From: Synechococcus sp. 8F6
GTDB taxonomy: Bacteria; Cyanobacteriota; Cyanobacteriia; PCC-6307; Cyanobiaceae
Length of the DNA stretch: 64,000 nucleotides
Direction of reading: 5' to 3'
Assembly (NCBI RefSeq): GCF_002252665.1
Contig: NZ_NQKZ01000004.1
Location: 1-64,000, forward strand
Part shown: in pieces, positions 1 to 64,000 of the stretch
Position numbering within the stretch: the stretch's first letter is position 1
Layout of the letters: each line of letters begins with the position of its first letter
Program-made: the position numbers and the translations under genes
The notes under the pieces: model-generated
What the model saw: only the letters and a program-made list of their open reading frames with translations
Told to the model about the DNA's origin: nothing
Databases searched by the model: none

Positions 1-133
1 AGGCCTTTCTCCAGTTGTAGAGGCTGGCCACGTGAATGCCCAGCTCTGCTGAAATCTGGGAAACGCTCTGGCGGTTCGGCGGAGTCATACGCCTCCTCAC
101 ATCAGCCTTAAAGGCCTCGCTGTAACGACGCAT
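1..133 (-). CDS. IS3-type transposase OrfA, N-terminal fragment cut by window edge
   Basis: Reading leftward from the ATG at 131-133, the frame gives a short basic N-terminus (MRRYSEAFKADVRRR) and then a helix-turn-helix with the pattern VSQISAELGIHVASLYNWRK. This is the typical DNA-binding start of OrfA from IS3/IS911-type elements, which recognises the element ends. Only about 44 codons lie inside the window; the rest runs off the left edge. No terminal inverted repeat could be placed in the flank, so the border of the insertion sequence is unknown. The family call rests on the HTH pattern alone. Confidence 0.75.
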   Translation of the reverse strand, partial: MRRYSEAFKADVRRRMTPPNRQSVSQISAELGIHVASLYNWRKA

Positions 134-145
134 TGCCCTGCTCCA

Positions 146-448
146 TCAAGCCCCCTGGTGAAAAAAGTGGTCGGGTTGGAGAGGCGTCAACTTTCCTGGC
201 AGAGGGGGAAGGGGGAAGTCTCCTTGTTTCAGCGCATCCAGAAAGTCCTGCCAGCAGGAGGCTTGTTGGGCGATGCTCAGCACGGCACGGCGCCGCTCCG
301 GCGTGATACCAATCACCAATGGTGTCAGGCGTTGGCTGATGGAGGGGTGCAGGCAATTCATCTGCCTTGGCTTGTGGAACACGTGCGTGAACGTATAGGC
401 GCTGGCTGGCCTCAAGAGGGATTGGGGCTGATCTGCAGCAGCCCCCAA
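146..448 (-). CDS. hypothetical protein of doubtful status upstream of the transposase fragment
   Basis: This 100-residue frame ends 12 bases before the transposase start on the same strand. Its second half (ITPERRRAVLSIAQQASCWQ, then DFLDALKQGDFPLPPLPG) has the composition of a folded protein, whereas the start is poor. I recognise no family. A competing plus-strand frame (158-511) covers the same DNA and looks less protein-like. The 134-515 stretch may hold only a decayed gene beside an IS element. Treat this as a guess. Confidence 0.28.
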   Translation of the reverse strand: MGAAADQPQSLLRPASAYTFTHVFHKPRQMNCLHPSISQRLTPLVIGITPERRRAVLSIAQQASCWQDFLDALKQGDFPLPPLPGKLTPLQPDHFFHQGA

Positions 449-515
449 GCACGCTGCAGCGTTGTGGAGCCCTGGTTAACGCAGCGGTACCGTCGGCTCG
501 CATTGGCCTGATCCC

Positions 516-848
516 ATGCCCTGGTTTGTGAAGCTGGAGGCGGGCCTGGTGCCCAAGCAGCAATTCGATGCAGTGATCCCAGCCCATTTGGCCTGGCTGG
601 CTGATCTGGAGCGCAACGGCCACGCGCCCCGCAGTGGCTACTGGGCTGATCGGCTTGGCCGCACTGGGGACGGAGCCGGTGGCATGTTGGTGTTTCGTGC
701 CCGCGACTGGGCTGAAGCCGAGTTGCTGGTGCTGAGCGACCCGCTGATCCTTGAGGGCTGTGTCGACTGGACGCTGCACGAATGGGCGGTGGTCTTCCCG
801 CGCCCGCACCTGGCTAGCTGTGAAACAGCAGGACCAAGCCTGAGTTGA
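516..848 (+). CDS. YciI-like (YCII domain) protein
   Basis: The 110-residue protein has the layout of the YciI family: a first strand with MPWFVKLEAG, a helix containing IPAHLAWLADLERNG, the segment SGYWADRLGRTGDGAGGMLVF, a helix RDWAEAELLVLSDPL, and a last strand with DWTLHEWAVVF. YciI domains form small ferredoxin-like folds; some act as dehydrochlorinases or peroxidase-like enzymes, but most have no assigned role. The last 35 bases overlap the 3' end of a convergent small gene. The residues after VVF are probably an unstructured tail. Confidence 0.75.
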   Translation: MPWFVKLEAGLVPKQQFDAVIPAHLAWLADLERNGHAPRSGYWADRLGRTGDGAGGMLVFRARDWAEAELLVLSDPLILEGCVDWTLHEWAVVFPRPHLASCETAGPSLS

Positions 849-1056
849 GCTGGTGAAATTCCCGCTCTTCGCGGCGCAGGTCAAGCCCCACCTGCAGGCC
901 TTCTTTGAGGGCGTCTTCGAACGGAGGGGAGCTGGGAGGTGAGCCGGCCTGCCAGAGGGCTGCGATGCCCACTGGCGTGGCGTGCCAGCGGAAGCAAGGG
1001 GTAAGGCCGATATTCGGCTCTCGCAGAGCGTCTTCGAGCAGGTCGCGAATTGGCAT
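814..1056 (-). CDS. small conserved-looking hypothetical protein
   Basis: An 80-residue soluble protein lies 50 bases downstream of cobD on the same strand and may share its transcript. It begins MPIRDLLEDALREPNIGLTP, continues with FRWHATPVGIAALW and ends with a charged helix (LDLRREEREFHQLNSG). Codon use is balanced and there is no low-complexity sequence, so it is probably real. I do not recognise the family and assign no function. Its end overlaps the convergent YciI-like gene by 35 bases. Confidence 0.5.
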   Translation of the reverse strand: MPIRDLLEDALREPNIGLTPCFRWHATPVGIAALWQAGSPPSSPPFEDALKEGLQVGLDLRREEREFHQLNSGLVLLFHS

Positions 1057-1105
1057 GGGCCCAGGAACGTCCCTGCAGCTTCGGTAGCTCCTGGTGTCGG
1101 GGCAA

Positions 1106-2167
1106 TCAGCTGAGAGTTTTCGTGATGAACGACACCGCGGCCGCCATGGTTCCGGCGATGGCGAGCCACAGCGTTTCCAACCGACGGTTCAGCGCAAGGA
1201 TGCGCTGCACCGCATCTGCATCGGCCGGCGGCAGGCCCTTGGCCAGCAAAGGTTTGCTGCGGATCTGGCCGCCGTAGCGGTTGCTGCCGCCCAGCTGCAC
1301 CCCCGCGGCGTGGGCATAGGCCGCCTGGGAGACGCCGGCATTGGGGGAGGGGTCGGCGGCCCCCTCCCTTAGGGCTGCCGCCAGCAGCGCCCCGCAGTGG
1401 CCAGGGTGCCCCGCCGCCACCGCCAGGCTCAGGGCCGCCAACCGGCAGGGCAGCCACACCAGCAGGTCGTCGAGGCGGGCGCCGGCGGTGCCCAGCCAGC
1501 GCAAGCGGCCGCGGCGATAGCCCAGCATCGAATCCAGGGTGCTGGCCGCCTTGAAGCCCCAGGCCAGGGCCAACGGGCCGGGCAGGGCGGGGTTCAGGCT
1601 GCAGATCCCAGCCCCCACCAGCATCCAGAACAGCGGCGCAAACAGACCATCCACCGCATTTTCGCTGGCGGTTTCGGCGGTGGCTCGCAGGATCTCGGCC
1701 CGATCCAGCCCGTTGGTGTCGCGACCCACGATCCAAGCCAGGGCTTGTCGGGCGGCCATCAGGCTTTCGGGGGAACTCGTGTTCTGCGCTTCGGGATTCT
1801 GTACACGCTGTACGGAATCCGGTGGGAGCCTGTTCAGCACCTGTTGCACCGCCTGCTCCAGGCTCCGCCCGGCCAGGGCACTGGCCAGGGCGAACGTCAA
1901 GGTGGCGAGGCTGAGGCCAGCGGCCACCGGGCCGCGCGTCGCCAGTTCCCGCACCAGTTGCTCCAGGCACCAGCCCGCCAGGCCACTGCCGCCCACCAGG
2001 AGCAGCGTGATCAGGGCGCCGGCGAGGCGCAGCTTCCCGGGGGCATCACCCGCCCAGGCCTCAGCCAGCCGGCGCAGGCCCGTGATCCACCAGCCCATCA
2101 CCACCACCGGGTGGAGGCACCAACGCGGGTCCCCTACCAGGCGATCGAGGCCGCAGGCGGCCAGCAC
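1106..2167 (-). CDS. cobD: adenosylcobinamide-phosphate synthase CbiB/CobD
   Basis: This membrane enzyme of late cobalamin synthesis attaches (R)-1-amino-2-propanol or its phosphate to adenosylcobyric acid. Family hallmarks are visible: DRLVGDPRWCLHPVVVMG near the start, IVGRDTNGLDRAEILRATAETASENAVDG in mid-protein (read as two adjoining segments), FKAASTLDSMLGY, and SPNAGVSQAAYAHAAGVQLGG near the end. The listed start is a GTG; in-frame codons continue upstream to the ilvC stop, so the true start may be a few codons earlier. Residues about 112-135 are an unusual insertion just before the conserved IVGRD block, and this DNA contains an inverted repeat (1794-1820) of a family seen elsewhere in the window. 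A CobT-like gene sits at 56.1 kb. Confidence 0.92.
   Translation of the reverse strand: MLAACGLDRLVGDPRWCLHPVVVMGWWITGLRRLAEAWAGDAPGKLRLAGALITLLLVGGSGLAGWCLEQLVRELATRGPVAAGLSLATLTFALASALAGRSLEQAVQQVLNRLPPDSVQRVQNPEAQNTSSPESLMAARQALAWIVGRDTNGLDRAEILRATAETASENAVDGLFAPLFWMLVGAGICSLNPALPGPLALAWGFKAASTLDSMLGYRRGRLRWLGTAGARLDDLLVWLPCRLAALSLAVAAGHPGHCGALLAAALREGAADPSPNAGVSQAAYAHAAGVQLGGSNRYGGQIRSKPLLAKGLPPADADAVQRILALNRRLETLWLAIAGTMAAAVSFITKTLS
1794..1820. repeat. dispersed inverted repeat, copy in cobD (27 nt)
   Basis: The site has 11-nt arms GGATTCTGTAC and GTACGGAATCC around the 5-nt centre ACGCT; the arms differ at one position, which would be a G-U wobble in RNA. It lies inside cobD and encodes residues about 117-125 of an insertion absent from the usual CbiB layout. 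It shares arm length, centre length and the CTGTAC...ACGGA pattern with the copy at 13269-13295. A possible second degenerate copy of the GTGNAAC type follows at 1829-1849. Confidence 0.7.
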
Positions 2168-2187
2168 CAGCAGCCAGGGCCAGGGGC

Positions 2188-3836
<1,649 letters not shown>

Positions 3837-3908
3837 GGGTTTGGTTGGGGTGGTCGGTGAATCGCGGGTTTGGAGTGCCTGGAGTGTGGCGGGCTGCCAG
3901 ACGGGGGT

Positions 3909-4592
3909 TCAGCCCAGGCCGGCGGCCGTGGGTGGCGCGGTGGGCAGGTCTTTCTGGCTGGTGAGCACCCGGTCGATCAGGCCATACTCCATGGCCTCTT
4001 CGGCGGTGAAGTAGGTCATCCGGTCGGAATCGCGCGACAGCTGCTCCACCGACTTGCCGGTGTTGGCCGACAGCATCCCCAGCAGGGTGCGCTTGTTGTG
4101 CAACACCTCCTGGGCCCGGATCTGGATATCGGTGGCCTGGCCGCGGGCGCCGCTGCGGGGCTGGTGCAGCACGATCGAGGCGTGGGGCAGGGCGGCCCGG
4201 TGCCCCTTGGTGCCGGCGCTGAGGATCATCGCGGCGGTGCCCATCGCCTGGCCGATGCAGATGGTGTGCACCGGCGGCTTCACATAGCGGAGGGTGTCTG
4301 CGATGGCGAAGGCTTCGGTTTCAAAGCCAACGGCGTCGCCGGTGTACCAGCTGGTGCCGGTGGAGTTGATGTAGAAAAAGATCGGCTTCTCGGGGTTGTC
4401 AAACTCCAGATAGAGCAGCTGGGCAATGATCAGCTCGGTCACGTCGATGCCCATCTGGCGCTTGGCATCGTCGTCGCTGAATAGGGGCAAGCCCAAGTAC
4501 ACGATCCGTTCTTTCAGCAGCAGGCTCGGCAGATCGGGCGGCGGGGTGCGCATGACCGCGGAATCGCCGTAGTAGGGGGCTGACACCGACAT
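3909..4592 (-). CDS. clpR: ClpR, non-catalytic Clp core subunit
   Basis: The protein aligns over its length with ClpP, but the catalytic serine is missing: the segment CIGQAMGTAAMILSAG replaces the usual G-x-A-S-M-G motif, leaving Gly 118 at the serine position. The substrate-binding motif is also altered (INSTGTSWYTGDAVG instead of INSPGGS). The histidine segment (IVLHQPRSGARGQ) is kept. This is the pattern of cyanobacterial and plastid ClpR, which takes up positions in the heptameric ring without cleaving. The C-terminal tail is rich in Pro and Ala. It is cotranscribed ahead of clpP3. Confidence 0.95.
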   Translation of the reverse strand: MSVSAPYYGDSAVMRTPPPDLPSLLLKERIVYLGLPLFSDDDAKRQMGIDVTELIIAQLLYLEFDNPEKPIFFYINSTGTSWYTGDAVGFETEAFAIADTLRYVKPPVHTICIGQAMGTAAMILSAGTKGHRAALPHASIVLHQPRSGARGQATDIQIRAQEVLHNKRTLLGMLSANTGKSVEQLSRDSDRMTYFTAEEAMEYGLIDRVLTSQKDLPTAPPTAAGLG

Positions 4593-4623
4593 GCGCGGTT
4601 AATGGAAAACACGTTTGTGGAGC

Positions 4624-5817
4624 CTAGCGGGGGCCATCGGTCTCCGGATTCGTCTGGGCCGAATTGGTCTTGCTGCGCTCGGCGTTGCGCTCGGAATTGC
4701 GCTCAGAGCGGGGTTTGCGCTTCGGGGCCGGATCGGGGCTGGAGGCCGGCGCCAAAGGTTCACTGCGGGCAAACACGATGCGTCCGGTGGGGTTTTGCAG
4801 GGCACCGGTGATCACCACCGGCAGCCGTTCGCCGATGCGGCCCCGGGCCCCTTCCACCACCACCATCGTGCCGTCGTCGAGGTAGCCCACGCCCTGGTCG
4901 GCCTCCTTGCCATCGCGGGCGATCTTGAGCAGCAACTCGTCGCCGGGCTGCACCTCTGGCCGCAGGGCGATCACCAGCTCGCTGAGGTTGAGCACCCGCA
5001 GCGCCTTCACCTCCGCCACCTTGGCCAGGTTGTAGTCGGCGGTTAACAATGTGCCGCCGGTATCGGCGGTGAGTAGCAGCAGCTTGTCGTCGACGCCGTT
5101 GCCCTCGTAGCGGGTGCTGTTCACCACCAGCCGCCGGCCGTATTGCTCGCGCAGCTCGCTGAGCAGCTTGAGACCGCGGCGCCCGCGGCCACGCTTCTCG
5201 GCGTTGCCTGAATCCGCCAGGGCCTGCAGCTCATCGATTACGCTCTGAGCCACGATCACCTGGCCCTCCAGCAGCCCCGAGGCAAGCAGGCCGCGGATGC
5301 GGCCGTCGATGATCACGCTGGTGTCGAGGATCTTGGCGCTGGCGGGCTGCAGCACCCCATCGGCCACCAGCATGGCTTCGGTATTGGTGGGGTTGAACAG
5401 ACGCAGCAGGGTGCGGCCATGCACCTCGGCGAGGTTGTAGCCCGACACCCCGAAAAACACATTGCTGAGCACTGCCGCCAGCGGTTTGACGAACACCACC
5501 TCCCAAGGAAGCGGCAGCAGCAGGATCGGGGCCAGCAGCAGGTTGGCCACCAGCAGGCCCAGGATCAGGCCGACGGCGCGGCTGATCAGCAGGTCGGTGG
5601 GCATGGTGCGCACCTGGGCCATCAGCTTGCGGCGCAGCTGACCGAAGAAAAAGCCCGCCAGCAGCCCGAAAAAGGCTCCGAACCCGCCCAGCACCGTGCG
5701 CAGCCCCTCGGGGTTGTCCACCTGCAGCAGCAGGGGCGCTGGCAGCAGGTCGACCCCGAGCCAGCCAGCGGCGGCCCCGGAGATCACAAACAGGATCAGG
5801 ATGAGGGAGTCCACCAT
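4624..5817 (-). CDS. PIN/TRAM domain membrane protein (YacL type)
   Basis: The 397-residue protein has three parts. Residues 1-130 hold several hydrophobic helices (LILILFVISGAAAGWLGVDL; FFGLLAGFFFG; ILGLLVANLLLAPILLLPLP). Residues about 160-285 form a PIN nuclease fold with acidic positions in ILDTSVIIDGRI and DDKLLLLTADTGGTLLTADYNLA. Residues about 285-355 form a TRAM RNA-binding domain (LRPEVQPGDELLLKIARDGK). The tail is charged and low in complexity (KRKPRSERNSERNAERSKT). Homologues such as Bacillus YacL are membrane-anchored and of uncertain substrate; ribonuclease activity is only an inference. The gene precedes clpR by a 31-base gap inverted in order, so it lies downstream of clpP3 neither in frame nor in function. 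Confidence 0.88.
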   Translation of the reverse strand: MVDSLILILFVISGAAAGWLGVDLLPAPLLLQVDNPEGLRTVLGGFGAFFGLLAGFFFGQLRRKLMAQVRTMPTDLLISRAVGLILGLLVANLLLAPILLLPLPWEVVFVKPLAAVLSNVFFGVSGYNLAEVHGRTLLRLFNPTNTEAMLVADGVLQPASAKILDTSVIIDGRIRGLLASGLLEGQVIVAQSVIDELQALADSGNAEKRGRGRRGLKLLSELREQYGRRLVVNSTRYEGNGVDDKLLLLTADTGGTLLTADYNLAKVAEVKALRVLNLSELVIALRPEVQPGDELLLKIARDGKEADQGVGYLDDGTMVVVEGARGRIGERLPVVITGALQNPTGRIVFARSEPLAPASSPDPAPKRKPRSERNSERNAERSKTNSAQTNPETDGPR

Positions 5818-7063
5818 TCCCGTCTTGCGTGGCTGCCCTTCCGTTCAAGGTTGCAGCATGCCTGATTTCCGCGCCATTGGCCTGAAGGGGTTCCCGCACT
5901 TGCTGTTGTGACTGCCCAAATCCCCGCCCCCCCCTGGCCGCCCCGCAGTGCCTATCTGCACATCCCCTTCTGCCACCGCCGCTGCTTCTACTGCGATTTC
6001 CCGGTGGTGCCCCTGGGTGACCGGGCCGGCGGCGAGCCGGGGGCGCCGGGTTCGGCGTCCATTGAGGCTTATCTCCAGCTGCTGCACCAGGAGATTGGTC
6101 TGGCTCCGCCGGGCCCGCCCCTGAGCACGGTGTATTTCGGAGGCGGCACCCCCTCGCTGCTCACCCCGGCCCAGGTGGGGGGCTTGATGGGGGCGTTGCG
6201 GCGGGGTTTTGGCCTGGCTCCCGCCGCCGAGATCACCCTGGAGCTCGATCCGGCCAGCTTCGATCAGGCGCGGCTGGCGGGCTACCTGCAGGCCGGGGTG
6301 AATCGGGTGAGCTTGGGCGGCCAGAGCTTCGATGATGCCGTGCTGGCCAGCCTGGGGCGCCGCCACCGCGGTGCCGACCTGCGGCAGGCCGCCGGCTGGC
6401 TGAGTGAGGCCCAGCGCCGCGGGGCCCTGGCGAGCTGGAGCCTGGATCTGATCCAGGGGCTGCCGGGTCAGGCGTCCTCCGCAGCAGCCCTGGCCGCCTG
6501 GCGCCAGCAGCTGGGTGAGGCGATCGCGCTGGCCCCGCCCCATCTCTCCGTCTATGACCTCAGCCTGGAGCCCGGCACCGTGTTTGCGCGTCGCCACCAG
6601 CGCGGTCAGCTGGAGCTGCCCGATGCCGACCTGGGCGCCGACCTGATGGAGCTCACCTGGACCGAGCTCAGCGCCGCCGGCTATGGCCACTACGAAATCT
6701 CCAACTACGCCCTGCCCGGCCACGCCTCTCGCCACAACCGCGTCTACTGGAGCGGTGCCGGTTGGTGGGGCTTCGGCATGGGGGCGACCTCGGCGCCCTG
6801 GGGCGAGCGGTTGGCTCGGCCCCGCACCCGCGAGGGCTATGCCGCCTGGCTGGCCCAGCCGCAGCCGCAGAGCGGGGCGGGAATGCCGATCGATGAGCGG
6901 TTGCTGGTGGGTCTGCGCCGCCGGGAGGGGGTGCACCTGCCCCAGCTGCTGGGCGAGGCCGGCTGCGCTCAGCTGCGTGAACGGCTCGAGCCATGGTGGC
7001 GCCAGGGGCTGCTGCAGATCGAGGGCCCCCGCTGGCGGCTCAGTGATCCGGCCGGCCTGGCCC

Positions 7064-7933
<870 letters not shown>

Positions 7934-7949
7934 TGCTAGCATCCAATCG

Positions 7950-8047
7950 ACTCGGACCCATGCGGCTCCGACGCCCAAATCTGGTCAGGACCGGAAGGGA
8001 GCAGCCACACGGGATGCTCAGGGCAGGCGTGGACTCCGGGTCACCAC
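7950..8047 (+). ncRNA. ffs: signal recognition particle RNA (4.5S type)
   Basis: The conserved apical hairpin of bacterial SRP RNA is present: GGTCAGGACCGGAAGGGAGC followed by AGCC and, after a short loop side, GGGATGCTCAGGGC. The GGAA tetraloop and the flanking symmetric and asymmetric loops bind the Ffh M domain. The outer stem can be closed by GACTCGGACCC at the 5' side with GGACTCCGGGTC at the 3' side, which gives the approximate ends (each uncertain by several bases). The gene lies 16 bases from the panB start and reads towards ftsZ on the opposite strand. Confidence 0.93.
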
Positions 8048-8102
8048 TTTCAGGGGGTCGCCACCTTCAGGCCAGACCCCAGGGCGTTTTCAGGACCAAA
8101 TT

Positions 8103-8139
8103 GCCAGGGTCAGGGCTTATGAATTGGCCTGACCCTGGC
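8103..8139 (-). terminator. inverted repeat at the ftsZ stop, possible terminator
   Basis: Twelve-base arms GCCAGGGTCAGG and CCTGACCCTGGC are perfectly complementary and flank a 13-base loop containing the ftsZ stop codon (8117-8119). Read from ftsZ, the hairpin is followed by AATTTGG, which has only a weak T-run. It may terminate ftsZ or block transcripts coming from the convergent SRP RNA side. Because the stem starts inside the last codons of ftsZ, it could also affect translation of the FtsZ C-terminus. Confidence 0.6.
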
Positions 8140-9340
8140 GATTGAGCAGGAACGGCGGAATCTTGGCGCCACGCTCTTCCTGATTGCCTCTGAACAGGTT
8201 GGTGCCAGCAAAGCCCACCGTGGTGCGCTCGCGGCGGTATGGAGCGCCGCTTTCGAAGCCGGTGGCGATCACGGTCACGTGGATCTCACCCTCGAGGCGC
8301 TCGTCCACGACGGCCCCCACAATGATGTTGGCATCGGGATCCACCACCTCGTAGATCACCTCCGAGGCGGTGGTCATGTCCTCGAGGGTCATGTCTTTGC
8401 CACCGCTGATGTTGATCACGCAACCCTTGGCGCCGTCGATCCGGGCCGACTCCAGCAGGGGGCTGCTCATCGCCGCCTGGGCCGCCTCGCTGGCCCGGGA
8501 GCGACCGGAGCCCACGCCGATGCCCAGCAGGGCGGTGCCGGCATCGGCCATCACCGAGCGCACGTCAGCGAAGTCGACATTCACCAGGCCGGGCTTGGTG
8601 ATGATGTCGCTGATGCCCTTGACGCCCATGCGCAGCACGTCGTCGGCGGCGCGGAAGGCCTCATTGAGGGGAGCCCCGGCAATGGCATCCCGCAGGCGGT
8701 CGTTGGGGATGACGATCAGGGTGTCAACGCTTTCGGCCAGGCGGGCAATGCCCTCCTCGGCCTGACGCAGCCGCTTGCGACCTTCGAACCCGAAGGGCTT
8801 GGTGACGATGCCCACGGTGAGGGCACCCACCTCTTTGGCCACCTCCGCCAGGATCGGCGCAGCGCCGGTGCCGGTGCCGCCGCCCATGCCCGCCGCGATG
8901 AACACCAGATCTGCGCCCTGCAGCGATTCCTGCAGTTCAGCCCGGGATTCTTCAGCCGCCTTCTGGCCGATCACGGGGTTGCCGCCGGCCCCCAGGCCGC
9001 GGGTGAGTTTCTGGCCCAGTTGGATGCGCTTCTGGGAGGCCGACTGCAGCAGGGCCTGGGCATCGGTGTTGAGCACCCGATAACCCACACCCTGGAGATC
9101 GGAGGCGATCATCCGGTTGACCGCGTTGCTACCACCACCACCAACCCCGATCACTTCGATGCGTGCCGACTGGCTGGGCACAATTCCGCCTGCGGTCGAA
9201 CTGCCAAGCAACCCCTCGCTCCCGGGCTGGACACCGTTGGATTGGGGGGACCCGAATTGGGGGGAGCTGTGGGTCATAGCGGCATTGGGGGCGGCGGCAG
9301 TGCTGTACATCTGCCGCTGCATTATGTCGGCCTTTGGCAC
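8117..9340 (-). CDS. ftsZ: cell division protein FtsZ
   Basis: FtsZ is the tubulin-like GTPase that forms the division ring. The GTP-binding tubulin signature [20 protein letters not shown] is intact, preceded by [18 protein letters not shown] and AGLVNVDF-type loop T7 ([17 protein letters not shown]). About 55 residues precede the core (Ala/Ser/Gln-rich, with possible starts at the two later methionines MYST and MTHS), as is common in cyanobacteria. The C-terminal peptide reads [11 protein letters not shown], a slightly altered form of the conserved IPxFLR tail that binds partner proteins. It is the last gene of the miaB-ddl-ftsQ-ftsZ run. Confidence 0.97.
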
Positions 9341-9400
9341 CTTGGATTCAGGGAGTCTCCCACCTTTGCGGGTTTCCTGGCATGGCCGTTGCCGGAATGC

Positions 9401-10216
9401 TCATCCGGGGGGTTTGGCTGGCTGGGCGGGCAAGGGCAGCCCCAGTTCCGGCTGTTCCGGATCGCTGAGGTCGATCGATTGAAGCCGCCGGCCCTTGATT
9501 CGCGCTGGCAATTCCTGTTGCAGGTGGCCGAGCACCTCGAGACGCCGCCCCAGTTGGGCGTCGGCTGGCCCCAGCCGCACCTGGCCGAGGCTGGTGCTCT
9601 CCAGCCAGAGGCTGCCGCCGGGCTCAAAGCGGATCTGGTGCAGGTCGGCTCCGAGCCGGTCGCGTTGCTCCAGCACCTGGGCCAGGGCGGGGCGGTAGCG
9701 CGGCTGCCAGCCCACCACCGTCAGGCCTGCGCTGGCCTTGGCGGCAACGCCCTGCCCCTGGCGGTTGCTCATCCAGTGGCCGAATCGGTCAACAAAGCCC
9801 TGCTCGAGGCCCGTGCTGGTGCGCCGCTGGGCCCGGGCCACCGCCTGGCGATCAACCAGTTCGATCCGCAGCCGCGGCGGCGCCATCAGCCGGCTCACCT
9901 GCACCTGCTCCACCGGCAGGGCGCCGGCGATGGCCTCGGCGATGCGTTTGGGCTGCAGGGCCAGCAGCGGCTGGGGAAAGCTGAGTTGGGCTGCCTGCAC
10001 CACCTGGTCTGGCCCCACCTGCGCGCTGCCCACCACCTCCACCTGGCTGGGGCCGGTCAACACCCAACCCTGACGCAGCAGGCCGTAGCCCAGGCCGCCC
10101 GCCAGGCTGAGCAGCACCACCAGCCGCCAGAGGTTGCGCAGCCGCTCGCGCTGCCGTTGCTGGCGCAGTTGGCGGCGGCGTTCCGACCCGGGCGGCGCAG
10201 GGTTGCCCTTCACCAC
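9401..10216 (-). CDS. ftsQ: cell division protein FtsQ/DivIB (POTRA domain)
   Basis: The 271-residue protein has a basic cytoplasmic start (SERRRQLRQQRQRERLRNLW), one transmembrane helix (LVVLLSLAGGLGYGLL), then a POTRA domain beginning VEVVGSAQVGPDQVVQAAQL. FtsQ links early and late division proteins in the periplasm. The start appears to be GTG at 10214-10216. Its position between ddl and ftsZ is the classical place for ftsQ, though murB and murC are not in this stretch. The C-terminal Pro-rich end is variable. Confidence 0.9.
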   Translation of the reverse strand: MVKGNPAPPGSERRRQLRQQRQRERLRNLWRLVVLLSLAGGLGYGLLRQGWVLTGPSQVEVVGSAQVGPDQVVQAAQLSFPQPLLALQPKRIAEAIAGALPVEQVQVSRLMAPPRLRIELVDRQAVARAQRRTSTGLEQGFVDRFGHWMSNRQGQGVAAKASAGLTVVGWQPRYRPALAQVLEQRDRLGADLHQIRFEPGGSLWLESTSLGQVRLGPADAQLGRRLEVLGHLQQELPARIKGRRLQSIDLSDPEQPELGLPLPAQPAKPPG

Positions 10217-10247
10217 CGCAGGCTCACCCGTCGACCTGGAGCGGGGC

Positions 10248-10658
10248 TCACAGTTCGCAGCGGGAGCGGGACATCAGCTCGGCGATCCAGCGCCGGGCCC
10301 GCTCCGCATCGGCGAAGGGCAGATCCTTCTGCTCGCTTCCGCCCACCAGCCGCAGCCGGCAGGCCCCCTGGCTTTCCTCGGTCAGCGGCGCCTCGCCGGA
10401 GCCCAGCGACAGCAGTTCGACCAGCTCGAGCTGCTTGATCACGAAGGAGCCCTCCTCCTTCAGTTGACCAGCCTCGAAGGTGCACCAGGTGAGCACCCCA
10501 TCCACCAGCCGGGCGGCGCCACAGCTGTCGAGCTTGGCCAGCTCGGAGCCTTCGGCCCACTCGCGGAACAGCCGCTGCCGCCGCCGCTCCAGCCAGCCCA
10601 GGGCGGTGAGCAGTACAAACACCAGTAGCAGTGGAAGCCACAGCAGTCCGTGCGTCAT
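10248..10658 (-). CDS. single-pass membrane protein of the ddl-ftsQ interval
   Basis: The 136-residue protein starts with an N-terminal hydrophobic helix ([19 protein letters not shown]) followed by a basic stretch ([11 protein letters not shown]) and a soluble domain of about 90 residues ending in the helix [17 protein letters not shown] chose the ATG at 10656-10658 because it overlaps the ddl stop by four bases (ATGA), the usual arrangement for translational coupling. The family is unknown to me. Position alone suggests a role in cell envelope or division. Confidence 0.7.
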
Positions 10659-11782
10659 GCCAAGGGGCCTCCCAGAGGTGTTGCCTGGTGCCATTCTCGG
10701 GCCCCTTCCAGCAACTCGCCCACCAATTGCGGCAAGGGCACACCGCTGGCGGCCCAGAGCATCGGGTACATGCTCTGGCTGGTGAAGCCGGGCAAGGTGT
10801 TGATTTCGTTGAGCCACAGCGTGCCACTGGGCTCGCCGGGGTTGGCTTCATTGGCGCTGGTTTCGCCGTAGAAGAAATCGACGCGCGACAGACCCATCGC
10901 CCCCACCGCCTCACAGGCCTGAATGGCCATGGCCCGGGCGCGCGCGGCGATCGGCTCGGGCACCACGGCGGGGATCACGGTGTGGCTTTTGCCCTCGCTG
11001 TATTTGGTGTCGTAGTCGTACCAGTCGGCGTCGAAGCAGATTTCGCCCAGCACCGAGGCCTGCAGGGGCTGGTGGCCACCGCCGCGCACGGCGCACTCCA
11101 GCTCCCGGGCCGTGACGCCCTGCTCCACCACCAGGCGCGGATCGAGGGCGGCGGCCGTGCGCAGCCCGGCCAGCAGGCTGGCCCGGTCGGTGGCCTTGCT
11201 GATGCCCACTGAGGAGCCCAGGTTGGCGGGTTTCACAAAGCAGGGATAGCCGAGATCAGCTTCGAGCTTCGCAACCAGGCCGTCGGGATCCTGGGCAAGC
11301 TGGCTGGCACTGACGCAGGCATAGGGCACCTGGGGCAGCCCGGCGGCGGCAAAGGCGGCTTTCATCGCTTGCTTGTCCATGCCCACGGCCGAGCCGAGAA
11401 CCCCTGAGCCCACGTAGGGCACCTGCATCAACGTGAACAGGCCCTGGATCGTGCCGTCTTCGCCATTGGGGCCATGCAGCACCGGCAGCCACACCGCCAC
11501 CTCCAGGGCGCCGGCGGGAAAACCGCGGAATCCAGGCTCAGGCAGGGGTTGGGGCAGCTGGTCGGGGGGTGCGGGCACGCCCTGGGCCAGCACGGCCTCG
11601 GCCACATCAGGGCCCCACCAGCGGCCTTCGGGATCGATGTAGAAGCAGCGCAGGGCATAGCGCGCGGCGTTGTCGGGATGGCGCACGGCGGCGGCCACGG
11701 TGGCCGCTGAGCGGATCGAAACGGCGTGTTCGCCGGAAGCCCCCCCAAAGATCAGGCCAACGGCAAGGGGGGTGGGTGTCAT
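10655..11782 (-). CDS. ddl: D-alanine--D-alanine ligase
   Basis: This ATP-grasp enzyme joins two D-alanines for the peptidoglycan precursor. The N-terminal [18 protein letters not shown], the central [34 protein letters not shown] (two adjoining blocks), the [13 protein letters not shown] phosphate loop, and the C-terminal SRVDFFYGE and [17 protein letters not shown] metal-binding segment are all present. At 375 residues it is of the longer type. It lies between miaB and a small membrane protein gene in a wall and division operon. The MurE at 29.2 kb uses meso-diaminopimelate, consistent with a standard wall. Confidence 0.96.
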
Positions 11783-11814
11783 GCCGTCTGCAGGGTGAGC
11801 CAGGGGCCCAAAAC

Positions 11815-13209
11815 TCAGGCCAGTTTGCCGCTGAGGGAGAAGGCCCGCACGTCTTCGATTTGCACCGTCACCAGCTCGCCGGGGGCGATGGTGCGGCCAT
11901 CGGAGCGCTGGGCCGGGAAGAAGGTGAGGCGGTTGGTGCGGGTGCGGCCCATCATCTGCTCGGGATTCTTGGGGTTGGTGCCCTCCACCAGGATCTGCTC
12001 GCGGCGGCCGGCGTAGCGGGCGCTGCGTTCCCGGGCGGTGCGCTCCACCAGGGCATTGAGCTCCTGCAGCCGCTCCACCTTCACCGCCTCGCTGAGCTGG
12101 TTGGGCCAGACGGCGGCGGGGGTGTTGGGCCGCGGCGAGTAGGCGGCAGTGTTCACCGCATCGAAGCCGATCTCCTCGATCAGATCGAGGGTGCGGCGGT
12201 ATTGGGCGTCGGTTTCGCCCGGGAAGGCCACGATCACATCGGCGCTGATCGCGGCATCGGGCATGCGCTCGCGGATGCGCTCGACAATGCGGCGGTAGCG
12301 GTCCACCGTGTAGCCGCGGGCCATGGCCTTGAGCACGTCGTCATCGCCGCTCTGGAAGGGCACGTGGAAGTGCTCGCACAGCTTGGGCAGGTCGGCGCAG
12401 GCGTCGATCAGCCGCTCGGTGAAATAGCGCGGATGGCTGGTGGCGAAGCGGATCCGCTCGATGCCCGCCACGTCGTGCACGTGGTGGAGCAAGTCGGTGA
12501 GGGTGTGGGCGCGCCGGCCTTCGGCGGTGATGCCGGGCAGGTCGCGGCCGTAGGCATCGATGTTCTGGCCCAGCAGGGTGATCTCCTTGAACCCCCGTGC
12601 GGCCAGCCCCTCCATCTCCAGCTTGATCGCCTCAGGCAGACGCGATTGCTCCTGGCCCCGCACCGACGGCACCACGCAATAGGTGCAGCGCTCGTTGCAG
12701 CCGTAGATCACGTTCACCCAACCGCAGATCGTGCTGTCGCGGCGGGCGGTGGTGATGTCTTCGAGGATGTGGTGCTCGCCTGTGGCCACCACCTGTTGGC
12801 CCTGCTCCACCTGGGCCAGCAGCACATCGAGGCGGTTGGCGTGCTGGGGCCCCATCACCAGATCCAGCTCGGGCACGCGCCGCAGCAGCGATTCGCCCTC
12901 CTGCTGGGCCACGCAGCCGGCCACCACCAGGGTGAGGTGGGGGTTGGTGCGCTTGCGCTGGGCCTGGCGACCCAGATAGCTGTACACCTTCTGTTCGGCG
13001 TTGTCGCGGATCGTGCAGGTGTTGTAGAGAACGAGATCAGCCTCCAGCTCGGCTGGAGCCTCGCGGTAGCCCATGGATTCGAGGATCCCGGCCATGCGCT
13101 CGGAATCCGCCTTGTTCATCTGGCAGCCGAAGGTGGTGATCCAGTAGCTGCCGCGGGTGCTGAGCGTGGTGGCCGTCATCCGATCAGTTTCGGCCATCGG
13201 GTTCCGCAC
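11815..13209 (-). CDS. miaB: tRNA methylthiotransferase MiaB
   Basis: MiaB adds the 2-methylthio group to N6-isopentenyl-adenosine 37 of tRNAs, using two 4Fe-4S clusters. The N-terminal UPF0004 domain has [37 protein letters not shown] and [15 protein letters not shown] with three cluster cysteines. The radical SAM motif is [22 protein letters not shown]-terminal TRAM domain follows ([14 protein letters not shown] to DVRAFSLSG). Length 464 is normal. It reads away from the epimerase gene at 13.4 kb across a 150-base divergent promoter region. Confidence 0.95.
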
Positions 13210-13268
13210 TTGGGTTGCTGGTGGTAGGTCGTGGGCAAGGGCTAGGGAATGGCGCTGGCTGGTGTTCC

Positions 13269-13295
13269 GAAATCTGTACGGGTTGCACGGATTTC
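13269..13295. repeat. dispersed inverted repeat, copy between miaB and the epimerase gene (27 nt)
   Basis: Arms GAAATCTGTAC and GCACGGATTTC surround the 5-nt centre GGGTT; pairing has one mismatch and one wobble. It lies in the 148-base divergent gap between miaB (minus) and the dgcA-like gene (plus). Size, centre length and the CTGTAC...ACGGA core match the copy inside cobD (1794-1820). In this position it could act as an operator or transcript hairpin, but presence of the same motif in coding DNA argues for a mobile or selfish repeat. Confidence 0.7.
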
Positions 13296-13357
13296 AGGAG
13301 GCATGTCAGACGCGTGCCGTCCTGGTTGTGCCAGCTTGATGGCAGCGCTCCATCCCC

Positions 13358-14446
13358 ATGCGCCTGAGCCTGCGCCGGTTTCCGCTCACCAAGGCTGTGC
13401 CCCTGGCCATCAGCCGCGGCACCACAGCGGCTGTGGAGCACCTGCTGGTGAGCCTCGAGCACGACGGGCTCACAGGCATCGGTGAGACCGGCGGCTTCGA
13501 CACCGGCCATCGCCACTACGCCACCGACGCCGTTGCGGCGGAGCTCGAAGCCCTGGCCCCCCAGCTGGGAGCCCTGGCGCCGGAGCCGCTCCAGGCCCTG
13601 GAACCACTGCTGGCTGGCCTCAGCCCGCCGGCGCGCTGCGGCCTCGATCTGGCCCTGCACGACTGGTGGGGCCAACGGCTGGGGCAACCGCTGTGGCGGC
13701 TCTGGGGCCTGGATCCGGGAGCCCGTGTCGCCACCAGCGTGACCCTCGGCTTAGGCCCCCCCGAGGCTGTGCTGGCGCGGCTCGAGTGCTGGTGGCTGCA
13801 GCTTCCCGCCACCCGCATCAAGCTCAAGCTCGGCAGCCCCGAGGGGGTGGCCCACGACCTGGTGCTGCTGGAGGCCGTGGCTGCTGCCCTCGAGCAGCGG
13901 CGCCAGAGCACCGGCGTGGCCTGCGAGCTGCAGGTGGATGCCAACGGCGGTTGGGATCTGGGCACGGCCCGGGCCATGCTCGTGCCCCTCGAGCGGGCTG
14001 GGGTGGTGCTGCTGGAGCAGCCCCTGGCGCCGCTGCTGGATGCGGAGCTCGACACGGCTGGCTTCGAGGCCCTGGAGCTCGACTGTCCGATGCCCTTGGT
14101 GGCGGATGAGAGCTGTTGGGACCTGGCCGATCTGGTGCGGCTGGCCCCCTACGTGGACGGCATCAACATCAAACTGCTCAAAAGTGGAGGTCTCTCCGAG
14201 GCTTTGCTGATGGCCCAGGCGGCCCGGCGGCTGGGGCTGGGGGTGATGGTCGGCTGCTACTCCGACGCCGCCCTGCTCAATGGCGCCGCCGCCCAGCTGC
14301 TGCCCCTGGTGACCTGGCCCGATCTCGACAGCCACCTCAACCTGGTGGATGACCCCTTTACCGGGTTGGCGCTTCGCGGCGACGTGTTGGTGCCGCCCCC
14401 CGGCCCCGGCCTGGGCATTGGCCTCCGAGGCGATCAGGCATGTTGA
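13358..14446 (+). CDS. enolase-superfamily racemase/dipeptide epimerase (DgcA-like)
   Basis: The 362-residue protein has the capping domain and barrel of the muconate lactonising subgroup. Catalytic and metal positions are visible: Lys-x-Lys in TRIKLKLGSPEG, Asp in LQVDANGGWDLG, Glu in VVLLEQPLAPLL, Asp-Glu in PLVADESCWDLADL, and Lys in INIKLLKSGGLSEALLM. This is the layout of L-Ala-D/L-Glu epimerases. In marine bacteria a related enzyme, DgcA, racemises N-acetyl-D-glutamate made by the DUF1611 protein DgcN. The next gene here is a DUF1611 protein overlapping by 7 bases, so a DgcA role is a good inference, with dipeptide epimerase as the alternative. Confidence 0.85.
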   Translation: MRLSLRRFPLTKAVPLAISRGTTAAVEHLLVSLEHDGLTGIGETGGFDTGHRHYATDAVAAELEALAPQLGALAPEPLQALEPLLAGLSPPARCGLDLALHDWWGQRLGQPLWRLWGLDPGARVATSVTLGLGPPEAVLARLECWWLQLPATRIKLKLGSPEGVAHDLVLLEAVAAALEQRRQSTGVACELQVDANGGWDLGTARAMLVPLERAGVVLLEQPLAPLLDAELDTAGFEALELDCPMPLVADESCWDLADLVRLAPYVDGINIKLLKSGGLSEALLMAQAARRLGLGVMVGCYSDAALLNGAAAQLLPLVTWPDLDSHLNLVDDPFTGLALRGDVLVPPPGPGLGIGLRGDQAC

Positions 14447-15591
14447 GCGCCAGCGCCCCGGTCGTGCTGCTGCAGCATGGCGGCCTCGATGACCTCTCCG
14501 GCAAGACCGGCCTGGCGATGCTGCGCTACCGCTCCGGACCGATCGTGGCGGTGATCGATCCGGCCTTCGCTGGCGCCTCGCTGGAGGCGATCACGGGCAT
14601 CGACCGGGCCGTGCCGGTGGTGGCCGACATGGCGGCGGCCCTGGCCTACGGGCCCGAGGTGGCGGTGGTGGGGCTGGCCCCCTCCGGTGGCCGCTTGCCC
14701 GCCGCCATGCGCGCCGATCTGCTGGCGGGGCTCCAGGCCGGGCTGCACCTGGCCAGTGGCCTGCACAGCCGGTTGGGGGATGATCCGGCCCTGGCGGCGG
14801 CCTGCACCCGCCCCGGCCAGTGGATCTGGGACCTGCGCCAGGAGCCCGAGGCGCTGGAGGTGGCCACGGCGCGGGCGGCGGCTCTTCCTTGCCGGCGGCT
14901 GCTGGCGGTGGGATCCGACATGGCCGTGGGCAAGATGAGCGCCTGCCTGGAGCTGCAGGCCGAGGCTAGGCACCGGGGCCTCGATGCCCGCTTTGTGGGC
15001 ACCGGCCAGGCGGGGATCCTGATCGCCGGATGCGGAGTGGCCCTCGATGCGGTGCGGGTGGATTACGCCGCCGGGGCCGTGGAGGCGGCGGTGCTTCAGG
15101 TGGCCGCCGGGGCCGGGCCCGAGGCCCTGGTGCTGGTGGAGGGGCAGGGGTCGCTCTGCCACCCGGGCTCCACCGCCACCCTGCCGCTGCTGCGCGGCAG
15201 CCAGCCCACCGACCTGCTGCTGGTGCACCGCGCCGGCCAGCGCTTCGTGCGCAGCCGGCCTGGGGCGGCGCCGGTGGCGATTCCACCGCTGCCGGAGCTG
15301 ATCGCGGCGCTGGAGGCCCTGGCGGCCTTGGGCCGGCCCGATGGCCTGCGGCCCCGGGTGCGGGCCGTGGCGCTCAACACCGCCCGGCTCAGCAGCGCAG
15401 AAGCCGATGCCGCTCTCGTGGCCACGGCCGCCGAGACGGGTTTGCCCTGCGCCGATCCGGTGCGGCAGGGGGCGGGTCTGCTGCTGCAGGCCCTCTTGCC
15501 GCAGGGCGCGTTGCAGCAGGGCGGCACAAAAAAGCCGCCTCCACCAGAAGCGGAGACGGCTAGGGCATCAAGGGCGAGCGAGGGGACTTGA
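14440..15591 (+). CDS. DUF1611 family protein (DgcN-like, putative D-glutamate N-acetyltransferase)
   Basis: The 383-residue protein has an N-terminal DUF1611 domain and a C-terminal P-loop-like domain with LLAVGSDMAVGKMSACLELQ and FVGTGQAGILIAGCGVALDA, then LVEGQGSLCHPGSTATLPLL. Known relatives (DgcN) acetylate D-glutamate before racemisation by DgcA. It overlaps the upstream racemase gene by 7 bases, indicating one transcript. The last 20 or so residues (KKPPPPEAETARASRASEG) are encoded by DNA that also forms the terminator and 3' end of an antisense tRNA-His gene, so this tail is unlikely to be functional protein. Confidence 0.82.
   Translation: MLSASAPVVLLQHGGLDDLSGKTGLAMLRYRSGPIVAVIDPAFAGASLEAITGIDRAVPVVADMAAALAYGPEVAVVGLAPSGGRLPAAMRADLLAGLQAGLHLASGLHSRLGDDPALAAACTRPGQWIWDLRQEPEALEVATARAAALPCRRLLAVGSDMAVGKMSACLELQAEARHRGLDARFVGTGQAGILIAGCGVALDAVRVDYAAGAVEAAVLQVAAGAGPEALVLVEGQGSLCHPGSTATLPLLRGSQPTDLLLVHRAGQRFVRSRPGAAPVAIPPLPELIAALEALAALGRPDGLRPRVRAVALNTARLSSAEADAALVATAAETGLPCADPVRQGAGLLLQALLPQGALQQGGTKKPPPPEAETARASRASEGT
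15528..15561 (-). terminator. rho-independent terminator of tRNA-His
   Basis: On the minus strand the arms AGCCGTCTCC and GGAGGCGGCT form a 10-pair stem with a 9-base loop (one mismatch), followed directly by six T. It lies 12 bases beyond the 3' end of the tRNA-His gene, the expected place. The same bases are read on the plus strand as the last codons of the DUF1611 gene. Confidence 0.85.
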
Positions 15592-15646
15592 ACCCCCGAA
15601 TGGCGGCGCCACAAGCCGCTGCCTTAACCACTTGGCGACGCCCGCC
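15573..15646 (-). tRNA. tRNA-His (GTG anticodon)
   Basis: The cloverleaf is complete: acceptor GCGGGCG with CGCTCGC, D arm GCCAAGTGGTTAAGGC, anticodon arm with loop TTGTGGC (anticodon GTG), and T arm with GGGGGTTCAAGTCCCC. The extra 5' G (position -1) opposite C73, which identifies tRNA-His, is encoded. CCA is not encoded. The gene is antisense to the last 19 bases of the DUF1611 gene. Confidence 0.96.
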
Positions 15647-15707
15647 GTGATTGCCAACAATGTACCAAGCCACCGACAGGGATTGGTGCCAACGTGGGAG
15701 CCCTTGA

Positions 15708-16163
15708 ATGACGTCCCGTTTGCCCGGCCGTTCAGATCACTTCGCCTGTCCCCCCTGGGCATTCGGCCTGATCCTGGCGGCCCTGGCCGGGGCCGGGCTG
15801 GCCATCACCAATCCCTCCGCCGCCGATTTCCAGGCCTATGCCGCCGAGCGGTTGGTCGATGAAATCAGCGAGGAAGTTTGCACTGATGGCGGTCTACCGC
15901 TGCTGATGCGGCTAGCGATTCAGAATTGTGAGGAGCTGGTGCTGGCCCAGCGGACGCCCTTGGCGGCGCTGGTGGCAGGCCATACCCGCCGCCACAATCT
16001 CGGGGTGTTGAGCCTGTATCGCAGTGACATCGGTGGCCACAAGTTGTTGGGTTGGCGGGTGCCGCGCTTTCGCTCCACCGTGGTTGGGGTGGCGGGACAG
16101 TTTGTGCTGATCGGTGCCGCGATCGACAAGGCTGTCGCCGACCCCTCCCAGGACGCTCCGTGA
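15708..16163 (+). CDS. DUF4359 protein with one N-terminal membrane segment
   Basis: The 151-residue protein starts with a short basic and polar region, then a hydrophobic helix (FGLILAALAGAGLAITNPS). The following segment ADFQAYAAERLVDEISEEVC and the end (YRSDIGGHKLLGWRVPRF, VGVAGQFVLIG) match the cyanobacterial DUF4359 pattern. Two cysteines in the soluble part (EEVCTDGG and IQNCEEL) could form a disulfide on the outside. Function unknown. Its stop shares one base with the start of the amidohydrolase gene, so the two are cotranscribed. Confidence 0.75.
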   Translation: MTSRLPGRSDHFACPPWAFGLILAALAGAGLAITNPSAADFQAYAAERLVDEISEEVCTDGGLPLLMRLAIQNCEELVLAQRTPLAALVAGHTRRHNLGVLSLYRSDIGGHKLLGWRVPRFRSTVVGVAGQFVLIGAAIDKAVADPSQDAP

Positions 16164-17455
16164 TGCATCCTCTGGCGCTGCGCCTACCCCGCGGGCTGCT
16201 GGATCCGCGTCTGGCCAGGGGTTTTGAGGCCGATGCCGACGGGCTGGTGGCGCTGCAGATCCGGGTGGCCGGAGCACTGGTCACGGCGATCGAGCCATTG
16301 TGGAGTATGGATCAGGCCGCGCTGGCCGCCCTGCCTTTGGCGCTCACGCCCCTGGTGGAGCCCCACGCCCATCTCGACAAGGCTTTCACGGCCGATGCTT
16401 TCCCCAACCGGGAGGGCACCATGGCTGCGGCCCTGGCGGCCAACCAACGCGAGTACGGCGTGCGCACCGGCGAGCAGGTGGCGGCGCGGGCCGAGCTGGC
16501 CCTCGATCGGGCCTGGCGCAACGGGGTGCGGGCTATCCGCAGCCACATCGACAGCGTTGGGCCGGCGGCTCGCGCCAGCTGGGACGCCCTGCTGGAGGCC
16601 CGCGAGCGCTGGCGGGGGCGGCTGGAGCTGCAGCTGGTGGCCCTGGCACCGCTGGCCCACTGGCTCAGTCCGGAAGGGGAAGCCCTCGCCCGCGCGGTGG
16701 CCGATGGCCAGGGGCTGCTGGGGGGGGTGATCGGGCCGCCCTACGGGCAGGGACCGGCCCGCCGCGCCGCCGACCGGGAGGCCCTGCTGGCCCTGCTCGA
16801 TCTGGCCGAGCGCTTGGGTTGCGGCGTCGATCTGCACGTGGATGAATCCGATCGCGACCCGGGAGTGGGCGTCGATCTGGTGGCCCGGGTGGCTTTGGCG
16901 CAGCGCCGTGCCGTGGCGATCACCTGCAGCCACGCCAGCAGCATGGGCCTGCTGCCGCCGCGGGCCTGCGACCAGCTAGCCGAGCGCCTGGCCGCGGCGG
17001 AGATCGCCGTGGTTGCCCTGCCCACCACCAATTTCTGGCTGCTGGGCCGCAGGCCCGGCCGCACCCCCTGGCGCCGACCGCTGGCGCCGATCCGCAGCCT
17101 GCAGCGGGCAGGGGTGCGGCTGGCCCTCGGCGGCGACAACGTGCAGGATCCCTGGTATCCGGGCGGCGATTTCGATCCAGTTGAGCTGCTGCGCTGGGCG
17201 GCGCCGCTCTGCCAGTTGATGCCGTGGCAGCGCCTCGGCCTGGCCCCCTTCAGCACCGCCGCCGCCGCCGTGCTGGGGCTGGCCTGGGATGGGGTGCTGC
17301 GCGTTGGCGGGCCTGCCGATCTGGTGCTGCTCGGTGCGGGCTCGTGGGGCGAGCTGCTGGCCCGGCCGCCCCAGCGGCGGGTGCTGCGCGCCGGCCAGTG
17401 GCTGCCGCTGCCTGGGCAGGAGCAGCCCTCTCCCCTGCTGCTTCCATGGAGTTGA
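16163..17455 (+). CDS. CodA-like metal-dependent amidohydrolase
   Basis: The 430-residue protein follows the cytosine deaminase (CodA) pattern: HxH metal ligands in LVEPHAHLDKAFTADAF, a third histidine region in GVDLHVDESD, a fourth in ITCSHASSMGLLPP, and the catalytic aspartate in LALGGDNVQDPWYPGGDFDP. Members hydrolyse C-N bonds in cytosine, isocytosine or related cyclic amides; the true substrate cannot be read from sequence. The ATG at 16163 overlaps the DUF4359 stop by one base. It overlaps the next gene (FAD-linked oxidase) by 10 bases, which suggests coupled expression of a hydrolase and an oxidase. Confidence 0.87.
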   Translation: MHPLALRLPRGLLDPRLARGFEADADGLVALQIRVAGALVTAIEPLWSMDQAALAALPLALTPLVEPHAHLDKAFTADAFPNREGTMAAALAANQREYGVRTGEQVAARAELALDRAWRNGVRAIRSHIDSVGPAARASWDALLEARERWRGRLELQLVALAPLAHWLSPEGEALARAVADGQGLLGGVIGPPYGQGPARRAADREALLALLDLAERLGCGVDLHVDESDRDPGVGVDLVARVALAQRRAVAITCSHASSMGLLPPRACDQLAERLAAAEIAVVALPTTNFWLLGRRPGRTPWRRPLAPIRSLQRAGVRLALGGDNVQDPWYPGGDFDPVELLRWAAPLCQLMPWQRLGLAPFSTAAAAVLGLAWDGVLRVGGPADLVLLGAGSWGELLARPPQRRVLRAGQWLPLPGQEQPSPLLLPWS

Positions 17456-18822
17456 ACCCCTGCTCCCGGGTCGCCGCCCTGGCGGCAGAGCTGCAGCGGC
17501 TCGATCCGGCGTTGGCGCTGCTGGGCCCGGAGGCACCGGCCGAGCTGGAGCGCCTCTCCCGCGACTACTTCGACTACTCGCCGGTGCTGGTGCCGCAGCT
17601 GCAGGGCTGCCGCGCCCAGCTGGTGGCTTTCGCCGTCACGGTGGAGCAGGTACGGCTGGTGGCCGGTGCCTGTGCCCGCCACGGCGTGCCCCTGACGGTG
17701 CGGGGGGCCGGCACCGGCAACTACGGCCAGTGCGTGCCGCTGCAGGGCGGGTTGGTGCTGGATCTCACCGGCCTCCAGCGCCTGCGGCAACTGGACGAGG
17801 CCACCGGGGTGATCGAGGTGGAGGCGGGCGCCCTGATGGGCGCGATTGAGCAGCAGCTGGCGCCCCGGGGCCGGGCCCTGCGGCTGGTGCCCAGCACGGT
17901 GCGCAGCGCCACCATCGGCGGCTTCATTGCCGGGGGCTCCGGCGGCATCGGCTCCCTGCGCTGGGGCTTCCTGCGGGATGCCGGCAACCTGCTGGGCCTG
18001 GAGGTGGTGACCCTGGAGCCCGAGCCGCGGCTGCTCCAGCTCGATGCCGCCGCCAGCGCCCCGCTCAACCACGCCTACGGCACCAACGGCATCCTCACGG
18101 CCCTGCGCCTGCCCACCACCGAAGCCGTGGCCTGGCAGCAGCTCGTGGTGGGGTTTGCGCAGTGGGATCGGGCCCTGGCGGCGGCCCAGGCCCTGCCCGC
18201 TACGGCGCTGCAGCTCAACGCCATCACGCTGCTGGAGGCGCCGTTGGCTCAGCCGCTGCCCTGGCCGGCGGGCTGTCCGGCGCCAGATGGGGAGGAGCAT
18301 CGCCTGCTGCTGCTGGCTGCCCCCGATGCCCTGGCGGTGCTGCCCGATTGGTTGGCGGCCCGCGGTGGTGCGCTGCGCTGGCAGGCCCCCCAGGGCCAGA
18401 GCCGGGGCCTGCCGCTGCGGGAGCTCAGCTGGAACCACACCACCCTGCACTGGCGCACCCAGCACAAGGGCTGGACCTACCTGCAGATGCTGCTACCCCA
18501 GCCGGAGGGCCCCTGTTTGGAGCGCCTGCGGGGCCAGTGGGGTGACGATCTGCTCTGGCACCTGGAAGCGGTGAAGCAGCAGGGGGCGGCCCGGCTGGCG
18601 GCCTTGCCGCTGGTGCGCTGGCGGGGGGAGGAGGCTCTGCAGCGGCTGATGGCCGACTGCCGCGACGCAGGGGCGGTGCTGTTCAACCCCCATGTGCTCA
18701 CCGTCGAGGACGGCGGCCTGGGCGTGATCGATGCCGACCAGGTGGCGGCCAAGGCCGCCTACGACCCGGCCGGGTTGCTCAATCCGGGCAAGCTGCGCGG
18801 TTGGCTCAGCAGCCCAGGCTGA
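17446..18822 (+). CDS. FAD-linked oxidase (GlcD/PCMH-type flavoprotein)
   Basis: The 458-residue protein has an FAD_binding_4 (PCMH) domain: LTVRGAGTGNYGQCVPLQGG binds the FAD pyrophosphate, followed by LVLDLTGLQRLRQLD and STVRSATIGGFIAGGSGGIG. A C-terminal domain ends in DQVAAKAAYDPAGLLNPGKL, the usual closing motif of glycolate/D-lactate oxidase-type proteins. It probably oxidises a 2-hydroxy acid or similar compound, but the substrate is unknown. The ATG lies inside the 3' end of the amidohydrolase gene. Its last 17 bases overlap the convergent pentapeptide gene. Confidence 0.87.
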   Translation: MELNPCSRVAALAAELQRLDPALALLGPEAPAELERLSRDYFDYSPVLVPQLQGCRAQLVAFAVTVEQVRLVAGACARHGVPLTVRGAGTGNYGQCVPLQGGLVLDLTGLQRLRQLDEATGVIEVEAGALMGAIEQQLAPRGRALRLVPSTVRSATIGGFIAGGSGGIGSLRWGFLRDAGNLLGLEVVTLEPEPRLLQLDAAASAPLNHAYGTNGILTALRLPTTEAVAWQQLVVGFAQWDRALAAAQALPATALQLNAITLLEAPLAQPLPWPAGCPAPDGEEHRLLLLAAPDALAVLPDWLAARGGALRWQAPQGQSRGLPLRELSWNHTTLHWRTQHKGWTYLQMLLPQPEGPCLERLRGQWGDDLLWHLEAVKQQGAARLAALPLVRWRGEEALQRLMADCRDAGAVLFNPHVLTVEDGGLGVIDADQVAAKAAYDPAGLLNPGKLRGWLSSPG

Positions 18823-19381
18823 GGCGGGTGTCGACACCGGTGGTCGGGTTGGTGCCTTCGGCATCGCGGCAGAGGGAGCGTTGGTCGACGCGATCGATCA
18901 GGGCGTCGCTGAAGTCGGCATCGGTGACGGTGGCGCCGCGGAAGCTGCTGCCCGAGGCAATAGCGCCGCTCAGCACGGCCCCGGTGAGGTCGGCGCCGGA
19001 CAGGTCGACCTTGTCCATCAGGGTGCCGCTGAGGTCGGCCCCGGCGAAATTGGCCTCGGGGAAGGCGGCCTGGGTGAGGATCGCGCCGTGCAGGTTGGCG
19101 CCGCTGAAGTTGGCGTGCCGTCCGGTGGCACCGGCGAAGGAGGTGTTGGCCAGGTTCTGGCCGCTGAAATCCTGCTCGTTCTGGTTGGTGAGCGTGTAGT
19201 CCACCCCGGAAAACTCGGCAGCGGCCGGCTCCGGCAGGGCCAGGGCCAGGGCCAGGGCGAGGCCCACTACGAGGCCAAGTGCGAGGGCTTTGTGAAACAG
19301 GATGTGAAACAGGCGCCCCAACGGGTCGAGCAACAGGCGCTGCAGTGGGTGGGCCAAGGCGAAGGGAGCCGGGAGCTTCAC
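18806..19381 (-). CDS. pentapeptide-repeat protein with signal peptide
   Basis: A basic and hydrophobic N-terminus ends in a Leu-Ala run (LVVGLALALALALPEPAAA), a likely signal peptide with cleavage near AAA-EF; the run is encoded by a tandem GCCAGG hexamer near 19237-19260. The mature part, residues about 60-165, is a pentapeptide-repeat helix (NEQDFSGQNLANTSFAGAT; ANFSGANLHGAIL; ADLSGTLMDKVDLSGADL). Such proteins occur in the cyanobacterial lumen and periplasm; function unknown. Two cysteines near the end (SLCRD and the terminal Cys) may pair. Residues 24-30 are encoded by a GTGAAAC repeat pair. The gene starts within the folC stop region. Confidence 0.87.
   Translation of the reverse strand: MKLPAPFALAHPLQRLLLDPLGRLFHILFHKALALGLVVGLALALALALPEPAAAEFSGVDYTLTNQNEQDFSGQNLANTSFAGATGRHANFSGANLHGAILTQAAFPEANFAGADLSGTLMDKVDLSGADLTGAVLSGAIASGSSFRGATVTDADFSDALIDRVDQRSLCRDAEGTNPTTGVDTRLSLGC
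19292..19310. repeat. dispersed repeat, copy in pentapeptide-protein gene (19 nt)
   Basis: GTGAAAC, centre AGGAT, GTGAAAC: the same 7-5-7 spacing as the other copies, here with the half-sites as a direct rather than inverted repeat apart from the outer T-A and C-G matches. It falls in the signal-peptide region (LFHILFH). It is very close in sequence to the copy at 57450-57468 (GTGAAAC AGGGT GTGCAAC). Assignment is weaker than for the palindromic copies. Confidence 0.5.
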
Positions 19382-20664
19382 TCTGGACCGTTCTGCGCCG
19401 GAGGGTCACTCCCCAGCAGATGGCCTACCAAATAGAGGGAGCCCGCCACGATCAGCCGCGGGGCTGCTGCGGCTGTCGCTGCGGCTGTTAGGGCGCTGGT
19501 GAGATCCGGCGCCGTCTCCAGCTGATCCACCAGCGCCGCTCCTCGGTCGGTGTGGGCGGCGAGGGCGCTGCTGAGGCTGGTGGCGCTCCAGCTGGCGTGG
19601 CCCGGCACCGGCACAATCCAGGCGCGGTCGTGGGGGGCCAGCAGCGCCTCGACGATGGCCGGCCCCTGCTTGTTGGCCAGCATCCCCAGCACCCAGTGGC
19701 GGGGGCCGGCGGCCAGGCCGTGGCGCTGCGGGTGGGCATCCAGCTCGCTGCGCAGGGCGCGGGCGGCGGGCAGGTTGTGGGCTCCGTCGAGCAGCAGGGG
19801 CTGGCCTCGCCAAATCAGCTGTTGCAGCCGGCCGGGCCAGCGGGCCGCCGCAAACCCCTGACGGATATCGGACTCGCTGATCGGCCAGCCCCGCTCCACC
19901 AGGGCCCGCAGCATCCCCAGGGCTACGGCACCGTTGCTCGCCTGCACGGCCCCTGGCAGCCCGAGGGGCCAACGCTCCAGATCGAGTGGCTCCAGCCAGC
20001 GCAGCTCGGCCCCCACCGCCTCGGCCCGGGCGTTCAACACCGCGGCCACCTCCGGGCTCTGGGGCGCGCTGACGGCCACGGCACCCGGCTGGAGCACGCC
20101 CGCTTTTTCGGCGGCAATGTTGGCTGAATCCGGCCCCAGAATCTCGGCGTGGTCGAGCCCCACCGAGGCAAAGCCGATCACGGGCCGGTGGGGATGGCAG
20201 GTGGTGGCATCGAGCCGGCCCCCCAGTCCCACCTCCAGCACCACCAGCTCCAGCTCAGCTTCCGCGAAGGCCAGAAAGGCCGCGGCGGTGACCAGCTCAA
20301 ACGGCGTGAGCTGGTGGCGTTGGGCGACCGGCGTGGCGGTTTGCAGGTGGCGGCGCAGGGCTGGCGTGGCGATCGGGGTGTCGCCCAGCCGGATGCGCTC
20401 GGTCCAGCTCACCAGGTGGGGCGAGGTGTAGAGGCCGGCGCGGATGCCGGCGGCCAGCAGCGCCTGGTGCACGAGGGTGCAGATCGAGCCCTTGCCGTTG
20501 GTGCCGGCCACCTGCACGGCGGCGAAGCGACGCTCGGGATGGCCCAGCTCGGCCAGGGCGGCCTGCAGGCGATCGAGCCCCAGGTCGACGCCGCGGCGGC
20601 TGAAGGGCTCGATCAGGTCGGCGAAGCTGTCGGGCTCAGCGGCCAAGGCTGTTTTAGCAACCAA
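19378..20664 (-). CDS. folC: folylpolyglutamate / dihydrofolate synthase
   Basis: FolC adds glutamate to folates and, in the bifunctional form, to dihydropteroate. The P-loop is VQVAGTNGKGSICTLVHQAL, followed by AGLYTSPHLVSWTERIRLG, LTPFELVTAAAFLAFAEA, VLEVGLGGRLDATTC, and the C-terminal Mur-ligase domain with LLLDGAHNLPAARALRSEL. Length (428) is normal. The gene lies 3' of argD with an 11-base overlap and its stop meets the start of the pentapeptide gene, so all three are probably one transcript. Confidence 0.94.
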   Translation of the reverse strand: MVAKTALAAEPDSFADLIEPFSRRGVDLGLDRLQAALAELGHPERRFAAVQVAGTNGKGSICTLVHQALLAAGIRAGLYTSPHLVSWTERIRLGDTPIATPALRRHLQTATPVAQRHQLTPFELVTAAAFLAFAEAELELVVLEVGLGGRLDATTCHPHRPVIGFASVGLDHAEILGPDSANIAAEKAGVLQPGAVAVSAPQSPEVAAVLNARAEAVGAELRWLEPLDLERWPLGLPGAVQASNGAVALGMLRALVERGWPISESDIRQGFAAARWPGRLQQLIWRGQPLLLDGAHNLPAARALRSELDAHPQRHGLAAGPRHWVLGMLANKQGPAIVEALLAPHDRAWIVPVPGHASWSATSLSSALAAHTDRGAALVDQLETAPDLTSALTAAATAAAAPRLIVAGSLYLVGHLLGSDPPAQNGPE

Positions 20665-21865
20665 GGCTGGTGAGGGCCCGCTCGAGGCGATCCACCGCCA
20701 GGCGCAGGTGGCGGGGCTGGATCACCAGCGGCGGCACGAAGCGCACCACTTGGGGTCCGGCGGGGACCAGCAGCAGGCCCTGCTCCATCGCGGCCATGAC
20801 GATTTCGGGGGCGCTCGGGGCCTCGGCACGCAGCACCAGGCCCTGCAGCAGCCCCCAGCCGCGCACCCCCTCCAGCAGGGTGGGGTGGCGGCTTACCAGC
20901 TCGGCCAGCAGCTCCTGCAGCAGTTCTCCCATCCGCTGCACGTGGCTGACCAGCTTGCGGCGCTCGAGTTCAGCCAGCACCGTGAGGCCGGCCCGGCAGG
21001 CGAAGGGGTTGCCGCCGAAGGTGCTGGCGTGCTCGCCGGGGCGGAAGTGATCTGCCTTCGCCTTCACCGCTAGGGCGCCGATCGGGATGCCGCCGCCCAG
21101 CCCCTTGGCCAGGGTGATCGCATCGGGCTCCACGCCCAGCTGCTCGTAGCCCCAGAGCTGGCCGCTGCGGCCGACGCCGATCTGCACCTCGTCGAAGATC
21201 AGCAGGATGTTGTGGGCGTCGCAGAGCTCCCGCACCCGCTGGAAGAAGGCGCGGTTGCCCGGGTGCACACCGCCCTCGCCCTGGATCGGCTCCAGCAGCA
21301 CGGCCGCCACCCGCGGACCCTGCGCCTCGCTGCTGGCCAGCAGGGTTTCAAAGGCGGCGGTGTCGTTGTAGGGGAAGTAGCGGAAGCCCTGCACCATCGG
21401 CTCAAAGCCCTGGTGGTATTTGGGCTGGCCGGTGGCGGTGACGGCCGCCAGGGTGCGGCCGTGGAAACTGGCCTGGGCGGTAAGGATCAGGGGGCTGTGC
21501 TCGCCGCCGGGAATGCCGCCCGCGGTGTTGATGCCGCGGACCGTGTTGCCGTGCTTGCGCGCCAATTTGATGGCGGCCTCATTGGCCTCAGCGCCTGAGT
21601 TGCAGAAGAACACCCGATCCATGCAGCTGCTGTCGGTGATCGCCGCCGCCAGCTCCTCCTGCTCAGGAATGCGGTACAGATTGGACACATGCTGGAGCTT
21701 GCCCAGCTGCCGGCTCAGGGCCCGCTTCATCCGCCCGTCGCTGTGGCCGAGGGTGCAGACCGCGATGCCGGCCACGCAGTCGAGGTAGCGCTTGCCGCTG
21801 CTGTCCCACACCCACACACCCCGGCCCCGGGTGAGGCTGATCGGGAAGCGGGCATAGGTGTCCAT
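20654..21865 (-). CDS. argD: acetylornithine aminotransferase
   Basis: This PLP enzyme converts N-acetylglutamate semialdehyde to N-acetylornithine in arginine synthesis. Visible motifs are GVWVWDSSGKRYLDCVAGIA, CNSGAEANEAAIKLARK, the PLP aspartate in ILLIFDEVQIGVGRSG, the Schiff-base lysine in AITLAKGLGGGIPIGAL, and HASTFGGNPFACRAGL. I set the start at the ATG at 21863-21865 (MDTYARFPISL); the frame stays open further upstream only because it runs through the tRNA-Leu gene. Lys in TLAKGLGGG is intact, so the enzyme should be active. Confidence 0.95.
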   Translation of the reverse strand: MDTYARFPISLTRGRGVWVWDSSGKRYLDCVAGIAVCTLGHSDGRMKRALSRQLGKLQHVSNLYRIPEQEELAAAITDSSCMDRVFFCNSGAEANEAAIKLARKHGNTVRGINTAGGIPGGEHSPLILTAQASFHGRTLAAVTATGQPKYHQGFEPMVQGFRYFPYNDTAAFETLLASSEAQGPRVAAVLLEPIQGEGGVHPGNRAFFQRVRELCDAHNILLIFDEVQIGVGRSGQLWGYEQLGVEPDAITLAKGLGGGIPIGALAVKAKADHFRPGEHASTFGGNPFACRAGLTVLAELERRKLVSHVQRMGELLQELLAELVSRHPTLLEGVRGWGLLQGLVLRAEAPSAPEIVMAAMEQGLLLVPAGPQVVRFVPPLVIQPRHLRLAVDRLERALTSLGC

Positions 21866-21891
21866 CACTGCTGATGTGGACACCGGCGAGA

Positions 21892-21973
21892 TGGGAGCGG
21901 TGGGACTCGAACCCACATGCCCGAAGGCGCTCGATTTTGAGTCGAGTCCGTCTACCAATTCCGGCACGCTCCC
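21892..21973 (-). tRNA. tRNA-Leu (CAA anticodon)
   Basis: A class II tRNA with acceptor GGGAGCG/CGCTCCC, D arm with AATTGGTAGACGG, anticodon stem CTCGA/TCGAG closing loop CTCAAAA (anticodon CAA), long variable arm GCC-TTCG-GGC, and T arm GTGGGTTCGAGTCCCAC. CCA is not encoded. It lies between murA and argD on the same strand, 26 bases before argD. Confidence 0.96.
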
Positions 21974-21985
21974 GCAGGTGAGAGT

Positions 21986-23353
21986 TTACGCGGCGATGCC
22001 GGTGCTGCTTGGCGCACCGCTGACGCGCTGGATGCAGGCGCCGGCCGCATTGAGTTTGGCTTCGAGGTTGGCGTAGCCGCGGTCGAGGAACTCCAGCCCC
22101 CGCACCGTGGTGATGCCTTCGGCGGCCAGGCCCGCCAGCACCATGGCGGCGGAGGCCCGCAGATCGGTGCCCTGCACCGGCGCACCGCTGAGCCGGGCCA
22201 CTCCTTCAACGAAGGCGGTGTTGCCCTGCATGCGAATGGCGGCCCCCATGCGCTGCAGCTCCGCCACGTGCTGCAGGCGGTTTTCGAAGATGTTCTCGGT
22301 GATCACGCTGGTGCCCTGGGCCGTGGCCAGCAGGCTCATGAATGGCGCCTGCAGGTCGGTGGGAAAGCCGGGGAAGGGTTGGGTGCGCAGGTCAACAGCA
22401 TTGATGTGATCGGCTTTGAGGGTGAGGCCGATGCCGTCGTGCTCCAGGGTGCAGCCCGCCTCCTCCAGCTTGGTGAGCACCGCGCCGAGGTGGTCGGGGA
22501 TGATGGGGGCGATCCGCAGGTGGGAGCGGGTGATGGCGGCGGCCAGCAGGAAGGTGCCGGCTTCGATGCGATCGGGGATCACGGCGTAGTCGGCGCCGTG
22601 GAGACGCTCGACGCCCACGATCGTGATGGTGGGCGTGCCAGCGCCGCGCACCTTGGCGCCCATGGCGATCAGCAGCCCGGCCAGATCCACCACCTCCGGC
22701 TCCAGGGCGGCGTTGTCGATCACCGTCTCGCCATCGGCGAGCACGGCGGCCATCATCAACGTCTCGGTCGCGCCGACGCTGGGGCAGTCCATGTGGATGC
22801 GGCCGCCGGTGAGGCGATGCCCACGACCTGGCACGACGGCGGTGACCACCCCGTGCTCAATCGTCACCTGAGCACCGAGGGCCTTCAGCCCCTTGACATG
22901 CTCCACCACGGGCCGGGTGCCGATCTGGCAGCCACCGGGCAGGGGCACCTTGGCCATGCCCATCCGGGCCAGCAGCGGCCCGATGCAGAAGAAGCTGGCC
23001 CGCAGGCTATTCACCAGCTCGTAGGGCGCCGTGGAGTTGTTGATGGCGTCGCCATTGAGCTCGAGGCAGTCGCTCTGGCGCAACACCTGGCCCCCGAGGC
23101 TGCCGAGCATCTCGGCCATGGCGGAGATGTCAGTGAGGGGCGGCACATTGCGCAGCCGGATCGTGTCGCGGCTGAGCAGGCAGGCCGCCATCAGCACCAG
23201 GGCTGAGTTCTTGGCACCACTCACCTGCAGCTCCCCAGACAGCTTGCGGCCACCAGAGATTTCCAGCTGGGGGCTGAAAACCACCTGAGACTGAAAGTTG
23301 GACTGGACAGCGATCAAACCCATGGAGCGACTGCCCAGCTCTTGCCGACGCAT
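21986..23353 (-). CDS. murA: UDP-N-acetylglucosamine 1-carboxyvinyltransferase
   Basis: MurA transfers enolpyruvate to UDP-GlcNAc, the first committed step of peptidoglycan synthesis. The [14 protein letters not shown] segment contains the UDP-GlcNAc-binding Lys-Asn. The flexible loop has the active-site cysteine in [19 protein letters not shown]. Other conserved parts are [20 protein letters not shown] and [18 protein letters not shown]. The first 10-25 residues are poorly conserved; the ATG at 23321-23323 (MGLIAVQS) is an equally likely start. It is followed 12 bases later by tRNA-Leu(CAA). Confidence 0.95.
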
Positions 23354-23464
23354 CTTGACAACAAATGATGAGACCGTCTAGACAGCCGCCGACCAAACTG
23401 GCTTGAACGGCCGGGGAGGACCCTCGATGGCGTATGTTTTCCCAGTCGCTGCGGCGGCGGCCAC

Positions 23465-23548
23465 GCGGATGTGGCGGAATTGGTAGACGCGCTAGTTTCA
23501 GGTACTAGTGGCAGCAATGTCGTGGGAGTTCAAGTCTCCCCATCCGCA
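23465..23548 (+). tRNA. tRNA-Leu (CAG anticodon)
   Basis: A class II tRNA with acceptor GCGGATG/CATCCGC, D arm with AATTGGTAGACGC, anticodon stem CTAGT/ACTAG closing loop TTCAGGT (anticodon CAG), a variable arm of GGCAGCAATGTC type, and T arm GTGGGAGTTCAAGTCTCCCC with slight mispairing. CCA is not encoded. A run of six T follows at once and the next protein gene begins 8 bases after the tRNA. Confidence 0.95.
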
Positions 23549-23555
23549 CTTTTTT

Positions 23556-23804
23556 ATGATTGTCCTCAAGATCACCAATGCCTCTGAGGTGATGGCCTCG
23601 AAGCTCGGCAAGTTTCTTGAGAGTCTCACTCCCGATGCTCTCGATCAGTCGACCATCGAGGACATTGTTTTGAAAAAGCTGGTTGAAAACCTCCAGGCCG
23701 AAGGTCTCAAAGGCGAGGTGGCTTCGGTGCGAGGTCTCGAGATGGAGGAGAAGGAGCTGGTGATGCACGATGGCCTGCGCGTCCGGCGCCACCACACCTT
23801 CTGA
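23556..23804 (+). CDS. small cyanobacterial protein of unknown function
   Basis: An 82-residue soluble protein, MIVLKITNASEVMASKLGKF at the start, is mostly helical and charged with a middle helix (IEDIVLKKLVENLQAEGLKG) and an end strand pair (EEKELVMHDGLRVRRHH). Start chosen at the ATG at 23556-23558, 8 bases after tRNA-Leu; a longer frame runs back through the tRNA and is artificial. I recall similar small proteins in picocyanobacteria but cannot name a family. Its end overlaps the next gene by up to 35 bases. Confidence 0.65.
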   Translation: MIVLKITNASEVMASKLGKFLESLTPDALDQSTIEDIVLKKLVENLQAEGLKGEVASVRGLEMEEKELVMHDGLRVRRHHTF

Positions 23805-24639
23805 CGTGGTTCCCAGCCCTGGGCTGTGCCTCGCTGAGACGATCACCAGCCGCCGCAATCCACTGGTCAAGCGGCTGCGGTTGCTCCACGACGCCCGCGG
23901 TCGGCGTCAGGAGGGGTTGTTGCTGCTGGAGGGCACCCACCTGCTGCAGGAGGTGCTGCGGTTGCAGCTCCAGCCGTGCGATCTGCTGGCCACGGCTGCC
24001 TGGCTCGCCGACCACGGTGCCCAGGTGGCGGCCCTGCCGCCCGGCTGCATCTGCCGCGAGGTGAGCCAGGAGGTGCTGGAGGCGGTGGCCACCACCCAGC
24101 ATCCCGATGGCGTTGTGTTGACCGTGGCTCCGCCCGCTCCCGCGCCGGCGGCTGCGGCTCCAGCTCCCTTCGTGCTGGCCCTCGATGGCTTGCAGGATCC
24201 GGGCAACCTCGGCACGTTGATGCGCACCGCCCTGGCGGCTGGGGTGGAGAGCTTGTGGATGGCCGATGGGGCCGACCCTTTCCAGCCCAAGGTGCTGCGT
24301 GCCTCGGCCGGTGCAGCCCTGGCCCTGCCGCTGTGGCGCGAGAGCCGGGCGGATCTGGCGGGGCGGCTGGCGGCGGCCGCGGCGGCGGGATCCCAGGTGG
24401 TGGTGGCCGTTCGGCCGGGGGCCGGGCCGGTGGCGCCGCTGCCCTACTGGCAGCTCGACTGGACTCGCCCCACGGTGTTGTTGCTCGGCAGCGAGGGGGG
24501 CGGCGTGTCGCCCCAGCTGGAAGCCCTGGCCAACCAGCGGGTCACGATCCCCCACAGCGCGGTGGTGGAGTCGCTGAATGTGGCGGTGGCGGCGGCCCCC
24601 CTGCTGCTCGAGCGCCTGCGGCAGCGCGTCGGAGCCTGA
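23770..24639 (+). CDS. TrmH/SpoU family RNA 2'-O-methyltransferase
   Basis: The protein has an N-terminal substrate-binding domain (ITSRRNPLVKRLRLLHDARG; GLLLLEGTHLLQEVL) and a C-terminal SPOUT knot methyltransferase: motif 1 LALDGLQDPGNLGTLMRTAL, motif 2 VLLLGSEGGGVSPQLEALAN and motif 3 VTIPHSAVVESLNVAVAAAP. It methylates ribose 2'-OH in rRNA or tRNA; the target is not known. The ATG at 23770 overlaps the previous gene; a GTG at 23806 just after that gene's stop is an alternative start. A 15-residue Ala/Pro linker separates the domains. Confidence 0.9.
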   Translation: MACASGATTPSDVVPSPGLCLAETITSRRNPLVKRLRLLHDARGRRQEGLLLLEGTHLLQEVLRLQLQPCDLLATAAWLADHGAQVAALPPGCICREVSQEVLEAVATTQHPDGVVLTVAPPAPAPAAAAPAPFVLALDGLQDPGNLGTLMRTALAAGVESLWMADGADPFQPKVLRASAGAALALPLWRESRADLAGRLAAAAAAGSQVVVAVRPGAGPVAPLPYWQLDWTRPTVLLLGSEGGGVSPQLEALANQRVTIPHSAVVESLNVAVAAAPLLLERLRQRVGA

Positions 24640-24677
24640 CGGGGGAGAATGCCTGCCAACAACTGCACGGCTGCCCG

Positions 24678-26168
24678 GTGAGCGACGCCCCCCTCCACGG
24701 ATCGCGTTTTGATGGCTCGAGCTTCGATTACGACGTAATTGTTGTCGGCGCCGGTTACGGCGGCTTTGACGCGGCCAAGCACGCCGCGGAGCACGGGCTG
24801 AAGGTGGCGATCGTGGAATCGCGCGATATGGGCGGCACCTGCGTGAACCGCGGCTGCGTGCCCTCCAAGGCCCTGCTGGCCGCCAGCGGCCGGGTGCGGG
24901 AGCTGGCCGACGCCGAGCACCTGGCCGGCTTCGGCATCCACGCCGCCCCGGTGCGCTTTGAGCGCCAGAAGATCGCTGACCATGCCAACCAGCTGGTGGC
25001 CACGATCCGCACCAACCTCACCAAAACTCTCGAGCGCGCCGGCGCCACGATCCTGCGGGGCAGCGGCCGGCTGGCGGGCCACCAGCAGGTGACCGTGCGT
25101 GAGAGTGGCAGTGGCGTGGAGCGCACCTACAGCGCCCGCGACGTGATCCTCGCCACCGGCTCGGAGCCCTTCGTGCCCCGCGGCATTGAAACCGACGGCC
25201 GCACCGTGTTCACCAGCGACGAGGCCGTGAGCCTGGAGTGGCTGCCCCGTTGGCTGGCGATCATCGGCAGCGGCTACATCGGCCTGGAATTTGCCGATGT
25301 GTACACGGCCCTGGGCTGTGAAGTGACGATGATCGAGGCCCTGGATCGGGTGATGCCCACCTTCGATCCCGACATCGCCAAATTGGCCGCCCGCAAGCTG
25401 ATCGATGGCCGCGACATCGATGCCCGCGCTGGCCTGCTGGCCCGCAAGGTGACGCCGGGCTGCCCGGTGAAAATCGAGCTGGCCGACATGGCCACCAAGG
25501 AGCTGGTGGAAACCCTGGAGGTGGATGCGGTGCTGGTGGCCACCGGCCGGGTGCCGAGCAGCGCCGCGCTCAACCTGGCGGCGGTGGGGGTGGACACCGA
25601 GCGCGGCTTCATCCCGGTGGACGATCACATGCGGGTGCTGGCGGGCGGCGAGCCCGTGCCGCACCTGTGGGCCGTGGGTGATGTGACCGGCAAGATGATG
25701 CTGGCCCACACCGCTGCGGCCCAGGGCACCGTGGCGATCGACAACATCCTGGGTCACCCCCGCCCGATCGACTACCGCTCGATTCCGGCGGCCACCTTCA
25801 CCCATCCGGAGATCAGCTCGGTGGGCCTGAGCGAGGCCGATGCCAAAGCGCTGGCGGCCAAGGACGGCTTTGAGCTGGGGGTGGTGCGCAGCTACTTCAA
25901 GGCCAATTCCAAGGCCCTGGCCGAGCTGGAGAGCGATGGCCTGATGAAGCTGCTGTTCAACAAGAGCACCGGTGAGGTGCTCGGCGCCCACATCTACGGC
26001 CTGCATGCGGCGGATCTGATCCAGGAGATCGCCAACGCCGTGGCGCGCCGCCAGAGCGTCACCCAGCTCGCCAATGAAGTGCACACCCACCCCACCCTCA
26101 GTGAGGTGGTGGAAGTGGCCTACAAGCAGGCCGCTGCTGCACTGGCTCCCGTCGCGGTGGGTGGCTGA
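24678..26168 (+). CDS. lpd: dihydrolipoamide dehydrogenase
   Basis: The 496-residue flavoprotein reoxidises dihydrolipoamide of the pyruvate dehydrogenase complex (and possibly glycine cleavage) with NAD+. FAD-binding [21 protein letters not shown] is followed by the redox-active disulfide in [19 protein letters not shown], the NAD-binding [40 protein letters not shown], and the C-terminal catalytic histidine in [16 protein letters not shown]. The GTG at 24678 is the chosen start. The stop lies one base before the trpC ATG, so lpd and trpC share a transcript. Confidence 0.95.
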
Positions 26169-26169
26169 G

Positions 26170-27054
26170 ATGGAGTTCCGTCGCCGGCCCCCGAATCCCA
26201 AGGTGAAGGTGGCCTTCCTCGAATACGCCATCCGCCATGAGGAGGGTGAACCGCGCCACATTCTTGAGAAGATCGTTTGGGAGAAGGACCGGGAAGTGGC
26301 CTCCGCCCGCGAGCGGGTGCCCCTGGAGAAGCTCAAGCAGCAGGTGGCCGAGCTGCCAGCGCCCCGCGATTTTCTGGCGGCCCTGCGGGCCAGCTGCCGC
26401 AAGCCGGCGGTGATCGCCGAGGTGAAGAAGGCCAGCCCCAGCAAGGGGGTGATCCGCGAGGATTTTGATCCGGAGGCCATCGCCAGGGGCTATGCCGCCG
26501 GTGGTGCCAGCTGCCTGTCGGTGCTCACCGATAAACAGTTTTTTCAGGGGGGCTTTGAGGTGCTGGTGCAGGTGCGCCAGGTGGTGGAGTTGCCCCTGCT
26601 CTGCAAGGACTTCATCCTCAGCCCCTATCAGCTGTATCAGGCCCGGGCCGCCGGCGCCGATGCCGCCCTGCTGATCGCGGCGATCCTCACCGATGTGGAC
26701 ATGGCCTACCTGCTCAAGGTGGCCAAGGCCCTGGGTCTGACGGTGCTGGTGGAGGTGCACGATGCCGAGGAGCTGGAGCGGGTGCTAGCCCTCGATGGGG
26801 TGCAGCTGATTGGCATCAACAACCGCGATCTGGCCACCTTCCACACCGATCTGGCCACCACCGAGCGGCTCACCGCCACCTACGGCGAGCAGATCTGTGC
26901 CAAGGGCTGCCTGCTGGTGAGCGAGTCGGGGCTGGTCACGCGTGACGACCTCGATCGGGTGCAGGGCGCCGGCGCCGATGCGGTGCTGGTGGGCGAATCC
27001 CTGATGCGCCAGGCCGATGTGACGGCTGCTCTTGAGGCACTGATTGGGGGGTAG
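26170..27054 (+). CDS. trpC: indole-3-glycerol phosphate synthase
   Basis: TrpC closes the indole ring in tryptophan synthesis. The barrel motifs are clear: [20 protein letters not shown] (catalytic Lys), [70 protein letters not shown] and [14 protein letters not shown] with [13 protein letters not shown]. About 50 residues precede the catalytic core ([20 protein letters not shown]), a cyanobacterial extension. It immediately follows lpd. Confidence 0.96.
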
Positions 27055-27058
27055 GACG

Positions 27059-27423
27059 GTGGCTAATCGCGCTGCTGACTGGCTGAGCCAGGCGAACCAG
27101 GACCTGGCCATGGCGCTGGTGAGTGCCGGTCATGGGCACCATGAGTGGGCCTGTTTTGCCGCCCATCAGGCTGTTGAGAAAGCCCTGAAGGGTCTGCATC
27201 TCTCGCATGGTCAGCAGGCCTGGGGCCATGGCCTGGGCCGGTAGCGGGTCTACCCGAGTTGGTGGAGCGGCTGCGCATTCTCGATGCGCTCTACATCCCC
27301 ACGCGCTATCCCGATAGTCTTCCCGATGGGGCCCCGAGTGATCACTTCGGCCACCTGCAAAGTCGCGATGCCCTCAGCCATGCCCGTGCGCTCGTTGACG
27401 CAATCGCTGCTCAGATGGCCTGA
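27059..27423 (+). pseudogene. HEPN-domain protein, frameshifted
   Basis: The frame from GTG at 27059 gives a typical HEPN start (AADWLSQANQDLAMALVSAG, then HEWACFAAHQAVEKALKGLH) but stops at 27242-27244 right after AWGHGLGR. The missing C-terminal half continues in another frame from about 27244 to the stop at 27421: GLPELVERLRILDALYIPTR, YPDSLPDGAPSDHFG, SRDALSHARALVDAIAAQMA. One small indel near 27235-27245 explains this. HEPN proteins pair with the MNT protein that follows, as toxin and antitoxin. Either the toxin is inactivated or the read has an error at this place. Confidence 0.85.
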
Positions 27424-27772
27424 GCCCCGGGTTGTGCTCGAGGCAGTGGAGCGTTGGGCAGCTCAGCAGGCCTGCAGCAATCCGACCCAGCAGAAGGTGG
27501 GCGTGTACGGCAGCTATGGGCGGGGTGATGCCGGCGTGGGCAGCGACCTGGATCTGCTGCTGGTGGATCAAGCGGCTACGGGCCCGCAGACGCTGCGCTA
27601 CCGCCAGTGGCCCTTTGAGCAGTTGCCCCTGAGCTGCGATGCCCTGGTGCTCACCACTGCGGAGCTGGAGCAGTTGCTGGCCTCTTCTGCTTGCGAAGAT
27701 TCAGCGAAGGCCGCCATGGCCTCGGCTCTGCAGCGGGATTGCCGCTGGGTCTGGACCCGCAGCACCCCATGA
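27380..27772 (+). CDS. MNT-type nucleotidyltransferase, partner of the HEPN gene
   Basis: The protein has the minimal nucleotidyltransferase signature in VGVYGSYGRGDAGVGSDLDL (G-S-x10-D-x-D), which binds Mg2+ and NTP. In HEPN-MNT modules the MNT partner neutralises the HEPN RNase, in characterised cases by adding AMP to it. The start at ATG 27380 overlaps the 3' end of the HEPN gene by 44 bases; longer and shorter (GTG at 27434) starts are possible. The frame is intact although the HEPN gene is broken. The last codons run into the rpsD terminator. Confidence 0.75.
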   Translation: MPVRSLTQSLLRWPEPRVVLEAVERWAAQQACSNPTQQKVGVYGSYGRGDAGVGSDLDLLLVDQAATGPQTLRYRQWPFEQLPLSCDALVLTTAELEQLLASSACEDSAKAAMASALQRDCRWVWTRSTP

Positions 27773-27797
27773 AAAAGCCCGGCTTTTGGGGCCGGGC
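27771..27797 (-). terminator. rho-independent terminator of rpsD
   Basis: On the minus strand, AGCCCGGC and GCCGGGCT form an 8-pair stem with a 7-base loop (CCCAAAA), followed by TTTTTC. It lies 39 bases beyond the rpsD stop and overlaps the stop codon of the convergent MNT gene. Confidence 0.88.
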
Positions 27798-27835
27798 TGA
27801 ATCGGTTGATGGACGTGGCGCGATGGCCGGCGCGA

Positions 27836-28444
27836 TCAGACCTTGCGGGAGTAAAATTCCACCACCAGCAGTTCGTTGATCTCGAGGGCGACCCACTCGC
27901 GTTCGCACTTGCTGATCACCTTGGCCACCTGCTTGTTCTTGTCGAGCTCGAGGTGGGGCGGGATGTTGGCCAAACCTGGGAATTCCAGGTTGCCTTCAGC
28001 CAATTTCTTGCTCTGCTTGCGCTCGCGGATGGCGACGACGTCGCCGGCCTTGCACTGGAAGCTGGGGATGTCCACAACGCGGCCGTTCACGGTCACGTGG
28101 CCATGGTTCACCAGCTGGCGGGCGCCGGGCACGGTGGGGCCGAAACCCAGGCGGAAGCAAATGTTGTCGAGGCGGTTCTCGAGCAGTTTCAGCAGGTTGG
28201 TTCCGGTGGAACCCTCCTGGGCGCGCGCTTTCTTCACGTAGCGCACGAGCTGTCGCTCGGAGATGCCGTAGTTGAAGCGAAGCTTCTGCTTCTCTTCGAG
28301 GCGGATGGCGTATTCGGAGCGCTTGCGACGGGCTTGGCCGTGCTGACCGGGGGGATAAGACCGCTTGGCGGACTTACGGGTGAGACCGGGAAGGTCTCCC
28401 AAGCGCCGCGTAATCCTCAGGCGAGGGCCGCGGTAGCGAGACAT
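27836..28444 (-). CDS. rpsD: 30S ribosomal protein S4
   Basis: S4 binds 16S rRNA early in 30S assembly. The 202-residue sequence starts [20 protein letters not shown] and contains an S4 RNA-binding domain ([40 protein letters not shown]). The ATG at 28442-28444 is set by the conserved start; the upstream open frame has a different composition. In cyanobacteria S4 is commonly a single-gene unit, and the terminator at 27771-27797 agrees. Confidence 0.97.
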
Positions 28445-28649
28445 GAAACGAGTTCGAAGGACGGAGGGAGCCGGGATGGCCCCATGGTGCTGCGGCATCG
28501 AGCATGCTGGGAGAGTCCCGCAGGCCTGAGCTTTGCCGCGCCAACGGTCGATCTTATCGGTTGGGCCGCACCAGCTCGGCTTGCAGCCCGAGCCGGGTCT
28601 CGCCTCGGTTGGTGCCGGCGCGGCTGGGCCGTTGGAGCGATGGCTGGCG

Positions 28650-28856
28650 ATGCTGTTGCTGGCTCTGATCGGCGTGTATCGCCAGTGGATCTCGCCGCTG
28701 CTGGGCCCCCGCTGCCGCTTCATCCCCAGCTGCAGCGCCTATGGCCTCGAGGCCATCAGCCGCCATGGCCCCTGGCGGGGCAGCTGGCTTACCCTGCGCA
28801 GGTTGCTGCGCTGCCACCCCTTCACCCCCTGCGGCTGCGATCCCGTTCCCGACTGA
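28650..28856 (+). CDS. yidD: membrane protein insertion efficiency factor YidD
   Basis: The 68-residue protein has the family pattern: an amphipathic or membrane helix ([20 protein letters not shown]), then [19 protein letters not shown] and [16 protein letters not shown] with conserved cysteines. YidD aids membrane insertion along with YidC. The ATG at 28650 fits family length; in-frame starts further upstream exist. It is linked to the next gene by a one-base stop/start overlap and is not next to yidC (35.2 kb), unlike in many bacteria. Confidence 0.92.
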
Positions 28857-29128
28857 TGCCCGCTCTGGTGTTGATGACCCGTCAGGGCTGCTGCCTGTGT
28901 GAGGGCCTGGCCGAGAAGTTGCGGGCCCTCGAGCCGCCCCTGGCGATCGAGCTGATCGATGTCGATGGCGATCCCGCTTTGCAGGCCCGCTTTGGCCTGG
29001 AGGTGCCGCTGTTGCTGCTGCGCTTGCCCGACGGGGAGCAGGTGCTGCCGCGGGTGCCACCACGGCTGGCCGGCACCAGCCTGCGGGTTTGGTTGCAGAA
29101 GCACGGCTTTTCGGATCAGGACGCTTAG
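28856..29128 (+). CDS. glutaredoxin-like (DUF836) protein
   Basis: A 90-residue thioredoxin-fold protein with the redox pair in LMTRQGCCLCEGLAEKLRAL (C-x2-C within CCLC), then IELIDVDGDPALQARFGLEV and a cis-Pro region VPLLLLRLPDG. Members of this family resemble glutaredoxins but lack the usual glutathione-binding residues and have few known roles. It shares one base with the yidD stop and lies 27 bases before murE. Confidence 0.82.
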   Translation: MPALVLMTRQGCCLCEGLAEKLRALEPPLAIELIDVDGDPALQARFGLEVPLLLLRLPDGEQVLPRVPPRLAGTSLRVWLQKHGFSDQDA

Positions 29129-29155
29129 AAAGGCGCCATTCGCTGATCCGGTGCC

Positions 29156-30661
29156 ATGACCCAGCTGCTCCATCCGGTCCTGCGGGAGGTGGGTTTGGAG
29201 CTGCCAGCGGGGGTGCCCAATCGGGAGGTGAGCGGCATCAGTTGTGATTCCCGCCGCGTGGGCCGGGGCACCCTGTTTGTGGGGCTGCCGGGCACCCAGG
29301 TGGATGGGGGCTGTTTTTGGCCCCAGGCGCTGCAGGCGGGGGCGGCGGCGGCTGTGATCAGCGCAGCGGCGGCGGCGGCCCAGCCCCCGGGGCCCGACGA
29401 CGCGGTGCTGATCGCCCCGGAGCCGTTGGCGCGCTGGGCTGGCTTGCTGGCGGCGGCGTTCTGGGCTCAACCGAGTCGGCGCCTGGCCTTGATCGGAGTC
29501 ACCGGCACCAACGGCAAAACCACCACCACCCACCTGATCGAGCATCTGGCCGCCCATGCCGGCCGGCCGGCGGCCCTGTTCGGCACCCTGGTGAACCGCT
29601 GGCCCGGTCAGAGCGTGACCGCCCAGCACACCACCGCCTTTGCCGATCTGCTACAGGCCCAGCTGGCCCAGGCGGTGGAGGCCGGTGCCCAGATCGGGGC
29701 GATGGAGGTGAGTTCCCATGCCCTCGACCAGCAGCGGGTGGCGGGCTGCCGCTTCGCCGGGGCGGTGTTCACCAACCTCACCCAGGACCACCTCGATTAC
29801 CACCCCTCGATGCAGGCCTACTTCGAGGCCAAGGCGCAGCTGTTTGCCGAGCCGCTGCTGGCGGGCGGGGCGGTGGTGAATGGCGATGATCCCTGGGGCG
29901 TCCAGCTGGCCCAGCGCCTTCGCGGCCGGCTGGGTGAGCGTTGCTGGCGCAGTTCCCTGCAAGACAGCGGCGCCGAGCTCACGATTCGGGATCTGGAGCT
30001 GGGGGCCGATGGCGTGCGCGGGCTGCTGGTGAGCCCGGCCGGGGAAGGGGCCTTTCACTCGCCCCTGGTGGGCCGCTTCAACCTGATGAACCTGTTGCAG
30101 GCCGTGGGGGTGTTACTCCAGCAGCAGCTGCCGCTGGAGTTGCTGCTCCAGGGCCTGGCCAGCTTCCGCGGCGTGCCCGGTCGCATGGAGCGGGTGGTGG
30201 TGGGTGATGGTGATGGCTCCCCGGCGGTGCTGGTGGATTACGCCCACACCCCCGACGGCCTGGACAATGCCCTGGCGGCCTGCCGCCCCTTCACCCGCGG
30301 CCGGTTGATCTGCGTGTTTGGCTGCGGCGGCGACCGCGACCGCAGCAAGCGCCCCCAGATGGGCGCGATCGCGGCGCGGCTGGCCGATCAGGTGGTGGTC
30401 ACCTCCGACAACCCCCGCACCGAAGACCCCTCGCAGATCCTGGCCGATGTGGTGGCCGGCATTCCTGCCGGCAGCCCCCACGACGTCGAAGGGGATCGGG
30501 CCACCGCGATCGCGGCCGCCATTGCCGGCGCTACAGCGGGAGACCTGGTGCTGATCGCCGGCAAGGGCCACGAGGACTACCAGATCCTCGGCACCACCAA
30601 GGTGCACTTTGACGACCGGGAGGAGGCCGAAAAGGCCCTGAGGGCGCGGCGAAACGGTTAG
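29156..30661 (+). CDS. murE: UDP-MurNAc-tripeptide synthetase (meso-DAP adding)
   Basis: MurE adds the third residue to the peptidoglycan stem peptide. The P-loop is [20 protein letters not shown]; the central domain has [20 protein letters not shown] and [19 protein letters not shown] with the carbamylated-lysine region; the C-terminal part has [14 protein letters not shown] and [18 protein letters not shown]. The DNPR motif is the known marker for meso-diaminopimelate as substrate. The 501-residue length is normal. Confidence 0.96.
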
Positions 30662-30828
30662 ATCCGCTCGATCCGCCGCAGGCTGCAGCGCTTATTGCAC
30701 ACCTCTGCGTAGATCGGACATCCTGTGTTGAACAGTGCGTCGAAACCGTTGCGAATCCTGGCTTGTCTGGCAGATGGAGATAGCTTTCGAGGGCTGTTTA
30801 TTGAGACTCTGTGGCGTCTTCAGTCCCC

Positions 30829-31569
30829 ATGGGTAAAAAGCTTCTCGCGGAAGCTTTTGGTACGTTTTGGCTGGTGCTTGGTGGTTGCGGTAGCGCTGCA
30901 ATCGCTGCCAATTTTCCCTATTTGACCGGTGCGGATATCGCTCCAGGAAACCCCTTTGGCCTGGGCTTTCTGGGTGTGTCGCTGGCCTTCGGCCTCACGG
31001 TGGTGACGATGGCCTACGCGATCGGCCACATCTCCGGATGCCATTTGAATCCCGCGGTGAGCTTCGGCCTCTGGGCCAGTGGTCGCATGAAGGGCGCTGA
31101 ACTGCTGCCTTACATCGTGGCCCAGGTGATCGGCGGTGTCCTGGCTGGCGGGTTCATCAAGTTGGTGGTGGCCGGTGGCCCGGCCTTTGATCTGGTGATG
31201 GCGGGCAGCAACCCGCTGGCCACCAACGGCTGGGGCGCCCACTCCCCCGGTGGCTACGGCTTCTGGGCTGCCCTGATTGTGGAGCTGGTGCTTACCTTCT
31301 TCTTCCTGCTGGTGATTATTGGGGCCACCGATCGACTGGCTCCTGTCGGTTTCGCGGGTGCCGCCATCGGCCTCACCCTGGCCCTGATCCACATGATCAG
31401 CATCCCTGTTACCAATACCTCAGTGAACCCCGCCCGCAGCACCGGAGTGGCCCTGTGGGTTGGCGGTGAGGCGGTTGGTCAGCTGTGGCTGTTCTGGTTG
31501 GCCCCGATTGTGGGCGCGCTTCTGGCCGGCTGGGTCTACCGCAACGTCTTCAGCGAGGAGGTTTCCTAA
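30829..31569 (+). CDS. aqpZ: aquaporin Z
   Basis: The 246-residue water channel has six membrane helices and both NPA loops: [17 protein letters not shown] and [17 protein letters not shown], the latter with the selectivity-filter arginine. The start [20 protein letters not shown] matches AqpZ proteins. It stands alone between murE (167 bases upstream) and a strong terminator. The upstream gap is relatively AT-rich (for example TTTATTGAGACT near 30798), a plausible promoter region, but I could not fix the boxes. Confidence 0.95.
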
Positions 31570-31614
31570 GCCGCGGGCTCCACTTTGATGGGTGGAGCAT
31601 TAAGGCAAGATCAG

Positions 31615-31637
31615 AAGGGGCGTAAGCCCCTTTTTTT
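31615..31637 (+). terminator. rho-independent terminator of aqpZ
   Basis: AAGGGGC and GCCCCTT pair around a GTAA loop and are followed by a seven-T run. It lies 46 bases after the aqpZ stop, before the convergent lyase gene. Confidence 0.92.
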
Positions 31638-31667
31638 GTGCGCTTGTCTGGCGCGGGGCTTGATCGG

Positions 31668-32849
31668 CTACACCAGGGCCAAGGCGGCCAGCAACTGATC
31701 GATCTCGGCTGCGGTGGTGGTGATGTGGGTGCACGCCCGCAGGCAAGGTGGAGCGTCGAGGCTGCGAATCCACAGCCCCTGCTCACCCAGGTGCTGCACG
31801 GTGCGGCCAGCACCACCCCCTCGGCGCAGCCGGAAGCTCACCAGGCCGGCTGGCGGGGGCTCCTGCAGCAGGGTTTCCACCTCTGGCAGCTGCTGCAATC
31901 CTCGCCAGAGCAGGCCAGCCAGCTCGCGAATCCGCTCAAGGCGTTGCCCCTCCGTGCCTTCGGCTTCCAGCAGTTGAAGGGACTGATCCAACCCTGCAAA
32001 CAGGGGGATGCAGGAGGTGGCCACCTCAAAGCGGCGGGCATCGGCGTGGAAGCCGCTGGAGCCATCGCCTTCGTGGCTGAGGCTGCGCCAGCCGATCAGG
32101 GTGGGCTGGCTCTGCGCCAGTAGCCGCGCCGAGAGGGCCGTGACGCCGAGACCCTCGGGGCCGCAACACCACTTGTGGCCGGTGCAGGCGTAGATGTCGG
32201 CGGCGGCCGCCGCTTCCGCCACCGGGATCGCCCCCAGGCTCTGCGCAGCGTCAACGAGCAGCCAGGGCTGGTTGGTGTGGCGGTTGAGCTGGGCGGCGAC
32301 TGCCGCAATCGGCATCCGCTGGCCGGTGTTCCAGAGCAGGTGCGACAGCACCACCAGCCGGGTGCGGGGCGTGAGGGCCGCCGCCAGGCGTTCCTGCACG
32401 GCGATAGCCGCTTGCTCGGGGCTGCCGGTGAGATCGCTCACCGGCAACGACTCGATCGTCAGCTGGTGCCGCCGGGCCAGCTCCCGGCAGGCGGCCACCA
32501 CCCCGGGATGCTCGCAGTCACTGATCAGCAGGCTTTCGCCCGCCTGCCAGGGCAGGCCCCAGAGCGGCAGCACGCACCCGGAGGTGACGTTTTCGGTGAA
32601 GGCCAGCCGCTGGGCCGGTACCCTTAGCCACTGGGCGAGCCGCTGGCGCAAGCCGGCAGTGGTGGCTTCGATCGCAGGCCACACGGCCGTGGTGAAGGGG
32701 CCCAACTCCTGAATCGTCTGCCAACTGGCGGTGATCGCCTGCAGCGATGGGGTTGGCAGGGGGCCCTGGCCGCCGTAATTGAAGTAGGTCTTGTTGGCCA
32801 GGGCAGGCATGAGCGCCCGCAAGGCCAGGCCGATCGGTTGGGCCGTCAA
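31668..32849 (-). CDS. class V aminotransferase-fold PLP enzyme, cysteine/cystine lyase (C-DES) type
   Basis: The 393-residue protein is of the NifS/Csd fold: KTYFNYGGQGPLPTPSLQAI near the start, LLISDCEHPGVVAACREL, the PLP aspartate in WLLVDAAQSLGAIPV, and the Schiff-base lysine in YACTGHKWCCGPEGLG. The FNYGGQGP start resembles the cyanobacterial C-DES lyase, which splits cystine to supply sulfur for iron-sulfur clusters; other cysteine desulfurases start differently. It ends the minus-strand run from rpmH and comes 21 bases after a tiny membrane protein gene. Confidence 0.83.
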   Translation of the reverse strand: MTAQPIGLALRALMPALANKTYFNYGGQGPLPTPSLQAITASWQTIQELGPFTTAVWPAIEATTAGLRQRLAQWLRVPAQRLAFTENVTSGCVLPLWGLPWQAGESLLISDCEHPGVVAACRELARRHQLTIESLPVSDLTGSPEQAAIAVQERLAAALTPRTRLVVLSHLLWNTGQRMPIAAVAAQLNRHTNQPWLLVDAAQSLGAIPVAEAAAAADIYACTGHKWCCGPEGLGVTALSARLLAQSQPTLIGWRSLSHEGDGSSGFHADARRFEVATSCIPLFAGLDQSLQLLEAEGTEGQRLERIRELAGLLWRGLQQLPEVETLLQEPPPAGLVSFRLRRGGGAGRTVQHLGEQGLWIRSLDAPPCLRACTHITTTAAEIDQLLAALALV

Positions 32850-32870
32850 TCCGGTTGGGTTATCAATGGA

Positions 32871-33050
32871 TCAGAGCACCTGGCCCACCATCACGGCCGC
32901 CACGGCCGAAAACAGGGTGATGCCGAGGGCGGTGAGGGGGTTCTGGCCCTGGGCTACCGCCAGGCTGGTGATCAGGCCAGCACCGATGCAGGCCACGGCC
33001 AGCTGGCTGGTGAGTTCGCCGCGATCGCGGGGGGCGGGATTGGGCAGCAC
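32871..33050 (-). CDS. tiny two-helix membrane protein
   Basis: Minus-strand codons give 59 residues with PNPAPRDRGELTSQLAVACI and two hydrophobic stretches (ACIGAGLITSLAVA; ALGITLFSAVAAVMVGQVL) separated by QGQNPLT. The pattern is that of a small integral membrane protein. The only standard start in the frame is GTG at 33048-33050, yet the frame stays open upstream to 33128 with protein-like codons (AETIGLRSPTAEIPA), so the true start may be a non-standard codon. Function unknown. It sits between ycf46 and the C-DES-type gene. Confidence 0.6.
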   Translation of the reverse strand: MLPNPAPRDRGELTSQLAVACIGAGLITSLAVAQGQNPLTALGITLFSAVAAVMVGQVL

Positions 33051-33140
33051 GGCAGGGATCTCGGCTGTTGGCGACCGTAGGCCGATCGTTTCGGCTCGAC
33101 CCGGTTGGGCCCACGCCTTGTTACCTGGCGTCGGAGTTCG

Positions 33141-34640
33141 TTACGGGCCGCAATCTGCAGCGGCTTGAGCCAGGCTCGCCGGACGGGCACGGCCGCTGCT
33201 GGCCCAGATCTGCAGGGCCTCGAGTTGCTCCCGCGCGGTGCGCGAGAGGGGCACCACCTGGCTGGCGGCGGCGATCAGGTCGGCTTCGCCAAACTCCCGC
33301 TGCTGCGCGAAGGCCAGGTGCATGGCCTCGATCACCGTCTGCTCCAGTTCGGCGCCCGAGAAGCCCACAGTGCGGTCCACCAGCACATCCAAGGGAATGG
33401 CGTGGGCGGGCCGGCGCCGGCGCAACTGCAGATCCAGGATGGCGCGGCGCTCGGCGGGGCTGGGCAGATCCAGCAGAAAGATCTCGTCAAAGCGGCCCTT
33501 GCGCAGCAGCTCGGCCGGCAGTTTGTCGACGCCGTTGGCGGTGGCCACCACGAACACGGCGCTGGTTTTCTCCGCCATCCAGGTGAGCACTGTGCCCAGC
33601 ACCCGTTGGCTGGTGCCGCCGTCGCTGCGCGAATCGCCGCCAAAGCCCTTGTCGATCTCATCGATCCAGAGCACGCAGGGGGCCATCGCCTCAGCGCGCT
33701 GGATCATGTCGCGGGTGCGGGCCTCCGACGCCCCCACCAGGCCGGCGAACAGGCGGCCCACATCGAGGCGCAACAGCGGCATGCTCCAGCTGTGGGCGAT
33801 CGCCTTGGCCGTGAGCGATTTGCCCGTGCCCTGGGGCCCCACCAGCAGCACGCCTCGGGGTAACGGCAGGCCGTAGCGCATCGCCTCCTCGCTGAAGGCC
33901 ATGTGACGCTGCTCCAACCAGTGCTTGAGGGCATCAAGGCCGCCGATGTCGGCAGGGGTGGCCTCGCTGGGGCAGTACTCCAGCAGTTCGCTCTTGGCGA
34001 TCGCCTGACGCTTTTCCTCCAGCACCTCCGCCAGATCCTCCTCCCCGAGCTGGCCACGGCGCGCCAGGGCCCGGGCGGCCAGCTGCCGCACCCGCTGTTC
34101 GCTGAGGCCATGGCAGGCGGCGGTGAGTTGGGCCGCCACAACCGGATCGAGGGGCAGGCCACTGGCGCGGGCGATCGTGCTCAGCAGTTGGCGGATCTCC
34201 TCGGCATCCGGCAAGGGCAGATCCAGCAGGGTGATGCTGTCTTCCAGCTCCCGCGGCACCGCCCAGTCGGGGGCCGTGATCACCAGGGTGCGGGGGGCCT
34301 GGCGCAGGCTGGAGGCGAGGTTGCGCAGCCGGCGGCAGACGCCAGCGTCGTCGCAGTAGCGATGGAAATCGCGTAGCACCAGCAGGGCGCCCTGCTCTGG
34401 AGGCAGGGGATCGAGGCAGGCCAGCGCCGCCATCGGGTTGCGGGCCCCTTCCCCGCTGCGGTTGGGGGCGCCGCTGAGGCCGTCGATGAAGTCCCAGCGC
34501 AGCAGGGTGCGGCCCCCCAGCCTCTGGGCGGCCTGCTCCAGCAGGCTGTCGACCCGTTCCTCTTCAAGGCTGCGGATCCACAGGATCGGCGTGCGGGCGC
34601 GGATCAGCAGATCGAGTTGGTCGGCCCAGCTTTCGTTCAC
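33141..34640 (-). CDS. ycf46: Ycf46-type AAA ATPase
   Basis: The 499-residue protein has an N-terminal domain (DQLDLLIRARTPILWIRSLE) and one AAA module: Walker A LLVGPQGTGKSLTAKAIAHS, Walker B CVLWIDEIDKGFGG, sensor region VVATANGVDKLPAELLRKG and arginine finger region RFDEIFLLDLP. Ycf46 is conserved in cyanobacteria and red algal plastids; work in Synechocystis links it to carbon uptake regulation, but the mechanism is unclear. The chosen start is GTG 34638-34640, 10 bases after the DUF177 stop; a longer frame upstream is poor in protein features. Confidence 0.92.
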   Translation of the reverse strand: MNESWADQLDLLIRARTPILWIRSLEEERVDSLLEQAAQRLGGRTLLRWDFIDGLSGAPNRSGEGARNPMAALACLDPLPPEQGALLVLRDFHRYCDDAGVCRRLRNLASSLRQAPRTLVITAPDWAVPRELEDSITLLDLPLPDAEEIRQLLSTIARASGLPLDPVVAAQLTAACHGLSEQRVRQLAARALARRGQLGEEDLAEVLEEKRQAIAKSELLEYCPSEATPADIGGLDALKHWLEQRHMAFSEEAMRYGLPLPRGVLLVGPQGTGKSLTAKAIAHSWSMPLLRLDVGRLFAGLVGASEARTRDMIQRAEAMAPCVLWIDEIDKGFGGDSRSDGGTSQRVLGTVLTWMAEKTSAVFVVATANGVDKLPAELLRKGRFDEIFLLDLPSPAERRAILDLQLRRRRPAHAIPLDVLVDRTVGFSGAELEQTVIEAMHLAFAQQREFGEADLIAAASQVVPLSRTAREQLEALQIWASSGRARPASLAQAAADCGP

Positions 34641-34650
34641 GGCGGCAGGC

Positions 34651-35157
34651 CTAGGAGCGCAGGCCCTGCAGGGCCTGCCAGCGGGGATCGATGCCGGAGC
34701 TGTCGCTGGTCCAGGTGGCCGGCCCGGGGCAGTCGCTGCCGCAGTGGTTGACGATCGGCAGCTGCAGGTTGAGCTGCTCAAAGATCCAGTGCTCTGGATC
34801 GAAGCTGCCACGGGGATCGAGCTGCTCCATCAGGCCGCCGTCATCGCCCTCGCCCTCCAAGGCCACCGGATCGCTGGTGGCAGGTTCGCCGATCCAGAGC
34901 AGCTCCTTACCGGAGGCCCGCAGCGGCCGGTTGAAGTGCTGCAGGCAGCGGTCGCAGCAGAGGGTCACGATCGTGTCCACTTCGCCTTCCACCTCCAGCA
35001 CGGTGCCGCGATGGGTGGCGTGCAGCTGGCCGCGCACCGGGGTGAGGCTGTCCAGGCCGGCAATCGGCTGGTTGACCAACCAGTGGCGTCCGGCGTCGAG
35101 GTGCTTGAGCTCCTGCAGGGGAACGGGATGCAGGGGCAGGTCGGGCACGCTGGACAC
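34651..35157 (-). CDS. DUF177 (YceD) protein
   Basis: The 168-residue protein has the YceD pattern: VTLCCDRCLQHFNRPL with two conserved cysteines, and a second pair in NHCGSDCPGPATW near the end, a possible zinc site. YceD proteins associate with 23S rRNA processing, and in most bacteria the gene precedes rpmF (ribosomal protein L32). Here it lies instead between yidC and ycf46, so the usual link is lost. It is likely cotranscribed with both. Confidence 0.85.
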   Translation of the reverse strand: MSSVPDLPLHPVPLQELKHLDAGRHWLVNQPIAGLDSLTPVRGQLHATHRGTVLEVEGEVDTIVTLCCDRCLQHFNRPLRASGKELLWIGEPATSDPVALEGEGDDGGLMEQLDPRGSFDPEHWIFEQLNLQLPIVNHCGSDCPGPATWTSDSSGIDPRWQALQGLRS

Positions 35158-35177
35158 GGCAATCGGGGTGCTGCGGG

Positions 35178-36305
35178 TTACTTCTTGCCCTTCGGTTCGA
35201 AGGGCAGGCGGCCGCCACTGGCACTGACGGTGACCGTCTGTTGGGCCATCTGTTGATCAAGGATGGCCTGCAGGTTGTCGGGCAGGGCCTCACGGCTGAG
35301 CAGGAAGGTCTGCAAGGCCTGGAAGATGTTGGCCACCACCATGTAGAGCAGCACCCCGGCCGGCAGGGGGAAGAACAGGAACATGCCGGTGATCATCACC
35401 GGGGTGATCTTGTTGGCCGTGGACTGCTGGGGGTTGGCCGGCATGCCCATGCCCGAGAGGATCTGGGAGGCGAACAGGCTGGCGCCGAAGCCCGCCACCA
35501 GGATGGCGATGTCCCAGTTGACCGCGCCGTCGGTGTAGAAGCCCACCTGGCCCAGGGCCTTGATGAACAGGAAGCCGCTGCGGGCCGCCAGGCCGGGGAT
35601 CTTGGCCTCCACAGTGGCGTCGCCGGTGGTCAGGGCGGTGATGGTGCCATCGGCGGCCACGCTCACCACGCCCTCACCCTTGGTGACGCTCCAGGTGGGG
35701 GTGAAGGCATCGCCGTTGTCGACGTCGCCCAACACCGCAGCGAAGCTCTCACCGTCTTTGGTGTGCAGCTTCACCTGGGCCGCATCACCCACGCCGAGCT
35801 TGGTGCCGCCCTCAAGGCTGGCGATCACCGGCACATGGCTGGTTTCGGTGATGAAGATGGAATGGCTGGCGCTGTTGAACGGCTTGGGTTCCACCGCCGC
35901 GATCTGCTCGGCCGGCAGCACCTTGAGGTTGAGGGTGTAAGGCACATCGGCAAACGGTGAGCCCCGCAGGGTGGCGAACAGGGCGAACAGGATCGGCATC
36001 TGCACCAGCAGGGGCAGGCAGCCCGCCAGGGGGCTGCCGAACTCCTTCATCAACTGCCCCAGTTCCTCCTGCTGCTTCTGGGGGTTGTTGGCGTATTTGG
36101 CCTTGATCTCGGCTTGCCGCTTCTGCATGGCGGGCTGGGCAATCCGCATCCGACGGGCGTTGCGGATTGAACCGGCGCTCAAGGGAAACAGCGCCAGGCG
36201 GATCACCACCGTGAGCGCAATGATCGCCAGCCCGTAGCTGGGCACCAATCCATAGAAGAAATCGAGGATCGGGAGCAGCAGGTTGTCGGAGATGTAGCCG
36301 ATCAC
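35178..36305 (-). CDS. yidC: membrane protein insertase YidC with BIG2-like lumenal insert
   Basis: YidC/Alb3 inserts membrane and thylakoid proteins. Conserved segments are [40 protein letters not shown] and [20 protein letters not shown] (first helices), and [20 protein letters not shown] through [20 protein letters not shown] (last helices). Between these, residues about 120-250 form a soluble insert whose second half ([35 protein letters not shown]) is like a bacterial Ig-like BIG2 domain. The gene belongs to the rpmH-rnpA-PH-yidC operon, a classical grouping. Confidence 0.95.
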
Positions 36306-36361
36306 GGCAGAGGGGCTCTGGGGGTAGGGGGAGGGAGCATGGGCTCAGTTTGACTGATGGT

Positions 36362-36769
36362 CTAGGCGGCCATGCCCTTGGGTGTGGAGGCCTTGGCCTG
36401 GCGGCGCTCCTCGATGTAGGTCTCCAGCTCGCGGAACCGCGGCACCGCCCGCATCTCCAGCTTGGAGCCGTCGGTGAGCACCAGCACCATGTCGCCCCAG
36501 AGGCCGAAGCCCCGCGGCACACTGCGCACCTCGCGGATCTGGCTGTACACCACCTGGGTGCGGTCGCGGCCCAGCCAGCCGCCATTCACTTCGATGCGGC
36601 GGCTGGTGATCCGGAAACGCAGCCACAGGGCCCGCACAATCGCGCCCACGGCGAAGGGGATGCCGATCAGCGTGAGCCCCAGGAGCAGGTTGAACACCAG
36701 ATCTCCCTTGGCGGGCCCGCCCTCGTAGAACACGGTTTCCTGGATGGTGGCGCCGGTGCCTGTGCTCAT
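36362..36769 (-). CDS. PH-domain membrane protein
   Basis: The 135-residue protein has a short start, one long hydrophobic segment (LVFNLLLGLTLIGIPFAVGA) and a bacterial PH-like domain (RITSRRIEVNGGWLGRDRTQ, VVYSQIREVRSVPRGFGLWG, DMVLVLTDGSKLEMRAVPRF). The gene overlaps rnpA by four bases (ATGA). This position between rnpA and yidC is occupied by a PH-like protein in many cyanobacteria; its role is unknown. Confidence 0.85.
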   Translation of the reverse strand: MSTGTGATIQETVFYEGGPAKGDLVFNLLLGLTLIGIPFAVGAIVRALWLRFRITSRRIEVNGGWLGRDRTQVVYSQIREVRSVPRGFGLWGDMVLVLTDGSKLEMRAVPRFRELETYIEERRQAKASTPKGMAA

Positions 36770-37149
36770 GGCGTCAGACCTGCTTGCTGGAGGAGTTGGC
36801 TGCATTCTCCCAGCAGGGCCTCTGGGGTGAGATCGGCGCTGCCCGGTTTGAGGCTCAGCAGCAGCCACAGGCAGCGTTCGGAGACAGCGGGTGGCTGGGC
36901 CAGCAGGTGGGCGTGGAGCAGACGGCGCAGGCGGTTGCGGCGCACGGCCCGCTTGTGCACCTTGCTGCTGACCACCACACCACAACGCCAGGGACTGGGC
37001 GGGCAGGTTTGCTGCTCGACGGGAAGCAACTGGGGCTGGGCCTCCAGAATCCGGAGCAGCACAAAAGGGCCGTGGAAGCGACGGCCCTTTTGATACATCC
37101 GGTCAAACACCCTTTGCCCCTTCAACCGGTGGCACTGGGGCAGGGCCAA
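36766..37149 (-). CDS. rnpA: ribonuclease P protein component
   Basis: RnpA helps the RNase P RNA to process tRNA 5' ends. The 127-residue basic protein starts MALPQCHRLKGQRVFDRMYQ and carries the RNR motif region VVVSSKVHKRAVRRNRLRRL. It follows rpmH by 5 bases, the standard arrangement. The RNase P RNA gene was not found in this window. Confidence 0.95.
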   Translation of the reverse strand: MALPQCHRLKGQRVFDRMYQKGRRFHGPFVLLRILEAQPQLLPVEQQTCPPSPWRCGVVVSSKVHKRAVRRNRLRRLLHAHLLAQPPAVSERCLWLLLSLKPGSADLTPEALLGECSQLLQQAGLTP

Positions 37150-37154
37150 GGGCC

Positions 37155-37292
37155 TTAAACGGCGAGGCGGGCCCGGCCGCGGCGACGGCGGGTGCGGATC
37201 ACGCGACGGCCGGTGTGGGTGCGCATGCGCACGCGGAAGCCAGACACACGCTTGCGCTTACGGCTTGTTCCTTCCAGGGTGCGCTTGGTCAT
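37155..37292 (-). CDS. rpmH: 50S ribosomal protein L34
   Basis: A 45-residue, very basic protein, [20 protein letters not shown] at the start and [19 protein letters not shown] near the end, is a plain L34. The ATG is at 37290-37292. It leads the rpmH-rnpA-PH-yidC run. I see no DnaA-box cluster here, so there is no sign of an origin. Confidence 0.97.
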
Positions 37293-37381
37293 GACTGGCT
37301 GCTCGCTGCGCTCGTCGCGTCGGTAGTGGGCGTTGGGGCCAACCTATCAGGCGGGGTTGGCGGACTAAGCGGGAGGCAGGC

Positions 37382-37960
37382 TCAGTTGTTGGGCGGATCG
37401 ATCTGGATCAGCCAGCTGCCCAGGTAGCCGGCCATCGGCACGTCGCCAGGGGCCTGGGCCAGGGCATTGAACTGATACATGCCGATGTTGAACGGGTTGA
37501 AGATGTTCATGTACACCCCGATCGTGCCGGTGTCGGGCACGGGGGTGTCGGGGAAGATCTCGATAGCCCTGCCGTTCTCGGCGATCTCAATGGTGGCCGG
37601 GATCGTTTCCTGGCACCTGGTGCGCGACATCATGCCGCCTTCACTCATCTTGCAAAGCTTGACCCGCTTGGGATCGATTTTGGCGTCGAAGTAGCTGGGG
37701 ATGGTGATGCTCAGCTTGAGGATGGCGGTTTTGCGATCCTTCGGTTTGAGGATCAGGTAGTACTCCGAGCGCTTGAGGCGCTGGGTATCGGTCATGAAGT
37801 AGTAGAGCTTGCGGTAGTCCTTGGTGTTGTCCCAGCGGAACTCCATCAAGCTCGGTGTGCCCTGGGCCAGCACTCCTGCGGGCTGGGTGCTGAGGGCGAC
37901 GGCGCCGGCTCCGGCCAGGGCGGCAAGGCTCAGCAGGGGGCGCAGGGAAGGGAAACCCAT
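37382..37960 (-). CDS. exported DUF2808 protein
   Basis: The 192-residue protein has a signal peptide (RPLLSLAALAGAGAVALSTQ ending near GVLAQG) and a mature domain with TPSLMEFRWDNTKDYRKLYY, KRSEYYLILKPKDRKTAILK and IPSYFDAKIDPKRVKLCKMS, the cyanobacterial DUF2808 pattern. Such proteins are exported to the periplasm or lumen; function unknown. The repeated Phe/Asn segment MNIFNPFNIGMYQFN is unusual. The ATG at 37958-37960 is the chosen start. Confidence 0.85.
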   Translation of the reverse strand: MGFPSLRPLLSLAALAGAGAVALSTQPAGVLAQGTPSLMEFRWDNTKDYRKLYYFMTDTQRLKRSEYYLILKPKDRKTAILKLSITIPSYFDAKIDPKRVKLCKMSEGGMMSRTRCQETIPATIEIAENGRAIEIFPDTPVPDTGTIGVYMNIFNPFNIGMYQFNALAQAPGDVPMAGYLGSWLIQIDPPNN

Positions 37961-38045
37961 CAGGGCGATACCGATCAAGACCACAATTCTCGTCAGCTGG
38001 CAGCGACCCAGGTGGCCGTGGTGGCCGGACCCACAGGTGGCGGGG

Positions 38046-38423
38046 TCAGTGTTGGACCCGGTCGGGGCGCAGGCGGGCGGCCTCCCGCAGGTAGGGGTGC
38101 ACGGGCGTCCGCTCCGGGTGCAGCCAGGCATGGGCCAGCAGCCGGATGCAGCGGGGCAGATCGCCCGCCACCACCATCTGCTGGCAATCGAGCAGGGCCA
38201 CCTGCTCCCAGCCGGCCTGGCGTCGGGCGATGGCGGCCGGGAAGCAGGCATCGAGGTCGCGGGTCACCGAAAAGGTGACCGACACCACCTGCGCTCCTGC
38301 CAGGCCGTTGCGTGCCACCAGCGCATCCACCAGTTCGGCCACCGCCACCTCGATCGCCTCGGCGGAGTTGGCGTCGGCAGTGGTGGCCCCGCGCAGGGCC
38401 CGTAGGACAAACCCCTGACTCAT
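38046..38423 (-). CDS. aroH: chorismate mutase, AroH class
   Basis: This enzyme converts chorismate to prephenate for phenylalanine and tyrosine. The 125-residue protein has the AroH-type trimer pattern: VLRALRGATTADANSAEAIE (active-site Arg), VSVTFSVTRDLDACFPAAIA and VALLDCQQMVVAGDLPRCIR. The start overlaps the sppA stop by four bases (ATGA). The end is rich in Arg (YLREAARLRPDR). Confidence 0.92.
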   Translation of the reverse strand: MSQGFVLRALRGATTADANSAEAIEVAVAELVDALVARNGLAGAQVVSVTFSVTRDLDACFPAAIARRQAGWEQVALLDCQQMVVAGDLPRCIRLLAHAWLHPERTPVHPYLREAARLRPDRVQH

Positions 38424-39232
38424 GGCCGGTAGAGCCACAGGGGTTGGCCGCTCCAGGCCAGCTCCAGGCTGAGGGCCGCCAGCAGGCCCCGCAGCTGGCT
38501 GCGCCCGGGAATCAGGCCGCCGAAGCGCTTCGGCGGGCTGCCGAAGGTGATCGGGCGGGTTTTCTCCGGGTCGAGCTCCGCCAGCTCAGCGGCCAGCCGC
38601 CGTGCTGCCTCCTCGTCGCCAAGCACATCCACCAGGCCCAGCTCCTTGCCCTGGACACCACTGAACACACGGCCATCGGCAAAGCCGCGCACCGCCTCCT
38701 GGCTGAGCCCCCGTCCGGTGGCCACCGCATCCACAAACTGGTCGTAGCTGGAATCAATCAGGCTTTGCAGCAGCTCCCGTTCGCCGTCGGTGAGGGCGCG
38801 ATCGGGGGAGAGGATGTCTTTGTAGAGGCCGCTCTTGACGGTTTCGAAGCTCACCCCCACCCGCTCCAGCAGCTTGGAGAGGTTGTTGCCCCGCAGGATC
38901 ACGCCGATGGAGCCGGTGATCGTGCCGGGGTTGGCCACGATTTGTTCGGCGGCCACGCCGATGTACACCCCGCCCGAGGCGGAGATGTTGCCGAAGCTGG
39001 CCACCACCCGGCAGCCCTTCTCCCGCAGGCGCAACAGGGCGCTGTGGATTTCCTGGCTGTCGCCCACGGTGCCACCGGGGCTGTCGATGCGCAGCAGCAG
39101 GGCGGGGCACTCCCGCTGCTCCACCTGACGCAGGGCCTTGAGCACCCGCTGGCGGGTGGGGCCGGCAATCGGGCCTTCGATGGCGATGCGCGCCAGGGTG
39201 CGACGGGTCTTACGGCGCCAGGGCCAGGGCAT
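38420..39232 (-). CDS. sppA: signal peptide peptidase SppA, short form
   Basis: This membrane or stroma-side protease degrades cleaved signal peptides. The 270-residue short form has the serine nucleophile in FGNISASGGVYIGVAAEQIV and the general-base lysine in TVKSGLYKDILSPDRALT. The substrate strand RIDSPGGTVGDSQEIHSALL precedes it. A transmembrane start is weak here: the N-terminus is basic (MPWPWRRKTRRTLARIAIEG), so membrane anchoring is uncertain. Confidence 0.92.
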   Translation of the reverse strand: MPWPWRRKTRRTLARIAIEGPIAGPTRQRVLKALRQVEQRECPALLLRIDSPGGTVGDSQEIHSALLRLREKGCRVVASFGNISASGGVYIGVAAEQIVANPGTITGSIGVILRGNNLSKLLERVGVSFETVKSGLYKDILSPDRALTDGERELLQSLIDSSYDQFVDAVATGRGLSQEAVRGFADGRVFSGVQGKELGLVDVLGDEEAARRLAAELAELDPEKTRPITFGSPPKRFGGLIPGRSQLRGLLAALSLELAWSGQPLWLYRP

Positions 39233-39291
39233 TTCGGCGGTGTGAAGTGGTTGGATCTTAAAAAGAAAGCCTTCACCGGCCCGGAAGCACC

Positions 39292-40227
39292 ATGCCCCAG
39301 GCCCTGCGTTGGCCCCTGATGCTGCTGCCCTTTGCGCTCTGGGGCACGGCCATGGCAGCGATGCGGCCCCTGCTGGAGGGCGGCACTCCCCTGCAGGTGG
39401 CCAGCTTGCGCCTGCTGCCCGCCGGTGCCCTGGTGCTGCTGGCCGCGGTGCTGCTGGGGCGGCCCCTGCGCATTGCCGCCGCCGACTGGCCCTGGCTGCT
39501 CGCCTTCGCCCTGGTGGACGGCAGCTTGTTTCAGGCCTTGTTGGCTCAGGGGCTCGGTCAGACCGGAGCGGGTTTGGGGTCGGTGCTGATCGATTCCCAG
39601 CCCCTGCTGGTGGCTCTGCTGGCCCGCAGCCTGTTTGGCGAGGCGATCAACCCGGTGGGCTGGGTGGGCCTGCTGGTGGGCCTGCTGGGGATTTGTTGCC
39701 TTGGCCTGCCAGCGCCGGTGCTGCGCCACTGGTGGCTGGATGGCCCAGCCGCCCTGGGGGAGCGGGCCTGGAGCCATGGGGAGTTGTGGATGCTGGCGGC
39801 GGCGGCGGCCATGGCCCTCGGCACGGTGCTGAGCCGCTATGCCAGCCGCGAGAGTGATCCGGTGGCGATCACCGGTTGGCATTTGCTGCTGGGCGGCCTG
39901 CCGCTGCTAGGCGGGGTTGCCCTGCAGGGGCCGCTGCTGCCGGCCTGGAGCCCGACTGACTGGGCTCTGATGGCCTACGCCACCGTGTTGGGCAGTGCTT
40001 TGGCATACGGGTTGTTTTTCTGGTTTGCCAGCAGCGGCGATCTCACCGGCTTCACGGCCCTCACCTTTTTAACGCCGGTGTTTGCCCTGCTCTGTGGCGT
40101 GCTGCTGCTGGATGAGCAGTTGCGGCCGCTGCAGTGGCTGGGGGCGGTGCTGGCCCTGGCCTCGGTGCTGTTGATCAACCGGCGCCAGCAGCTCTGGCAG
40201 GGCACGCCCCTTTTGGAGCAGTCCTGA
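39292..40227 (+). CDS. EamA/DMT superfamily transporter
   Basis: Two EamA repeats of five helices each make this 311-residue permease (first: WPLMLLPFALWGTAMAAMRP to LLVGLLGICCLGLPAPV; second: LWMLAAAAAMALGTVLSRYA to WLGAVLALASVLLINRR). DMT proteins export metabolites or amino acids, but the substrate cannot be read here. Its stop shares one base with the start of a pterin glucosyltransferase-like gene, so the two may act on the same compound. Confidence 0.88.
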   Translation: MPQALRWPLMLLPFALWGTAMAAMRPLLEGGTPLQVASLRLLPAGALVLLAAVLLGRPLRIAAADWPWLLAFALVDGSLFQALLAQGLGQTGAGLGSVLIDSQPLLVALLARSLFGEAINPVGWVGLLVGLLGICCLGLPAPVLRHWWLDGPAALGERAWSHGELWMLAAAAAMALGTVLSRYASRESDPVAITGWHLLLGGLPLLGGVALQGPLLPAWSPTDWALMAYATVLGSALAYGLFFWFASSGDLTGFTALTFLTPVFALLCGVLLLDEQLRPLQWLGAVLALASVLLINRRQQLWQGTPLLEQS

Positions 40228-41303
40228 TGCGGCTCCTGGTGGTGAGCACCCCGGTGGGGGCCCTGGGCAGTGGCCGTGGTGGCGGCGTGGAGCTCACCCT
40301 GGCCAGCCTGGTGGCAGGGCTGCTGGAGCTGGGCCACCGGCTCACGGTGCTGGCGGCGGAGGGCTCGGTGTTGCCCCCTGCCTGTGCCGCCGCCGCGCTG
40401 TGGACCTGCAGCGGCAGCTCCCAGCCCAGTGCCCAGCATCAAGAACGGGCCGCGCCGATCACGATGCCGGCCGACGGCCTGCTGCCCCGCTTCTGGCGCC
40501 GGGTTCTGGCCGAGGCGCCGGCGGCGGGATTCGATGCGGTGCTCAACCTGGCCTACGACTGGTTGCCCTTCTGGCTGACGCCGCTGGCGGAGCTGCCGAT
40601 CTTTCACCTGGTGAGCATGGGCTCGGTGAACGACGCGATGGATGCGGTGATCGCCGAGATCGCCGCCTGGGATCAGCGCCGCCTGGCCTTCCACACCGCT
40701 GCACAGGCCGCCGATTTCGCCCTGCCTGCCCCGCCGGTGCTGGTGGGCAATGGTTTCGATCTCAGTGCCTATGGGTTTTGCGCCGAGCCCGAGCCGCTGC
40801 TGGGCTGGGCTGGGCGCGTGGCGCCGGAGAAGGGCTTGGAGGATGCGGCGGCGGCGGCGGCGCAGCTGGGCTTGCCCCTGGCGGTGTGGGGCCTGGTGGA
40901 AGACCAGGCCTATGCGGCGGCGGTGGAGGCCTCGGTGCCGGCCGGCACGCTGCAATGGCGGGGCTTCCTGCCCACCGTGCAGTTGCAGCAGCAGCTGGGC
41001 CGCTGCCGGGCCCTGCTCAACACGCCCAAGTGGAACGAGGCCTACGGCAACGTGGTGGTGGAGGCGATGGCCTGCGGGGTGCCGGTGGTGGCCTACCGAC
41101 GCGGCGGGCCCGGCGAGCTGGTGCAGCCGAGGGTGAATGGGCTGTTGGTGGAGCCCGACAACGTGGTGGCCTTGGCAGCGGCGGCGGCTGAGGTGGGCGC
41201 GATCGATCGGCGCGCCTGCCGGCAGTGGGTGGAGGCCCATGCCTCGCGGGCGGTGCTGGCTGAGCGGGTGGAGGCGTGGTTGCTGGCGGGTTTGGATTTG
41301 TGA
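40227..41303 (+). CDS. GT4-type glycosyltransferase, pteridine glucosyltransferase (BGluT)-like
   Basis: The 358-residue protein has the GT-B fold: the N-terminal LVVSTPVGALGSGRGGGVEL loop binds substrate, and the C-terminal half has LLGWAGRVAPEKGLEDAAAA, NTPKWNEAYGNVVVEAMACG and VPVVAYRRGGPGELVQPRVN with the E-x7-E donor motif. The start is like UDP-glucose:tetrahydrobiopterin glucosyltransferase of Synechococcus elongatus, which protects or tunes pterins. Alternatives are other sugar transferases of family 4. A DMT transporter gene precedes it directly. Confidence 0.8.
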   Translation: MRLLVVSTPVGALGSGRGGGVELTLASLVAGLLELGHRLTVLAAEGSVLPPACAAAALWTCSGSSQPSAQHQERAAPITMPADGLLPRFWRRVLAEAPAAGFDAVLNLAYDWLPFWLTPLAELPIFHLVSMGSVNDAMDAVIAEIAAWDQRRLAFHTAAQAADFALPAPPVLVGNGFDLSAYGFCAEPEPLLGWAGRVAPEKGLEDAAAAAAQLGLPLAVWGLVEDQAYAAAVEASVPAGTLQWRGFLPTVQLQQQLGRCRALLNTPKWNEAYGNVVVEAMACGVPVVAYRRGGPGELVQPRVNGLLVEPDNVVALAAAAAEVGAIDRRACRQWVEAHASRAVLAERVEAWLLAGLDL

Positions 41304-41318
41304 AACGGTTTGTTCAAC
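41300..41318. repeat. dispersed inverted repeat, copy at the end of the glycosyltransferase gene (19 nt)
   Basis: GTGAAAC, centre GGTTT, GTTCAAC: five of seven arm pairs match. It covers the stop codon (41301-41303) of the glycosyltransferase and the start of the gap before the antitoxin. It shares the GTKNAAC-N5-GTKNAAC layout with copies in ribE, the solute-binding protein gene and the 48.93 kb gap. Confidence 0.55.
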
Positions 41319-41431
41319 GCACGCTGGGGCCGAAATGTTGATGCCTCCTTGCCCTGGCCGTGCAAGCCTCAAACGCCGGTCTGGATGCTTGGTCGACTAA
41401 GTTGGTTGACTGAGTGAAGTTGATCGCAGCC

Positions 41432-41680
41432 ATGCGGCAGGTGAACATGCACGAGGCCAAAACGCACCTCTCGCGGCTGGTGGATGAGGCAGCAGCAGGC
41501 GAGCCGTTTGTGATCTGCAAGGCCGGCCGTCCAATGGTCCGCGTCACCCCCCTCAGCGAAGCGGGCGCTGCTGCGGCACCGCTGCGGCGCCTGGGCTTGC
41601 TGGCCGGTCAGTGCCAGGTGCCCGACGACTTTGATCAGCTGGGCGCTGCCGAGATCGCCGATCTGTTTGAAGGGGCCTGA
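41432..41680 (+). CDS. Phd/YefM-type antitoxin
   Basis: An 82-residue protein with the Phd pattern VNMHEAKTHLSRLVDEAAAG and PFVICKAGRPMVRVTPL forms the N-terminal DNA-binding domain; the C-terminal tail (DDFDQLGAAEIADLFEG) is typical of toxin-wrapping segments ending in an acidic helix. I set the start at ATG 41432; a GTG at 41414 is possible. The PIN toxin gene begins 9 bases later. Autoregulation through its own promoter is known for the family. Confidence 0.92.
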   Translation: MRQVNMHEAKTHLSRLVDEAAAGEPFVICKAGRPMVRVTPLSEAGAAAAPLRRLGLLAGQCQVPDDFDQLGAAEIADLFEGA

Positions 41681-41689
41681 GGCCAGCAG

Positions 41690-42079
41690 ATGCGCTTGCT
41701 GCTCGATACGCATCTGTTGGTGTGGGCGATGGGCTCGCCCGAACGGCTGCCAGCGGCCCTGTCGGCGATGCTGCAGGATCCTGCCAACACGCCGGTGTTC
41801 AGTGTGGCCAGCCTGTGGGAGCTGGTGATCAAACAGGCGCTCGGGCGGCCCGATTTCCACGTGGAGCCGGCCGTGCTGCGCCGTGCCCTGCTTGATGGCG
41901 GCTGGCAGGAACTGCCGATCCAGGCCCATCACACCCTGGCAGTGGCCGCACTGCCGCCCCTGCATCGCGATCCCTTTGATCGGCTGTTGCTGTCTCAGGC
42001 CAGCGCCGATGGCCTGCTGTTGATTACGGCCGATCAGCAACTGGCGGCCTATCCGGGGCCGGTGCGGCTGATGGGCTGA
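41690..42079 (+). CDS. PIN-domain toxin (VapC type)
   Basis: The 129-residue PIN protein starts LLLDTHLLVWAMGSPERLPA with the first acidic residue and has SVASLWELVIKQALGR, PPLHRDPFDRLLLSQASADG and LLITADQQLAAYPG with further acidic positions. VapC-like toxins cleave tRNA or rRNA when the antitoxin is lost. It follows the Phd-type antitoxin and looks intact. A Phd antitoxin with a PIN toxin is a common mixed pair in cyanobacteria. Confidence 0.93.
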   Translation: MRLLLDTHLLVWAMGSPERLPAALSAMLQDPANTPVFSVASLWELVIKQALGRPDFHVEPAVLRRALLDGGWQELPIQAHHTLAVAALPPLHRDPFDRLLLSQASADGLLLITADQQLAAYPGPVRLMG

Positions 42080-42113
42080 ATGTTCCCGAGGCTGTCAGGT
42101 CCGTCTGAGCAGC

Positions 42114-44012
42114 ATGCAGGATCAGCTCCGGCCTGCCCCCCCACCACCGGGCGCACCGCCCTTCAGTACTTTGAGCACTTCGGCGAAACGCCCTCTGCCA
42201 CAGCGCGCAACGTCAACTAAACGGCGCTGGGTGTTGCTGCTCACCCTGGCGATCGGCCTGGTGCTGTTTGTGTGGCAGCTGGGCAGCACCGGCCTGGTGG
42301 ATGAAACGCCGCCCCTGTTTGCCGCTTCTGCCCGGGCGATGGCCGACACCGGCGATTGGCTGATCCCCCGCGTCAACGGTCTGCCCCGCTACGACAAGCC
42401 GCCGCTGGTGTACTGGCTGATGGGGGCCCTCTACGCCCTGCCCGGCCAGGAGGCATGGAACCCGCTGGGCACCTGGGCGGCGCGGCTGCCCTCGGCCCTC
42501 GCCAGCATGGCGCTGATGCTCGGCCTGGCTCACACCCTGCTGCGCTGGCCCCAGCGCTCCGCAGGCCAAGCGGCCACAGCCCTGGCGGCGGCCCTGGCCT
42601 ACGGTCTCTCGCCGCTGGCCTTGGTTTGGGGCCGGATCGCGGTGAGCGATGCCCTGCTGGCGGGCTGCCTGGGCTTCAGCCTGCTGCTCAGCTGGCGCTG
42701 CTACGCCGCTGGCGAGAGCACAGGAGGGCGCCATTGGTGGCAGCCCTGGCTGGTGCTGGGGCTGGCGGTGCTGGCCAAGGGGCCGGTGGCGGTGGTGCTG
42801 CTGGGGCTCACGCTCCTTTTGTTTGGCTGGTTGCAGGCGGATCTGGCCGGGCTCTGGCGGCGGCTGCGGCCCCTGCCGGGGCTGGCGCTCACGGCACTGG
42901 TGGCGTTGCCTTGGTATGGCGCGGCGCTGCTGGTGGAGGGGGAGCCCTTCTGGCGCAGCTTTTTCGGCTACCACAACCTGCAGCGCTTCACGGCGGTGGT
43001 GAACAACCACCAGGCGCCTTGGTGGTTTTTTGGCCCGGTGCTGGTGATCGCCAGCCTGCCGCTCACCCCCGTGCTGCTGCTGGGGCTGGCCCAGGGCATC
43101 GGCCGCCTGCGCTGGCGCAGGCGGCCGGCTGAGCCCCTGGCGCCCGAGCAATCCCTGCAGCGCTTCGCCGCCTGCTGGCTGCTGGCGGTGCTGCTGTTTT
43201 TCAGCGCTGCGGCCACCAAGTTGCCCAGCTACTGGCTGCCGGCCACCCCGGCGGCGGGCCTGCTGGTGGCGCTGGCCGCCCAGCGGGGCGGTCGCTGGGC
43301 CTGGGGGTTGAGCCTTGTGCTCACGGGAGTGGTGGCGGGGGGATTGGCGGCCGGGCCGCTGTGGCTGCCGCTGATTGATGCTCCAGAGATGCCCTCCCTG
43401 GTGGCTGAGCTGCTGGCTGCCCCCTGGGTGCCGTTGGGGGCTGCGTTTTGGGCCCTGGCGCTGCTGCTGGGGGCCTGGGCCGGCTGGCGCCGGGGCGCTC
43501 TGGTGGGTCTGCTGGCGTTGCAGTTGCCGCTGGTGGCGTTTGTGCCGGTGGTGCTGTTGCCGCTGGTGGGGCTGGGCGATCGGCTGCGGGCCCAGCCCGT
43601 GCGCGAGCTGGCGGCAGCGGCCACGGCGGCCCGCGCGGCCAGCAGGCCAGGCGAACCCCTGGCGATGGTGGGCTTGCTCAAGCCCTCGCTGCACTACTAC
43701 AGCCGCCAGGTTGTGCTCTACGAGGGTGCCGAGCCCGCCGATCTCGTGAACCTGGCCGATCGCCTGGCCCGCGAGCACCGCCCCGGCCTCAATCCCCAGC
43801 CACCCGCCGCCGGCCGCAGCCTGCTGCTGGTCATCGATCACGGCACCGCTGAGCTGCCCTACTGGCAGCAGCTCAACCCCCAGCGCCTCGATGCCCGCGG
43901 CCCCTACGCCCTCTGGCGGCTGGAGCGCTCCAGCCTGGAGCGGCGCGCCGCAGCCCTGCGTCGTCTGGGTGTGGTCGCCACCTGGGAGGAGCCCAGGCCG
44001 GAGCGCTACTGA
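42114..44012 (+). CDS. GT39-type membrane glycosyltransferase (ArnT/PMT-like)
   Basis: The 632-residue protein has a Pro-rich cytoplasmic start (about 38 residues), the first membrane helix VLLLTLAIGLVLFVWQLG, and the first extracellular loop with the catalytic acidic region VDETPPLFAASARAMADTGD, WLIPRVNGLPRYDKPPLVYW. Some ten further helices follow and a soluble C-terminal domain begins near MVGLLKPSLHYYSRQVVLYE. Such enzymes move sugars from lipid-linked donors to lipids or proteins. The partner substrate is unknown; no ligase or donor synthesis gene is next to it. Confidence 0.87.
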   Translation: MQDQLRPAPPPPGAPPFSTLSTSAKRPLPQRATSTKRRWVLLLTLAIGLVLFVWQLGSTGLVDETPPLFAASARAMADTGDWLIPRVNGLPRYDKPPLVYWLMGALYALPGQEAWNPLGTWAARLPSALASMALMLGLAHTLLRWPQRSAGQAATALAAALAYGLSPLALVWGRIAVSDALLAGCLGFSLLLSWRCYAAGESTGGRHWWQPWLVLGLAVLAKGPVAVVLLGLTLLLFGWLQADLAGLWRRLRPLPGLALTALVALPWYGAALLVEGEPFWRSFFGYHNLQRFTAVVNNHQAPWWFFGPVLVIASLPLTPVLLLGLAQGIGRLRWRRRPAEPLAPEQSLQRFAACWLLAVLLFFSAAATKLPSYWLPATPAAGLLVALAAQRGGRWAWGLSLVLTGVVAGGLAAGPLWLPLIDAPEMPSLVAELLAAPWVPLGAAFWALALLLGAWAGWRRGALVGLLALQLPLVAFVPVVLLPLVGLGDRLRAQPVRELAAAATAARAASRPGEPLAMVGLLKPSLHYYSRQVVLYEGAEPADLVNLADRLAREHRPGLNPQPPAAGRSLLLVIDHGTAELPYWQQLNPQRLDARGPYALWRLERSSLERRAAALRRLGVVATWEEPRPERY

Positions 44013-44050
44013 TCCTGATCTGCTCTTTGTGGAGCTGGCGTTTGTGGGTG

Positions 44051-44587
44051 TCAGGTGGTTGGGGTTGGGCCCAGGTCCCGTTGGCGGCAGAAGCTGCAGT
44101 GGCCCCAGCGGGCCATCTCGCCGGCAGGTGCCGGGCTGGCGCAGTTTGGGCAGGTGGCCATGCCATGCACGTCCACCCGGCTGGGGTGGGCGGCCCACAC
44201 CTCCGCTTCCTGCAGGCCGCCCGGCGCAACGGCGGCACTGGCGTGGTGCTGCTCCAGGCGCAGGTCGCGCACCGTGAAGCCCTGGGCGCGCAGGGCTCCC
44301 AGCAGCTGGTGGCGGTTGTATTGCAGGGCCTGCAGCCAGGGGCCGGGGGCTGCCCCCACGGTGAGCAGGCCGCTGTGCAGCCGCAGGGGCCGGCAGTGGG
44401 GCGCCAGCTGGGCGCCGGCGATGCGCGGCCAGGCCTGCCACAGGGCCGCCAGATGGCCACCCTGCTGCCAGCGCTGCTCCAGCTCCCGCAGGCAACTGCC
44501 CAGGCCGCTGGCGGGCGGCCGCGGCGCCGGCACCAGCAGGCTGAGGTTGCCGATCTGGCGGGTTTGCTGACGGGAGGCCTTGGCCAT
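44051..44587 (-). CDS. DciA-like (DUF721) protein with C-terminal zinc ribbon
   Basis: The first 110 residues match DUF721/DciA, the loader of replicative helicase DnaB in bacteria without DnaC: RELEQRWQQGGHLAALWQAW, IAGAQLAPHCRPLRLHSGLL and VGAAPGPWLQALQYNRHQLL. The C-terminal 60 residues hold a two-pair cysteine motif (ATCPNCASPAPAG; GHCSFCRQRDLG) that should bind zinc. Short DciA proteins usually lack this. It may be a specific cyanobacterial arrangement. The gene is convergent with the GT39 gene. Confidence 0.78.
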   Translation of the reverse strand: MAKASRQQTRQIGNLSLLVPAPRPPASGLGSCLRELEQRWQQGGHLAALWQAWPRIAGAQLAPHCRPLRLHSGLLTVGAAPGPWLQALQYNRHQLLGALRAQGFTVRDLRLEQHHASAAVAPGGLQEAEVWAAHPSRVDVHGMATCPNCASPAPAGEMARWGHCSFCRQRDLGPTPTT

Positions 44588-44674
44588 GGGCCGAGGTTAT
44601 TCGGGGTGCGGCAATCCCGCTGGTGAACTGCAGCCGGGCCTGGCTACCCTCAAGCCTCGCCCCCGCCGACTCCG

Positions 44675-45421
44675 ATGGGCTTTTTCGATCGCCTCAGCCG
44701 CCTGATCCGTTCCAACGCCAACGCGGTTGTCGGAGCCATGGAGGATCCCGCCAAGATCCTCGACCAGTCGGTGGCCGACATGCAGTCGGACCTGGTGAAG
44801 CTGCGCCAGGCGGTGGCCACGGCCATTGCCAGCCAGAAGCGCATTCAAAATCAGGCCGAGCAGGCTGAAGCCCAGGCCAAAACCTGGTACGAACGGGCCG
44901 AGCTGGCTCTCCAGAAGGGCGAGGAAGACCTGGCCCGCGAGGCCCTCGGGCGTCGCAAAACCTGCCAGGACACCGCCACGGCCCTGAACACCCAGCTGCA
45001 GAGCCAGGCGGGTCAGGTGGAGCAGCTCAAGAAGAGCCTGGTGGCTCTGGAAAGCAAGATCGCCGAGGCCAAAACCAAAAAGGACATGCTCAAGGCCCGG
45101 GCCCAGGCAGCCCAGGCCCAGGAGCAGCTGCAGAGCGCCGTGGGCAACCTCGGCACCAACAGCTCCATGGCCGCCTTCGAGCGCATGGAGGAAAAGGTGC
45201 AGACCCTGGAGGCCCGCAGCCAGGCGGCTGCCGAGCTGGCCGGCGCCGATCTCGAAAGCCAGTTTGCGGCCCTGGAAGGGGCGCCCGAGGTGGATGACGA
45301 GCTGGCGGCGATGAAGAACCGCCTGGCTGGTGGCGTGACCGCGCCGCAACTGGAGCCCGTCAAGGTGAGTGAGCTGGATCCGGAGCTCGAGGAGCTCAAG
45401 CGCTCGATCGACAAACTCTGA
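44675..45421 (+). CDS. vipp1: PspA/IM30 family protein VIPP1
   Basis: The 248-residue protein is mostly coiled coil: MGFFDRLSRLIRSNANAVVG (amphipathic membrane helix), MEDPAKILDQSVADMQSDLV, then a long heptad region to about residue 190 and a C-terminal tail (KVSELDPELEELKRSIDKL), the helix that separates VIPP1 from PspA. It forms rings and rods on thylakoid and plasma membranes and supports thylakoid biogenesis. Transcribed ahead of trxA across a 94-base gap. Confidence 0.95.
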   Translation: MGFFDRLSRLIRSNANAVVGAMEDPAKILDQSVADMQSDLVKLRQAVATAIASQKRIQNQAEQAEAQAKTWYERAELALQKGEEDLAREALGRRKTCQDTATALNTQLQSQAGQVEQLKKSLVALESKIAEAKTKKDMLKARAQAAQAQEQLQSAVGNLGTNSSMAAFERMEEKVQTLEARSQAAAELAGADLESQFAALEGAPEVDDELAAMKNRLAGGVTAPQLEPVKVSELDPELEELKRSIDKL

Positions 45422-45515
45422 GGTTCGTCTGGGAGGTTCCGTCCAGGCTGGGCGCTCCGCCCAGAGGATCCCTTCCATACAATCGCCCTATGCACTCGTC
45501 GATTCAGGCCCTGCC

Positions 45516-45836
45516 GTGACTGTTGTTCATCTCACCGATGCCAACTTCCAAGCCGAAGTGCATGAGTCGGCCACCCCGGTGCTGGTGGATGTGTGGGCCG
45601 AATGGTGCGGCCCCTGCCGGCTGATGGCCCCGATGATGGACGCAATGGCGGCGGAATACGCCGGCCGTTTGACCGTTGGCAAGCTGGAAGCTGACGGCAA
45701 CCCCATCAGCCGCGATGGGCTGCAGATCCAGGGCCTGCCCGCCCTGATCCTGCTTCGGGATGGTCAAGAGCTGGCTCGCCATGAGGGCGCCATGGCGAAA
45801 CCACAGCTGAAGGCCTTTGTGGATGCCCATCTCTGA
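45516..45836 (+). CDS. trxA: thioredoxin
   Basis: The 106-residue protein has the WCGPC active site in VLVDVWAEWCGPCRLMAPMM and the cis-Pro loop in QGLPALILLRDGQELARHEG. The chosen start is GTG 45516; a TACAAT box lies at 45477-45482, about 30 bases upstream. The usual second-half motif is intact except that the KVDVDEN segment reads KLEADGNPISRDGLQ. Its end overlaps the aminotransferase gene by 14 bases. Confidence 0.94.
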   Translation: MTVVHLTDANFQAEVHESATPVLVDVWAEWCGPCRLMAPMMDAMAAEYAGRLTVGKLEADGNPISRDGLQIQGLPALILLRDGQELARHEGAMAKPQLKAFVDAHL

Positions 45837-47016
45837 GCGGCTGTCGCGGCTCGGCAGCGGCGTTTTCGCCCGCAACGACCAGCGCAAATCAGCCTACTCG
45901 GCCCGGGCTGCCACCCAGGGCCTGCCGCCCCTGCTCGATCTCTCGCTGGGGTCCACCGACCTCCAACCTCCTGCGGCGGCGATCCAGGCCATCGCCGCCC
46001 AGCTCGGCCAGCCCGCCAGCGCTGCCTATTGCCTGCACGGAGCCACCCTGCCGTTTCGTCAGGCTGTAGCGGCCTGGGCCCTGCGGCGCTTCGGGGTGGC
46101 CGTGGATCCAGGCACCGAGGTGCTGCTGCTGGTGGGATCCCAGGAGGGCACGGCCCATCTGCCCCTGGCGGTGCTCAATCCCGGTGATCGGGCCCTGTTG
46201 CTCGATCCCTACTACCCCTCCCACATGGGTGGGCTGCACCTGGCCTCGGCCGAGCCTGTGCTGCTGCCGCTGGATTCGGCGGCAAGTTGGCGGCCCGATT
46301 TCGAGGCCCTCAGCACCGAGCAGTGGGATGCCCTCAAGCTGATGGTGCTCGGGTTTCCCCACAACCCCACGGCCACCACCGGTGAGCAGGCCTGGGTCGA
46401 TGAAGCTGCCGAGCGGGCTGTGCGCCATGGGCTGGTGTTCGCCCACGACAACCCCTACGTGGATCTGGCCCTCGATGGCGAAGCCCCGGCCCTGCTGCGC
46501 TCGCCCCACTGGCGAGAGTGCGGCATCGAATTTTTCTCCCTCTCGAAGAGCTGGTGCCTCGGCGGTTACCGCCTGGCTTTTGCCATCGGCGCGGAGTGGT
46601 TGATCACGGCCCTGCGCCAGCTCAAGGGCGTGGTGGATTTCAACCAGTCGCTGGCCCTGCAGGCCGGTGCCATCGCCGCCCTGGAGCAGGCGCCCGACTG
46701 GCCCCACCAGCTCCAAGCGGTGTACCGCGAGCGGCGCGATCGCATGGCTGCGGCCTTGGAGGCGGTGGGCTGGTCGGTGCGGCGGCCGTCGATGGCGCTC
46801 TACCTGTGGTTGGCGTTGCCGCCTCAGGCCCAGGCCCGCGGCTGGGACAGCGAAGCTGTCGCGGCGGCCCTTCTGGAGGCCACCGGTGTGGCCCTCACGC
46901 CCGGCAATGGTTTTGGCCCCGGTGGCGAGGGCTGGCTGCGCTTGGCGCTGGTGCACCCGGTGGAGGAGCTGGAAGCCGGTGCGGCCCGCATCGGCGCCTG
47001 GCTGGCCAGCCTTTGA
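45823..47016 (+). CDS. class I/II aminotransferase
   Basis: The 397-residue PLP enzyme has fold type I: LDLSLGSTDLQPPAAAIQAI, VLLLVGSQEGTAHLPLAVLN, PHNPTATTGEQAWVDEAAER, AHDNPYVDLALDGEAPALLR (PLP aspartate) and the Schiff-base lysine in EFFSLSKSWCLGGYRLAFAI, with the C-terminal GFGPGGEGWLRLALV. The family includes LL-diaminopimelate, alanine and aspartate aminotransferases; the substrate here is not clear. Three genes overlap or nearly touch (trxA, this gene, birA), so they are probably one transcript. Confidence 0.88.
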   Translation: MPISERLSRLGSGVFARNDQRKSAYSARAATQGLPPLLDLSLGSTDLQPPAAAIQAIAAQLGQPASAAYCLHGATLPFRQAVAAWALRRFGVAVDPGTEVLLLVGSQEGTAHLPLAVLNPGDRALLLDPYYPSHMGGLHLASAEPVLLPLDSAASWRPDFEALSTEQWDALKLMVLGFPHNPTATTGEQAWVDEAAERAVRHGLVFAHDNPYVDLALDGEAPALLRSPHWRECGIEFFSLSKSWCLGGYRLAFAIGAEWLITALRQLKGVVDFNQSLALQAGAIAALEQAPDWPHQLQAVYRERRDRMAAALEAVGWSVRRPSMALYLWLALPPQAQARGWDSEAVAAALLEATGVALTPGNGFGPGGEGWLRLALVHPVEELEAGAARIGAWLASL

Positions 47017-47018
47017 CC

Positions 47019-47729
47019 GTGCCGCCAGGCCTGGGCTGGCAGCTCCGGCGCCTGCCGGTGTGTGCCAGCACCGAGATCGAGCTGGATCGTTGGTTGGCGC
47101 AGCGGCAGGCCCAGGGCGCCCGCTTGGCGGTGCAAGCCCGGCGTCAGCGTTTTGGCCATGGCCAGCAGGGCCGCCCCTGGCTGTCTCCGGCTGGTGGGCT
47201 CTGGCTCAGTGCGTCCTTCCCCTGGGCCGAGGCGCTGCCGGGCTCGGCGGCCCTGGGGCTGGCGGTGGCGGTGGGGCTGGCCCAGCAGTTGGAGGCCCTG
47301 GGGCTGCCGGTGCAGCTCAAGTGGCCCAACGACCTGCTGGTGCAGGAGCGCAAGCTCGCCGGCCTGTTGCCGCGGCTGCGGTTGCGGGGCCAGCAGATCC
47401 GCTGGGCCCAGGTGGGGGTGGGACTCAACGGCTGCAACCGGGTGCCAGCTGGGGCCATCTCGGTGGCCCAGGCCCTCGGCTCTCGACGCCACCATCCTTG
47501 GGCCCGGCCGCAGCGCCTGCTGGGCCTGGTGCTCGCCGGCCTCGATTGGGCCGTCGCCCACGCCCACCAACCCGAGTCCGTGCGGCGTGCCGCCGAGGCC
47601 CGGCTGTGGCGGCCGGCAGCGGGCTGGTGGCACGACGGCCAGCTCTGGCAGGTGCTTGGCTTGACCACCGATGGGCGCCTGCGCCTGGCCCGCGGCAGCC
47701 AGGAGCTGACCCTGCAGCGCCACTTCTGA
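47019..47729 (+). CDS. birA: biotin--[acetyl-CoA carboxylase] ligase
   Basis: BirA activates biotin with ATP and attaches it to the biotin carboxyl carrier of acetyl-CoA carboxylase. The ligase domain shows the biotin-binding segment FGHGQQGRPWLSPAGGLWLS, the ligase motif KWPNDLLVQERKLAGLLPRL and VGVGLNGCNRVPAGAISVAQ. No N-terminal DNA-binding domain is present, so it is a ligase-only form. Start GTG 47019, 3 bases after the aminotransferase stop. The end (WWHDGQLWQVLGLTTDGRLR) is the small SH3-like domain. Confidence 0.92.
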   Translation: MPPGLGWQLRRLPVCASTEIELDRWLAQRQAQGARLAVQARRQRFGHGQQGRPWLSPAGGLWLSASFPWAEALPGSAALGLAVAVGLAQQLEALGLPVQLKWPNDLLVQERKLAGLLPRLRLRGQQIRWAQVGVGLNGCNRVPAGAISVAQALGSRRHHPWARPQRLLGLVLAGLDWAVAHAHQPESVRRAAEARLWRPAAGWWHDGQLWQVLGLTTDGRLRLARGSQELTLQRHF

Positions 47730-47798
47730 GGCGCCATTCCTCAGGGGGCTGTTGCCGCCGGATCTGGCCGATCGGCGGAGATTTTTACACTGGGCCCC

Positions 47799-48875
47799 AT
47801 GAGTGATCCGATCAGCCAGCGCCAATCCTCCCGCGCCAAGGCGATGTTGGCGCTGCTGCCTGTGGTGACGGCACCCTTACTGGGGGTGGGGTTGGCCTGG
47901 GGTCAGGACCAGCTCACCCCGGCGCCGGTCAGTCCGGAGCTGCCGCCGCCGGTGCCCGTGGCCCTGCCGCTGCGGCCCGATGCCAGCCAGTTGGCGCCTG
48001 CTCGCCCCCCTGCCCGCTTTGATGCCTCCCTCGACGCCCTGGTGCGCGATGGGGTGGTGAGTCCGGCGGAGCGGGCTCGGATCCGCTCCGGTGGCGGGAT
48101 GACCCCCTTCAACGTGCCGGCCCACCAGCAGGCCTGCCGCAGCGGTGCCCTGTCCCAGCAGGAGTGCAGCAGTGGTGTGGTGGTGCGCTGGCGCGGGCGC
48201 CTCAACAACGAAGCCGGGGCTGGGGAGTCAGTCCGCCTCGGCCTGGATGGACGCCCCCTGCCGCCGCTCACCGTGCCGGTGTCGGCCCTGCTGGCGGGGT
48301 CCGGCGGCAGCTTCCGGCTAGCCGACGTGTTCGGCGTGACGCCCCGGCCGGCACCGATCGGCGGCAATGGCAACCGGAAATTGCTGTTCCCCCTGATCGG
48401 CTCGGCCGTAACCAGCAGCAATTTCGGCTACCGGCTGCACCCCATCCTCGGCAGCTGGCTGATGCATGCCGGCCGGGATTTGGCGGCCCCGGAAGGTACG
48501 CCGGTGGTGGCGGCCCTGAGCGGCCGGGTGGTGAGCAGTGGCTTGGCCGGCGGCTACGGCCTCGCCATTGAGGTGGAGCACGACCGGCCGCGGCGGCGCA
48601 CGTTGTATGGCCACCTCAGCGAGCTCTACGTGAAGGAGGGCGATCGGGTGCGCCAGGGCGAGGTGATCGGCCGGGTGGGCAGCACGGGCCTGAGCACCGG
48701 TCCGCATCTGCACTTCGAATTGCGGCTGCCTAGCGATGGCGGCTGGATGGCCGTGGATCCCGGCGATCTCGACCCCGGCCAAGGCGCCGCCGGCAGTGAT
48801 GCCATCGCCCTGTTGATGGGCCAGCTGCTCCAGAGCCTGGAGCGGCCCGCCGCCAACCCGGCGAATCAGGGTTGA
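47799..48875 (+). CDS. exported M23 family metallopeptidase (LytM type)
   Basis: The 358-residue protein has a signal peptide (MLALLPVVTAPLLGVGLAWG), a Pro-rich linker, and a C-terminal LytM domain: HAGRDLAAPEGTPVVAALSG with zinc ligands His and Asp, and GPHLHFELRLPSDGG with the H-x-H pair. It should cut peptidoglycan cross-links or regulate amidases. The middle part (PFNVPAHQQACRSGALSQQE) has cysteines that may pair. An inverted repeat lies 54 bases after the stop. Confidence 0.9.
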   Translation: MSDPISQRQSSRAKAMLALLPVVTAPLLGVGLAWGQDQLTPAPVSPELPPPVPVALPLRPDASQLAPARPPARFDASLDALVRDGVVSPAERARIRSGGGMTPFNVPAHQQACRSGALSQQECSSGVVVRWRGRLNNEAGAGESVRLGLDGRPLPPLTVPVSALLAGSGGSFRLADVFGVTPRPAPIGGNGNRKLLFPLIGSAVTSSNFGYRLHPILGSWLMHAGRDLAAPEGTPVVAALSGRVVSSGLAGGYGLAIEVEHDRPRRRTLYGHLSELYVKEGDRVRQGEVIGRVGSTGLSTGPHLHFELRLPSDGGWMAVDPGDLDPGQGAAGSDAIALLMGQLLQSLERPAANPANQG

Positions 48876-48929
48876 TCACAACGGCTGGCTGGCGGGCGGA
48901 CGGCTGCGGCCTGCCAGTTGGGCGGATCA

Positions 48930-48958
48930 GGTTTGTTGAACACGTTGTGCAACAAACC
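48930..48958. repeat. dispersed inverted repeat, copy between M23 and ABC ATPase genes (29 nt)
   Basis: The 12-nt arms GGTTTGTTGAAC and GTGCAACAAACC pair with one mismatch around the 5-nt centre ACGTT. It is the longest copy in the family and sits in the convergent gap between two genes (48876-49001). It has no T-run, so it is not an ordinary terminator, although a stem this long could still stop or protect transcripts. Its inner core GTTGAAC-N5-GTGCAAC matches copies at 57450 and 60749. Confidence 0.8.
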
Positions 48959-49001
48959 CAAGATCGGTTTTGGAGTTGGCTTCCACCTGCTGGCCGCCCC
49001 T

Positions 49002-49676
49002 TCAGCTGAGGATCCGCCCGTCGCGGAAGCGCACGATCTTTTCTGCCCGGGCTGCCACGTCGTCTTCGTGGGTCACGATCACCACGGTCATGCCGCCGCG
49101 ATGCAGGGCATCGAAGATGTCCAGCACTTCGGCGGTGGTCTGGGAATCGAGGGCGCCGGTGGGCTCGTCGGCCAGCAGCAGCGCCGGCTGGTTGATGATC
49201 GCCCGGGCGATGGCCACCCGTTGCTGTTGGCCCCCGGAGAGCTGGTTGGGTTTGTTGTGCAGCCGTTGGGCCAGCCCCACCCGCTCGAGCGCTGCCTGGG
49301 CCCGTCGCAGCCGTTCGGCGGCGGGCACCCCTGCGTACACCATCGGCAGCATCACGTTGTCGAGGGCGCTCAGCTGGGGCAGCAGGTGGAACTGCTGAAA
49401 CACAAAGCCCAGATCTCGGTTGCGCAGGTCGGCCAGCTGGTCGTCGCTGAGCCCATCCACCGGGGTGTCATTGAGGCGGTAGCTGCCAGCGGTGGGTCGG
49501 TCGAGGCAGCCGAGGATGTTCATGGCGGTGCTTTTGCCCGAGCCGGAGGCTCCCATCACGGCCAGGTAGTCGCCCCGGTTCACGGTGAGGTCCACGTGGT
49601 CGAGGGCTCTGACGGCCATCTCGCCGCTGCCATAGATCTTGTCCACGCTGATCAGTTCGGCGACCGGTTTGGGCAA
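49002..49676 (-). CDS. ABC transporter ATP-binding protein (MacB/LolD/DevA type)
   Basis: The 224-residue ATPase has Walker A VMGASGSGKSTAMNILGCLD, the Q-loop in LGFVFQQFHLLPQLSALDNV, signature NQLSGGQQQRVAIARAIINQ and Walker B PALLLADEPTGALDSQTTAE. The short class matches MacB, LolD and cyanobacterial DevA, which work with FtsX-like permeases in export or heterocyst glycolipid export. No permease lies next to it, so its partner must be elsewhere. The start appears to be TTG at 49674-49676. Confidence 0.9.
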   Translation of the reverse strand: MPKPVAELISVDKIYGSGEMAVRALDHVDLTVNRGDYLAVMGASGSGKSTAMNILGCLDRPTAGSYRLNDTPVDGLSDDQLADLRNRDLGFVFQQFHLLPQLSALDNVMLPMVYAGVPAAERLRRAQAALERVGLAQRLHNKPNQLSGGQQQRVAIARAIINQPALLLADEPTGALDSQTTAEVLDIFDALHRGGMTVVIVTHEDDVAARAEKIVRFRDGRILS

Positions 49677-49759
49677 GGGCTAAACAACGAGTTGGAGAAG
49701 GCTATCGGCGCCATTGCCTTGCCTGGCTCAATGACACCAGCATGGCGTGAGCTTGAGAC

Positions 49760-50239
49760 TCACACCGGATCCAATTGGATCATCAGGGTTAGGACGTCGA
49801 TGGGAGAAGGGCGAAACCCCAGCGATCGGTAGAACCCTGCAGCCCGATCATCCAGAGCGTGCACCAGCAGTGCTTTGGCACCGATCAGTTGGCGCGCCTT
49901 CAGACTTCGGCTCAGCGCATCCGCCACCAGGGCCCTGCCCAGGCCTTTCCCTTGATAACGCTGGTCCACCGCCAGCCTGCCCATCACCAGCACGGGTAAA
50001 GGATTGGGCGTGTTGCGCCTCAGCCGGTTCGGTACGTCAGAGAGCAGGATCGCGCCAGCCGAAAGGCAGCTGTAAGCAATCACGACCTTGCTGTCCTCCA
50101 GGCAAACCACCACCGTTCGAGACACCCCCTCCCGCTCGTTTTGGCGGGCGCGGTGAGTCAGCCAGCGGTTGAGCGGGGCATCGCCGCAATCAAAGTCTCC
50201 GAGTTGATGTTGATCCCCCAGGGATTCAGGAGCCTGCAT
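49760..50239 (-). CDS. GNAT acetyltransferase, TacT-type toxin
   Basis: The 159-residue protein has the GNAT core with the acetyl-CoA loop in PVLVMGRLAVDQRYQGKGLG and LGRALVADALSRSLKARQLI, then ALLVHALDDRAAGFYRSLGF. The N-terminus (LGDFDCGDAPLNRWLTHRAR) is the TacT/AtaT toxin pattern; these enzymes acetylate aminoacyl-tRNA. It overlaps the upstream DUF1778 gene by 14 bases, the normal order of antitoxin then toxin. The acetyl-CoA loop is intact, so the toxin is likely active. Confidence 0.92.
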   Translation of the reverse strand: MQAPESLGDQHQLGDFDCGDAPLNRWLTHRARQNEREGVSRTVVVCLEDSKVVIAYSCLSAGAILLSDVPNRLRRNTPNPLPVLVMGRLAVDQRYQGKGLGRALVADALSRSLKARQLIGAKALLVHALDDRAAGFYRSLGFRPSPIDVLTLMIQLDPV

Positions 50240-50507
50240 GCCAGGGGCGTGGGGCAGCGAGCAGTTGTTGGATGGCGGCCTGGTCTTGTGCCTTCAAGGC
50301 CGGATCGTTGAGGTCGTTGAGCAGCGCGGTGCTTTGTTCATCACCCAAAGAGAACACCGTGCGCTCGAGCAGCACGTCACGGGCACGCTCCTGGCAGCAG
50401 CGCAGCATGAACTCGGTGCGACTGACGCCTTCGGCAGCAGCGGCCTGATCAATCAGCTGCCGCTGTTCACTGCTGGCCCGAAGCTGCAGCACCTGATCCC
50501 TGCCCAT
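50226..50507 (-). CDS. DUF1778 antitoxin, TacA type
   Basis: The 93-residue protein has a ribbon-helix-helix start (QVLQLRASSEQRQLIDQAAA, EGVSRTEFMLRCCQERARDV) and a C-terminal part (LLNDLNDPALKAQDQAAIQQ) that would wrap the toxin. DUF1778 proteins repress their own operon and neutralise GNAT toxins. Start ATG at 50505-50507; a TACAAT-type box on the same strand lies about 20 bases upstream. Confidence 0.92.
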   Translation of the reverse strand: MGRDQVLQLRASSEQRQLIDQAAAAEGVSRTEFMLRCCQERARDVLLERTVFSLGDEQSTALLNDLNDPALKAQDQAAIQQLLAAPRPWHAGS

Positions 50508-50520
50508 CGCGCCCCAGTGG

Positions 50521-50537
50521 TTGTAATGACATTGTAC
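50521..50537 (-). promoter_or_regulatory. possible promoter and operator of the TacA/TacT-type operon
   Basis: Just before the antitoxin start, minus-strand DNA has GTACAATGTCATTACAA, in which TGTAATG and CATTGTA form an imperfect inverted repeat around one base. The TACAAT part resembles a -10 box. Antitoxins of this class bind such sites. This is a suggestion from position and pattern only. Confidence 0.35.
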
Positions 50538-50564
50538 TGAGCCTTGACCGCTTCGTTTGGCCGG

Positions 50565-52187
50565 TCAGCCAATCGCCTGCACCAGCATTGGCGTGCCGGT
50601 GACGGCTTCGCTGGCCCAGACGAACAGCGGGTTGGACAGGATGCCGCCCACGGCGGTGACGATCACGCAGCCCACCAGGGCGGTGCGCAGGGCGGGCAGG
50701 CCGGCGACGCTCCAGCTGATCTCCGGATAGGCCTTCACCACCTCGGAGGCGTCCTGGGGCTCCTTCACCACCATCATCTTGATCACCGAGATGTAGTAGT
50801 AGATCGACACCACCGAGGTGACCAAGCCCACCACCACCAGCAGGTATTGGTGGTCGGCCCAGCCGGCGAAGAAGAGGTAGATCTTGCCGAAGAAGCCCAG
50901 CATCGGCGGAATCCCACCGAGCGACAGCAGGCAGAGGCTCAGCCCCAGGGTGATCAGTGGATCCTTCTGGTAAAGGCCGGCGTAGTCGGCGATCCGGTCG
51001 CTGCCGGTGCGCAGCGAAAACAGGATGATGCAGGCAAAGGCGCCCAGGTTCATGAACAGGTAGGCCGCCATGTAGAGCACCATCGCGGCGAAGCCGTCCT
51101 CGGTGCCGCACACCAGGCCGATCATCACGAAGCCGGCCTGGCCGATGGAGCTGTAAGCCAGCATCCGCTTCATCGAGGTTTGGGCCAGGGCCACCACGTT
51201 GCCCAGCACCATGCTCAGCACCGCTAACACGGTGAACAGCAGCTTCCACTGGGCATCGAAGCTCTCGAAGCAGCCCACCAGGATGCGCAGGGCCAGGGCG
51301 AAGCCGGCCGCCTTGGATCCTACCGACAGAAACGCCACCACCGGGGTGGGCGAGCCCTCGTAGACGTCGGGGGTCCACTGGTGGAAGGGCACCGCCGCGA
51401 TCTTGAAGGCCACCGTGGCGAGCACAAACACCAAGGCCAGGGCGGTCACGGGCGAGGCACTGGTGCGCAGGGCCACCGCCACCGCATCGAGGCCCGTGGC
51501 GCCACCGGTGAGGCCGTAGAGCAGGGAGGCGCCGTAGAGAAACACCGCCGCCGCCGCCGAGCCCACCAGGAGATATTTCAACGCCGCCTCGGAGCTGCGG
51601 GCGTCTCGCTTCATGTAGCCCGCCAGCAGGTAGCTCGACACCGACAGGGTTTCGAGCGACACGAAGATACTCACCAGGTCGGTGGCGCCGCACAGGAACA
51701 TCGCCCCGAGGGTGGCGGCCAGCAGGATGCCGGCGAATTCGCCCACCGGGGTGCCGCTGCGCTCCACGTAGCGCCAGCTCAGCATCAGGGAGATCAAGGT
51801 GGAGGCCGCCACCACCGCCCGGAAGGCGATGGCGAGTTTGTCGGCCAGGAAGGAGCCCACGAAGGAGGGCTGCAGATCCGGCGTGTTCCACTGCAGCGCC
51901 AGCAGCACCAGGGCACTTCCCAGGCCGGCGTAGCAGATCGGTGGCACCCAGCGGCTGGCGGCCTTTTCACCGGCCAAGTCCACCAGCAGGCAGGTGAGCA
52001 GGGCGATCAGCACCGCTGCTTCCGGGGCGATTGCGCCGGCGTTGAGCTGCAGATTCAGCGCCCCGGTTCCGGCACCACTGCCGATGGCATCGGCCACGGT
52101 GGAGAGGGCGCCAAGCAGAAACATCAGGGAGACGGCGGCGAGGTGGGATCTGTGATCTCGGGGACTGTAGCCGCGCTTCGCAGCCAA
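50565..52187 (-). CDS. ndhB: NAD(P)H-quinone oxidoreductase subunit 2 (NdhB)
   Basis: NdhB is a proton-pumping membrane subunit of NDH-1, active in respiration, cyclic electron flow and CO2 uptake. The 540-residue protein has about 14 helices with the conserved antiporter-like segments [40 protein letters not shown] (lysine, histidine and Glu), [20 protein letters not shown] and [20 protein letters not shown]. The first 20 residues are not conserved; ATG at 52122-52124 may be the true start. It diverges from topA over a short gap. Confidence 0.96.
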
Positions 52188-52222
52188 CCCGGTCCCTGGA
52201 TGCGATAAAGAGGGGAGCGGTT

Positions 52223-54973
52223 ATGCGCTGGTCTGTGGGTCACACCCTGGTCATTGTCGAAAGTCCCACGAAGGCCCGCACCATTCGCGGCTTCCTTCCC
52301 AAGGACTTCAAGGTGGAAGCCTCGATGGGGCACGTGCGCGACCTGCCCAACAACGCCAGTGAGATCCCGGCGGCCCACAAGGGTGAGAAGTGGGCCAACC
52401 TCGGCGTGAACACCGCCAACAACTTCGAGCCCCTCTACGTGGTGCCGAAGGACAAGAAGATAGTGGTGAAGGAGCTCAAGGATGCCCTCAAGGGCGCCGA
52501 CCAGCTGCTGCTAGCCACCGACGAAGACCGGGAAGGCGAATCGATCAGCTGGCACCTGCTGCAGCTGCTCAGCCCCAAGGTGCCGGTGAAGCGCATGGTG
52601 TTCCACGAGATCACCAAAGAAGCCATCGGTCGGGCCCTGGAGCAGACCCGCGAGCTCGACATGGAGCTGGTGCACGCCCAGGAAACCCGCCGCATTCTCG
52701 ATCGGTTGGTGGGCTACACCCTCTCGCCGCTGCTGTGGAAAAAGGTGGCGTGGGGGCTGAGCGCCGGCCGCGTCCAGTCGGTGGCGGTGCGCCTGCTCGT
52801 GCAGCGCGAGCGGGCCCGCCGGGCCTTCAGGAGCGGCAGCTACTGGGACCTCAAGGCCCGGCTGGAGCAGGCCGGCGCTGGCTTTGAGGCCAAGCTGAGC
52901 CAGCTGGGCGGCGTGAAGATCGCCGGTGGCTCCGATTTCGATGAGAGCACCGGAGCCCTCAAGGCCGGCAGCAAGGTGCGACTGCTGAGCGAGGCCGAGG
53001 CCAAAGCCCTTCAGGCCCAGGTGCAGGGCGCCGCCTGGACCGTGGCGGAGGTGGAGGAGAAGCCCACGGTGCGCAAGCCCGTGCCCCCCTTCACCACCAG
53101 CACCCTGCAGCAGGAGGCCAACCGCAAGCTGCGGCTCTCGGCCCGCGAAACCATGCGCACCGCCCAAGGGCTGTACGAGCGCGGCTTCATCACCTACATG
53201 CGCACCGATTCGGTGCACCTCAGCGACCAGGCGATCAACGCCGCCCGCAGCTGCGTGGGCGCCAAATACGGCAAGGACTATCTGAGCCCGTCTCCCCGCC
53301 AGTTTTCCACCAAAGCCCGCAACGCCCAGGAGGCCCACGAAGCGATCCGCCCCGCCGGTGAGAGTTTCCGCGATCCCGCCACCACCGGCCTCGATGGCCG
53401 CGATCTGGCCCTCTACGAGCTGATCTGGAAGCGCACGGTGGCCAGCCAGATGGCTGACGCCCGGCTCACCATGCTGGCGGTGGAACTGCAGGCCGACGGC
53501 GGCGCTCTTGGCCCTGCCAGCTTCCGCGCCTCCGGCAAGCGCATCGACTTCGCCGGCTTCTTCCGCGCCTACGTGGAGGGCTCCGATGATCCCGATGCCG
53601 CCCTGGAGGGCCAGGAGGTGCTGCTGCCGGCCCTGAAGGTGGGCGATCGCCCGGCCTGCAAGGCGGTGGAGGCCCTCGGCCACCAAACCCAGCCCCCCGC
53701 CCGCTACAGCGAAGCGGCCCTGGTGAAGATGCTGGAAAAAGAGGGGATCGGCCGCCCCTCCACCTACGCCTCGATCATTGGCACGATCGTCGACCGGGGT
53801 TACGCCACCCTGGCGGGCAACGCCCTCACCCCAAGCTTCACGGCCTTTGCGGTCACGGCCCTGCTGGAGGAGCACTTCCCGGACCTGGTGGACACCAGCT
53901 TCACCGCCCGGATGGAGAACACCCTCGATGAGATCTCCCACGGCCAGGTGCAGTGGCTGCCCTACCTGCAGAGCTTCTACAAGGGCGAGCAGGGCCTGGA
54001 AACCCAGGTGGCCCAGCGCGAAGGCGACATCGATCCGGGGGTGTCGCGCACGGTGGAGCTCGAGGGCCTGCCTTGCGTGGTGCGCATCGGCCGCTTCGGT
54101 GCCTACCTGGAAACCAAGCGCGTGGCCGACGACGGCAGCGAAGAGCTGCTCAAGGCCACCCTGCCCCAGGAGATCACCCCGGCCGATCTAGATGCCGACA
54201 AGGCCGAGCTGATTCTCAAGCAGAAGGCCGATGGCCCCGAATCCCTGGGCGAGGATCCGGAAACGGGCGATCTGGTGTATCTGCTGTTTGGCCAGTACGG
54301 GCCCTACGTGCAGCGGGGCCAGGTGAGCGATGAGAATCCCAAGCCCAAGCGGGCTTCGCTGCCGAAGGGCGTCAAGCCGGAGGAGCTCAGCCTCGAGGAT
54401 GCCCTAGGCCTGCTGCGGCTGCCGCGGCAGCTCGGGGAGCACCCCGATAGCGGCAAGATCGAGGCGGGCCTGGGCCGCTTCGGGCCCTACGTGGTGCACC
54501 ACAAGGGCAAGGGCGAGAAGGACTACCGCTCCCTCAAGGCCGAAGACGATGTGCTGATGGTGGGCCTGAGCCGCGCCGTGGAATTGCTGGCCATGCCCAA
54601 GAAGGGCCGCGGCGGCCGCACCGCCCTGAAGGATCTCGGCACTCCGGAGGGGGGCGATGAGGCGGTGCAGCTGTTCGATGGCCCCTATGGCCTCTACGTG
54701 AAGCAAGGAAAGGTGAATGCGTCGTTGCCGGAGGGCACCACCGCCGACACCATCACCCTGGAGCTGGCCGTGGAGCTGCTCGCCGCCAAGGCCGCCACCG
54801 GCAAGGCCAAGGGCCGCAAGCCAGCTGCCGGCGCCGCCAAGAAGCCTGCTGCCAAAAAGCCCGCTGCCAAAAAGCCCGCCGCCAAAACCGCTGCTCCGAA
54901 GGCCCCCACCACCACCAAAACAGGCCGCCTGCGGGCCAGTGCGGTGCGCGTGATCCGGGCGGCCGACAGCTGA
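52223..54973 (+). CDS. topA: DNA topoisomerase I
   Basis: This type IA topoisomerase relaxes negative supercoils. The TOPRIM domain has [20 protein letters not shown] and [20 protein letters not shown]; the catalytic tyrosine is in [20 protein letters not shown]. The C-terminal part has topoisomerase C-terminal repeats ([53 protein letters not shown]) instead of the zinc fingers of E. coli. The final 60 residues are a lysine-rich tail ([20 protein letters not shown]), encoded by 15-base tandem repeats near 54838-54890. A GTG at 52235 ([10 protein letters not shown]) is an equally likely start. Confidence 0.96.
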
Positions 54974-55431
54974 TGGCCGCCATGGCCTGGGGTCGCCTGC
55001 GGTTGCAGATGCGGTTGGCATTGGCGGTTTGCGGCCTGGCTCTGGCTGGCTGCAGCGGCACCCGTTTGGGCGACCAGCTCTCCCGCAGTTTCTCGGCGCC
55101 CCCAGCCCAGCCCGTGGCCCCCACTCCGGCAGCCCCCACTACGGCAGCCCCGAATGGGGCGAGCCCCAAGCCCCCGCTCGCCCCGCCGCTTCCTTCGGTG
55201 GCTTCACCCACCAAGCCGGCCCCCTACCGGATCACAATTCAGTTGCCTGCGGCCGATCCGGCCGCCCCCGCCGAGGCCGTTACTGAGGCCCTGCGGGCGG
55301 CGGGCGTGAGCTTCGAAGTGGAGATGATCGAGCGCATCGGCGCGTCCACGCCCAAGCCGGCGCCCACCTCCACGCCAGCGCCCACCGTCACGCCGGCACC
55401 CACGGTCACGCCGGCCCCGGCACCGCGTTGA
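54973..55431 (+). CDS. Pro/Thr-rich putative lipoprotein
   Basis: The 152-residue protein has a lipoprotein signal ending in a lipobox (LALAVCGLALAGCSGTRLG, Cys 27), a Pro/Ala-rich linker, a small folded domain (RITIQLPAADPAAPAEAVTE, ALRAAGVSFEVEMIERIG) and a tail of repeated TPAPTV units encoded by 18-base tandem repeats (about 55366-55425). The start shares one base with the topA stop. I recognise no family. It probably sits in the outer or inner membrane facing the periplasm. Confidence 0.72.
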   Translation: MAAMAWGRLRLQMRLALAVCGLALAGCSGTRLGDQLSRSFSAPPAQPVAPTPAAPTTAAPNGASPKPPLAPPLPSVASPTKPAPYRITIQLPAADPAAPAEAVTEALRAAGVSFEVEMIERIGASTPKPAPTSTPAPTVTPAPTVTPAPAPR

Positions 55432-56093
55432 TACCATCCAGACGCCAGCTCACGCGCGGACAGGCCCGCCAGTTGATGGACACGGCCTATCTGGCGTCCG
55501 CCACTGCCCTGCTGTGGGTGGCGCTGTATTACCTGCCGGTGGGCAGCCCTCTGTTTCGGCTGGCCCTGCCCCTGCCCCTGGCCCTGTTGCAGCTCCGCCA
55601 CGGCTGGCGCTGTGCCGTGGAGGGCCTGGTGGTGACGACCCTGCTGCTGGTGGCCCTGATGGGGCCGATCCGCGGCCCCCTGGTGCTCTTCCCCTACGGC
55701 TTCCTGGCGCTGTGGCTGGGCTGGTGCTGGCGCGGCACCGGCGGCTGGCGGGCCAGCTGGTGGTTGAGTTGGGGCGTCGGCAGCCTGATCGGTGCGGCCG
55801 GCTTTCTGGTGCGGGTGGCGGTGTTGTCGCTGCTGGTGGGGGAAAACCTCTGGGTGGTGCTCACCAGCGCGGCAGCTGGTTTGCTGGAGAGGCTGGCCGG
55901 CTGGGTGGGCCTGGCCGCCAGCATCGACCTGGCCCAGGTGCAGCTGGCCGCCGTCGCCCTGGTGTGGGTGCAGAACGTGATCGTGGTGCTGGCCCTGCAT
56001 GCGGTTGCCTACTGGATCTTTCCGCGCCTGCGCTCCCCGATCCCCGAGCCCCCCCGGGCCCTTCGCGCCCTGGTGGCCCTCGACCCCCTCTGA
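55428..56093 (+). CDS. DUF2232 membrane protein
   Basis: The 221-residue protein has six or so hydrophobic stretches (YLASATALLWVALYYLPVG; LALPLPLALLQLRHGWRCAV; VVTTLLLVALMGPIRGPLVL; LGWCWRGTGGWRASWWLSWG; IGAAGFLVRVAVLSLLVGEN; NVIVVLALHAVAYWIF), as in cyanobacterial DUF2232 proteins. The start is a TTG at 55428 overlapping the lipoprotein stop, or ATG at 55473. The family resembles the substrate-binding part of ECF-type transporters; function unknown. It precedes the CobT-like gene by 8 bases. Confidence 0.78.
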   Translation: MIPSRRQLTRGQARQLMDTAYLASATALLWVALYYLPVGSPLFRLALPLPLALLQLRHGWRCAVEGLVVTTLLLVALMGPIRGPLVLFPYGFLALWLGWCWRGTGGWRASWWLSWGVGSLIGAAGFLVRVAVLSLLVGENLWVVLTSAAAGLLERLAGWVGLAASIDLAQVQLAAVALVWVQNVIVVLALHAVAYWIFPRLRSPIPEPPRALRALVALDPL

Positions 56094-56101
56094 GCCCGGC
56101 G

Positions 56102-57226
56102 ATGGCCCCTGATCGCTGGCGAGCAGCGCTGCAGCAGGGCTGGCCGGTCAGTCGCACCCTGCTGCTGCTGGCCGCCACCGACACGGCAGCGGTGCCGGGA
56201 ATTTCCGCCGCCGGGGCCACCCCCGAGGCCCGCCTGGGCACGGCAGCGGCCGACGCCGAGCTGCTGCTGCAGGGGCCCGGCGCTGGGCGTGTTCATGCCC
56301 TGCCGCCCCTGCCGGCTGGGGTGAGCCCAGCCTTGATCAGCCATGTGGTGCTGCGGGAGTTGGGGTTGCTGGAGCGCACCCGGGTGGTGGATCTGGGCTG
56401 TGCCATCGCCCCATCGGTGCCGCACCTGCGCCTGCCCGCGCTCGAGAGCGCCGGCCCGGCCTGCTGCCTCAGCACCGGCCGGGCCCTCGATCCGGCCAGG
56501 GTGAAGGCCCTGCTGCAGCGCGGCCGCTCCTGGGGAGAGCGCTGGAACCCCGCCGAGCCGCTGCTGCTGGCGGAGTGTGTGCCGGGGGGCACCACAACCG
56601 CTCTGGCGGTGCTGCAGGGGTTGGGGGTGGAGGCGGCCGGGCTGGTGAGCGGCAGCCTGCGCCAACCGGCCCATGGCCTCAAGGCGGCGTTGGTGCGGCG
56701 GGGCCTAGAGGCAGCCGTGGCTGGGGGTGGGGTCGTGGCTGGGGTCGGTGCCGAGCCGAGTCCCACGGCCGTGCTGGCGGCGGTGGGCGATCCGATGCAG
56801 GCGTTGGCGGCCGGTTTGGTGGCGGCGGCCGCGGCGCGGGGCACCCCCGTGCTGCTGGCCGGCGGCAGTCAGATGGCGGCGGTGCTCGCCCTGGCTCTGG
56901 CCCTGGCGGAGCCCGGACGGCGCCAGGAGTTGGTGTGCCAGGTGACACTCGCCACCACGGCCTGGGTGGCCGAGGAGCCCGGCAGCGATCTGGCCCTGCT
57001 GCTGGCGCGCATCGGGGCGCTGTGGCAGGTGCGGCCGCGGCTGGAGGTGGCGGCCTTGCGCTTCCACGGCTGCAGCAGCGCGGCCCTGCGCGACTACGAG
57101 CGCGGCTACGTCAAGGAGGGGGTGGGGGCCGGCGGCCTGGCCCTGCTGTGGGAGCTGGCTGGGCTGCCCCCCGCGGCCCTGGCCGCCGCCTGCGACCAGG
57201 CCTGCCGGCTTGAGCTCGGTGTTTAG
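56102..57226 (+). CDS. CobT-like nicotinate-nucleotide phosphoribosyltransferase family protein
   Basis: The 374-residue protein has the pattern of the cyanobacterial/archaeal CobT-like family: LLLLAATDTAAVPGISAAGA, VLRELGLLERTRVVDLGCAI, LLLAECVPGGTTTALAVLQG, AVGDPMQALAAGLVAAAAAR, GTPVLLAGGSQMAAVLALAL and CSSAALRDYERGYVKEGVGA. CobT transfers phosphoribose to the lower base in cobalamin synthesis; in picocyanobacteria the product is pseudocobalamin with adenine. The family link to CobT is known, the exact base is not. It overlaps the TTG/GTG side of the following gene region only if a longer start is used there. Confidence 0.83.
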   Translation: MAPDRWRAALQQGWPVSRTLLLLAATDTAAVPGISAAGATPEARLGTAAADAELLLQGPGAGRVHALPPLPAGVSPALISHVVLRELGLLERTRVVDLGCAIAPSVPHLRLPALESAGPACCLSTGRALDPARVKALLQRGRSWGERWNPAEPLLLAECVPGGTTTALAVLQGLGVEAAGLVSGSLRQPAHGLKAALVRRGLEAAVAGGGVVAGVGAEPSPTAVLAAVGDPMQALAAGLVAAAAARGTPVLLAGGSQMAAVLALALALAEPGRRQELVCQVTLATTAWVAEEPGSDLALLLARIGALWQVRPRLEVAALRFHGCSSAALRDYERGYVKEGVGAGGLALLWELAGLPPAALAAACDQACRLELGV

Positions 57227-57236
57227 GGTCGCTGCC

Positions 57237-58289
57237 ATGGCTCTGTTGTCTGCCCCGCTCTCCCGTCGCCGGCTGCTGCAGCTGGGGCTGGGCGCCGGCC
57301 TGCTGGCCGCCTGTCGCCCCGCTGAGGGCCCCCAGTTGCTGCTGGCTGAGGGGGAACTGCCGGCCGCCTGGCTGAAGCAACTGCCGGATCCCTGGCGCTC
57401 CCAGCCACTGGCGGACCCCGCTGCGGTGCAACAACAGCTTCAAGCGGTTGTGAAACAGGGTGTGCAACACAAAGCGCAGCCCGGAGTGCAGCCCGGTTTG
57501 GTTGCCCTCAGCGACGGCTGGGCCAGCGGTCTGGGCAGCGGTCTGGGCCCCAAGGTGCTGCAGCCGTTTGGGGCGCCGCGGCTGTGGGCCCGCTTGGCGC
57601 CCTTCAGTGCGGAGGTGGCGCGGTTGTTTGGCCCGGCCGGCACCGGCGAACTGGCCTTTCCCTGGGCCTACAGCCCTTGGGTGATCGCCCTGCGCAGCCG
57701 CCCCGACCTGCTGGCCCGGCGTCAGGAGGGCTGGGCACTGCTGCTTGATCCCAGCTTGCGGGGCCGGCTGGTGCTGCCCTCCAGCCCCCGCATCAGCCTG
57801 GAGATCGTCAAAGGCGATTTCGCCCAGCTGGAGCGATTGCGGGCCCAGGCCCTGGCCTACGACGAGCGCGATGGTCTCAACCTGCTGCTGAGCGGCAAGG
57901 CCGACGCGGCGGTGCTGCCCCTGCAGCGCCTGATCCCCCTGCAGCGCCGCGATCAGCGCCTGGCGGTGATCTGGCCGGAGTCGGGGGCGCCGCTCAGCTG
58001 GCAGCTGTTGCTGCGGCCGGCGGCGAGCCCACCCCAGCAGCCCCCTTTGGAGTGGCTGGGGGCCGTGCTGGAGCCGCCCCTGCTGGAGCAACTGCTGGCC
58101 CGGGGTTGGGTGCCGCCCCTGCCCCAGGCCGAGCTGGCGCCGGCGGCTCGGCGCTTTCCGGCGGCGATGGCCGCGCTGCTTCTGCCCGGCGATGCCCTGC
58201 TGCAGCGCTGCTGGAGTCTGCCGCCGCTCAGCCTGGCCCAGCAGCTCGCCCAGCAGAACCTCTGGGATGCGGCCGCGCCCAGATCCTGA
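57237..58289 (+). CDS. periplasmic solute-binding lipoprotein
   Basis: The 350-residue protein has a twin-arginine-like start with a lipobox (SRRRLLQLGLGAGLLAACRP; Cys near residue 26) and a type 2 periplasmic binding fold (FAWPWAYSPW-like FPWAYSPWVIALRSRPDLLA, DERDGLNLLLSGKADAAVLP). It resembles iron or polyamine-binding proteins of ABC importers, but the usual ligand residues cannot be assigned, and no permease lies near. Residues about 72-78 are encoded by a dispersed repeat (57450-57468). It reads after the CobT-like gene and converges with an aldo/keto reductase gene, leaving 3 bases. Confidence 0.75.
   Translation: MALLSAPLSRRRLLQLGLGAGLLAACRPAEGPQLLLAEGELPAAWLKQLPDPWRSQPLADPAAVQQQLQAVVKQGVQHKAQPGVQPGLVALSDGWASGLGSGLGPKVLQPFGAPRLWARLAPFSAEVARLFGPAGTGELAFPWAYSPWVIALRSRPDLLARRQEGWALLLDPSLRGRLVLPSSPRISLEIVKGDFAQLERLRAQALAYDERDGLNLLLSGKADAAVLPLQRLIPLQRRDQRLAVIWPESGAPLSWQLLLRPAASPPQQPPLEWLGAVLEPPLLEQLLARGWVPPLPQAELAPAARRFPAAMAALLLPGDALLQRCWSLPPLSLAQQLAQQNLWDAAAPRS
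57450..57468. repeat. dispersed repeat, copy in the solute-binding protein gene (19 nt)
   Basis: GTGAAAC, centre AGGGT, GTGCAAC. The flanks extend the pairing (TTGTG on the left, CACAA on the right). It is read in frame and contributes residues KQGVQHK to an otherwise non-conserved stretch. The reverse complement aligns well with the 48930-48958 copy (TTGCACA-N-C-N-TGTT then ACAA). Confidence 0.6.
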
Positions 58290-58292
58290 GAC

Positions 58293-59432
58293 TCAGCCCC
58301 AGAGCCGCCGCCTCGGTGCGGCGGCCAGGCGCCGGTGGGTGTCGGCCAGCAGCGCGGGGATGGGCAGCTGGTGGGGGCAGCGGGGCAGGCAGGCGCCGCA
58401 GCTTTGGCAGGCCTCGGCATTGCGCTCCTCCCACCAGTGGCCGGCGCGGCCGATCAGGTTGTAGCGCTCGCCCGCGAACACCTCCATGCCGTGGCCGACT
58501 GCCAGGTTGCGCAGGCGCAGCAGCTCGGGGATCGGCACGCCATTGGGGCAGGGCAGGCAGGCGCGGCACTGGCCGCAGCGCTCGGCCCCCAGGCGCTCCC
58601 GGCCCGCGGCACTCAGGCGCTCCAGGGCTGCGAGTTGCGCGGCACTCAGCCAGGGCGAGGGCCCTTGAATGGCAGTGGCCCAGGCCAGATCGCCCGGCTG
58701 CTCGGCCCCCAGGCTCAGGGTGGAGACCCCCTCATCCAACAGAAAGCGGTAGGCCAGCTCGAGGGGGTGAAACGGGGCGCAGTCGGCCAGCAGCTCCGGC
58801 GGCGGGTCGTAGAGGCGGCCCCCTTTGTCGGCCGGGGAGATGGCCAGCACGCCGATGCCGCCGGCCAGGGCGGTGCGGGCCAGGGGCAGGCGGGTTTGGT
58901 CGAAGAGGTGCAGGTGCAGGCTGCACACCCGGAAAGCCCCGGAGGCGAGGGCGGCCTCGATCAGCTCGGGGCTGCCGTGGCTGCTGAAGCCCACCTGGCC
59001 CACCAGCCCTTCGCCGCGGGCCCAGGCCAGCAGGTCGCCGCCGGGGCCGTGCAGGGCCCACTCCAGGTGCTCCGGCGTGTTGAGGCCGTGGACGGCCAGG
59101 GTGGTGAGCTGCGCCACGCCGAGGCGCGCCAGGATCGCCCGCAGCTGCTGCTGGGCGGTGGCGAGGTCCGAGACTGGCAGGAGCTTGCTGGTGATCCGCC
59201 AGCCGCCCTCCGGGGCCAGGCCCTCTGCGGCCAGGGCGGCGAGGGCCTGGCCCAGGAAGCTTTCGGCGGGGCCGTAGGCGGGGGCTGTTTCCAGGTGGTT
59301 GATGCCGGCGGCCAGGGCGGCGCGCAGCACGGCCTCCATCTGCGCCGGGCTGCCCAGGGCCCGCATCGTGCCAAGGCTGAAGGGGGACACCGGAGGGCCA
59401 TCGCCGAAGGGGCGCAGGGCCGGGGCTGTCAT
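58293..59432 (-). CDS. aldo/keto reductase with C-terminal 4Fe-4S ferredoxin-like domain
   Basis: Residues 1-290 form an AKR barrel (FSLGTMRALGSPAQMEAVLR; AGINHLETAPAYGPAESFLG; QVGFSSHGSPELIEAALASG), though the usual catalytic Tyr/Lys/His set is only partly visible (Tyr in ETAPAYG, Lys in TSKLLPV). The end has two cysteine groups (ERCGQCRACLPCPNGVPIPE and CQSCGACLPRCPHQLPIPAL) that should bind 4Fe-4S clusters. Proteins of this design occur in many bacteria, often called YhdN or oxidoreductases of unknown substrate. It starts four bases inside the DUF151 gene (ATGA). Confidence 0.88.
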   Translation of the reverse strand: MTAPALRPFGDGPPVSPFSLGTMRALGSPAQMEAVLRAALAAGINHLETAPAYGPAESFLGQALAALAAEGLAPEGGWRITSKLLPVSDLATAQQQLRAILARLGVAQLTTLAVHGLNTPEHLEWALHGPGGDLLAWARGEGLVGQVGFSSHGSPELIEAALASGAFRVCSLHLHLFDQTRLPLARTALAGGIGVLAISPADKGGRLYDPPPELLADCAPFHPLELAYRFLLDEGVSTLSLGAEQPGDLAWATAIQGPSPWLSAAQLAALERLSAAGRERLGAERCGQCRACLPCPNGVPIPELLRLRNLAVGHGMEVFAGERYNLIGRAGHWWEERNAEACQSCGACLPRCPHQLPIPALLADTHRRLAAAPRRRLWG

Positions 59433-60040
59433 GGCGCGGGTGTGTCCGGCGGCTCGGTCTCTGGGTGGGCTTGCTTGAGGTGGCGCACCAGGTCGGCGGG
59501 GCTGGTGCTGTCCAGGAAGCGGCGGAAATTGTCCTGGTCTTCTGCATCGGCCTCCGCGTCCACCGGGATCGAGGCATCGGCCACCACCTCCTCCAGCATC
59601 CAGATCGGGCTGCCGGTGCGCAGGGCCAGGGCGATCGCGTCGCTGGGGCGGGCATCGAGTTCGAGGCCAGCCGGGGCCTGCACGGCCGCCTCGGCTGTTT
59701 GGGCTTCGGCTGCCTGGGTTTCGGCTGCTTGAGCGTCGAGATTGGCGTGCTCAGGCTCGGCGGGGCTCAGTTTCAGCACGGCGCGGAAGGTGCTGTCTTC
59801 GATCGTGTGGATCACCACCCGGTCGAGCTGCAGCCCCCCCGCGTCGATCAGGGAGGCCATCAGGTCGTGGCTGAGGGGCCGCGGCGGCGCCTCGTCGCTG
59901 AGGCCGGCCAGGATGTTTTGGGCCTGGGCCTGGTCGATCCAGATCGGCACCTGGCGCCGGCCCGCGGGATCGCGCAGCAACACAATCGGACTGCGGCTGG
60001 CCGCATCCAGGGCAATTCCGGCAACGCGCATCTCGACCAT
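59429..60040 (-). CDS. DUF151 (bifunctional nuclease) family protein
   Basis: The 203-residue protein has the DUF151 pattern: VEMRVAGIALDAASRSPIVL, VPIWIDQAQAQNILAGLSDE, VVIHTIEDSTFRAVLKLS and the conserved ELDARPSDAIALALRTGSPI, WMLEEVVADASIPVD. Between the last two blocks lies a low-complexity insert rich in Ala, Glu, Gln and Thr (AAETQAAEAQTAEAAVQA). Members act as nucleases in plants, but bacterial roles are unclear. It is expressed with the AKR gene, divergent from ribE. Confidence 0.87.
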   Translation of the reverse strand: MVEMRVAGIALDAASRSPIVLLRDPAGRRQVPIWIDQAQAQNILAGLSDEAPPRPLSHDLMASLIDAGGLQLDRVVIHTIEDSTFRAVLKLSPAEPEHANLDAQAAETQAAEAQTAEAAVQAPAGLELDARPSDAIALALRTGSPIWMLEEVVADASIPVDAEADAEDQDNFRRFLDSTSPADLVRHLKQAHPETEPPDTPAP

Positions 60041-60104
60041 GGCTTGCCTGGTCCACCCTTTGCACGATTATGGCCAGATTGGTTCGCCCTGGGCTTGATA
60101 GCGG

Positions 60105-60851
60105 ATGTTTACCGGGCTGGTGCAGGCAATCGGTGCAATCCGGCGCAGTTCCAAGGGGGTGCAGGTGCAGTGGCATCCGCCGGCGGGTGCGGCTTGGGGG
60201 CCAGCCCAGCTGGCCCTGGGCGACAGCGTGGCGGTGGATGGGGTGTGTCTCACCGTGGCCGAGCGCCTGGCCGATGGGTTTCGTGCGGACGTGAGCGAAG
60301 AGACGCTTGGACGCACCACCCTGGCGGCCAAGGCGGACCGGGGCGGGGCGGTGAATCTGGAGCCGGCCCTGCGGCTGGCGGATCGCCTCGGTGGCCACTT
60401 GGTGAGCGGCCATGTGGACGGGTTGGGGGTGGTGCGGGCGATTGCGCGTCAGCCGGCCTCCTGGCGCCTCGAGCTGGCCTGGAACGACCCCGCCTACGGC
60501 CGCTACATCTGCGAAAAGGCCAGCGTGGCGGTTGATGGCATCAGCCTCACCGTGGCGGGTTGCGACGCGGATGGCGGGGGCTTCTGGATCGCTGTGATCC
60601 CCCACACCTGGGCCAGCACGACCCTCGCCCAGCTGGCCGTCGGCCATGGGGTGAATCTGGAGGCCGATCTGCTGGCCAAGTACACCGAGCGGTTGCTGGC
60701 GGGCCGAGGAGGGGGGGGCGGGGACTCCTGGAATGGCGATTTGGGTTTGTTGAACAAAACGTTCAACGGAGCTGAACAGAGAAACAACGAGCAGGGGAGC
60801 TCCGGAGCTGGCGTCGATGCCGCCTGGTTGGCTGATCACGGCTGGGTCTGA
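60105..60851 (+). CDS. ribE: riboflavin synthase alpha chain
   Basis: RibE dismutates two lumazines to riboflavin. Two lumazine-binding repeats are visible: MFTGLVQAIGAIRRSSKGVQ to LGDSVAVDGVCLTVAERLAD, and LGGHLVSGHVDGLGVVRAIA to KASVAVDGISLTVAGCDADG, plus HTWASTTLAQLAVGHGVNLE and DLLAKYTERLLAG. The usual end AWLADHGWV-like sequence is present, but some 30 extra residues separate it from LLAG: a Gly run and a stretch (LGLLNKTFNGAEQRNN) encoded by a dispersed repeat at 60744-60769. The enzyme core is intact, so activity is expected. Confidence 0.94.
   Translation: MFTGLVQAIGAIRRSSKGVQVQWHPPAGAAWGPAQLALGDSVAVDGVCLTVAERLADGFRADVSEETLGRTTLAAKADRGGAVNLEPALRLADRLGGHLVSGHVDGLGVVRAIARQPASWRLELAWNDPAYGRYICEKASVAVDGISLTVAGCDADGGGFWIAVIPHTWASTTLAQLAVGHGVNLEADLLAKYTERLLAGRGGGGGDSWNGDLGLLNKTFNGAEQRNNEQGSSGAGVDAAWLADHGWV
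60744..60769. repeat. dispersed inverted repeat, copy in ribE (26 nt)
   Basis: The inner part is a perfect 7-base palindrome pair, GTTGAAC and GTTCAAC, around the centre AAAAC; the left flank GGTTT extends the match to the copy at 48930-48958. It is read in frame as LGLLNKTFNG near the C-terminus of RibE, in a region that standard riboflavin synthases lack. Confidence 0.75.
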
Positions 60852-60912
60852 GCCGCGTGTGGCCAGGGCCGCCCACCGTGATTACGGTCCGAGTGATATC
60901 GATGGAACACTG

Positions 60913-61488
60913 ATGGGTTCAAGTCTGTTGTCCCCCAATGGCGCGGGACTCAAAGCCTTCACCCTGTTTGAGGGGGTGTTGATGCTGGTGCTGGGGGTGC
61001 TGGCTCTGATCTTTCCGGTGGTGGCCTCAGCCTGGATCACCGTGATCGTGGCGGTTGCCTTTCTGGTGGGCGGCATCGTGGGTTGGGTGAGCAATCTGGC
61101 CCGCTCCCGTCAGTTGGGCCGCTGGTATTGCTTTTGGCGCCTGGTGATCTCCACCCTGTTCATCGTCGTGGGGGCCTGGATGATTCAGCAGTTCCGCGGC
61201 GGGCCGCTGGAGGGTGGTGTTGTGGTGGCCAGCCTGGCCTTCGCCATCGGCCTCGTCTTCATCCTGGAGGGCGTGGTGTCGGTGCTGGTGTCGCTTGGCC
61301 ACACCCAGGTGAGGGGTTGGGGTTGGGGCCTGCTCAATGGCATCGTCACCCTGATCCTGGGCGTGCTGATTGTGACCATGCAGGGCTGGGGCCTGCTGTG
61401 GGTGATCGGTGTGCTGGTGGGCATCAGCTTCCTATTCAGCGGCATCGACCTGCTGGCCTTCAGCTCCAGCTTTCATGGCGACGACTGA
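60913..61488 (+). CDS. HdeD/DUF308 family membrane protein
   Basis: The 191-residue protein has three pairs of helices typical of DUF308: LFEGVLMLVLGVLALIFPVV, WITVIVAVAFLVGGIVGWVS; FWRLVISTLFIVVGAWMIQQ, VVVASLAFAIGLVFILEGVV; WGLLNGIVTLILGVLIVTMQ, LWVIGVLVGISFLFSGIDL. E. coli HdeD functions in acid resistance; here the role is unknown. Start at ATG 60913. The stop lies inside the first unit of a 16-base tandem repeat. Confidence 0.85.
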   Translation: MGSSLLSPNGAGLKAFTLFEGVLMLVLGVLALIFPVVASAWITVIVAVAFLVGGIVGWVSNLARSRQLGRWYCFWRLVISTLFIVVGAWMIQQFRGGPLEGGVVVASLAFAIGLVFILEGVVSVLVSLGHTQVRGWGWGLLNGIVTLILGVLIVTMQGWGLLWVIGVLVGISFLFSGIDLLAFSSSFHGDD

Positions 61489-61526
61489 ATAGGGGCGAGG
61501 ACTGAAGAGCGCGACGACTGAAGAGC
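61478..61526. repeat. 16-base tandem repeat, three units, across the stop of the HdeD-like gene
   Basis: Units are GCGACGACTGAATAGG (plus one G), GCGAGGACTGAAGAGC and GCGACGACTGAAGAGC. Each contains ACTGA, so each carries a TGA; the first is the true stop of the HdeD-like gene. It looks like recent local duplication in the convergent gap before cyAbrB. No hairpin or T-run is obvious. Confidence 0.75.
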
Positions 61527-61538
61527 GGCGGGCCTGGC

Positions 61539-61940
61539 CTACTCCTCCAGGGGCAGCAGCCAGATGGAGCCGGTTTCCTGGTGAATTTCGATGCGGAATT
61601 CCTGGCCCGGCTCTAGCCCCAGTCGCCGGGTGTAGGCGTGGCCGATCAGCAGGTTGCCGTTGCCGTGCACCCGCGTGCGGAACTCTGCCTGCATCCCCTT
61701 GCCCTGACCGCTGGAGCGACTAGCGCTGGTCCTGCCGCCACCGTTGTTGGGCATGGAATAGCCCTTCGCCGCCACCAGGGCCCGGTAGAAACTCTTTTTG
61801 AGCACTCGACCGCTAGGGCCCACGTAGCCACATGCCCGGGCAATCTCATCTTCGGGGCGGTTGCTCAGGGCCCGGGCCCGATCGAGCAGCGCCTTCCCCT
61901 CCAGCATTTCGGGGGGACCGTCGTCCGTCCTGCCAGCCAT
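61539..61940 (-). CDS. cyAbrB-type transcription regulator
   Basis: The 133-residue protein has the cyanobacterial AbrB pattern: LEGKALLDRARALSNRPEDE, IARACGYVGPSGRVLKKSFY, RALVAAKGY in the N-terminal part, and a C-terminal AbrB-like strand set (FRTRVHGNGNLLIGHAYTRR, LGLEPGQEFRIEIHQETGSI). CyAbrB proteins regulate carbon and nitrogen genes. ATG 61938-61940 is chosen; upstream in-frame DNA is poor. It follows ctaE on the same strand by 105 bases, so it may share its transcript. Confidence 0.87.
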   Translation of the reverse strand: MAGRTDDGPPEMLEGKALLDRARALSNRPEDEIARACGYVGPSGRVLKKSFYRALVAAKGYSMPNNGGGRTSASRSSGQGKGMQAEFRTRVHGNGNLLIGHAYTRRLGLEPGQEFRIEIHQETGSIWLLPLEE

Positions 61941-62045
61941 GGGTGTTGCCTGCCCTCGACAGAGTGATGGGTCGATTGTGCCGAGTGTGCTTCCAATTCG
62001 CCAACGCTGCCAGCGCTTGAACACCATCCCAGCGCCTGAAGACGA

Positions 62046-62672
62046 TCAGAGCAGATAAAGAATCCCGTATAGCACTACCCAGATGCCGTCCACAAAGTGC
62101 CAGTAGAGCTCGGCCGCTTCCAGGCCGAAGTGATCGCTGGCGGTGTTGCGGCCGCCCTGGCGGGTTTGCAGGGCCACGATGGCAATGCAGATCACGCCAA
62201 GGGTGACGTGCAGGCCATGGAAGCCGGTGAGGGCATAGAAGGTGCTGGCGAACAGGTTGTCGGTGAGGCCGAAGGGCAGGTTGAAGTATTCGACCATCTG
62301 CCCGGCCAGGAAGATTGCACCCAGCCCGCCGGTGATCGCCAGCCAGAGGCGGCTGGCAGCGAGGTTGCCACCGCGGCATTCCTTGCCGGCCCGGTGGAAG
62401 GTGAAGCTGCTGATGATCAGGACAACGGTGTTGATTGTGGGGAGCAGTAGTTCGAGTTCGTAGGTGCTGCCCTCCTGGAGGGGATTGACGGCCCGGAAGG
62501 TGAGGTAGGCGGCGAAGAAGCCCGCGAAGGTCATGCCGTCGGCCACCAGGAAGGTGGCCAGGCCAAACAGACGGAAGTCGCCATGGCCCTCAGTGGCGTG
62601 ATCGGCTGCGTGGTCTGTGGCTTGGTCGGCTGCGAGGCTGCCGGGATCCTGCAGGGGGGCGGTGCTGGTCAT
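62046..62672 (-). CDS. ctaE: cytochrome c oxidase subunit III
   Basis: The 208-residue protein has an N-terminal His/Asp/Ala-rich region (ADQATDHAADHATEGHGDF) and five helices with RLFGLATFLVADGMTFAGFF, SFTFHRAGKECRGG, YALTGFHGLHVTLGVICIAI and AELYWHFVDGIWVVLYGILY, the last typical of COX3. The start overlaps the ctaD stop by four bases (ATGA). The subunit shapes the oxygen channel of the terminal oxidase. The His-rich start is a possible metal-binding region. Confidence 0.95.
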   Translation of the reverse strand: MTSTAPLQDPGSLAADQATDHAADHATEGHGDFRLFGLATFLVADGMTFAGFFAAYLTFRAVNPLQEGSTYELELLLPTINTVVLIISSFTFHRAGKECRGGNLAASRLWLAITGGLGAIFLAGQMVEYFNLPFGLTDNLFASTFYALTGFHGLHVTLGVICIAIVALQTRQGGRNTASDHFGLEAAELYWHFVDGIWVVLYGILYLL

Positions 62673-64000
62673 GCCTGGACCTCCTGGGGTACTTCCTGAT
62701 GCTGGCCGTAGCCGTAGGGCTCGGTGACCAGCGGCGCTTCGCCAATCCAGTTTTCCACTGGGGGCGGCGAGCTGGTCAGCCACTCGGGGGTGAGGGCGTT
62801 CCAGGGGTTGTCACCGGCAACCTTGCCGTTGATGGCCGTCACCACCACGTTGATCAGCAGCGGCAGGGTGCTGATCGCCATCAGCAGGGCGCCGACGCTG
62901 CTCACCTGGTTGAGGGTGGTGAAGGTGGGGTCGTATTCCGCCACCCGGCGGGGCATGCCGTTGAGACCCAGCCAGTGCTGGGGGGCGAAGCAGAGGTTGA
63001 AGCCGATGAAGGTGAGCAGGAAGTGCAGCCGGCCCAGGTCTTCATTGAGGAGTCGCCCGGTGAACTTCGGATACCAGTGATAGAGCGAGCCGAAGATCAC
63101 AAACACCGTGCCGCCGTAGACGATGTAGTGGAAATGGCCCACCACGAAGTAGGTGTCATGCACGTGGATGTCGAAGGGCACCTGGGCCAGGGCCACACCG
63201 GTGATGCCGCCGAACACGAAATTCACGATGAAGGCGCAGGAAAACAGCATCGCCGAGTTGAGCGCAATCTTGCCGCCCCAGAGGGTGGCCAGCCAGTTGA
63301 AGAATTTGATGCCGGTGGGCACGGCGATGAATGATGTGGCGATCGTGAAGAACAGGCGCATCCAGGGCGGCGTGCCACTGGTGAACATGTGGTGGGCCCA
63401 GACGATCAAGCCCAGAAACACAATCGCCATGATCGAGTACACCATCGTGGTGTAGCCAAACAGGGGCTTGCGGGCGTGCACCGGCAGGATCTCACTCACC
63501 AGGCCGAAGGCCGGCAGCACCATGATGTACACCGCCGGGTGGGAATAGAACCAGAAGAGGTGCTGATAAACCACCACATTGCCCCCCAGGGCAGGGTTGA
63601 AGAAGCCCGTGTGGGCAATGATGTCAAAGCTCAGCAGGATCAAGGTGCCGGCCAGCACTGGCGTGGAGAGCACCACCAGGATGCTGGTGCCGAGCATGGC
63701 CCAGCAGTACATCGGCAGCTGCATCAGCTTGAGGCCAGGCCGGCGCAGCTTGAGGATGGTGGCGATGAAGTTGATGCCGCCGAAGATCGAGCTACCGCCC
63801 AGCAGCAGCACACTCAGGATCCACACCACCTGACCTGCTGCCGGGGTGGTGAGGCTCAGCGGGGGATAGGCGGTCCAGCCGGATTGGGCCGCAGCTCCTG
63901 CGATGAAGTAGCTGCTGATCAGCAGGATGCCGGCGGGGGGAATCAGCCAGAAGGCCACGGCATTGAGCCGCGGGAAGGCCATGTCGCGGGCCCCCACATA
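62669..64000 (-). CDS. ctaD: cytochrome c oxidase subunit I, partial (A2 type)
   Basis: The gene runs off the right window edge; the visible 443 codons start inside at VGARDMAFPRLNAVAFWLIP. Heme and copper ligands are visible: WFYSHPAVYIMVLPAFGLVS (CuB His and cross-linked Tyr), WAHHMFTSGTPPWMRLFF (two CuB His) and YFVVGHFHYIVYGGTVFVIF (heme a3 and heme a His). The YSHPAV sequence lacks the usual Glu and has Tyr-Ser instead, the mark of A2-type heme-copper oxidases. Its stop overlaps the ctaE start. ctaC is expected further right, outside the window. Confidence 0.96.
   Translation of the reverse strand, partial: YVGARDMAFPRLNAVAFWLIPPAGILLISSYFIAGAAAQSGWTAYPPLSLTTPAAGQVVWILSVLLLGGSSIFGGINFIATILKLRRPGLKLMQLPMYCWAMLGTSILVVLSTPVLAGTLILLSFDIIAHTGFFNPALGGNVVVYQHLFWFYSHPAVYIMVLPAFGLVSEILPVHARKPLFGYTTMVYSIMAIVFLGLIVWAHHMFTSGTPPWMRLFFTIATSFIAVPTGIKFFNWLATLWGGKIALNSAMLFSCAFIVNFVFGGITGVALAQVPFDIHVHDTYFVVGHFHYIVYGGTVFVIFGSLYHWYPKFTGRLLNEDLGRLHFLLTFIGFNLCFAPQHWLGLNGMPRRVAEYDPTFTTLNQVSSVGALLMAISTLPLLINVVVTAINGKVAGDNPWNALTPEWLTSSPPPVENWIGEAPLVTEPYGYGQHQEVPQEVQA

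Follow-up and report, generated by a model that had tools for sequence, protein, structure and literature searches.

A racemase/epimerase gene inherited together with a DUF1611 gene in cyanobacteria: a candidate module of the DgcN-DgcA kind

In Synechococcus sp. 8F6, a gene for an enolase-superfamily racemase/epimerase (gene A) overlaps a gene for a DUF1611 protein (gene N), and in a sample of 292 genomes from the phylum A goes together with N but shows no clear coupling to the peptidase releasing L-Ala-D-Glu. Judged by sequence, the two proteins are homologues of DgcA and DgcN, respectively, which are their nearest NCBIfam models. The pair may thus represent a branch of DgcN-DgcA-like modules in cyanobacteria, performing an acetyl-gated conversion of D-glutamate to L-glutamate, a reading to which we give about an even chance. 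With this pair, D-glutamate recovery becomes a testable trait for a large part of the cyanobacteria, beyond marine heterotrophs.

The locus and its two proteins

The relevant features of the window (the whole stretch of 64,000 nucleotides that was analyzed) are:

13358-14446, + strand: gene A, intact, enolase-superfamily racemase/epimerase of the DgcA or dipeptide-epimerase type (362 amino acids, ATG start)
14440-15591, + strand: gene N, full-length, DgcN-like DUF1611 protein (383 amino acids, ATG start)
15572-15645, - strand: tRNA-His(GTG), called by ARAGORN, outside the proposed mechanism
20654-21967: ArgD (TIGR00707, 473 bits, cut-off 410)

The first-pass annotation had described a racemase/epimerase with the expected catalytic residues and a 7-base overlap with the DUF1611 gene, and open reading frames, Pfam matches and alignment all agree with this; A and N lie on the same strand. 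The tRNA gene that it placed on the opposite strand is present as well, to which we add that this tRNA-His and N share 20 bases at the 3' end of N. A tRNA-His gene is found directly 3' of N, or of an N remnant, in all 14 family loci (L007-L020). The label picocyanobacterium is also appropriate, as the closest named relatives among the matches listed include Cyanobium and Synechococcus. Both genes are under purifying selection, with dN/dS values against three relatives of 0.17-0.30 (A) and 0.23-0.25 (N). No NtcA-type site (GTA-N8-TAC) occurs in the window.

The A protein matches the Pfam domains MR_MLE_N (37.7 bits) and MR_MLE_C (89.9 bits), both above the curated cut-offs. It scores 161.5 bits against its nearest NCBIfam model, DgcA NF042940, which is under the equivalog cut-off of 400, and 111.6 bits against the YcjG model NF011708 (L-Ala-D/L-Glu epimerase), under the cut-off of 343. 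In the alignment all active-site residues examined are kept, i.e., R20, K155, K157, D194, E220, D250, K272, D322 and D324 (window numbering, counted from the alignment), and K155/K157, D194, E220, D250 and K272 align with four annotated DgcAs as a two-lysine site plus three metal ligands. From dipeptide epimerases, we take K155/K157 to be the KxK motif, D194, E220 and D250 the metal ligands, and D322/D324 the DxD motif; in those enzymes the Glu side chain is presumably held by R20 and the N-terminal ammonium of the dipeptide by DxD. A plausible, putative orthologue of A is gene 2373 of S. elongatus, whose reported residues W98 and G27 match locus L021 only if its annotated start is 15 residues downstream of the start used here, at a CTG codon; W98* or G27R is reported in this gene for two wild-type laboratory lines.

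The N protein contains DUF1611_N (PF17396; 88.7 bits, cut-off 22.6) and DUF1611_C (PF07755; 215.7 bits, cut-off 25), which correspond to an N-terminal Rossmann-like domain and a C-terminal P-loop domain. DgcN NF041892 is the nearest NCBIfam model (216.6 bits, under the equivalog cut-off of 480), and sequence matches in the PDB are 2obn (E 4e-101) and the solved DgcN 7xrj (E 2e-41). The predicted structure of N (pLDDT 90.6) matches the fold of 7xrj over its whole length (Z 37.6, rmsd 2.8, 330 residues, 34% identity) and that of 2obn more closely still (Z 48.0, 52-53% identity). The likeness to DgcA and DgcN proposed in the first-pass annotation is thus borne out by the nearest models and by this fold. 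N also has every position that is invariant among 15 proteins comprising cyanobacterial N, annotated DgcN, one haloarchaeal N and a second DUF1611 subfamily, e.g., K22, H109, R133, D160, K165, T188, Q190, D203, E215, E234 and Q236. The entry 2obn is Ava_3511 of Anabaena variabilis, a solved cyanobacterial homologue of N in DUF1611 that was deposited without a function; the present analysis links its family to a racemase partner, and the pair suggests a function for this structure.

Co-inheritance of the racemase and DUF1611 genes

Among the 292 genomes of the phylum, A is present in all 81 that carry a full-length N of the A type, and A without N occurs in one (Fisher p ~2e-72, a value that ignores shared ancestry). 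Co-occurrence of the two families in cyanobacteria, named earlier as a check, is essentially complete in this sample. The weakest matches counted have E-values of 2.5e-52 for N and 1.2e-33 for A. On the N side it excludes a remnant in genome G266, weak matches in G131, G172 and six genomes of family f31, an extra weak match in G105, and seven places of the second DUF1611 subfamily, so that G211 is scored as lacking A-type N; G174, in which N is split between frames, is scored as having it. On the A side it excludes a remnant in G266 that covers residues 4-129 of 362 (E 1e-45), a fragment in G139 and all weaker matches.

The two genes are adjacent in 70 of the 81 genomes, within 2.4 kb of each other in 5 and apart in 6. 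The phylogenies of A and N are congruent (41 pairs, Mantel r 0.92, a value reached in 0 of 5000 permutations), and two relatives from two genera carry joint deletion remnants of A and N. At 14 of 80 named loci, which are the best 80 of at least 586 confirmed relatives, the retrieved stretch holds no A-like gene, a point against the DgcN-DgcA reading; two of these stretches end just before N. The pair is not particular to this picocyanobacterium, since it occurs across the class and, among the matches listed, in genomes named Bacteroidota, Planctomycetota, Rhodobacteraceae and others.

The L-Ala-D-Glu-releasing peptidase behaves differently. A homologue of this NlpC/P60 endopeptidase is present in the same genome, on another contig than the pair. 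Counted at E 2.5e-39 or better, which retains 132 of the 146 genomes with any match in the phylum sample, it occurs without the pair in 62 of the 132, and it is missing in 6 of 76 pair genomes of the class and in all five pair genomes outside the class.

Proposed function and alternatives

Yu et al. 2023 reportedly described the DgcN-DgcA pathway in marine Proteobacteria and halophilic archaea. EC 2.3.1.312 (D-glutamate N-acetyltransferase) and EC 5.1.1.25 (N-acetyl-D-glutamate racemase) are assigned to the two steps in a section of PMC11747546, and in Shewanella psychrophila WP2 this pathway is very likely the main D-glutamate route as judged by transcript levels, according to an excerpt of PMC10845958. 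In the proposed cyanobacterial module, D-glutamate, whose role as physiological substrate is a guess, would come from peptidoglycan turnover or uptake. By analogy with its relatives, N would use acetyl-CoA to acetylate D-glutamate on its amino group, and the two lysines of A would remove the alpha proton of N-acetyl-D-glutamate and reprotonate it to give N-acetyl-L-glutamate. As the initial acetylation consumes acetyl-CoA, it would pull the conversion one way. The product might enter the arginine pathway, which is again a guess, or be deacetylated to L-glutamate; besides ArgD in the same window, the genome contains an ArgJ homologue.

The cyanobacterial and the annotated pairs share the same two families, adjacent on one strand, the same catalytic residues in A and the same fold in N. 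However, sequence identity between them is 31-39%, and against the DgcN-DgcA reading both equivalog cut-offs are missed by more than half and A lies outside the annotated DgcA clade. The gene order is A-N here and N-A in DgcN-DgcA. In addition, three of four annotated proteobacterial pairs adjoin a transporter or a D-amino-acid transaminase while the fourth does not, whereas neither was recognized by eye directly beside the cyanobacterial pairs that were read.

Alternatively, though this is unlikely, A might serve peptidoglycan recycling as an L-Ala-D/L-Glu dipeptide epimerase like YcjG or YkfB. In that case the NlpC/P60 endopeptidase would free L-Ala-D-Glu, A would convert it to L-Ala-L-Glu and a dipeptidase would finish the route, while N might catalyze a related acyl transfer with these peptides or free D-glutamate as acceptor. 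A belongs to the same enolase-superfamily subgroup as YcjG and YkfB and shares their catalytic and DxD residues, and its best PDB matches are 3iji (named muconate cycloisomerase), 3jva (dipeptide epimerase) and 1jpd (L-Ala-D/L-Glu epimerase). R20 and DxD are found in annotated DgcA and in YcjG alike, so that the residues examined cannot separate N-acetyl-D-glutamate from L-Ala-D-Glu as substrate; DxD and the other active-site residues therefore failed as a test between the two enzymes. The tree, from a hand-picked sample of 48 A proteins, puts the A of the window in a clade of 32 proteins that are partnered with N (support 0.991), outside a separate clade of annotated DgcA and YcjG (support 1.0). 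YcjG nests among the annotated DgcAs within the latter, which agrees with the dipeptide reading, and tree placement failed as a test for the same reason. The trees (49 N and 48 A proteins, all hand-picked) were midpoint-rooted, and open reading frames above 400 amino acids were cut to their last 370-375 residues. One haloarchaeal locus with the order NlpC/P60 - DUF1611 - dipeptide epimerase also fits the dipeptide reading, in favor of which a portion of PMC2954226 can be cited. However, the endopeptidase appears uncoupled from A over the 292 genomes while N is coupled to it, and N would be left without a clear role. Moreover, the two annotated loci read, L047 (ycjG-mpaA-mppA) and L128 (NlpC/P60 - dipeptide epimerase), are linked to murein peptidases and have no annotated DUF1611 gene in the stretches retrieved. 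By sequence, DgcA as currently labeled can thus hardly be distinguished from dipeptide epimerase, with consequences for how such genes are counted in ocean metagenomes.

Less probable still is an acyl-gated racemization that acts on another acidic or amide D-amino acid (D-Asp, D-Gln or D-Asn) or uses an acyl group other than acetyl. It would suit the motifs of cyanobacterial A, mostly DANGGW and DLDSHLNL, as opposed to DANE or DPNE and DLDGP in annotated DgcA, but R20, which we take to be the partner of the Glu side chain, is conserved in 22 of 22 aligned A proteins of the phylum, that of the window included. In the structure comparison, BioD, cobyrinate a,c-diamide synthase and CTP synthetase match the P-loop domain of N (Z 12-13, ~170-200 residues), and this resemblance to ATP-dependent ligases means that use of acetyl-CoA by the cyanobacterial branch is not guaranteed; that N is a BioD/CobB-type ATP-dependent enzyme, forming e.g. 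an N-carboxy or N-acyl bond on a D-amino acid before A acts, is nevertheless highly improbable, as the whole-length match to DgcN is far stronger and a common P-loop fold by itself is no proof of function.

Neighboring genes and a second DUF1611 subfamily

The amidohydrolase and FAD-linked oxidase downstream of the pair, which the first-pass annotation had offered as an extension of the route, look separate from it and were rejected as members. Of 151 family genomes, 127 have the amidohydrolase, and N is missing in 66 of these 127; 9 of the 70 family genomes with N give no match to the amidohydrolase, some genomes being incomplete and some matches partial. In this count, two partial N (G346 and G383) and some partial amidohydrolases are treated as present. 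Both genes still stand beside the deletion remnants of the A/N pair, and at L021 neither was seen next to the pair. By eye, no D-amino-acid transporter or deacetylase was recognized directly beside the pair at the cyanobacterial loci read, which speaks against the DgcN-DgcA reading, and at 16 loci outside the picocyanobacteria the neighbors are variable, with no further linked enzyme recognized.

A literature search did not find DUF1611 together with a dipeptide epimerase, and no such pair appears in the titles and abstract beginnings of the matches listed on ornithine racemase and on D-glutamate in Synechococcus. The DUF1611 matches in the literature concern Dickeya, and 'DgcN' is mostly an unrelated use of the acronym among the matches listed.

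The second DUF1611 subfamily adjoins a PLP-dependent, Orr-like racemase that is unrelated to A in all 25 places in the family and in 7 of 7 genomes of the phylum sample, three genomes being common to both sets. Tentatively, and with somewhat less confidence than a coin toss would deserve, DUF1611 could be a general family of racemase-partner acyltransferases, whose subfamilies are each locked to an unrelated racemase (the enolase-superfamily A or the fold-III PLP Orr type). Both would acylate a D-amino acid and so pull racemization one way, and cyanobacteria would use one or both for cell-wall D-amino acids. The strict pairing of the second subfamily with its racemase thus offers a simple working idea of what this entire domain of unknown function may do.

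The A-N pair and its proteins

13358-14446, plus strand: A, enolase-superfamily racemase/epimerase of 362 amino acids with both MR_MLE domains
14440-15591, plus strand: N, DUF1611 protein of 383 amino acids with both DUF1611 domains
15572-15645, minus strand: tRNA-His, covering the last 20 bases of N (15572-15591)
20654-21967: ArgD

The overlapping enolase-superfamily/DUF1611 pair described in the first-pass annotation is confirmed by two open reading frames that share 7 bases and by the domains found in them. This pair is real, old and conserved and adds a new branch to a known type of module; in comparisons with three relatives, dN/dS is 0.17-0.30 in A and 0.23-0.25 in N. Among NCBIfam models, A comes closest to DgcA (161.5 bits versus a cut-off of 400) and N to DgcN (216.6 bits versus a cut-off of 480), and thus, by the curated rule, neither protein is a certified DgcA or DgcN.

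N matches in sequence 2obn (Ava_3511 of Anabaena, deposited without function) and 7xrj (the N-acetyltransferase DgcN), and the fold of its predicted model matches both over the whole length (Z 48.0 and 37.6, respectively). Among 15 DUF1611 proteins, including annotated DgcN, one haloarchaeal protein and a second subfamily, 25 alignment columns are invariant. Because the alignment of the solved homologues to N ends around residue 353-355, leaving the tail (about residues 356-383) without a counterpart, and because pLDDT is below 50 at residues 371-383, this C-terminal tail probably represents a lineage-specific extension reaching into the tRNA region.

As had been expected, A keeps all the catalytic residues examined in an alignment with four annotated DgcAs: R20, the KxK pair K155/K157, D194, E220, D250, K272 and the DxD pair D322/D324. 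The same active-site residues occur in all four DgcAs (L002-L005) and in the annotated YcjG (L047), so that the motifs do not reveal whether N-acetyl-D-Glu or L-Ala-D-Glu is the substrate. Two haloarchaeal proteins lack the active-site arginine in the alignment. The nearest PDB entries to the Ruegeria DgcA are 4gfi and the E. coli L-Ala-D/L-Glu epimerase.

Co-occurrence, spread and neighbourhood of the pair

Co-occurrence in cyanobacterial genomes, the check proposed at first reading, is complete in one direction: of 292 phylum genomes searched, 81 contain a full-length N of the A-partner type and all 81 contain A, while A without N occurs in one genome (G053). The genes are adjacent in 70 of the 81 (A-N in 65; N-A in five, all from one family outside the class), within 2.4 kb in five and apart in six, which indicates that one is retained with the other even without linkage. 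Synechococcus elongatus, a named control genome, is also matched by the family search. Among the best 80 of at least 586 confirmed N relatives in named genomes, the fetched stretch of 66 loci contains an A-like gene (A-N in 65, N-A in one) and that of 14, several of them cyanobacterial, contains none. The pair loci among these 80, many of them metagenome-assembled, include ones from Cyanobium, Synechococcus, Nostoc, Microcystis, Planctomycetota, Bacteroidota, Rhodobacteraceae and a Melainabacterium. In one genome, G336, two N matches of similar score (C1:16750-17808 and 2981608-2982663) lie near either end of a contig about 3 Mb long, either because the assembly overlaps itself there or because the gene is truly duplicated.

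Trees of A and N were built from a hand-picked sample with just seven unpartnered A proteins (FastTree local supports, midpoint root). The cyanobacterial A proteins fall in a 32-member clade (support 0.991) whose members all have an N partner in the sample, separate from the clade with the annotated DgcA and YcjG (1.0), in which YcjG is nested among the DgcAs (0.947). Cyanobacterial and bacteroidote N proteins are together sister to annotated DgcN (0.99). The two trees are congruent (Mantel r 0.92 for 41 pairs; none of 5000 permutations as high), and they agree in grouping two Rhodobacteraceae MAGs with Bacteroidota and in putting one deltaproteobacterial MAG among cyanobacteria. The pair therefore seems to travel as a unit; mis-binning of the MAGs may be another source of the shared odd placement.

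In all 12 pair-bearing family loci (L007-L018), a reverse-strand miaB precedes A and N, which are followed in turn by DUF4359, an amidohydrolase and a FAD oxidase, with tRNA-His immediately after N; the miaB-to-A gap is about 1.9 kb in L010 and L016. In the window, MiaB, Ddl, FtsZ and ArgD each exceed one or more of their respective NCBIfam cut-offs. At a locus from another family (L021), the divergent arrangement of miaB and ddl relative to the pair persists, and the downstream genes are absent from the fetched stretch. Two family genomes of two picocyanobacterial genera have lost the pair through different deletions: in G266 the first part of A runs in frame into the end of N (L019:5251-6051), and in G139 short ends of both genes persist (L020:5575-5842). 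Both retain tRNA-His, DUF4359, amidohydrolase and oxidase. The amidohydrolase occurs in 127 of 151 family genomes, 66 of them without N, and has no match in nine of the 70 N-bearing ones; it is therefore a unit separate from the pair, as probably is the oxidase along with it. The suggestion that these two genes extend the route is thus unsupported.

Proposed substrate of A and fate of its product

The proposal of a DgcA-DgcN-like D-glutamate pair remains the best available reading, although both proteins lie under the DgcA/DgcN cut-offs and the motifs do not discriminate the substrate. The route is reportedly defined in Yu et al. 2023. If A instead served L-Ala-gamma-D-Glu, the dipeptide left by NlpC/P60 endopeptidases, which are considered to act on peptides whose N-terminal L-Ala is free (PMC2954226), endopeptidase and A should co-occur. 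The genome carries a homologue of such an endopeptidase on a different contig. The pair is missing from 62 of 132 endopeptidase-bearing genomes, and the endopeptidase from six of 76 pair genomes of the class and from all five outside it. That A is tied to N (81 of 81) and not to the endopeptidase favours, without proving, action of A on the product of N. N would then convert D-Glu and acetyl-CoA to N-acetyl-D-Glu, which A would racemise to N-acetyl-L-Glu for arginine synthesis or deacetylation. For the arginine outlet, the genome has a match to ArgJ and the window contains ArgD (20654-21967); matches to M20 hydrolases, candidate deacetylases, are also present.

In Shewanella psychrophila WP2, DgcN-DgcA is described as very likely the main D-Glu route (PMC10845958). 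A paper whose main text lacks the word stem 'cyanobacteri' (PMC12363236) describes a costly and irreversible route that racemises acidic D-amino acids and the corresponding amides, with dgcN as its key gene, present in 32 class-level clades. Two laboratory wild-type lines of Synechococcus elongatus PCC 7942 have mutations in gene 2373, annotated as L-Ala-D/L-Glu epimerase: W98* in one line, G27R in the other (PMC13273366, Table 2). This gene is possibly the same A, which would hence be dispensable in culture.

Other racemase partners of DUF1611 proteins

A second DUF1611 subfamily occurs in seven of the 292 phylum genomes (L027-L033), as the only type in G211, and is directly followed in all seven by a gene for a fold-III PLP racemase resembling ornithine racemase (Orr). 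Each of the four Orr-like genes scanned has matches to PF01168 and to NF040742, in the second case with 289-398 bits, under the cut-off of 480; such genes with E of 3.2e-80 or better are confined to these seven phylum genomes. In the family sample, which has three second-subfamily genomes in common with the phylum sample, a racemase (one partial) lies at most 65 bases downstream on the same strand at all 25 places. The only other Orr-like match there is a fragment in the genome under study (G000:C84:18733-18963; 76 residues, 70% identity, no DUF1611 partner), either a remnant of a second module or a contig-edge fragment. A 24,637-residue open frame around the DUF1611 match of L029 (from G175:C2) is probably an artefact of read-through N runs, the fetched 10-kb stretch containing 5,000 unknown bases.

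A racemase/epimerase adjoins DUF1611 in 12 of 14 plasmid records, the exceptions being Vibrio nigripulchritudo and Sinorhizobium meliloti, whose incomplete gene tables annotate none beside it; the partner rule is thus not universal. Nine partners are enolase-type enzymes; the other three, from two Vibrio records and one Aliiroseovarius record (L133, L134, L135), are PLP enzymes, the Aliiroseovarius one annotated as alanine racemase, and each of these three pairs has a 4-base overlap. PLP-partnered DUF1611 proteins form one clade of eight members (support 1.0) in the N tree of the hand-picked sample. On two haloarchaeal plasmids (L137, L138), DUF1611 has a D-aminoacylase as well as one or two dipeptide epimerases as neighbours, a gene set that fits N-acyl-D-amino-acid chemistry.
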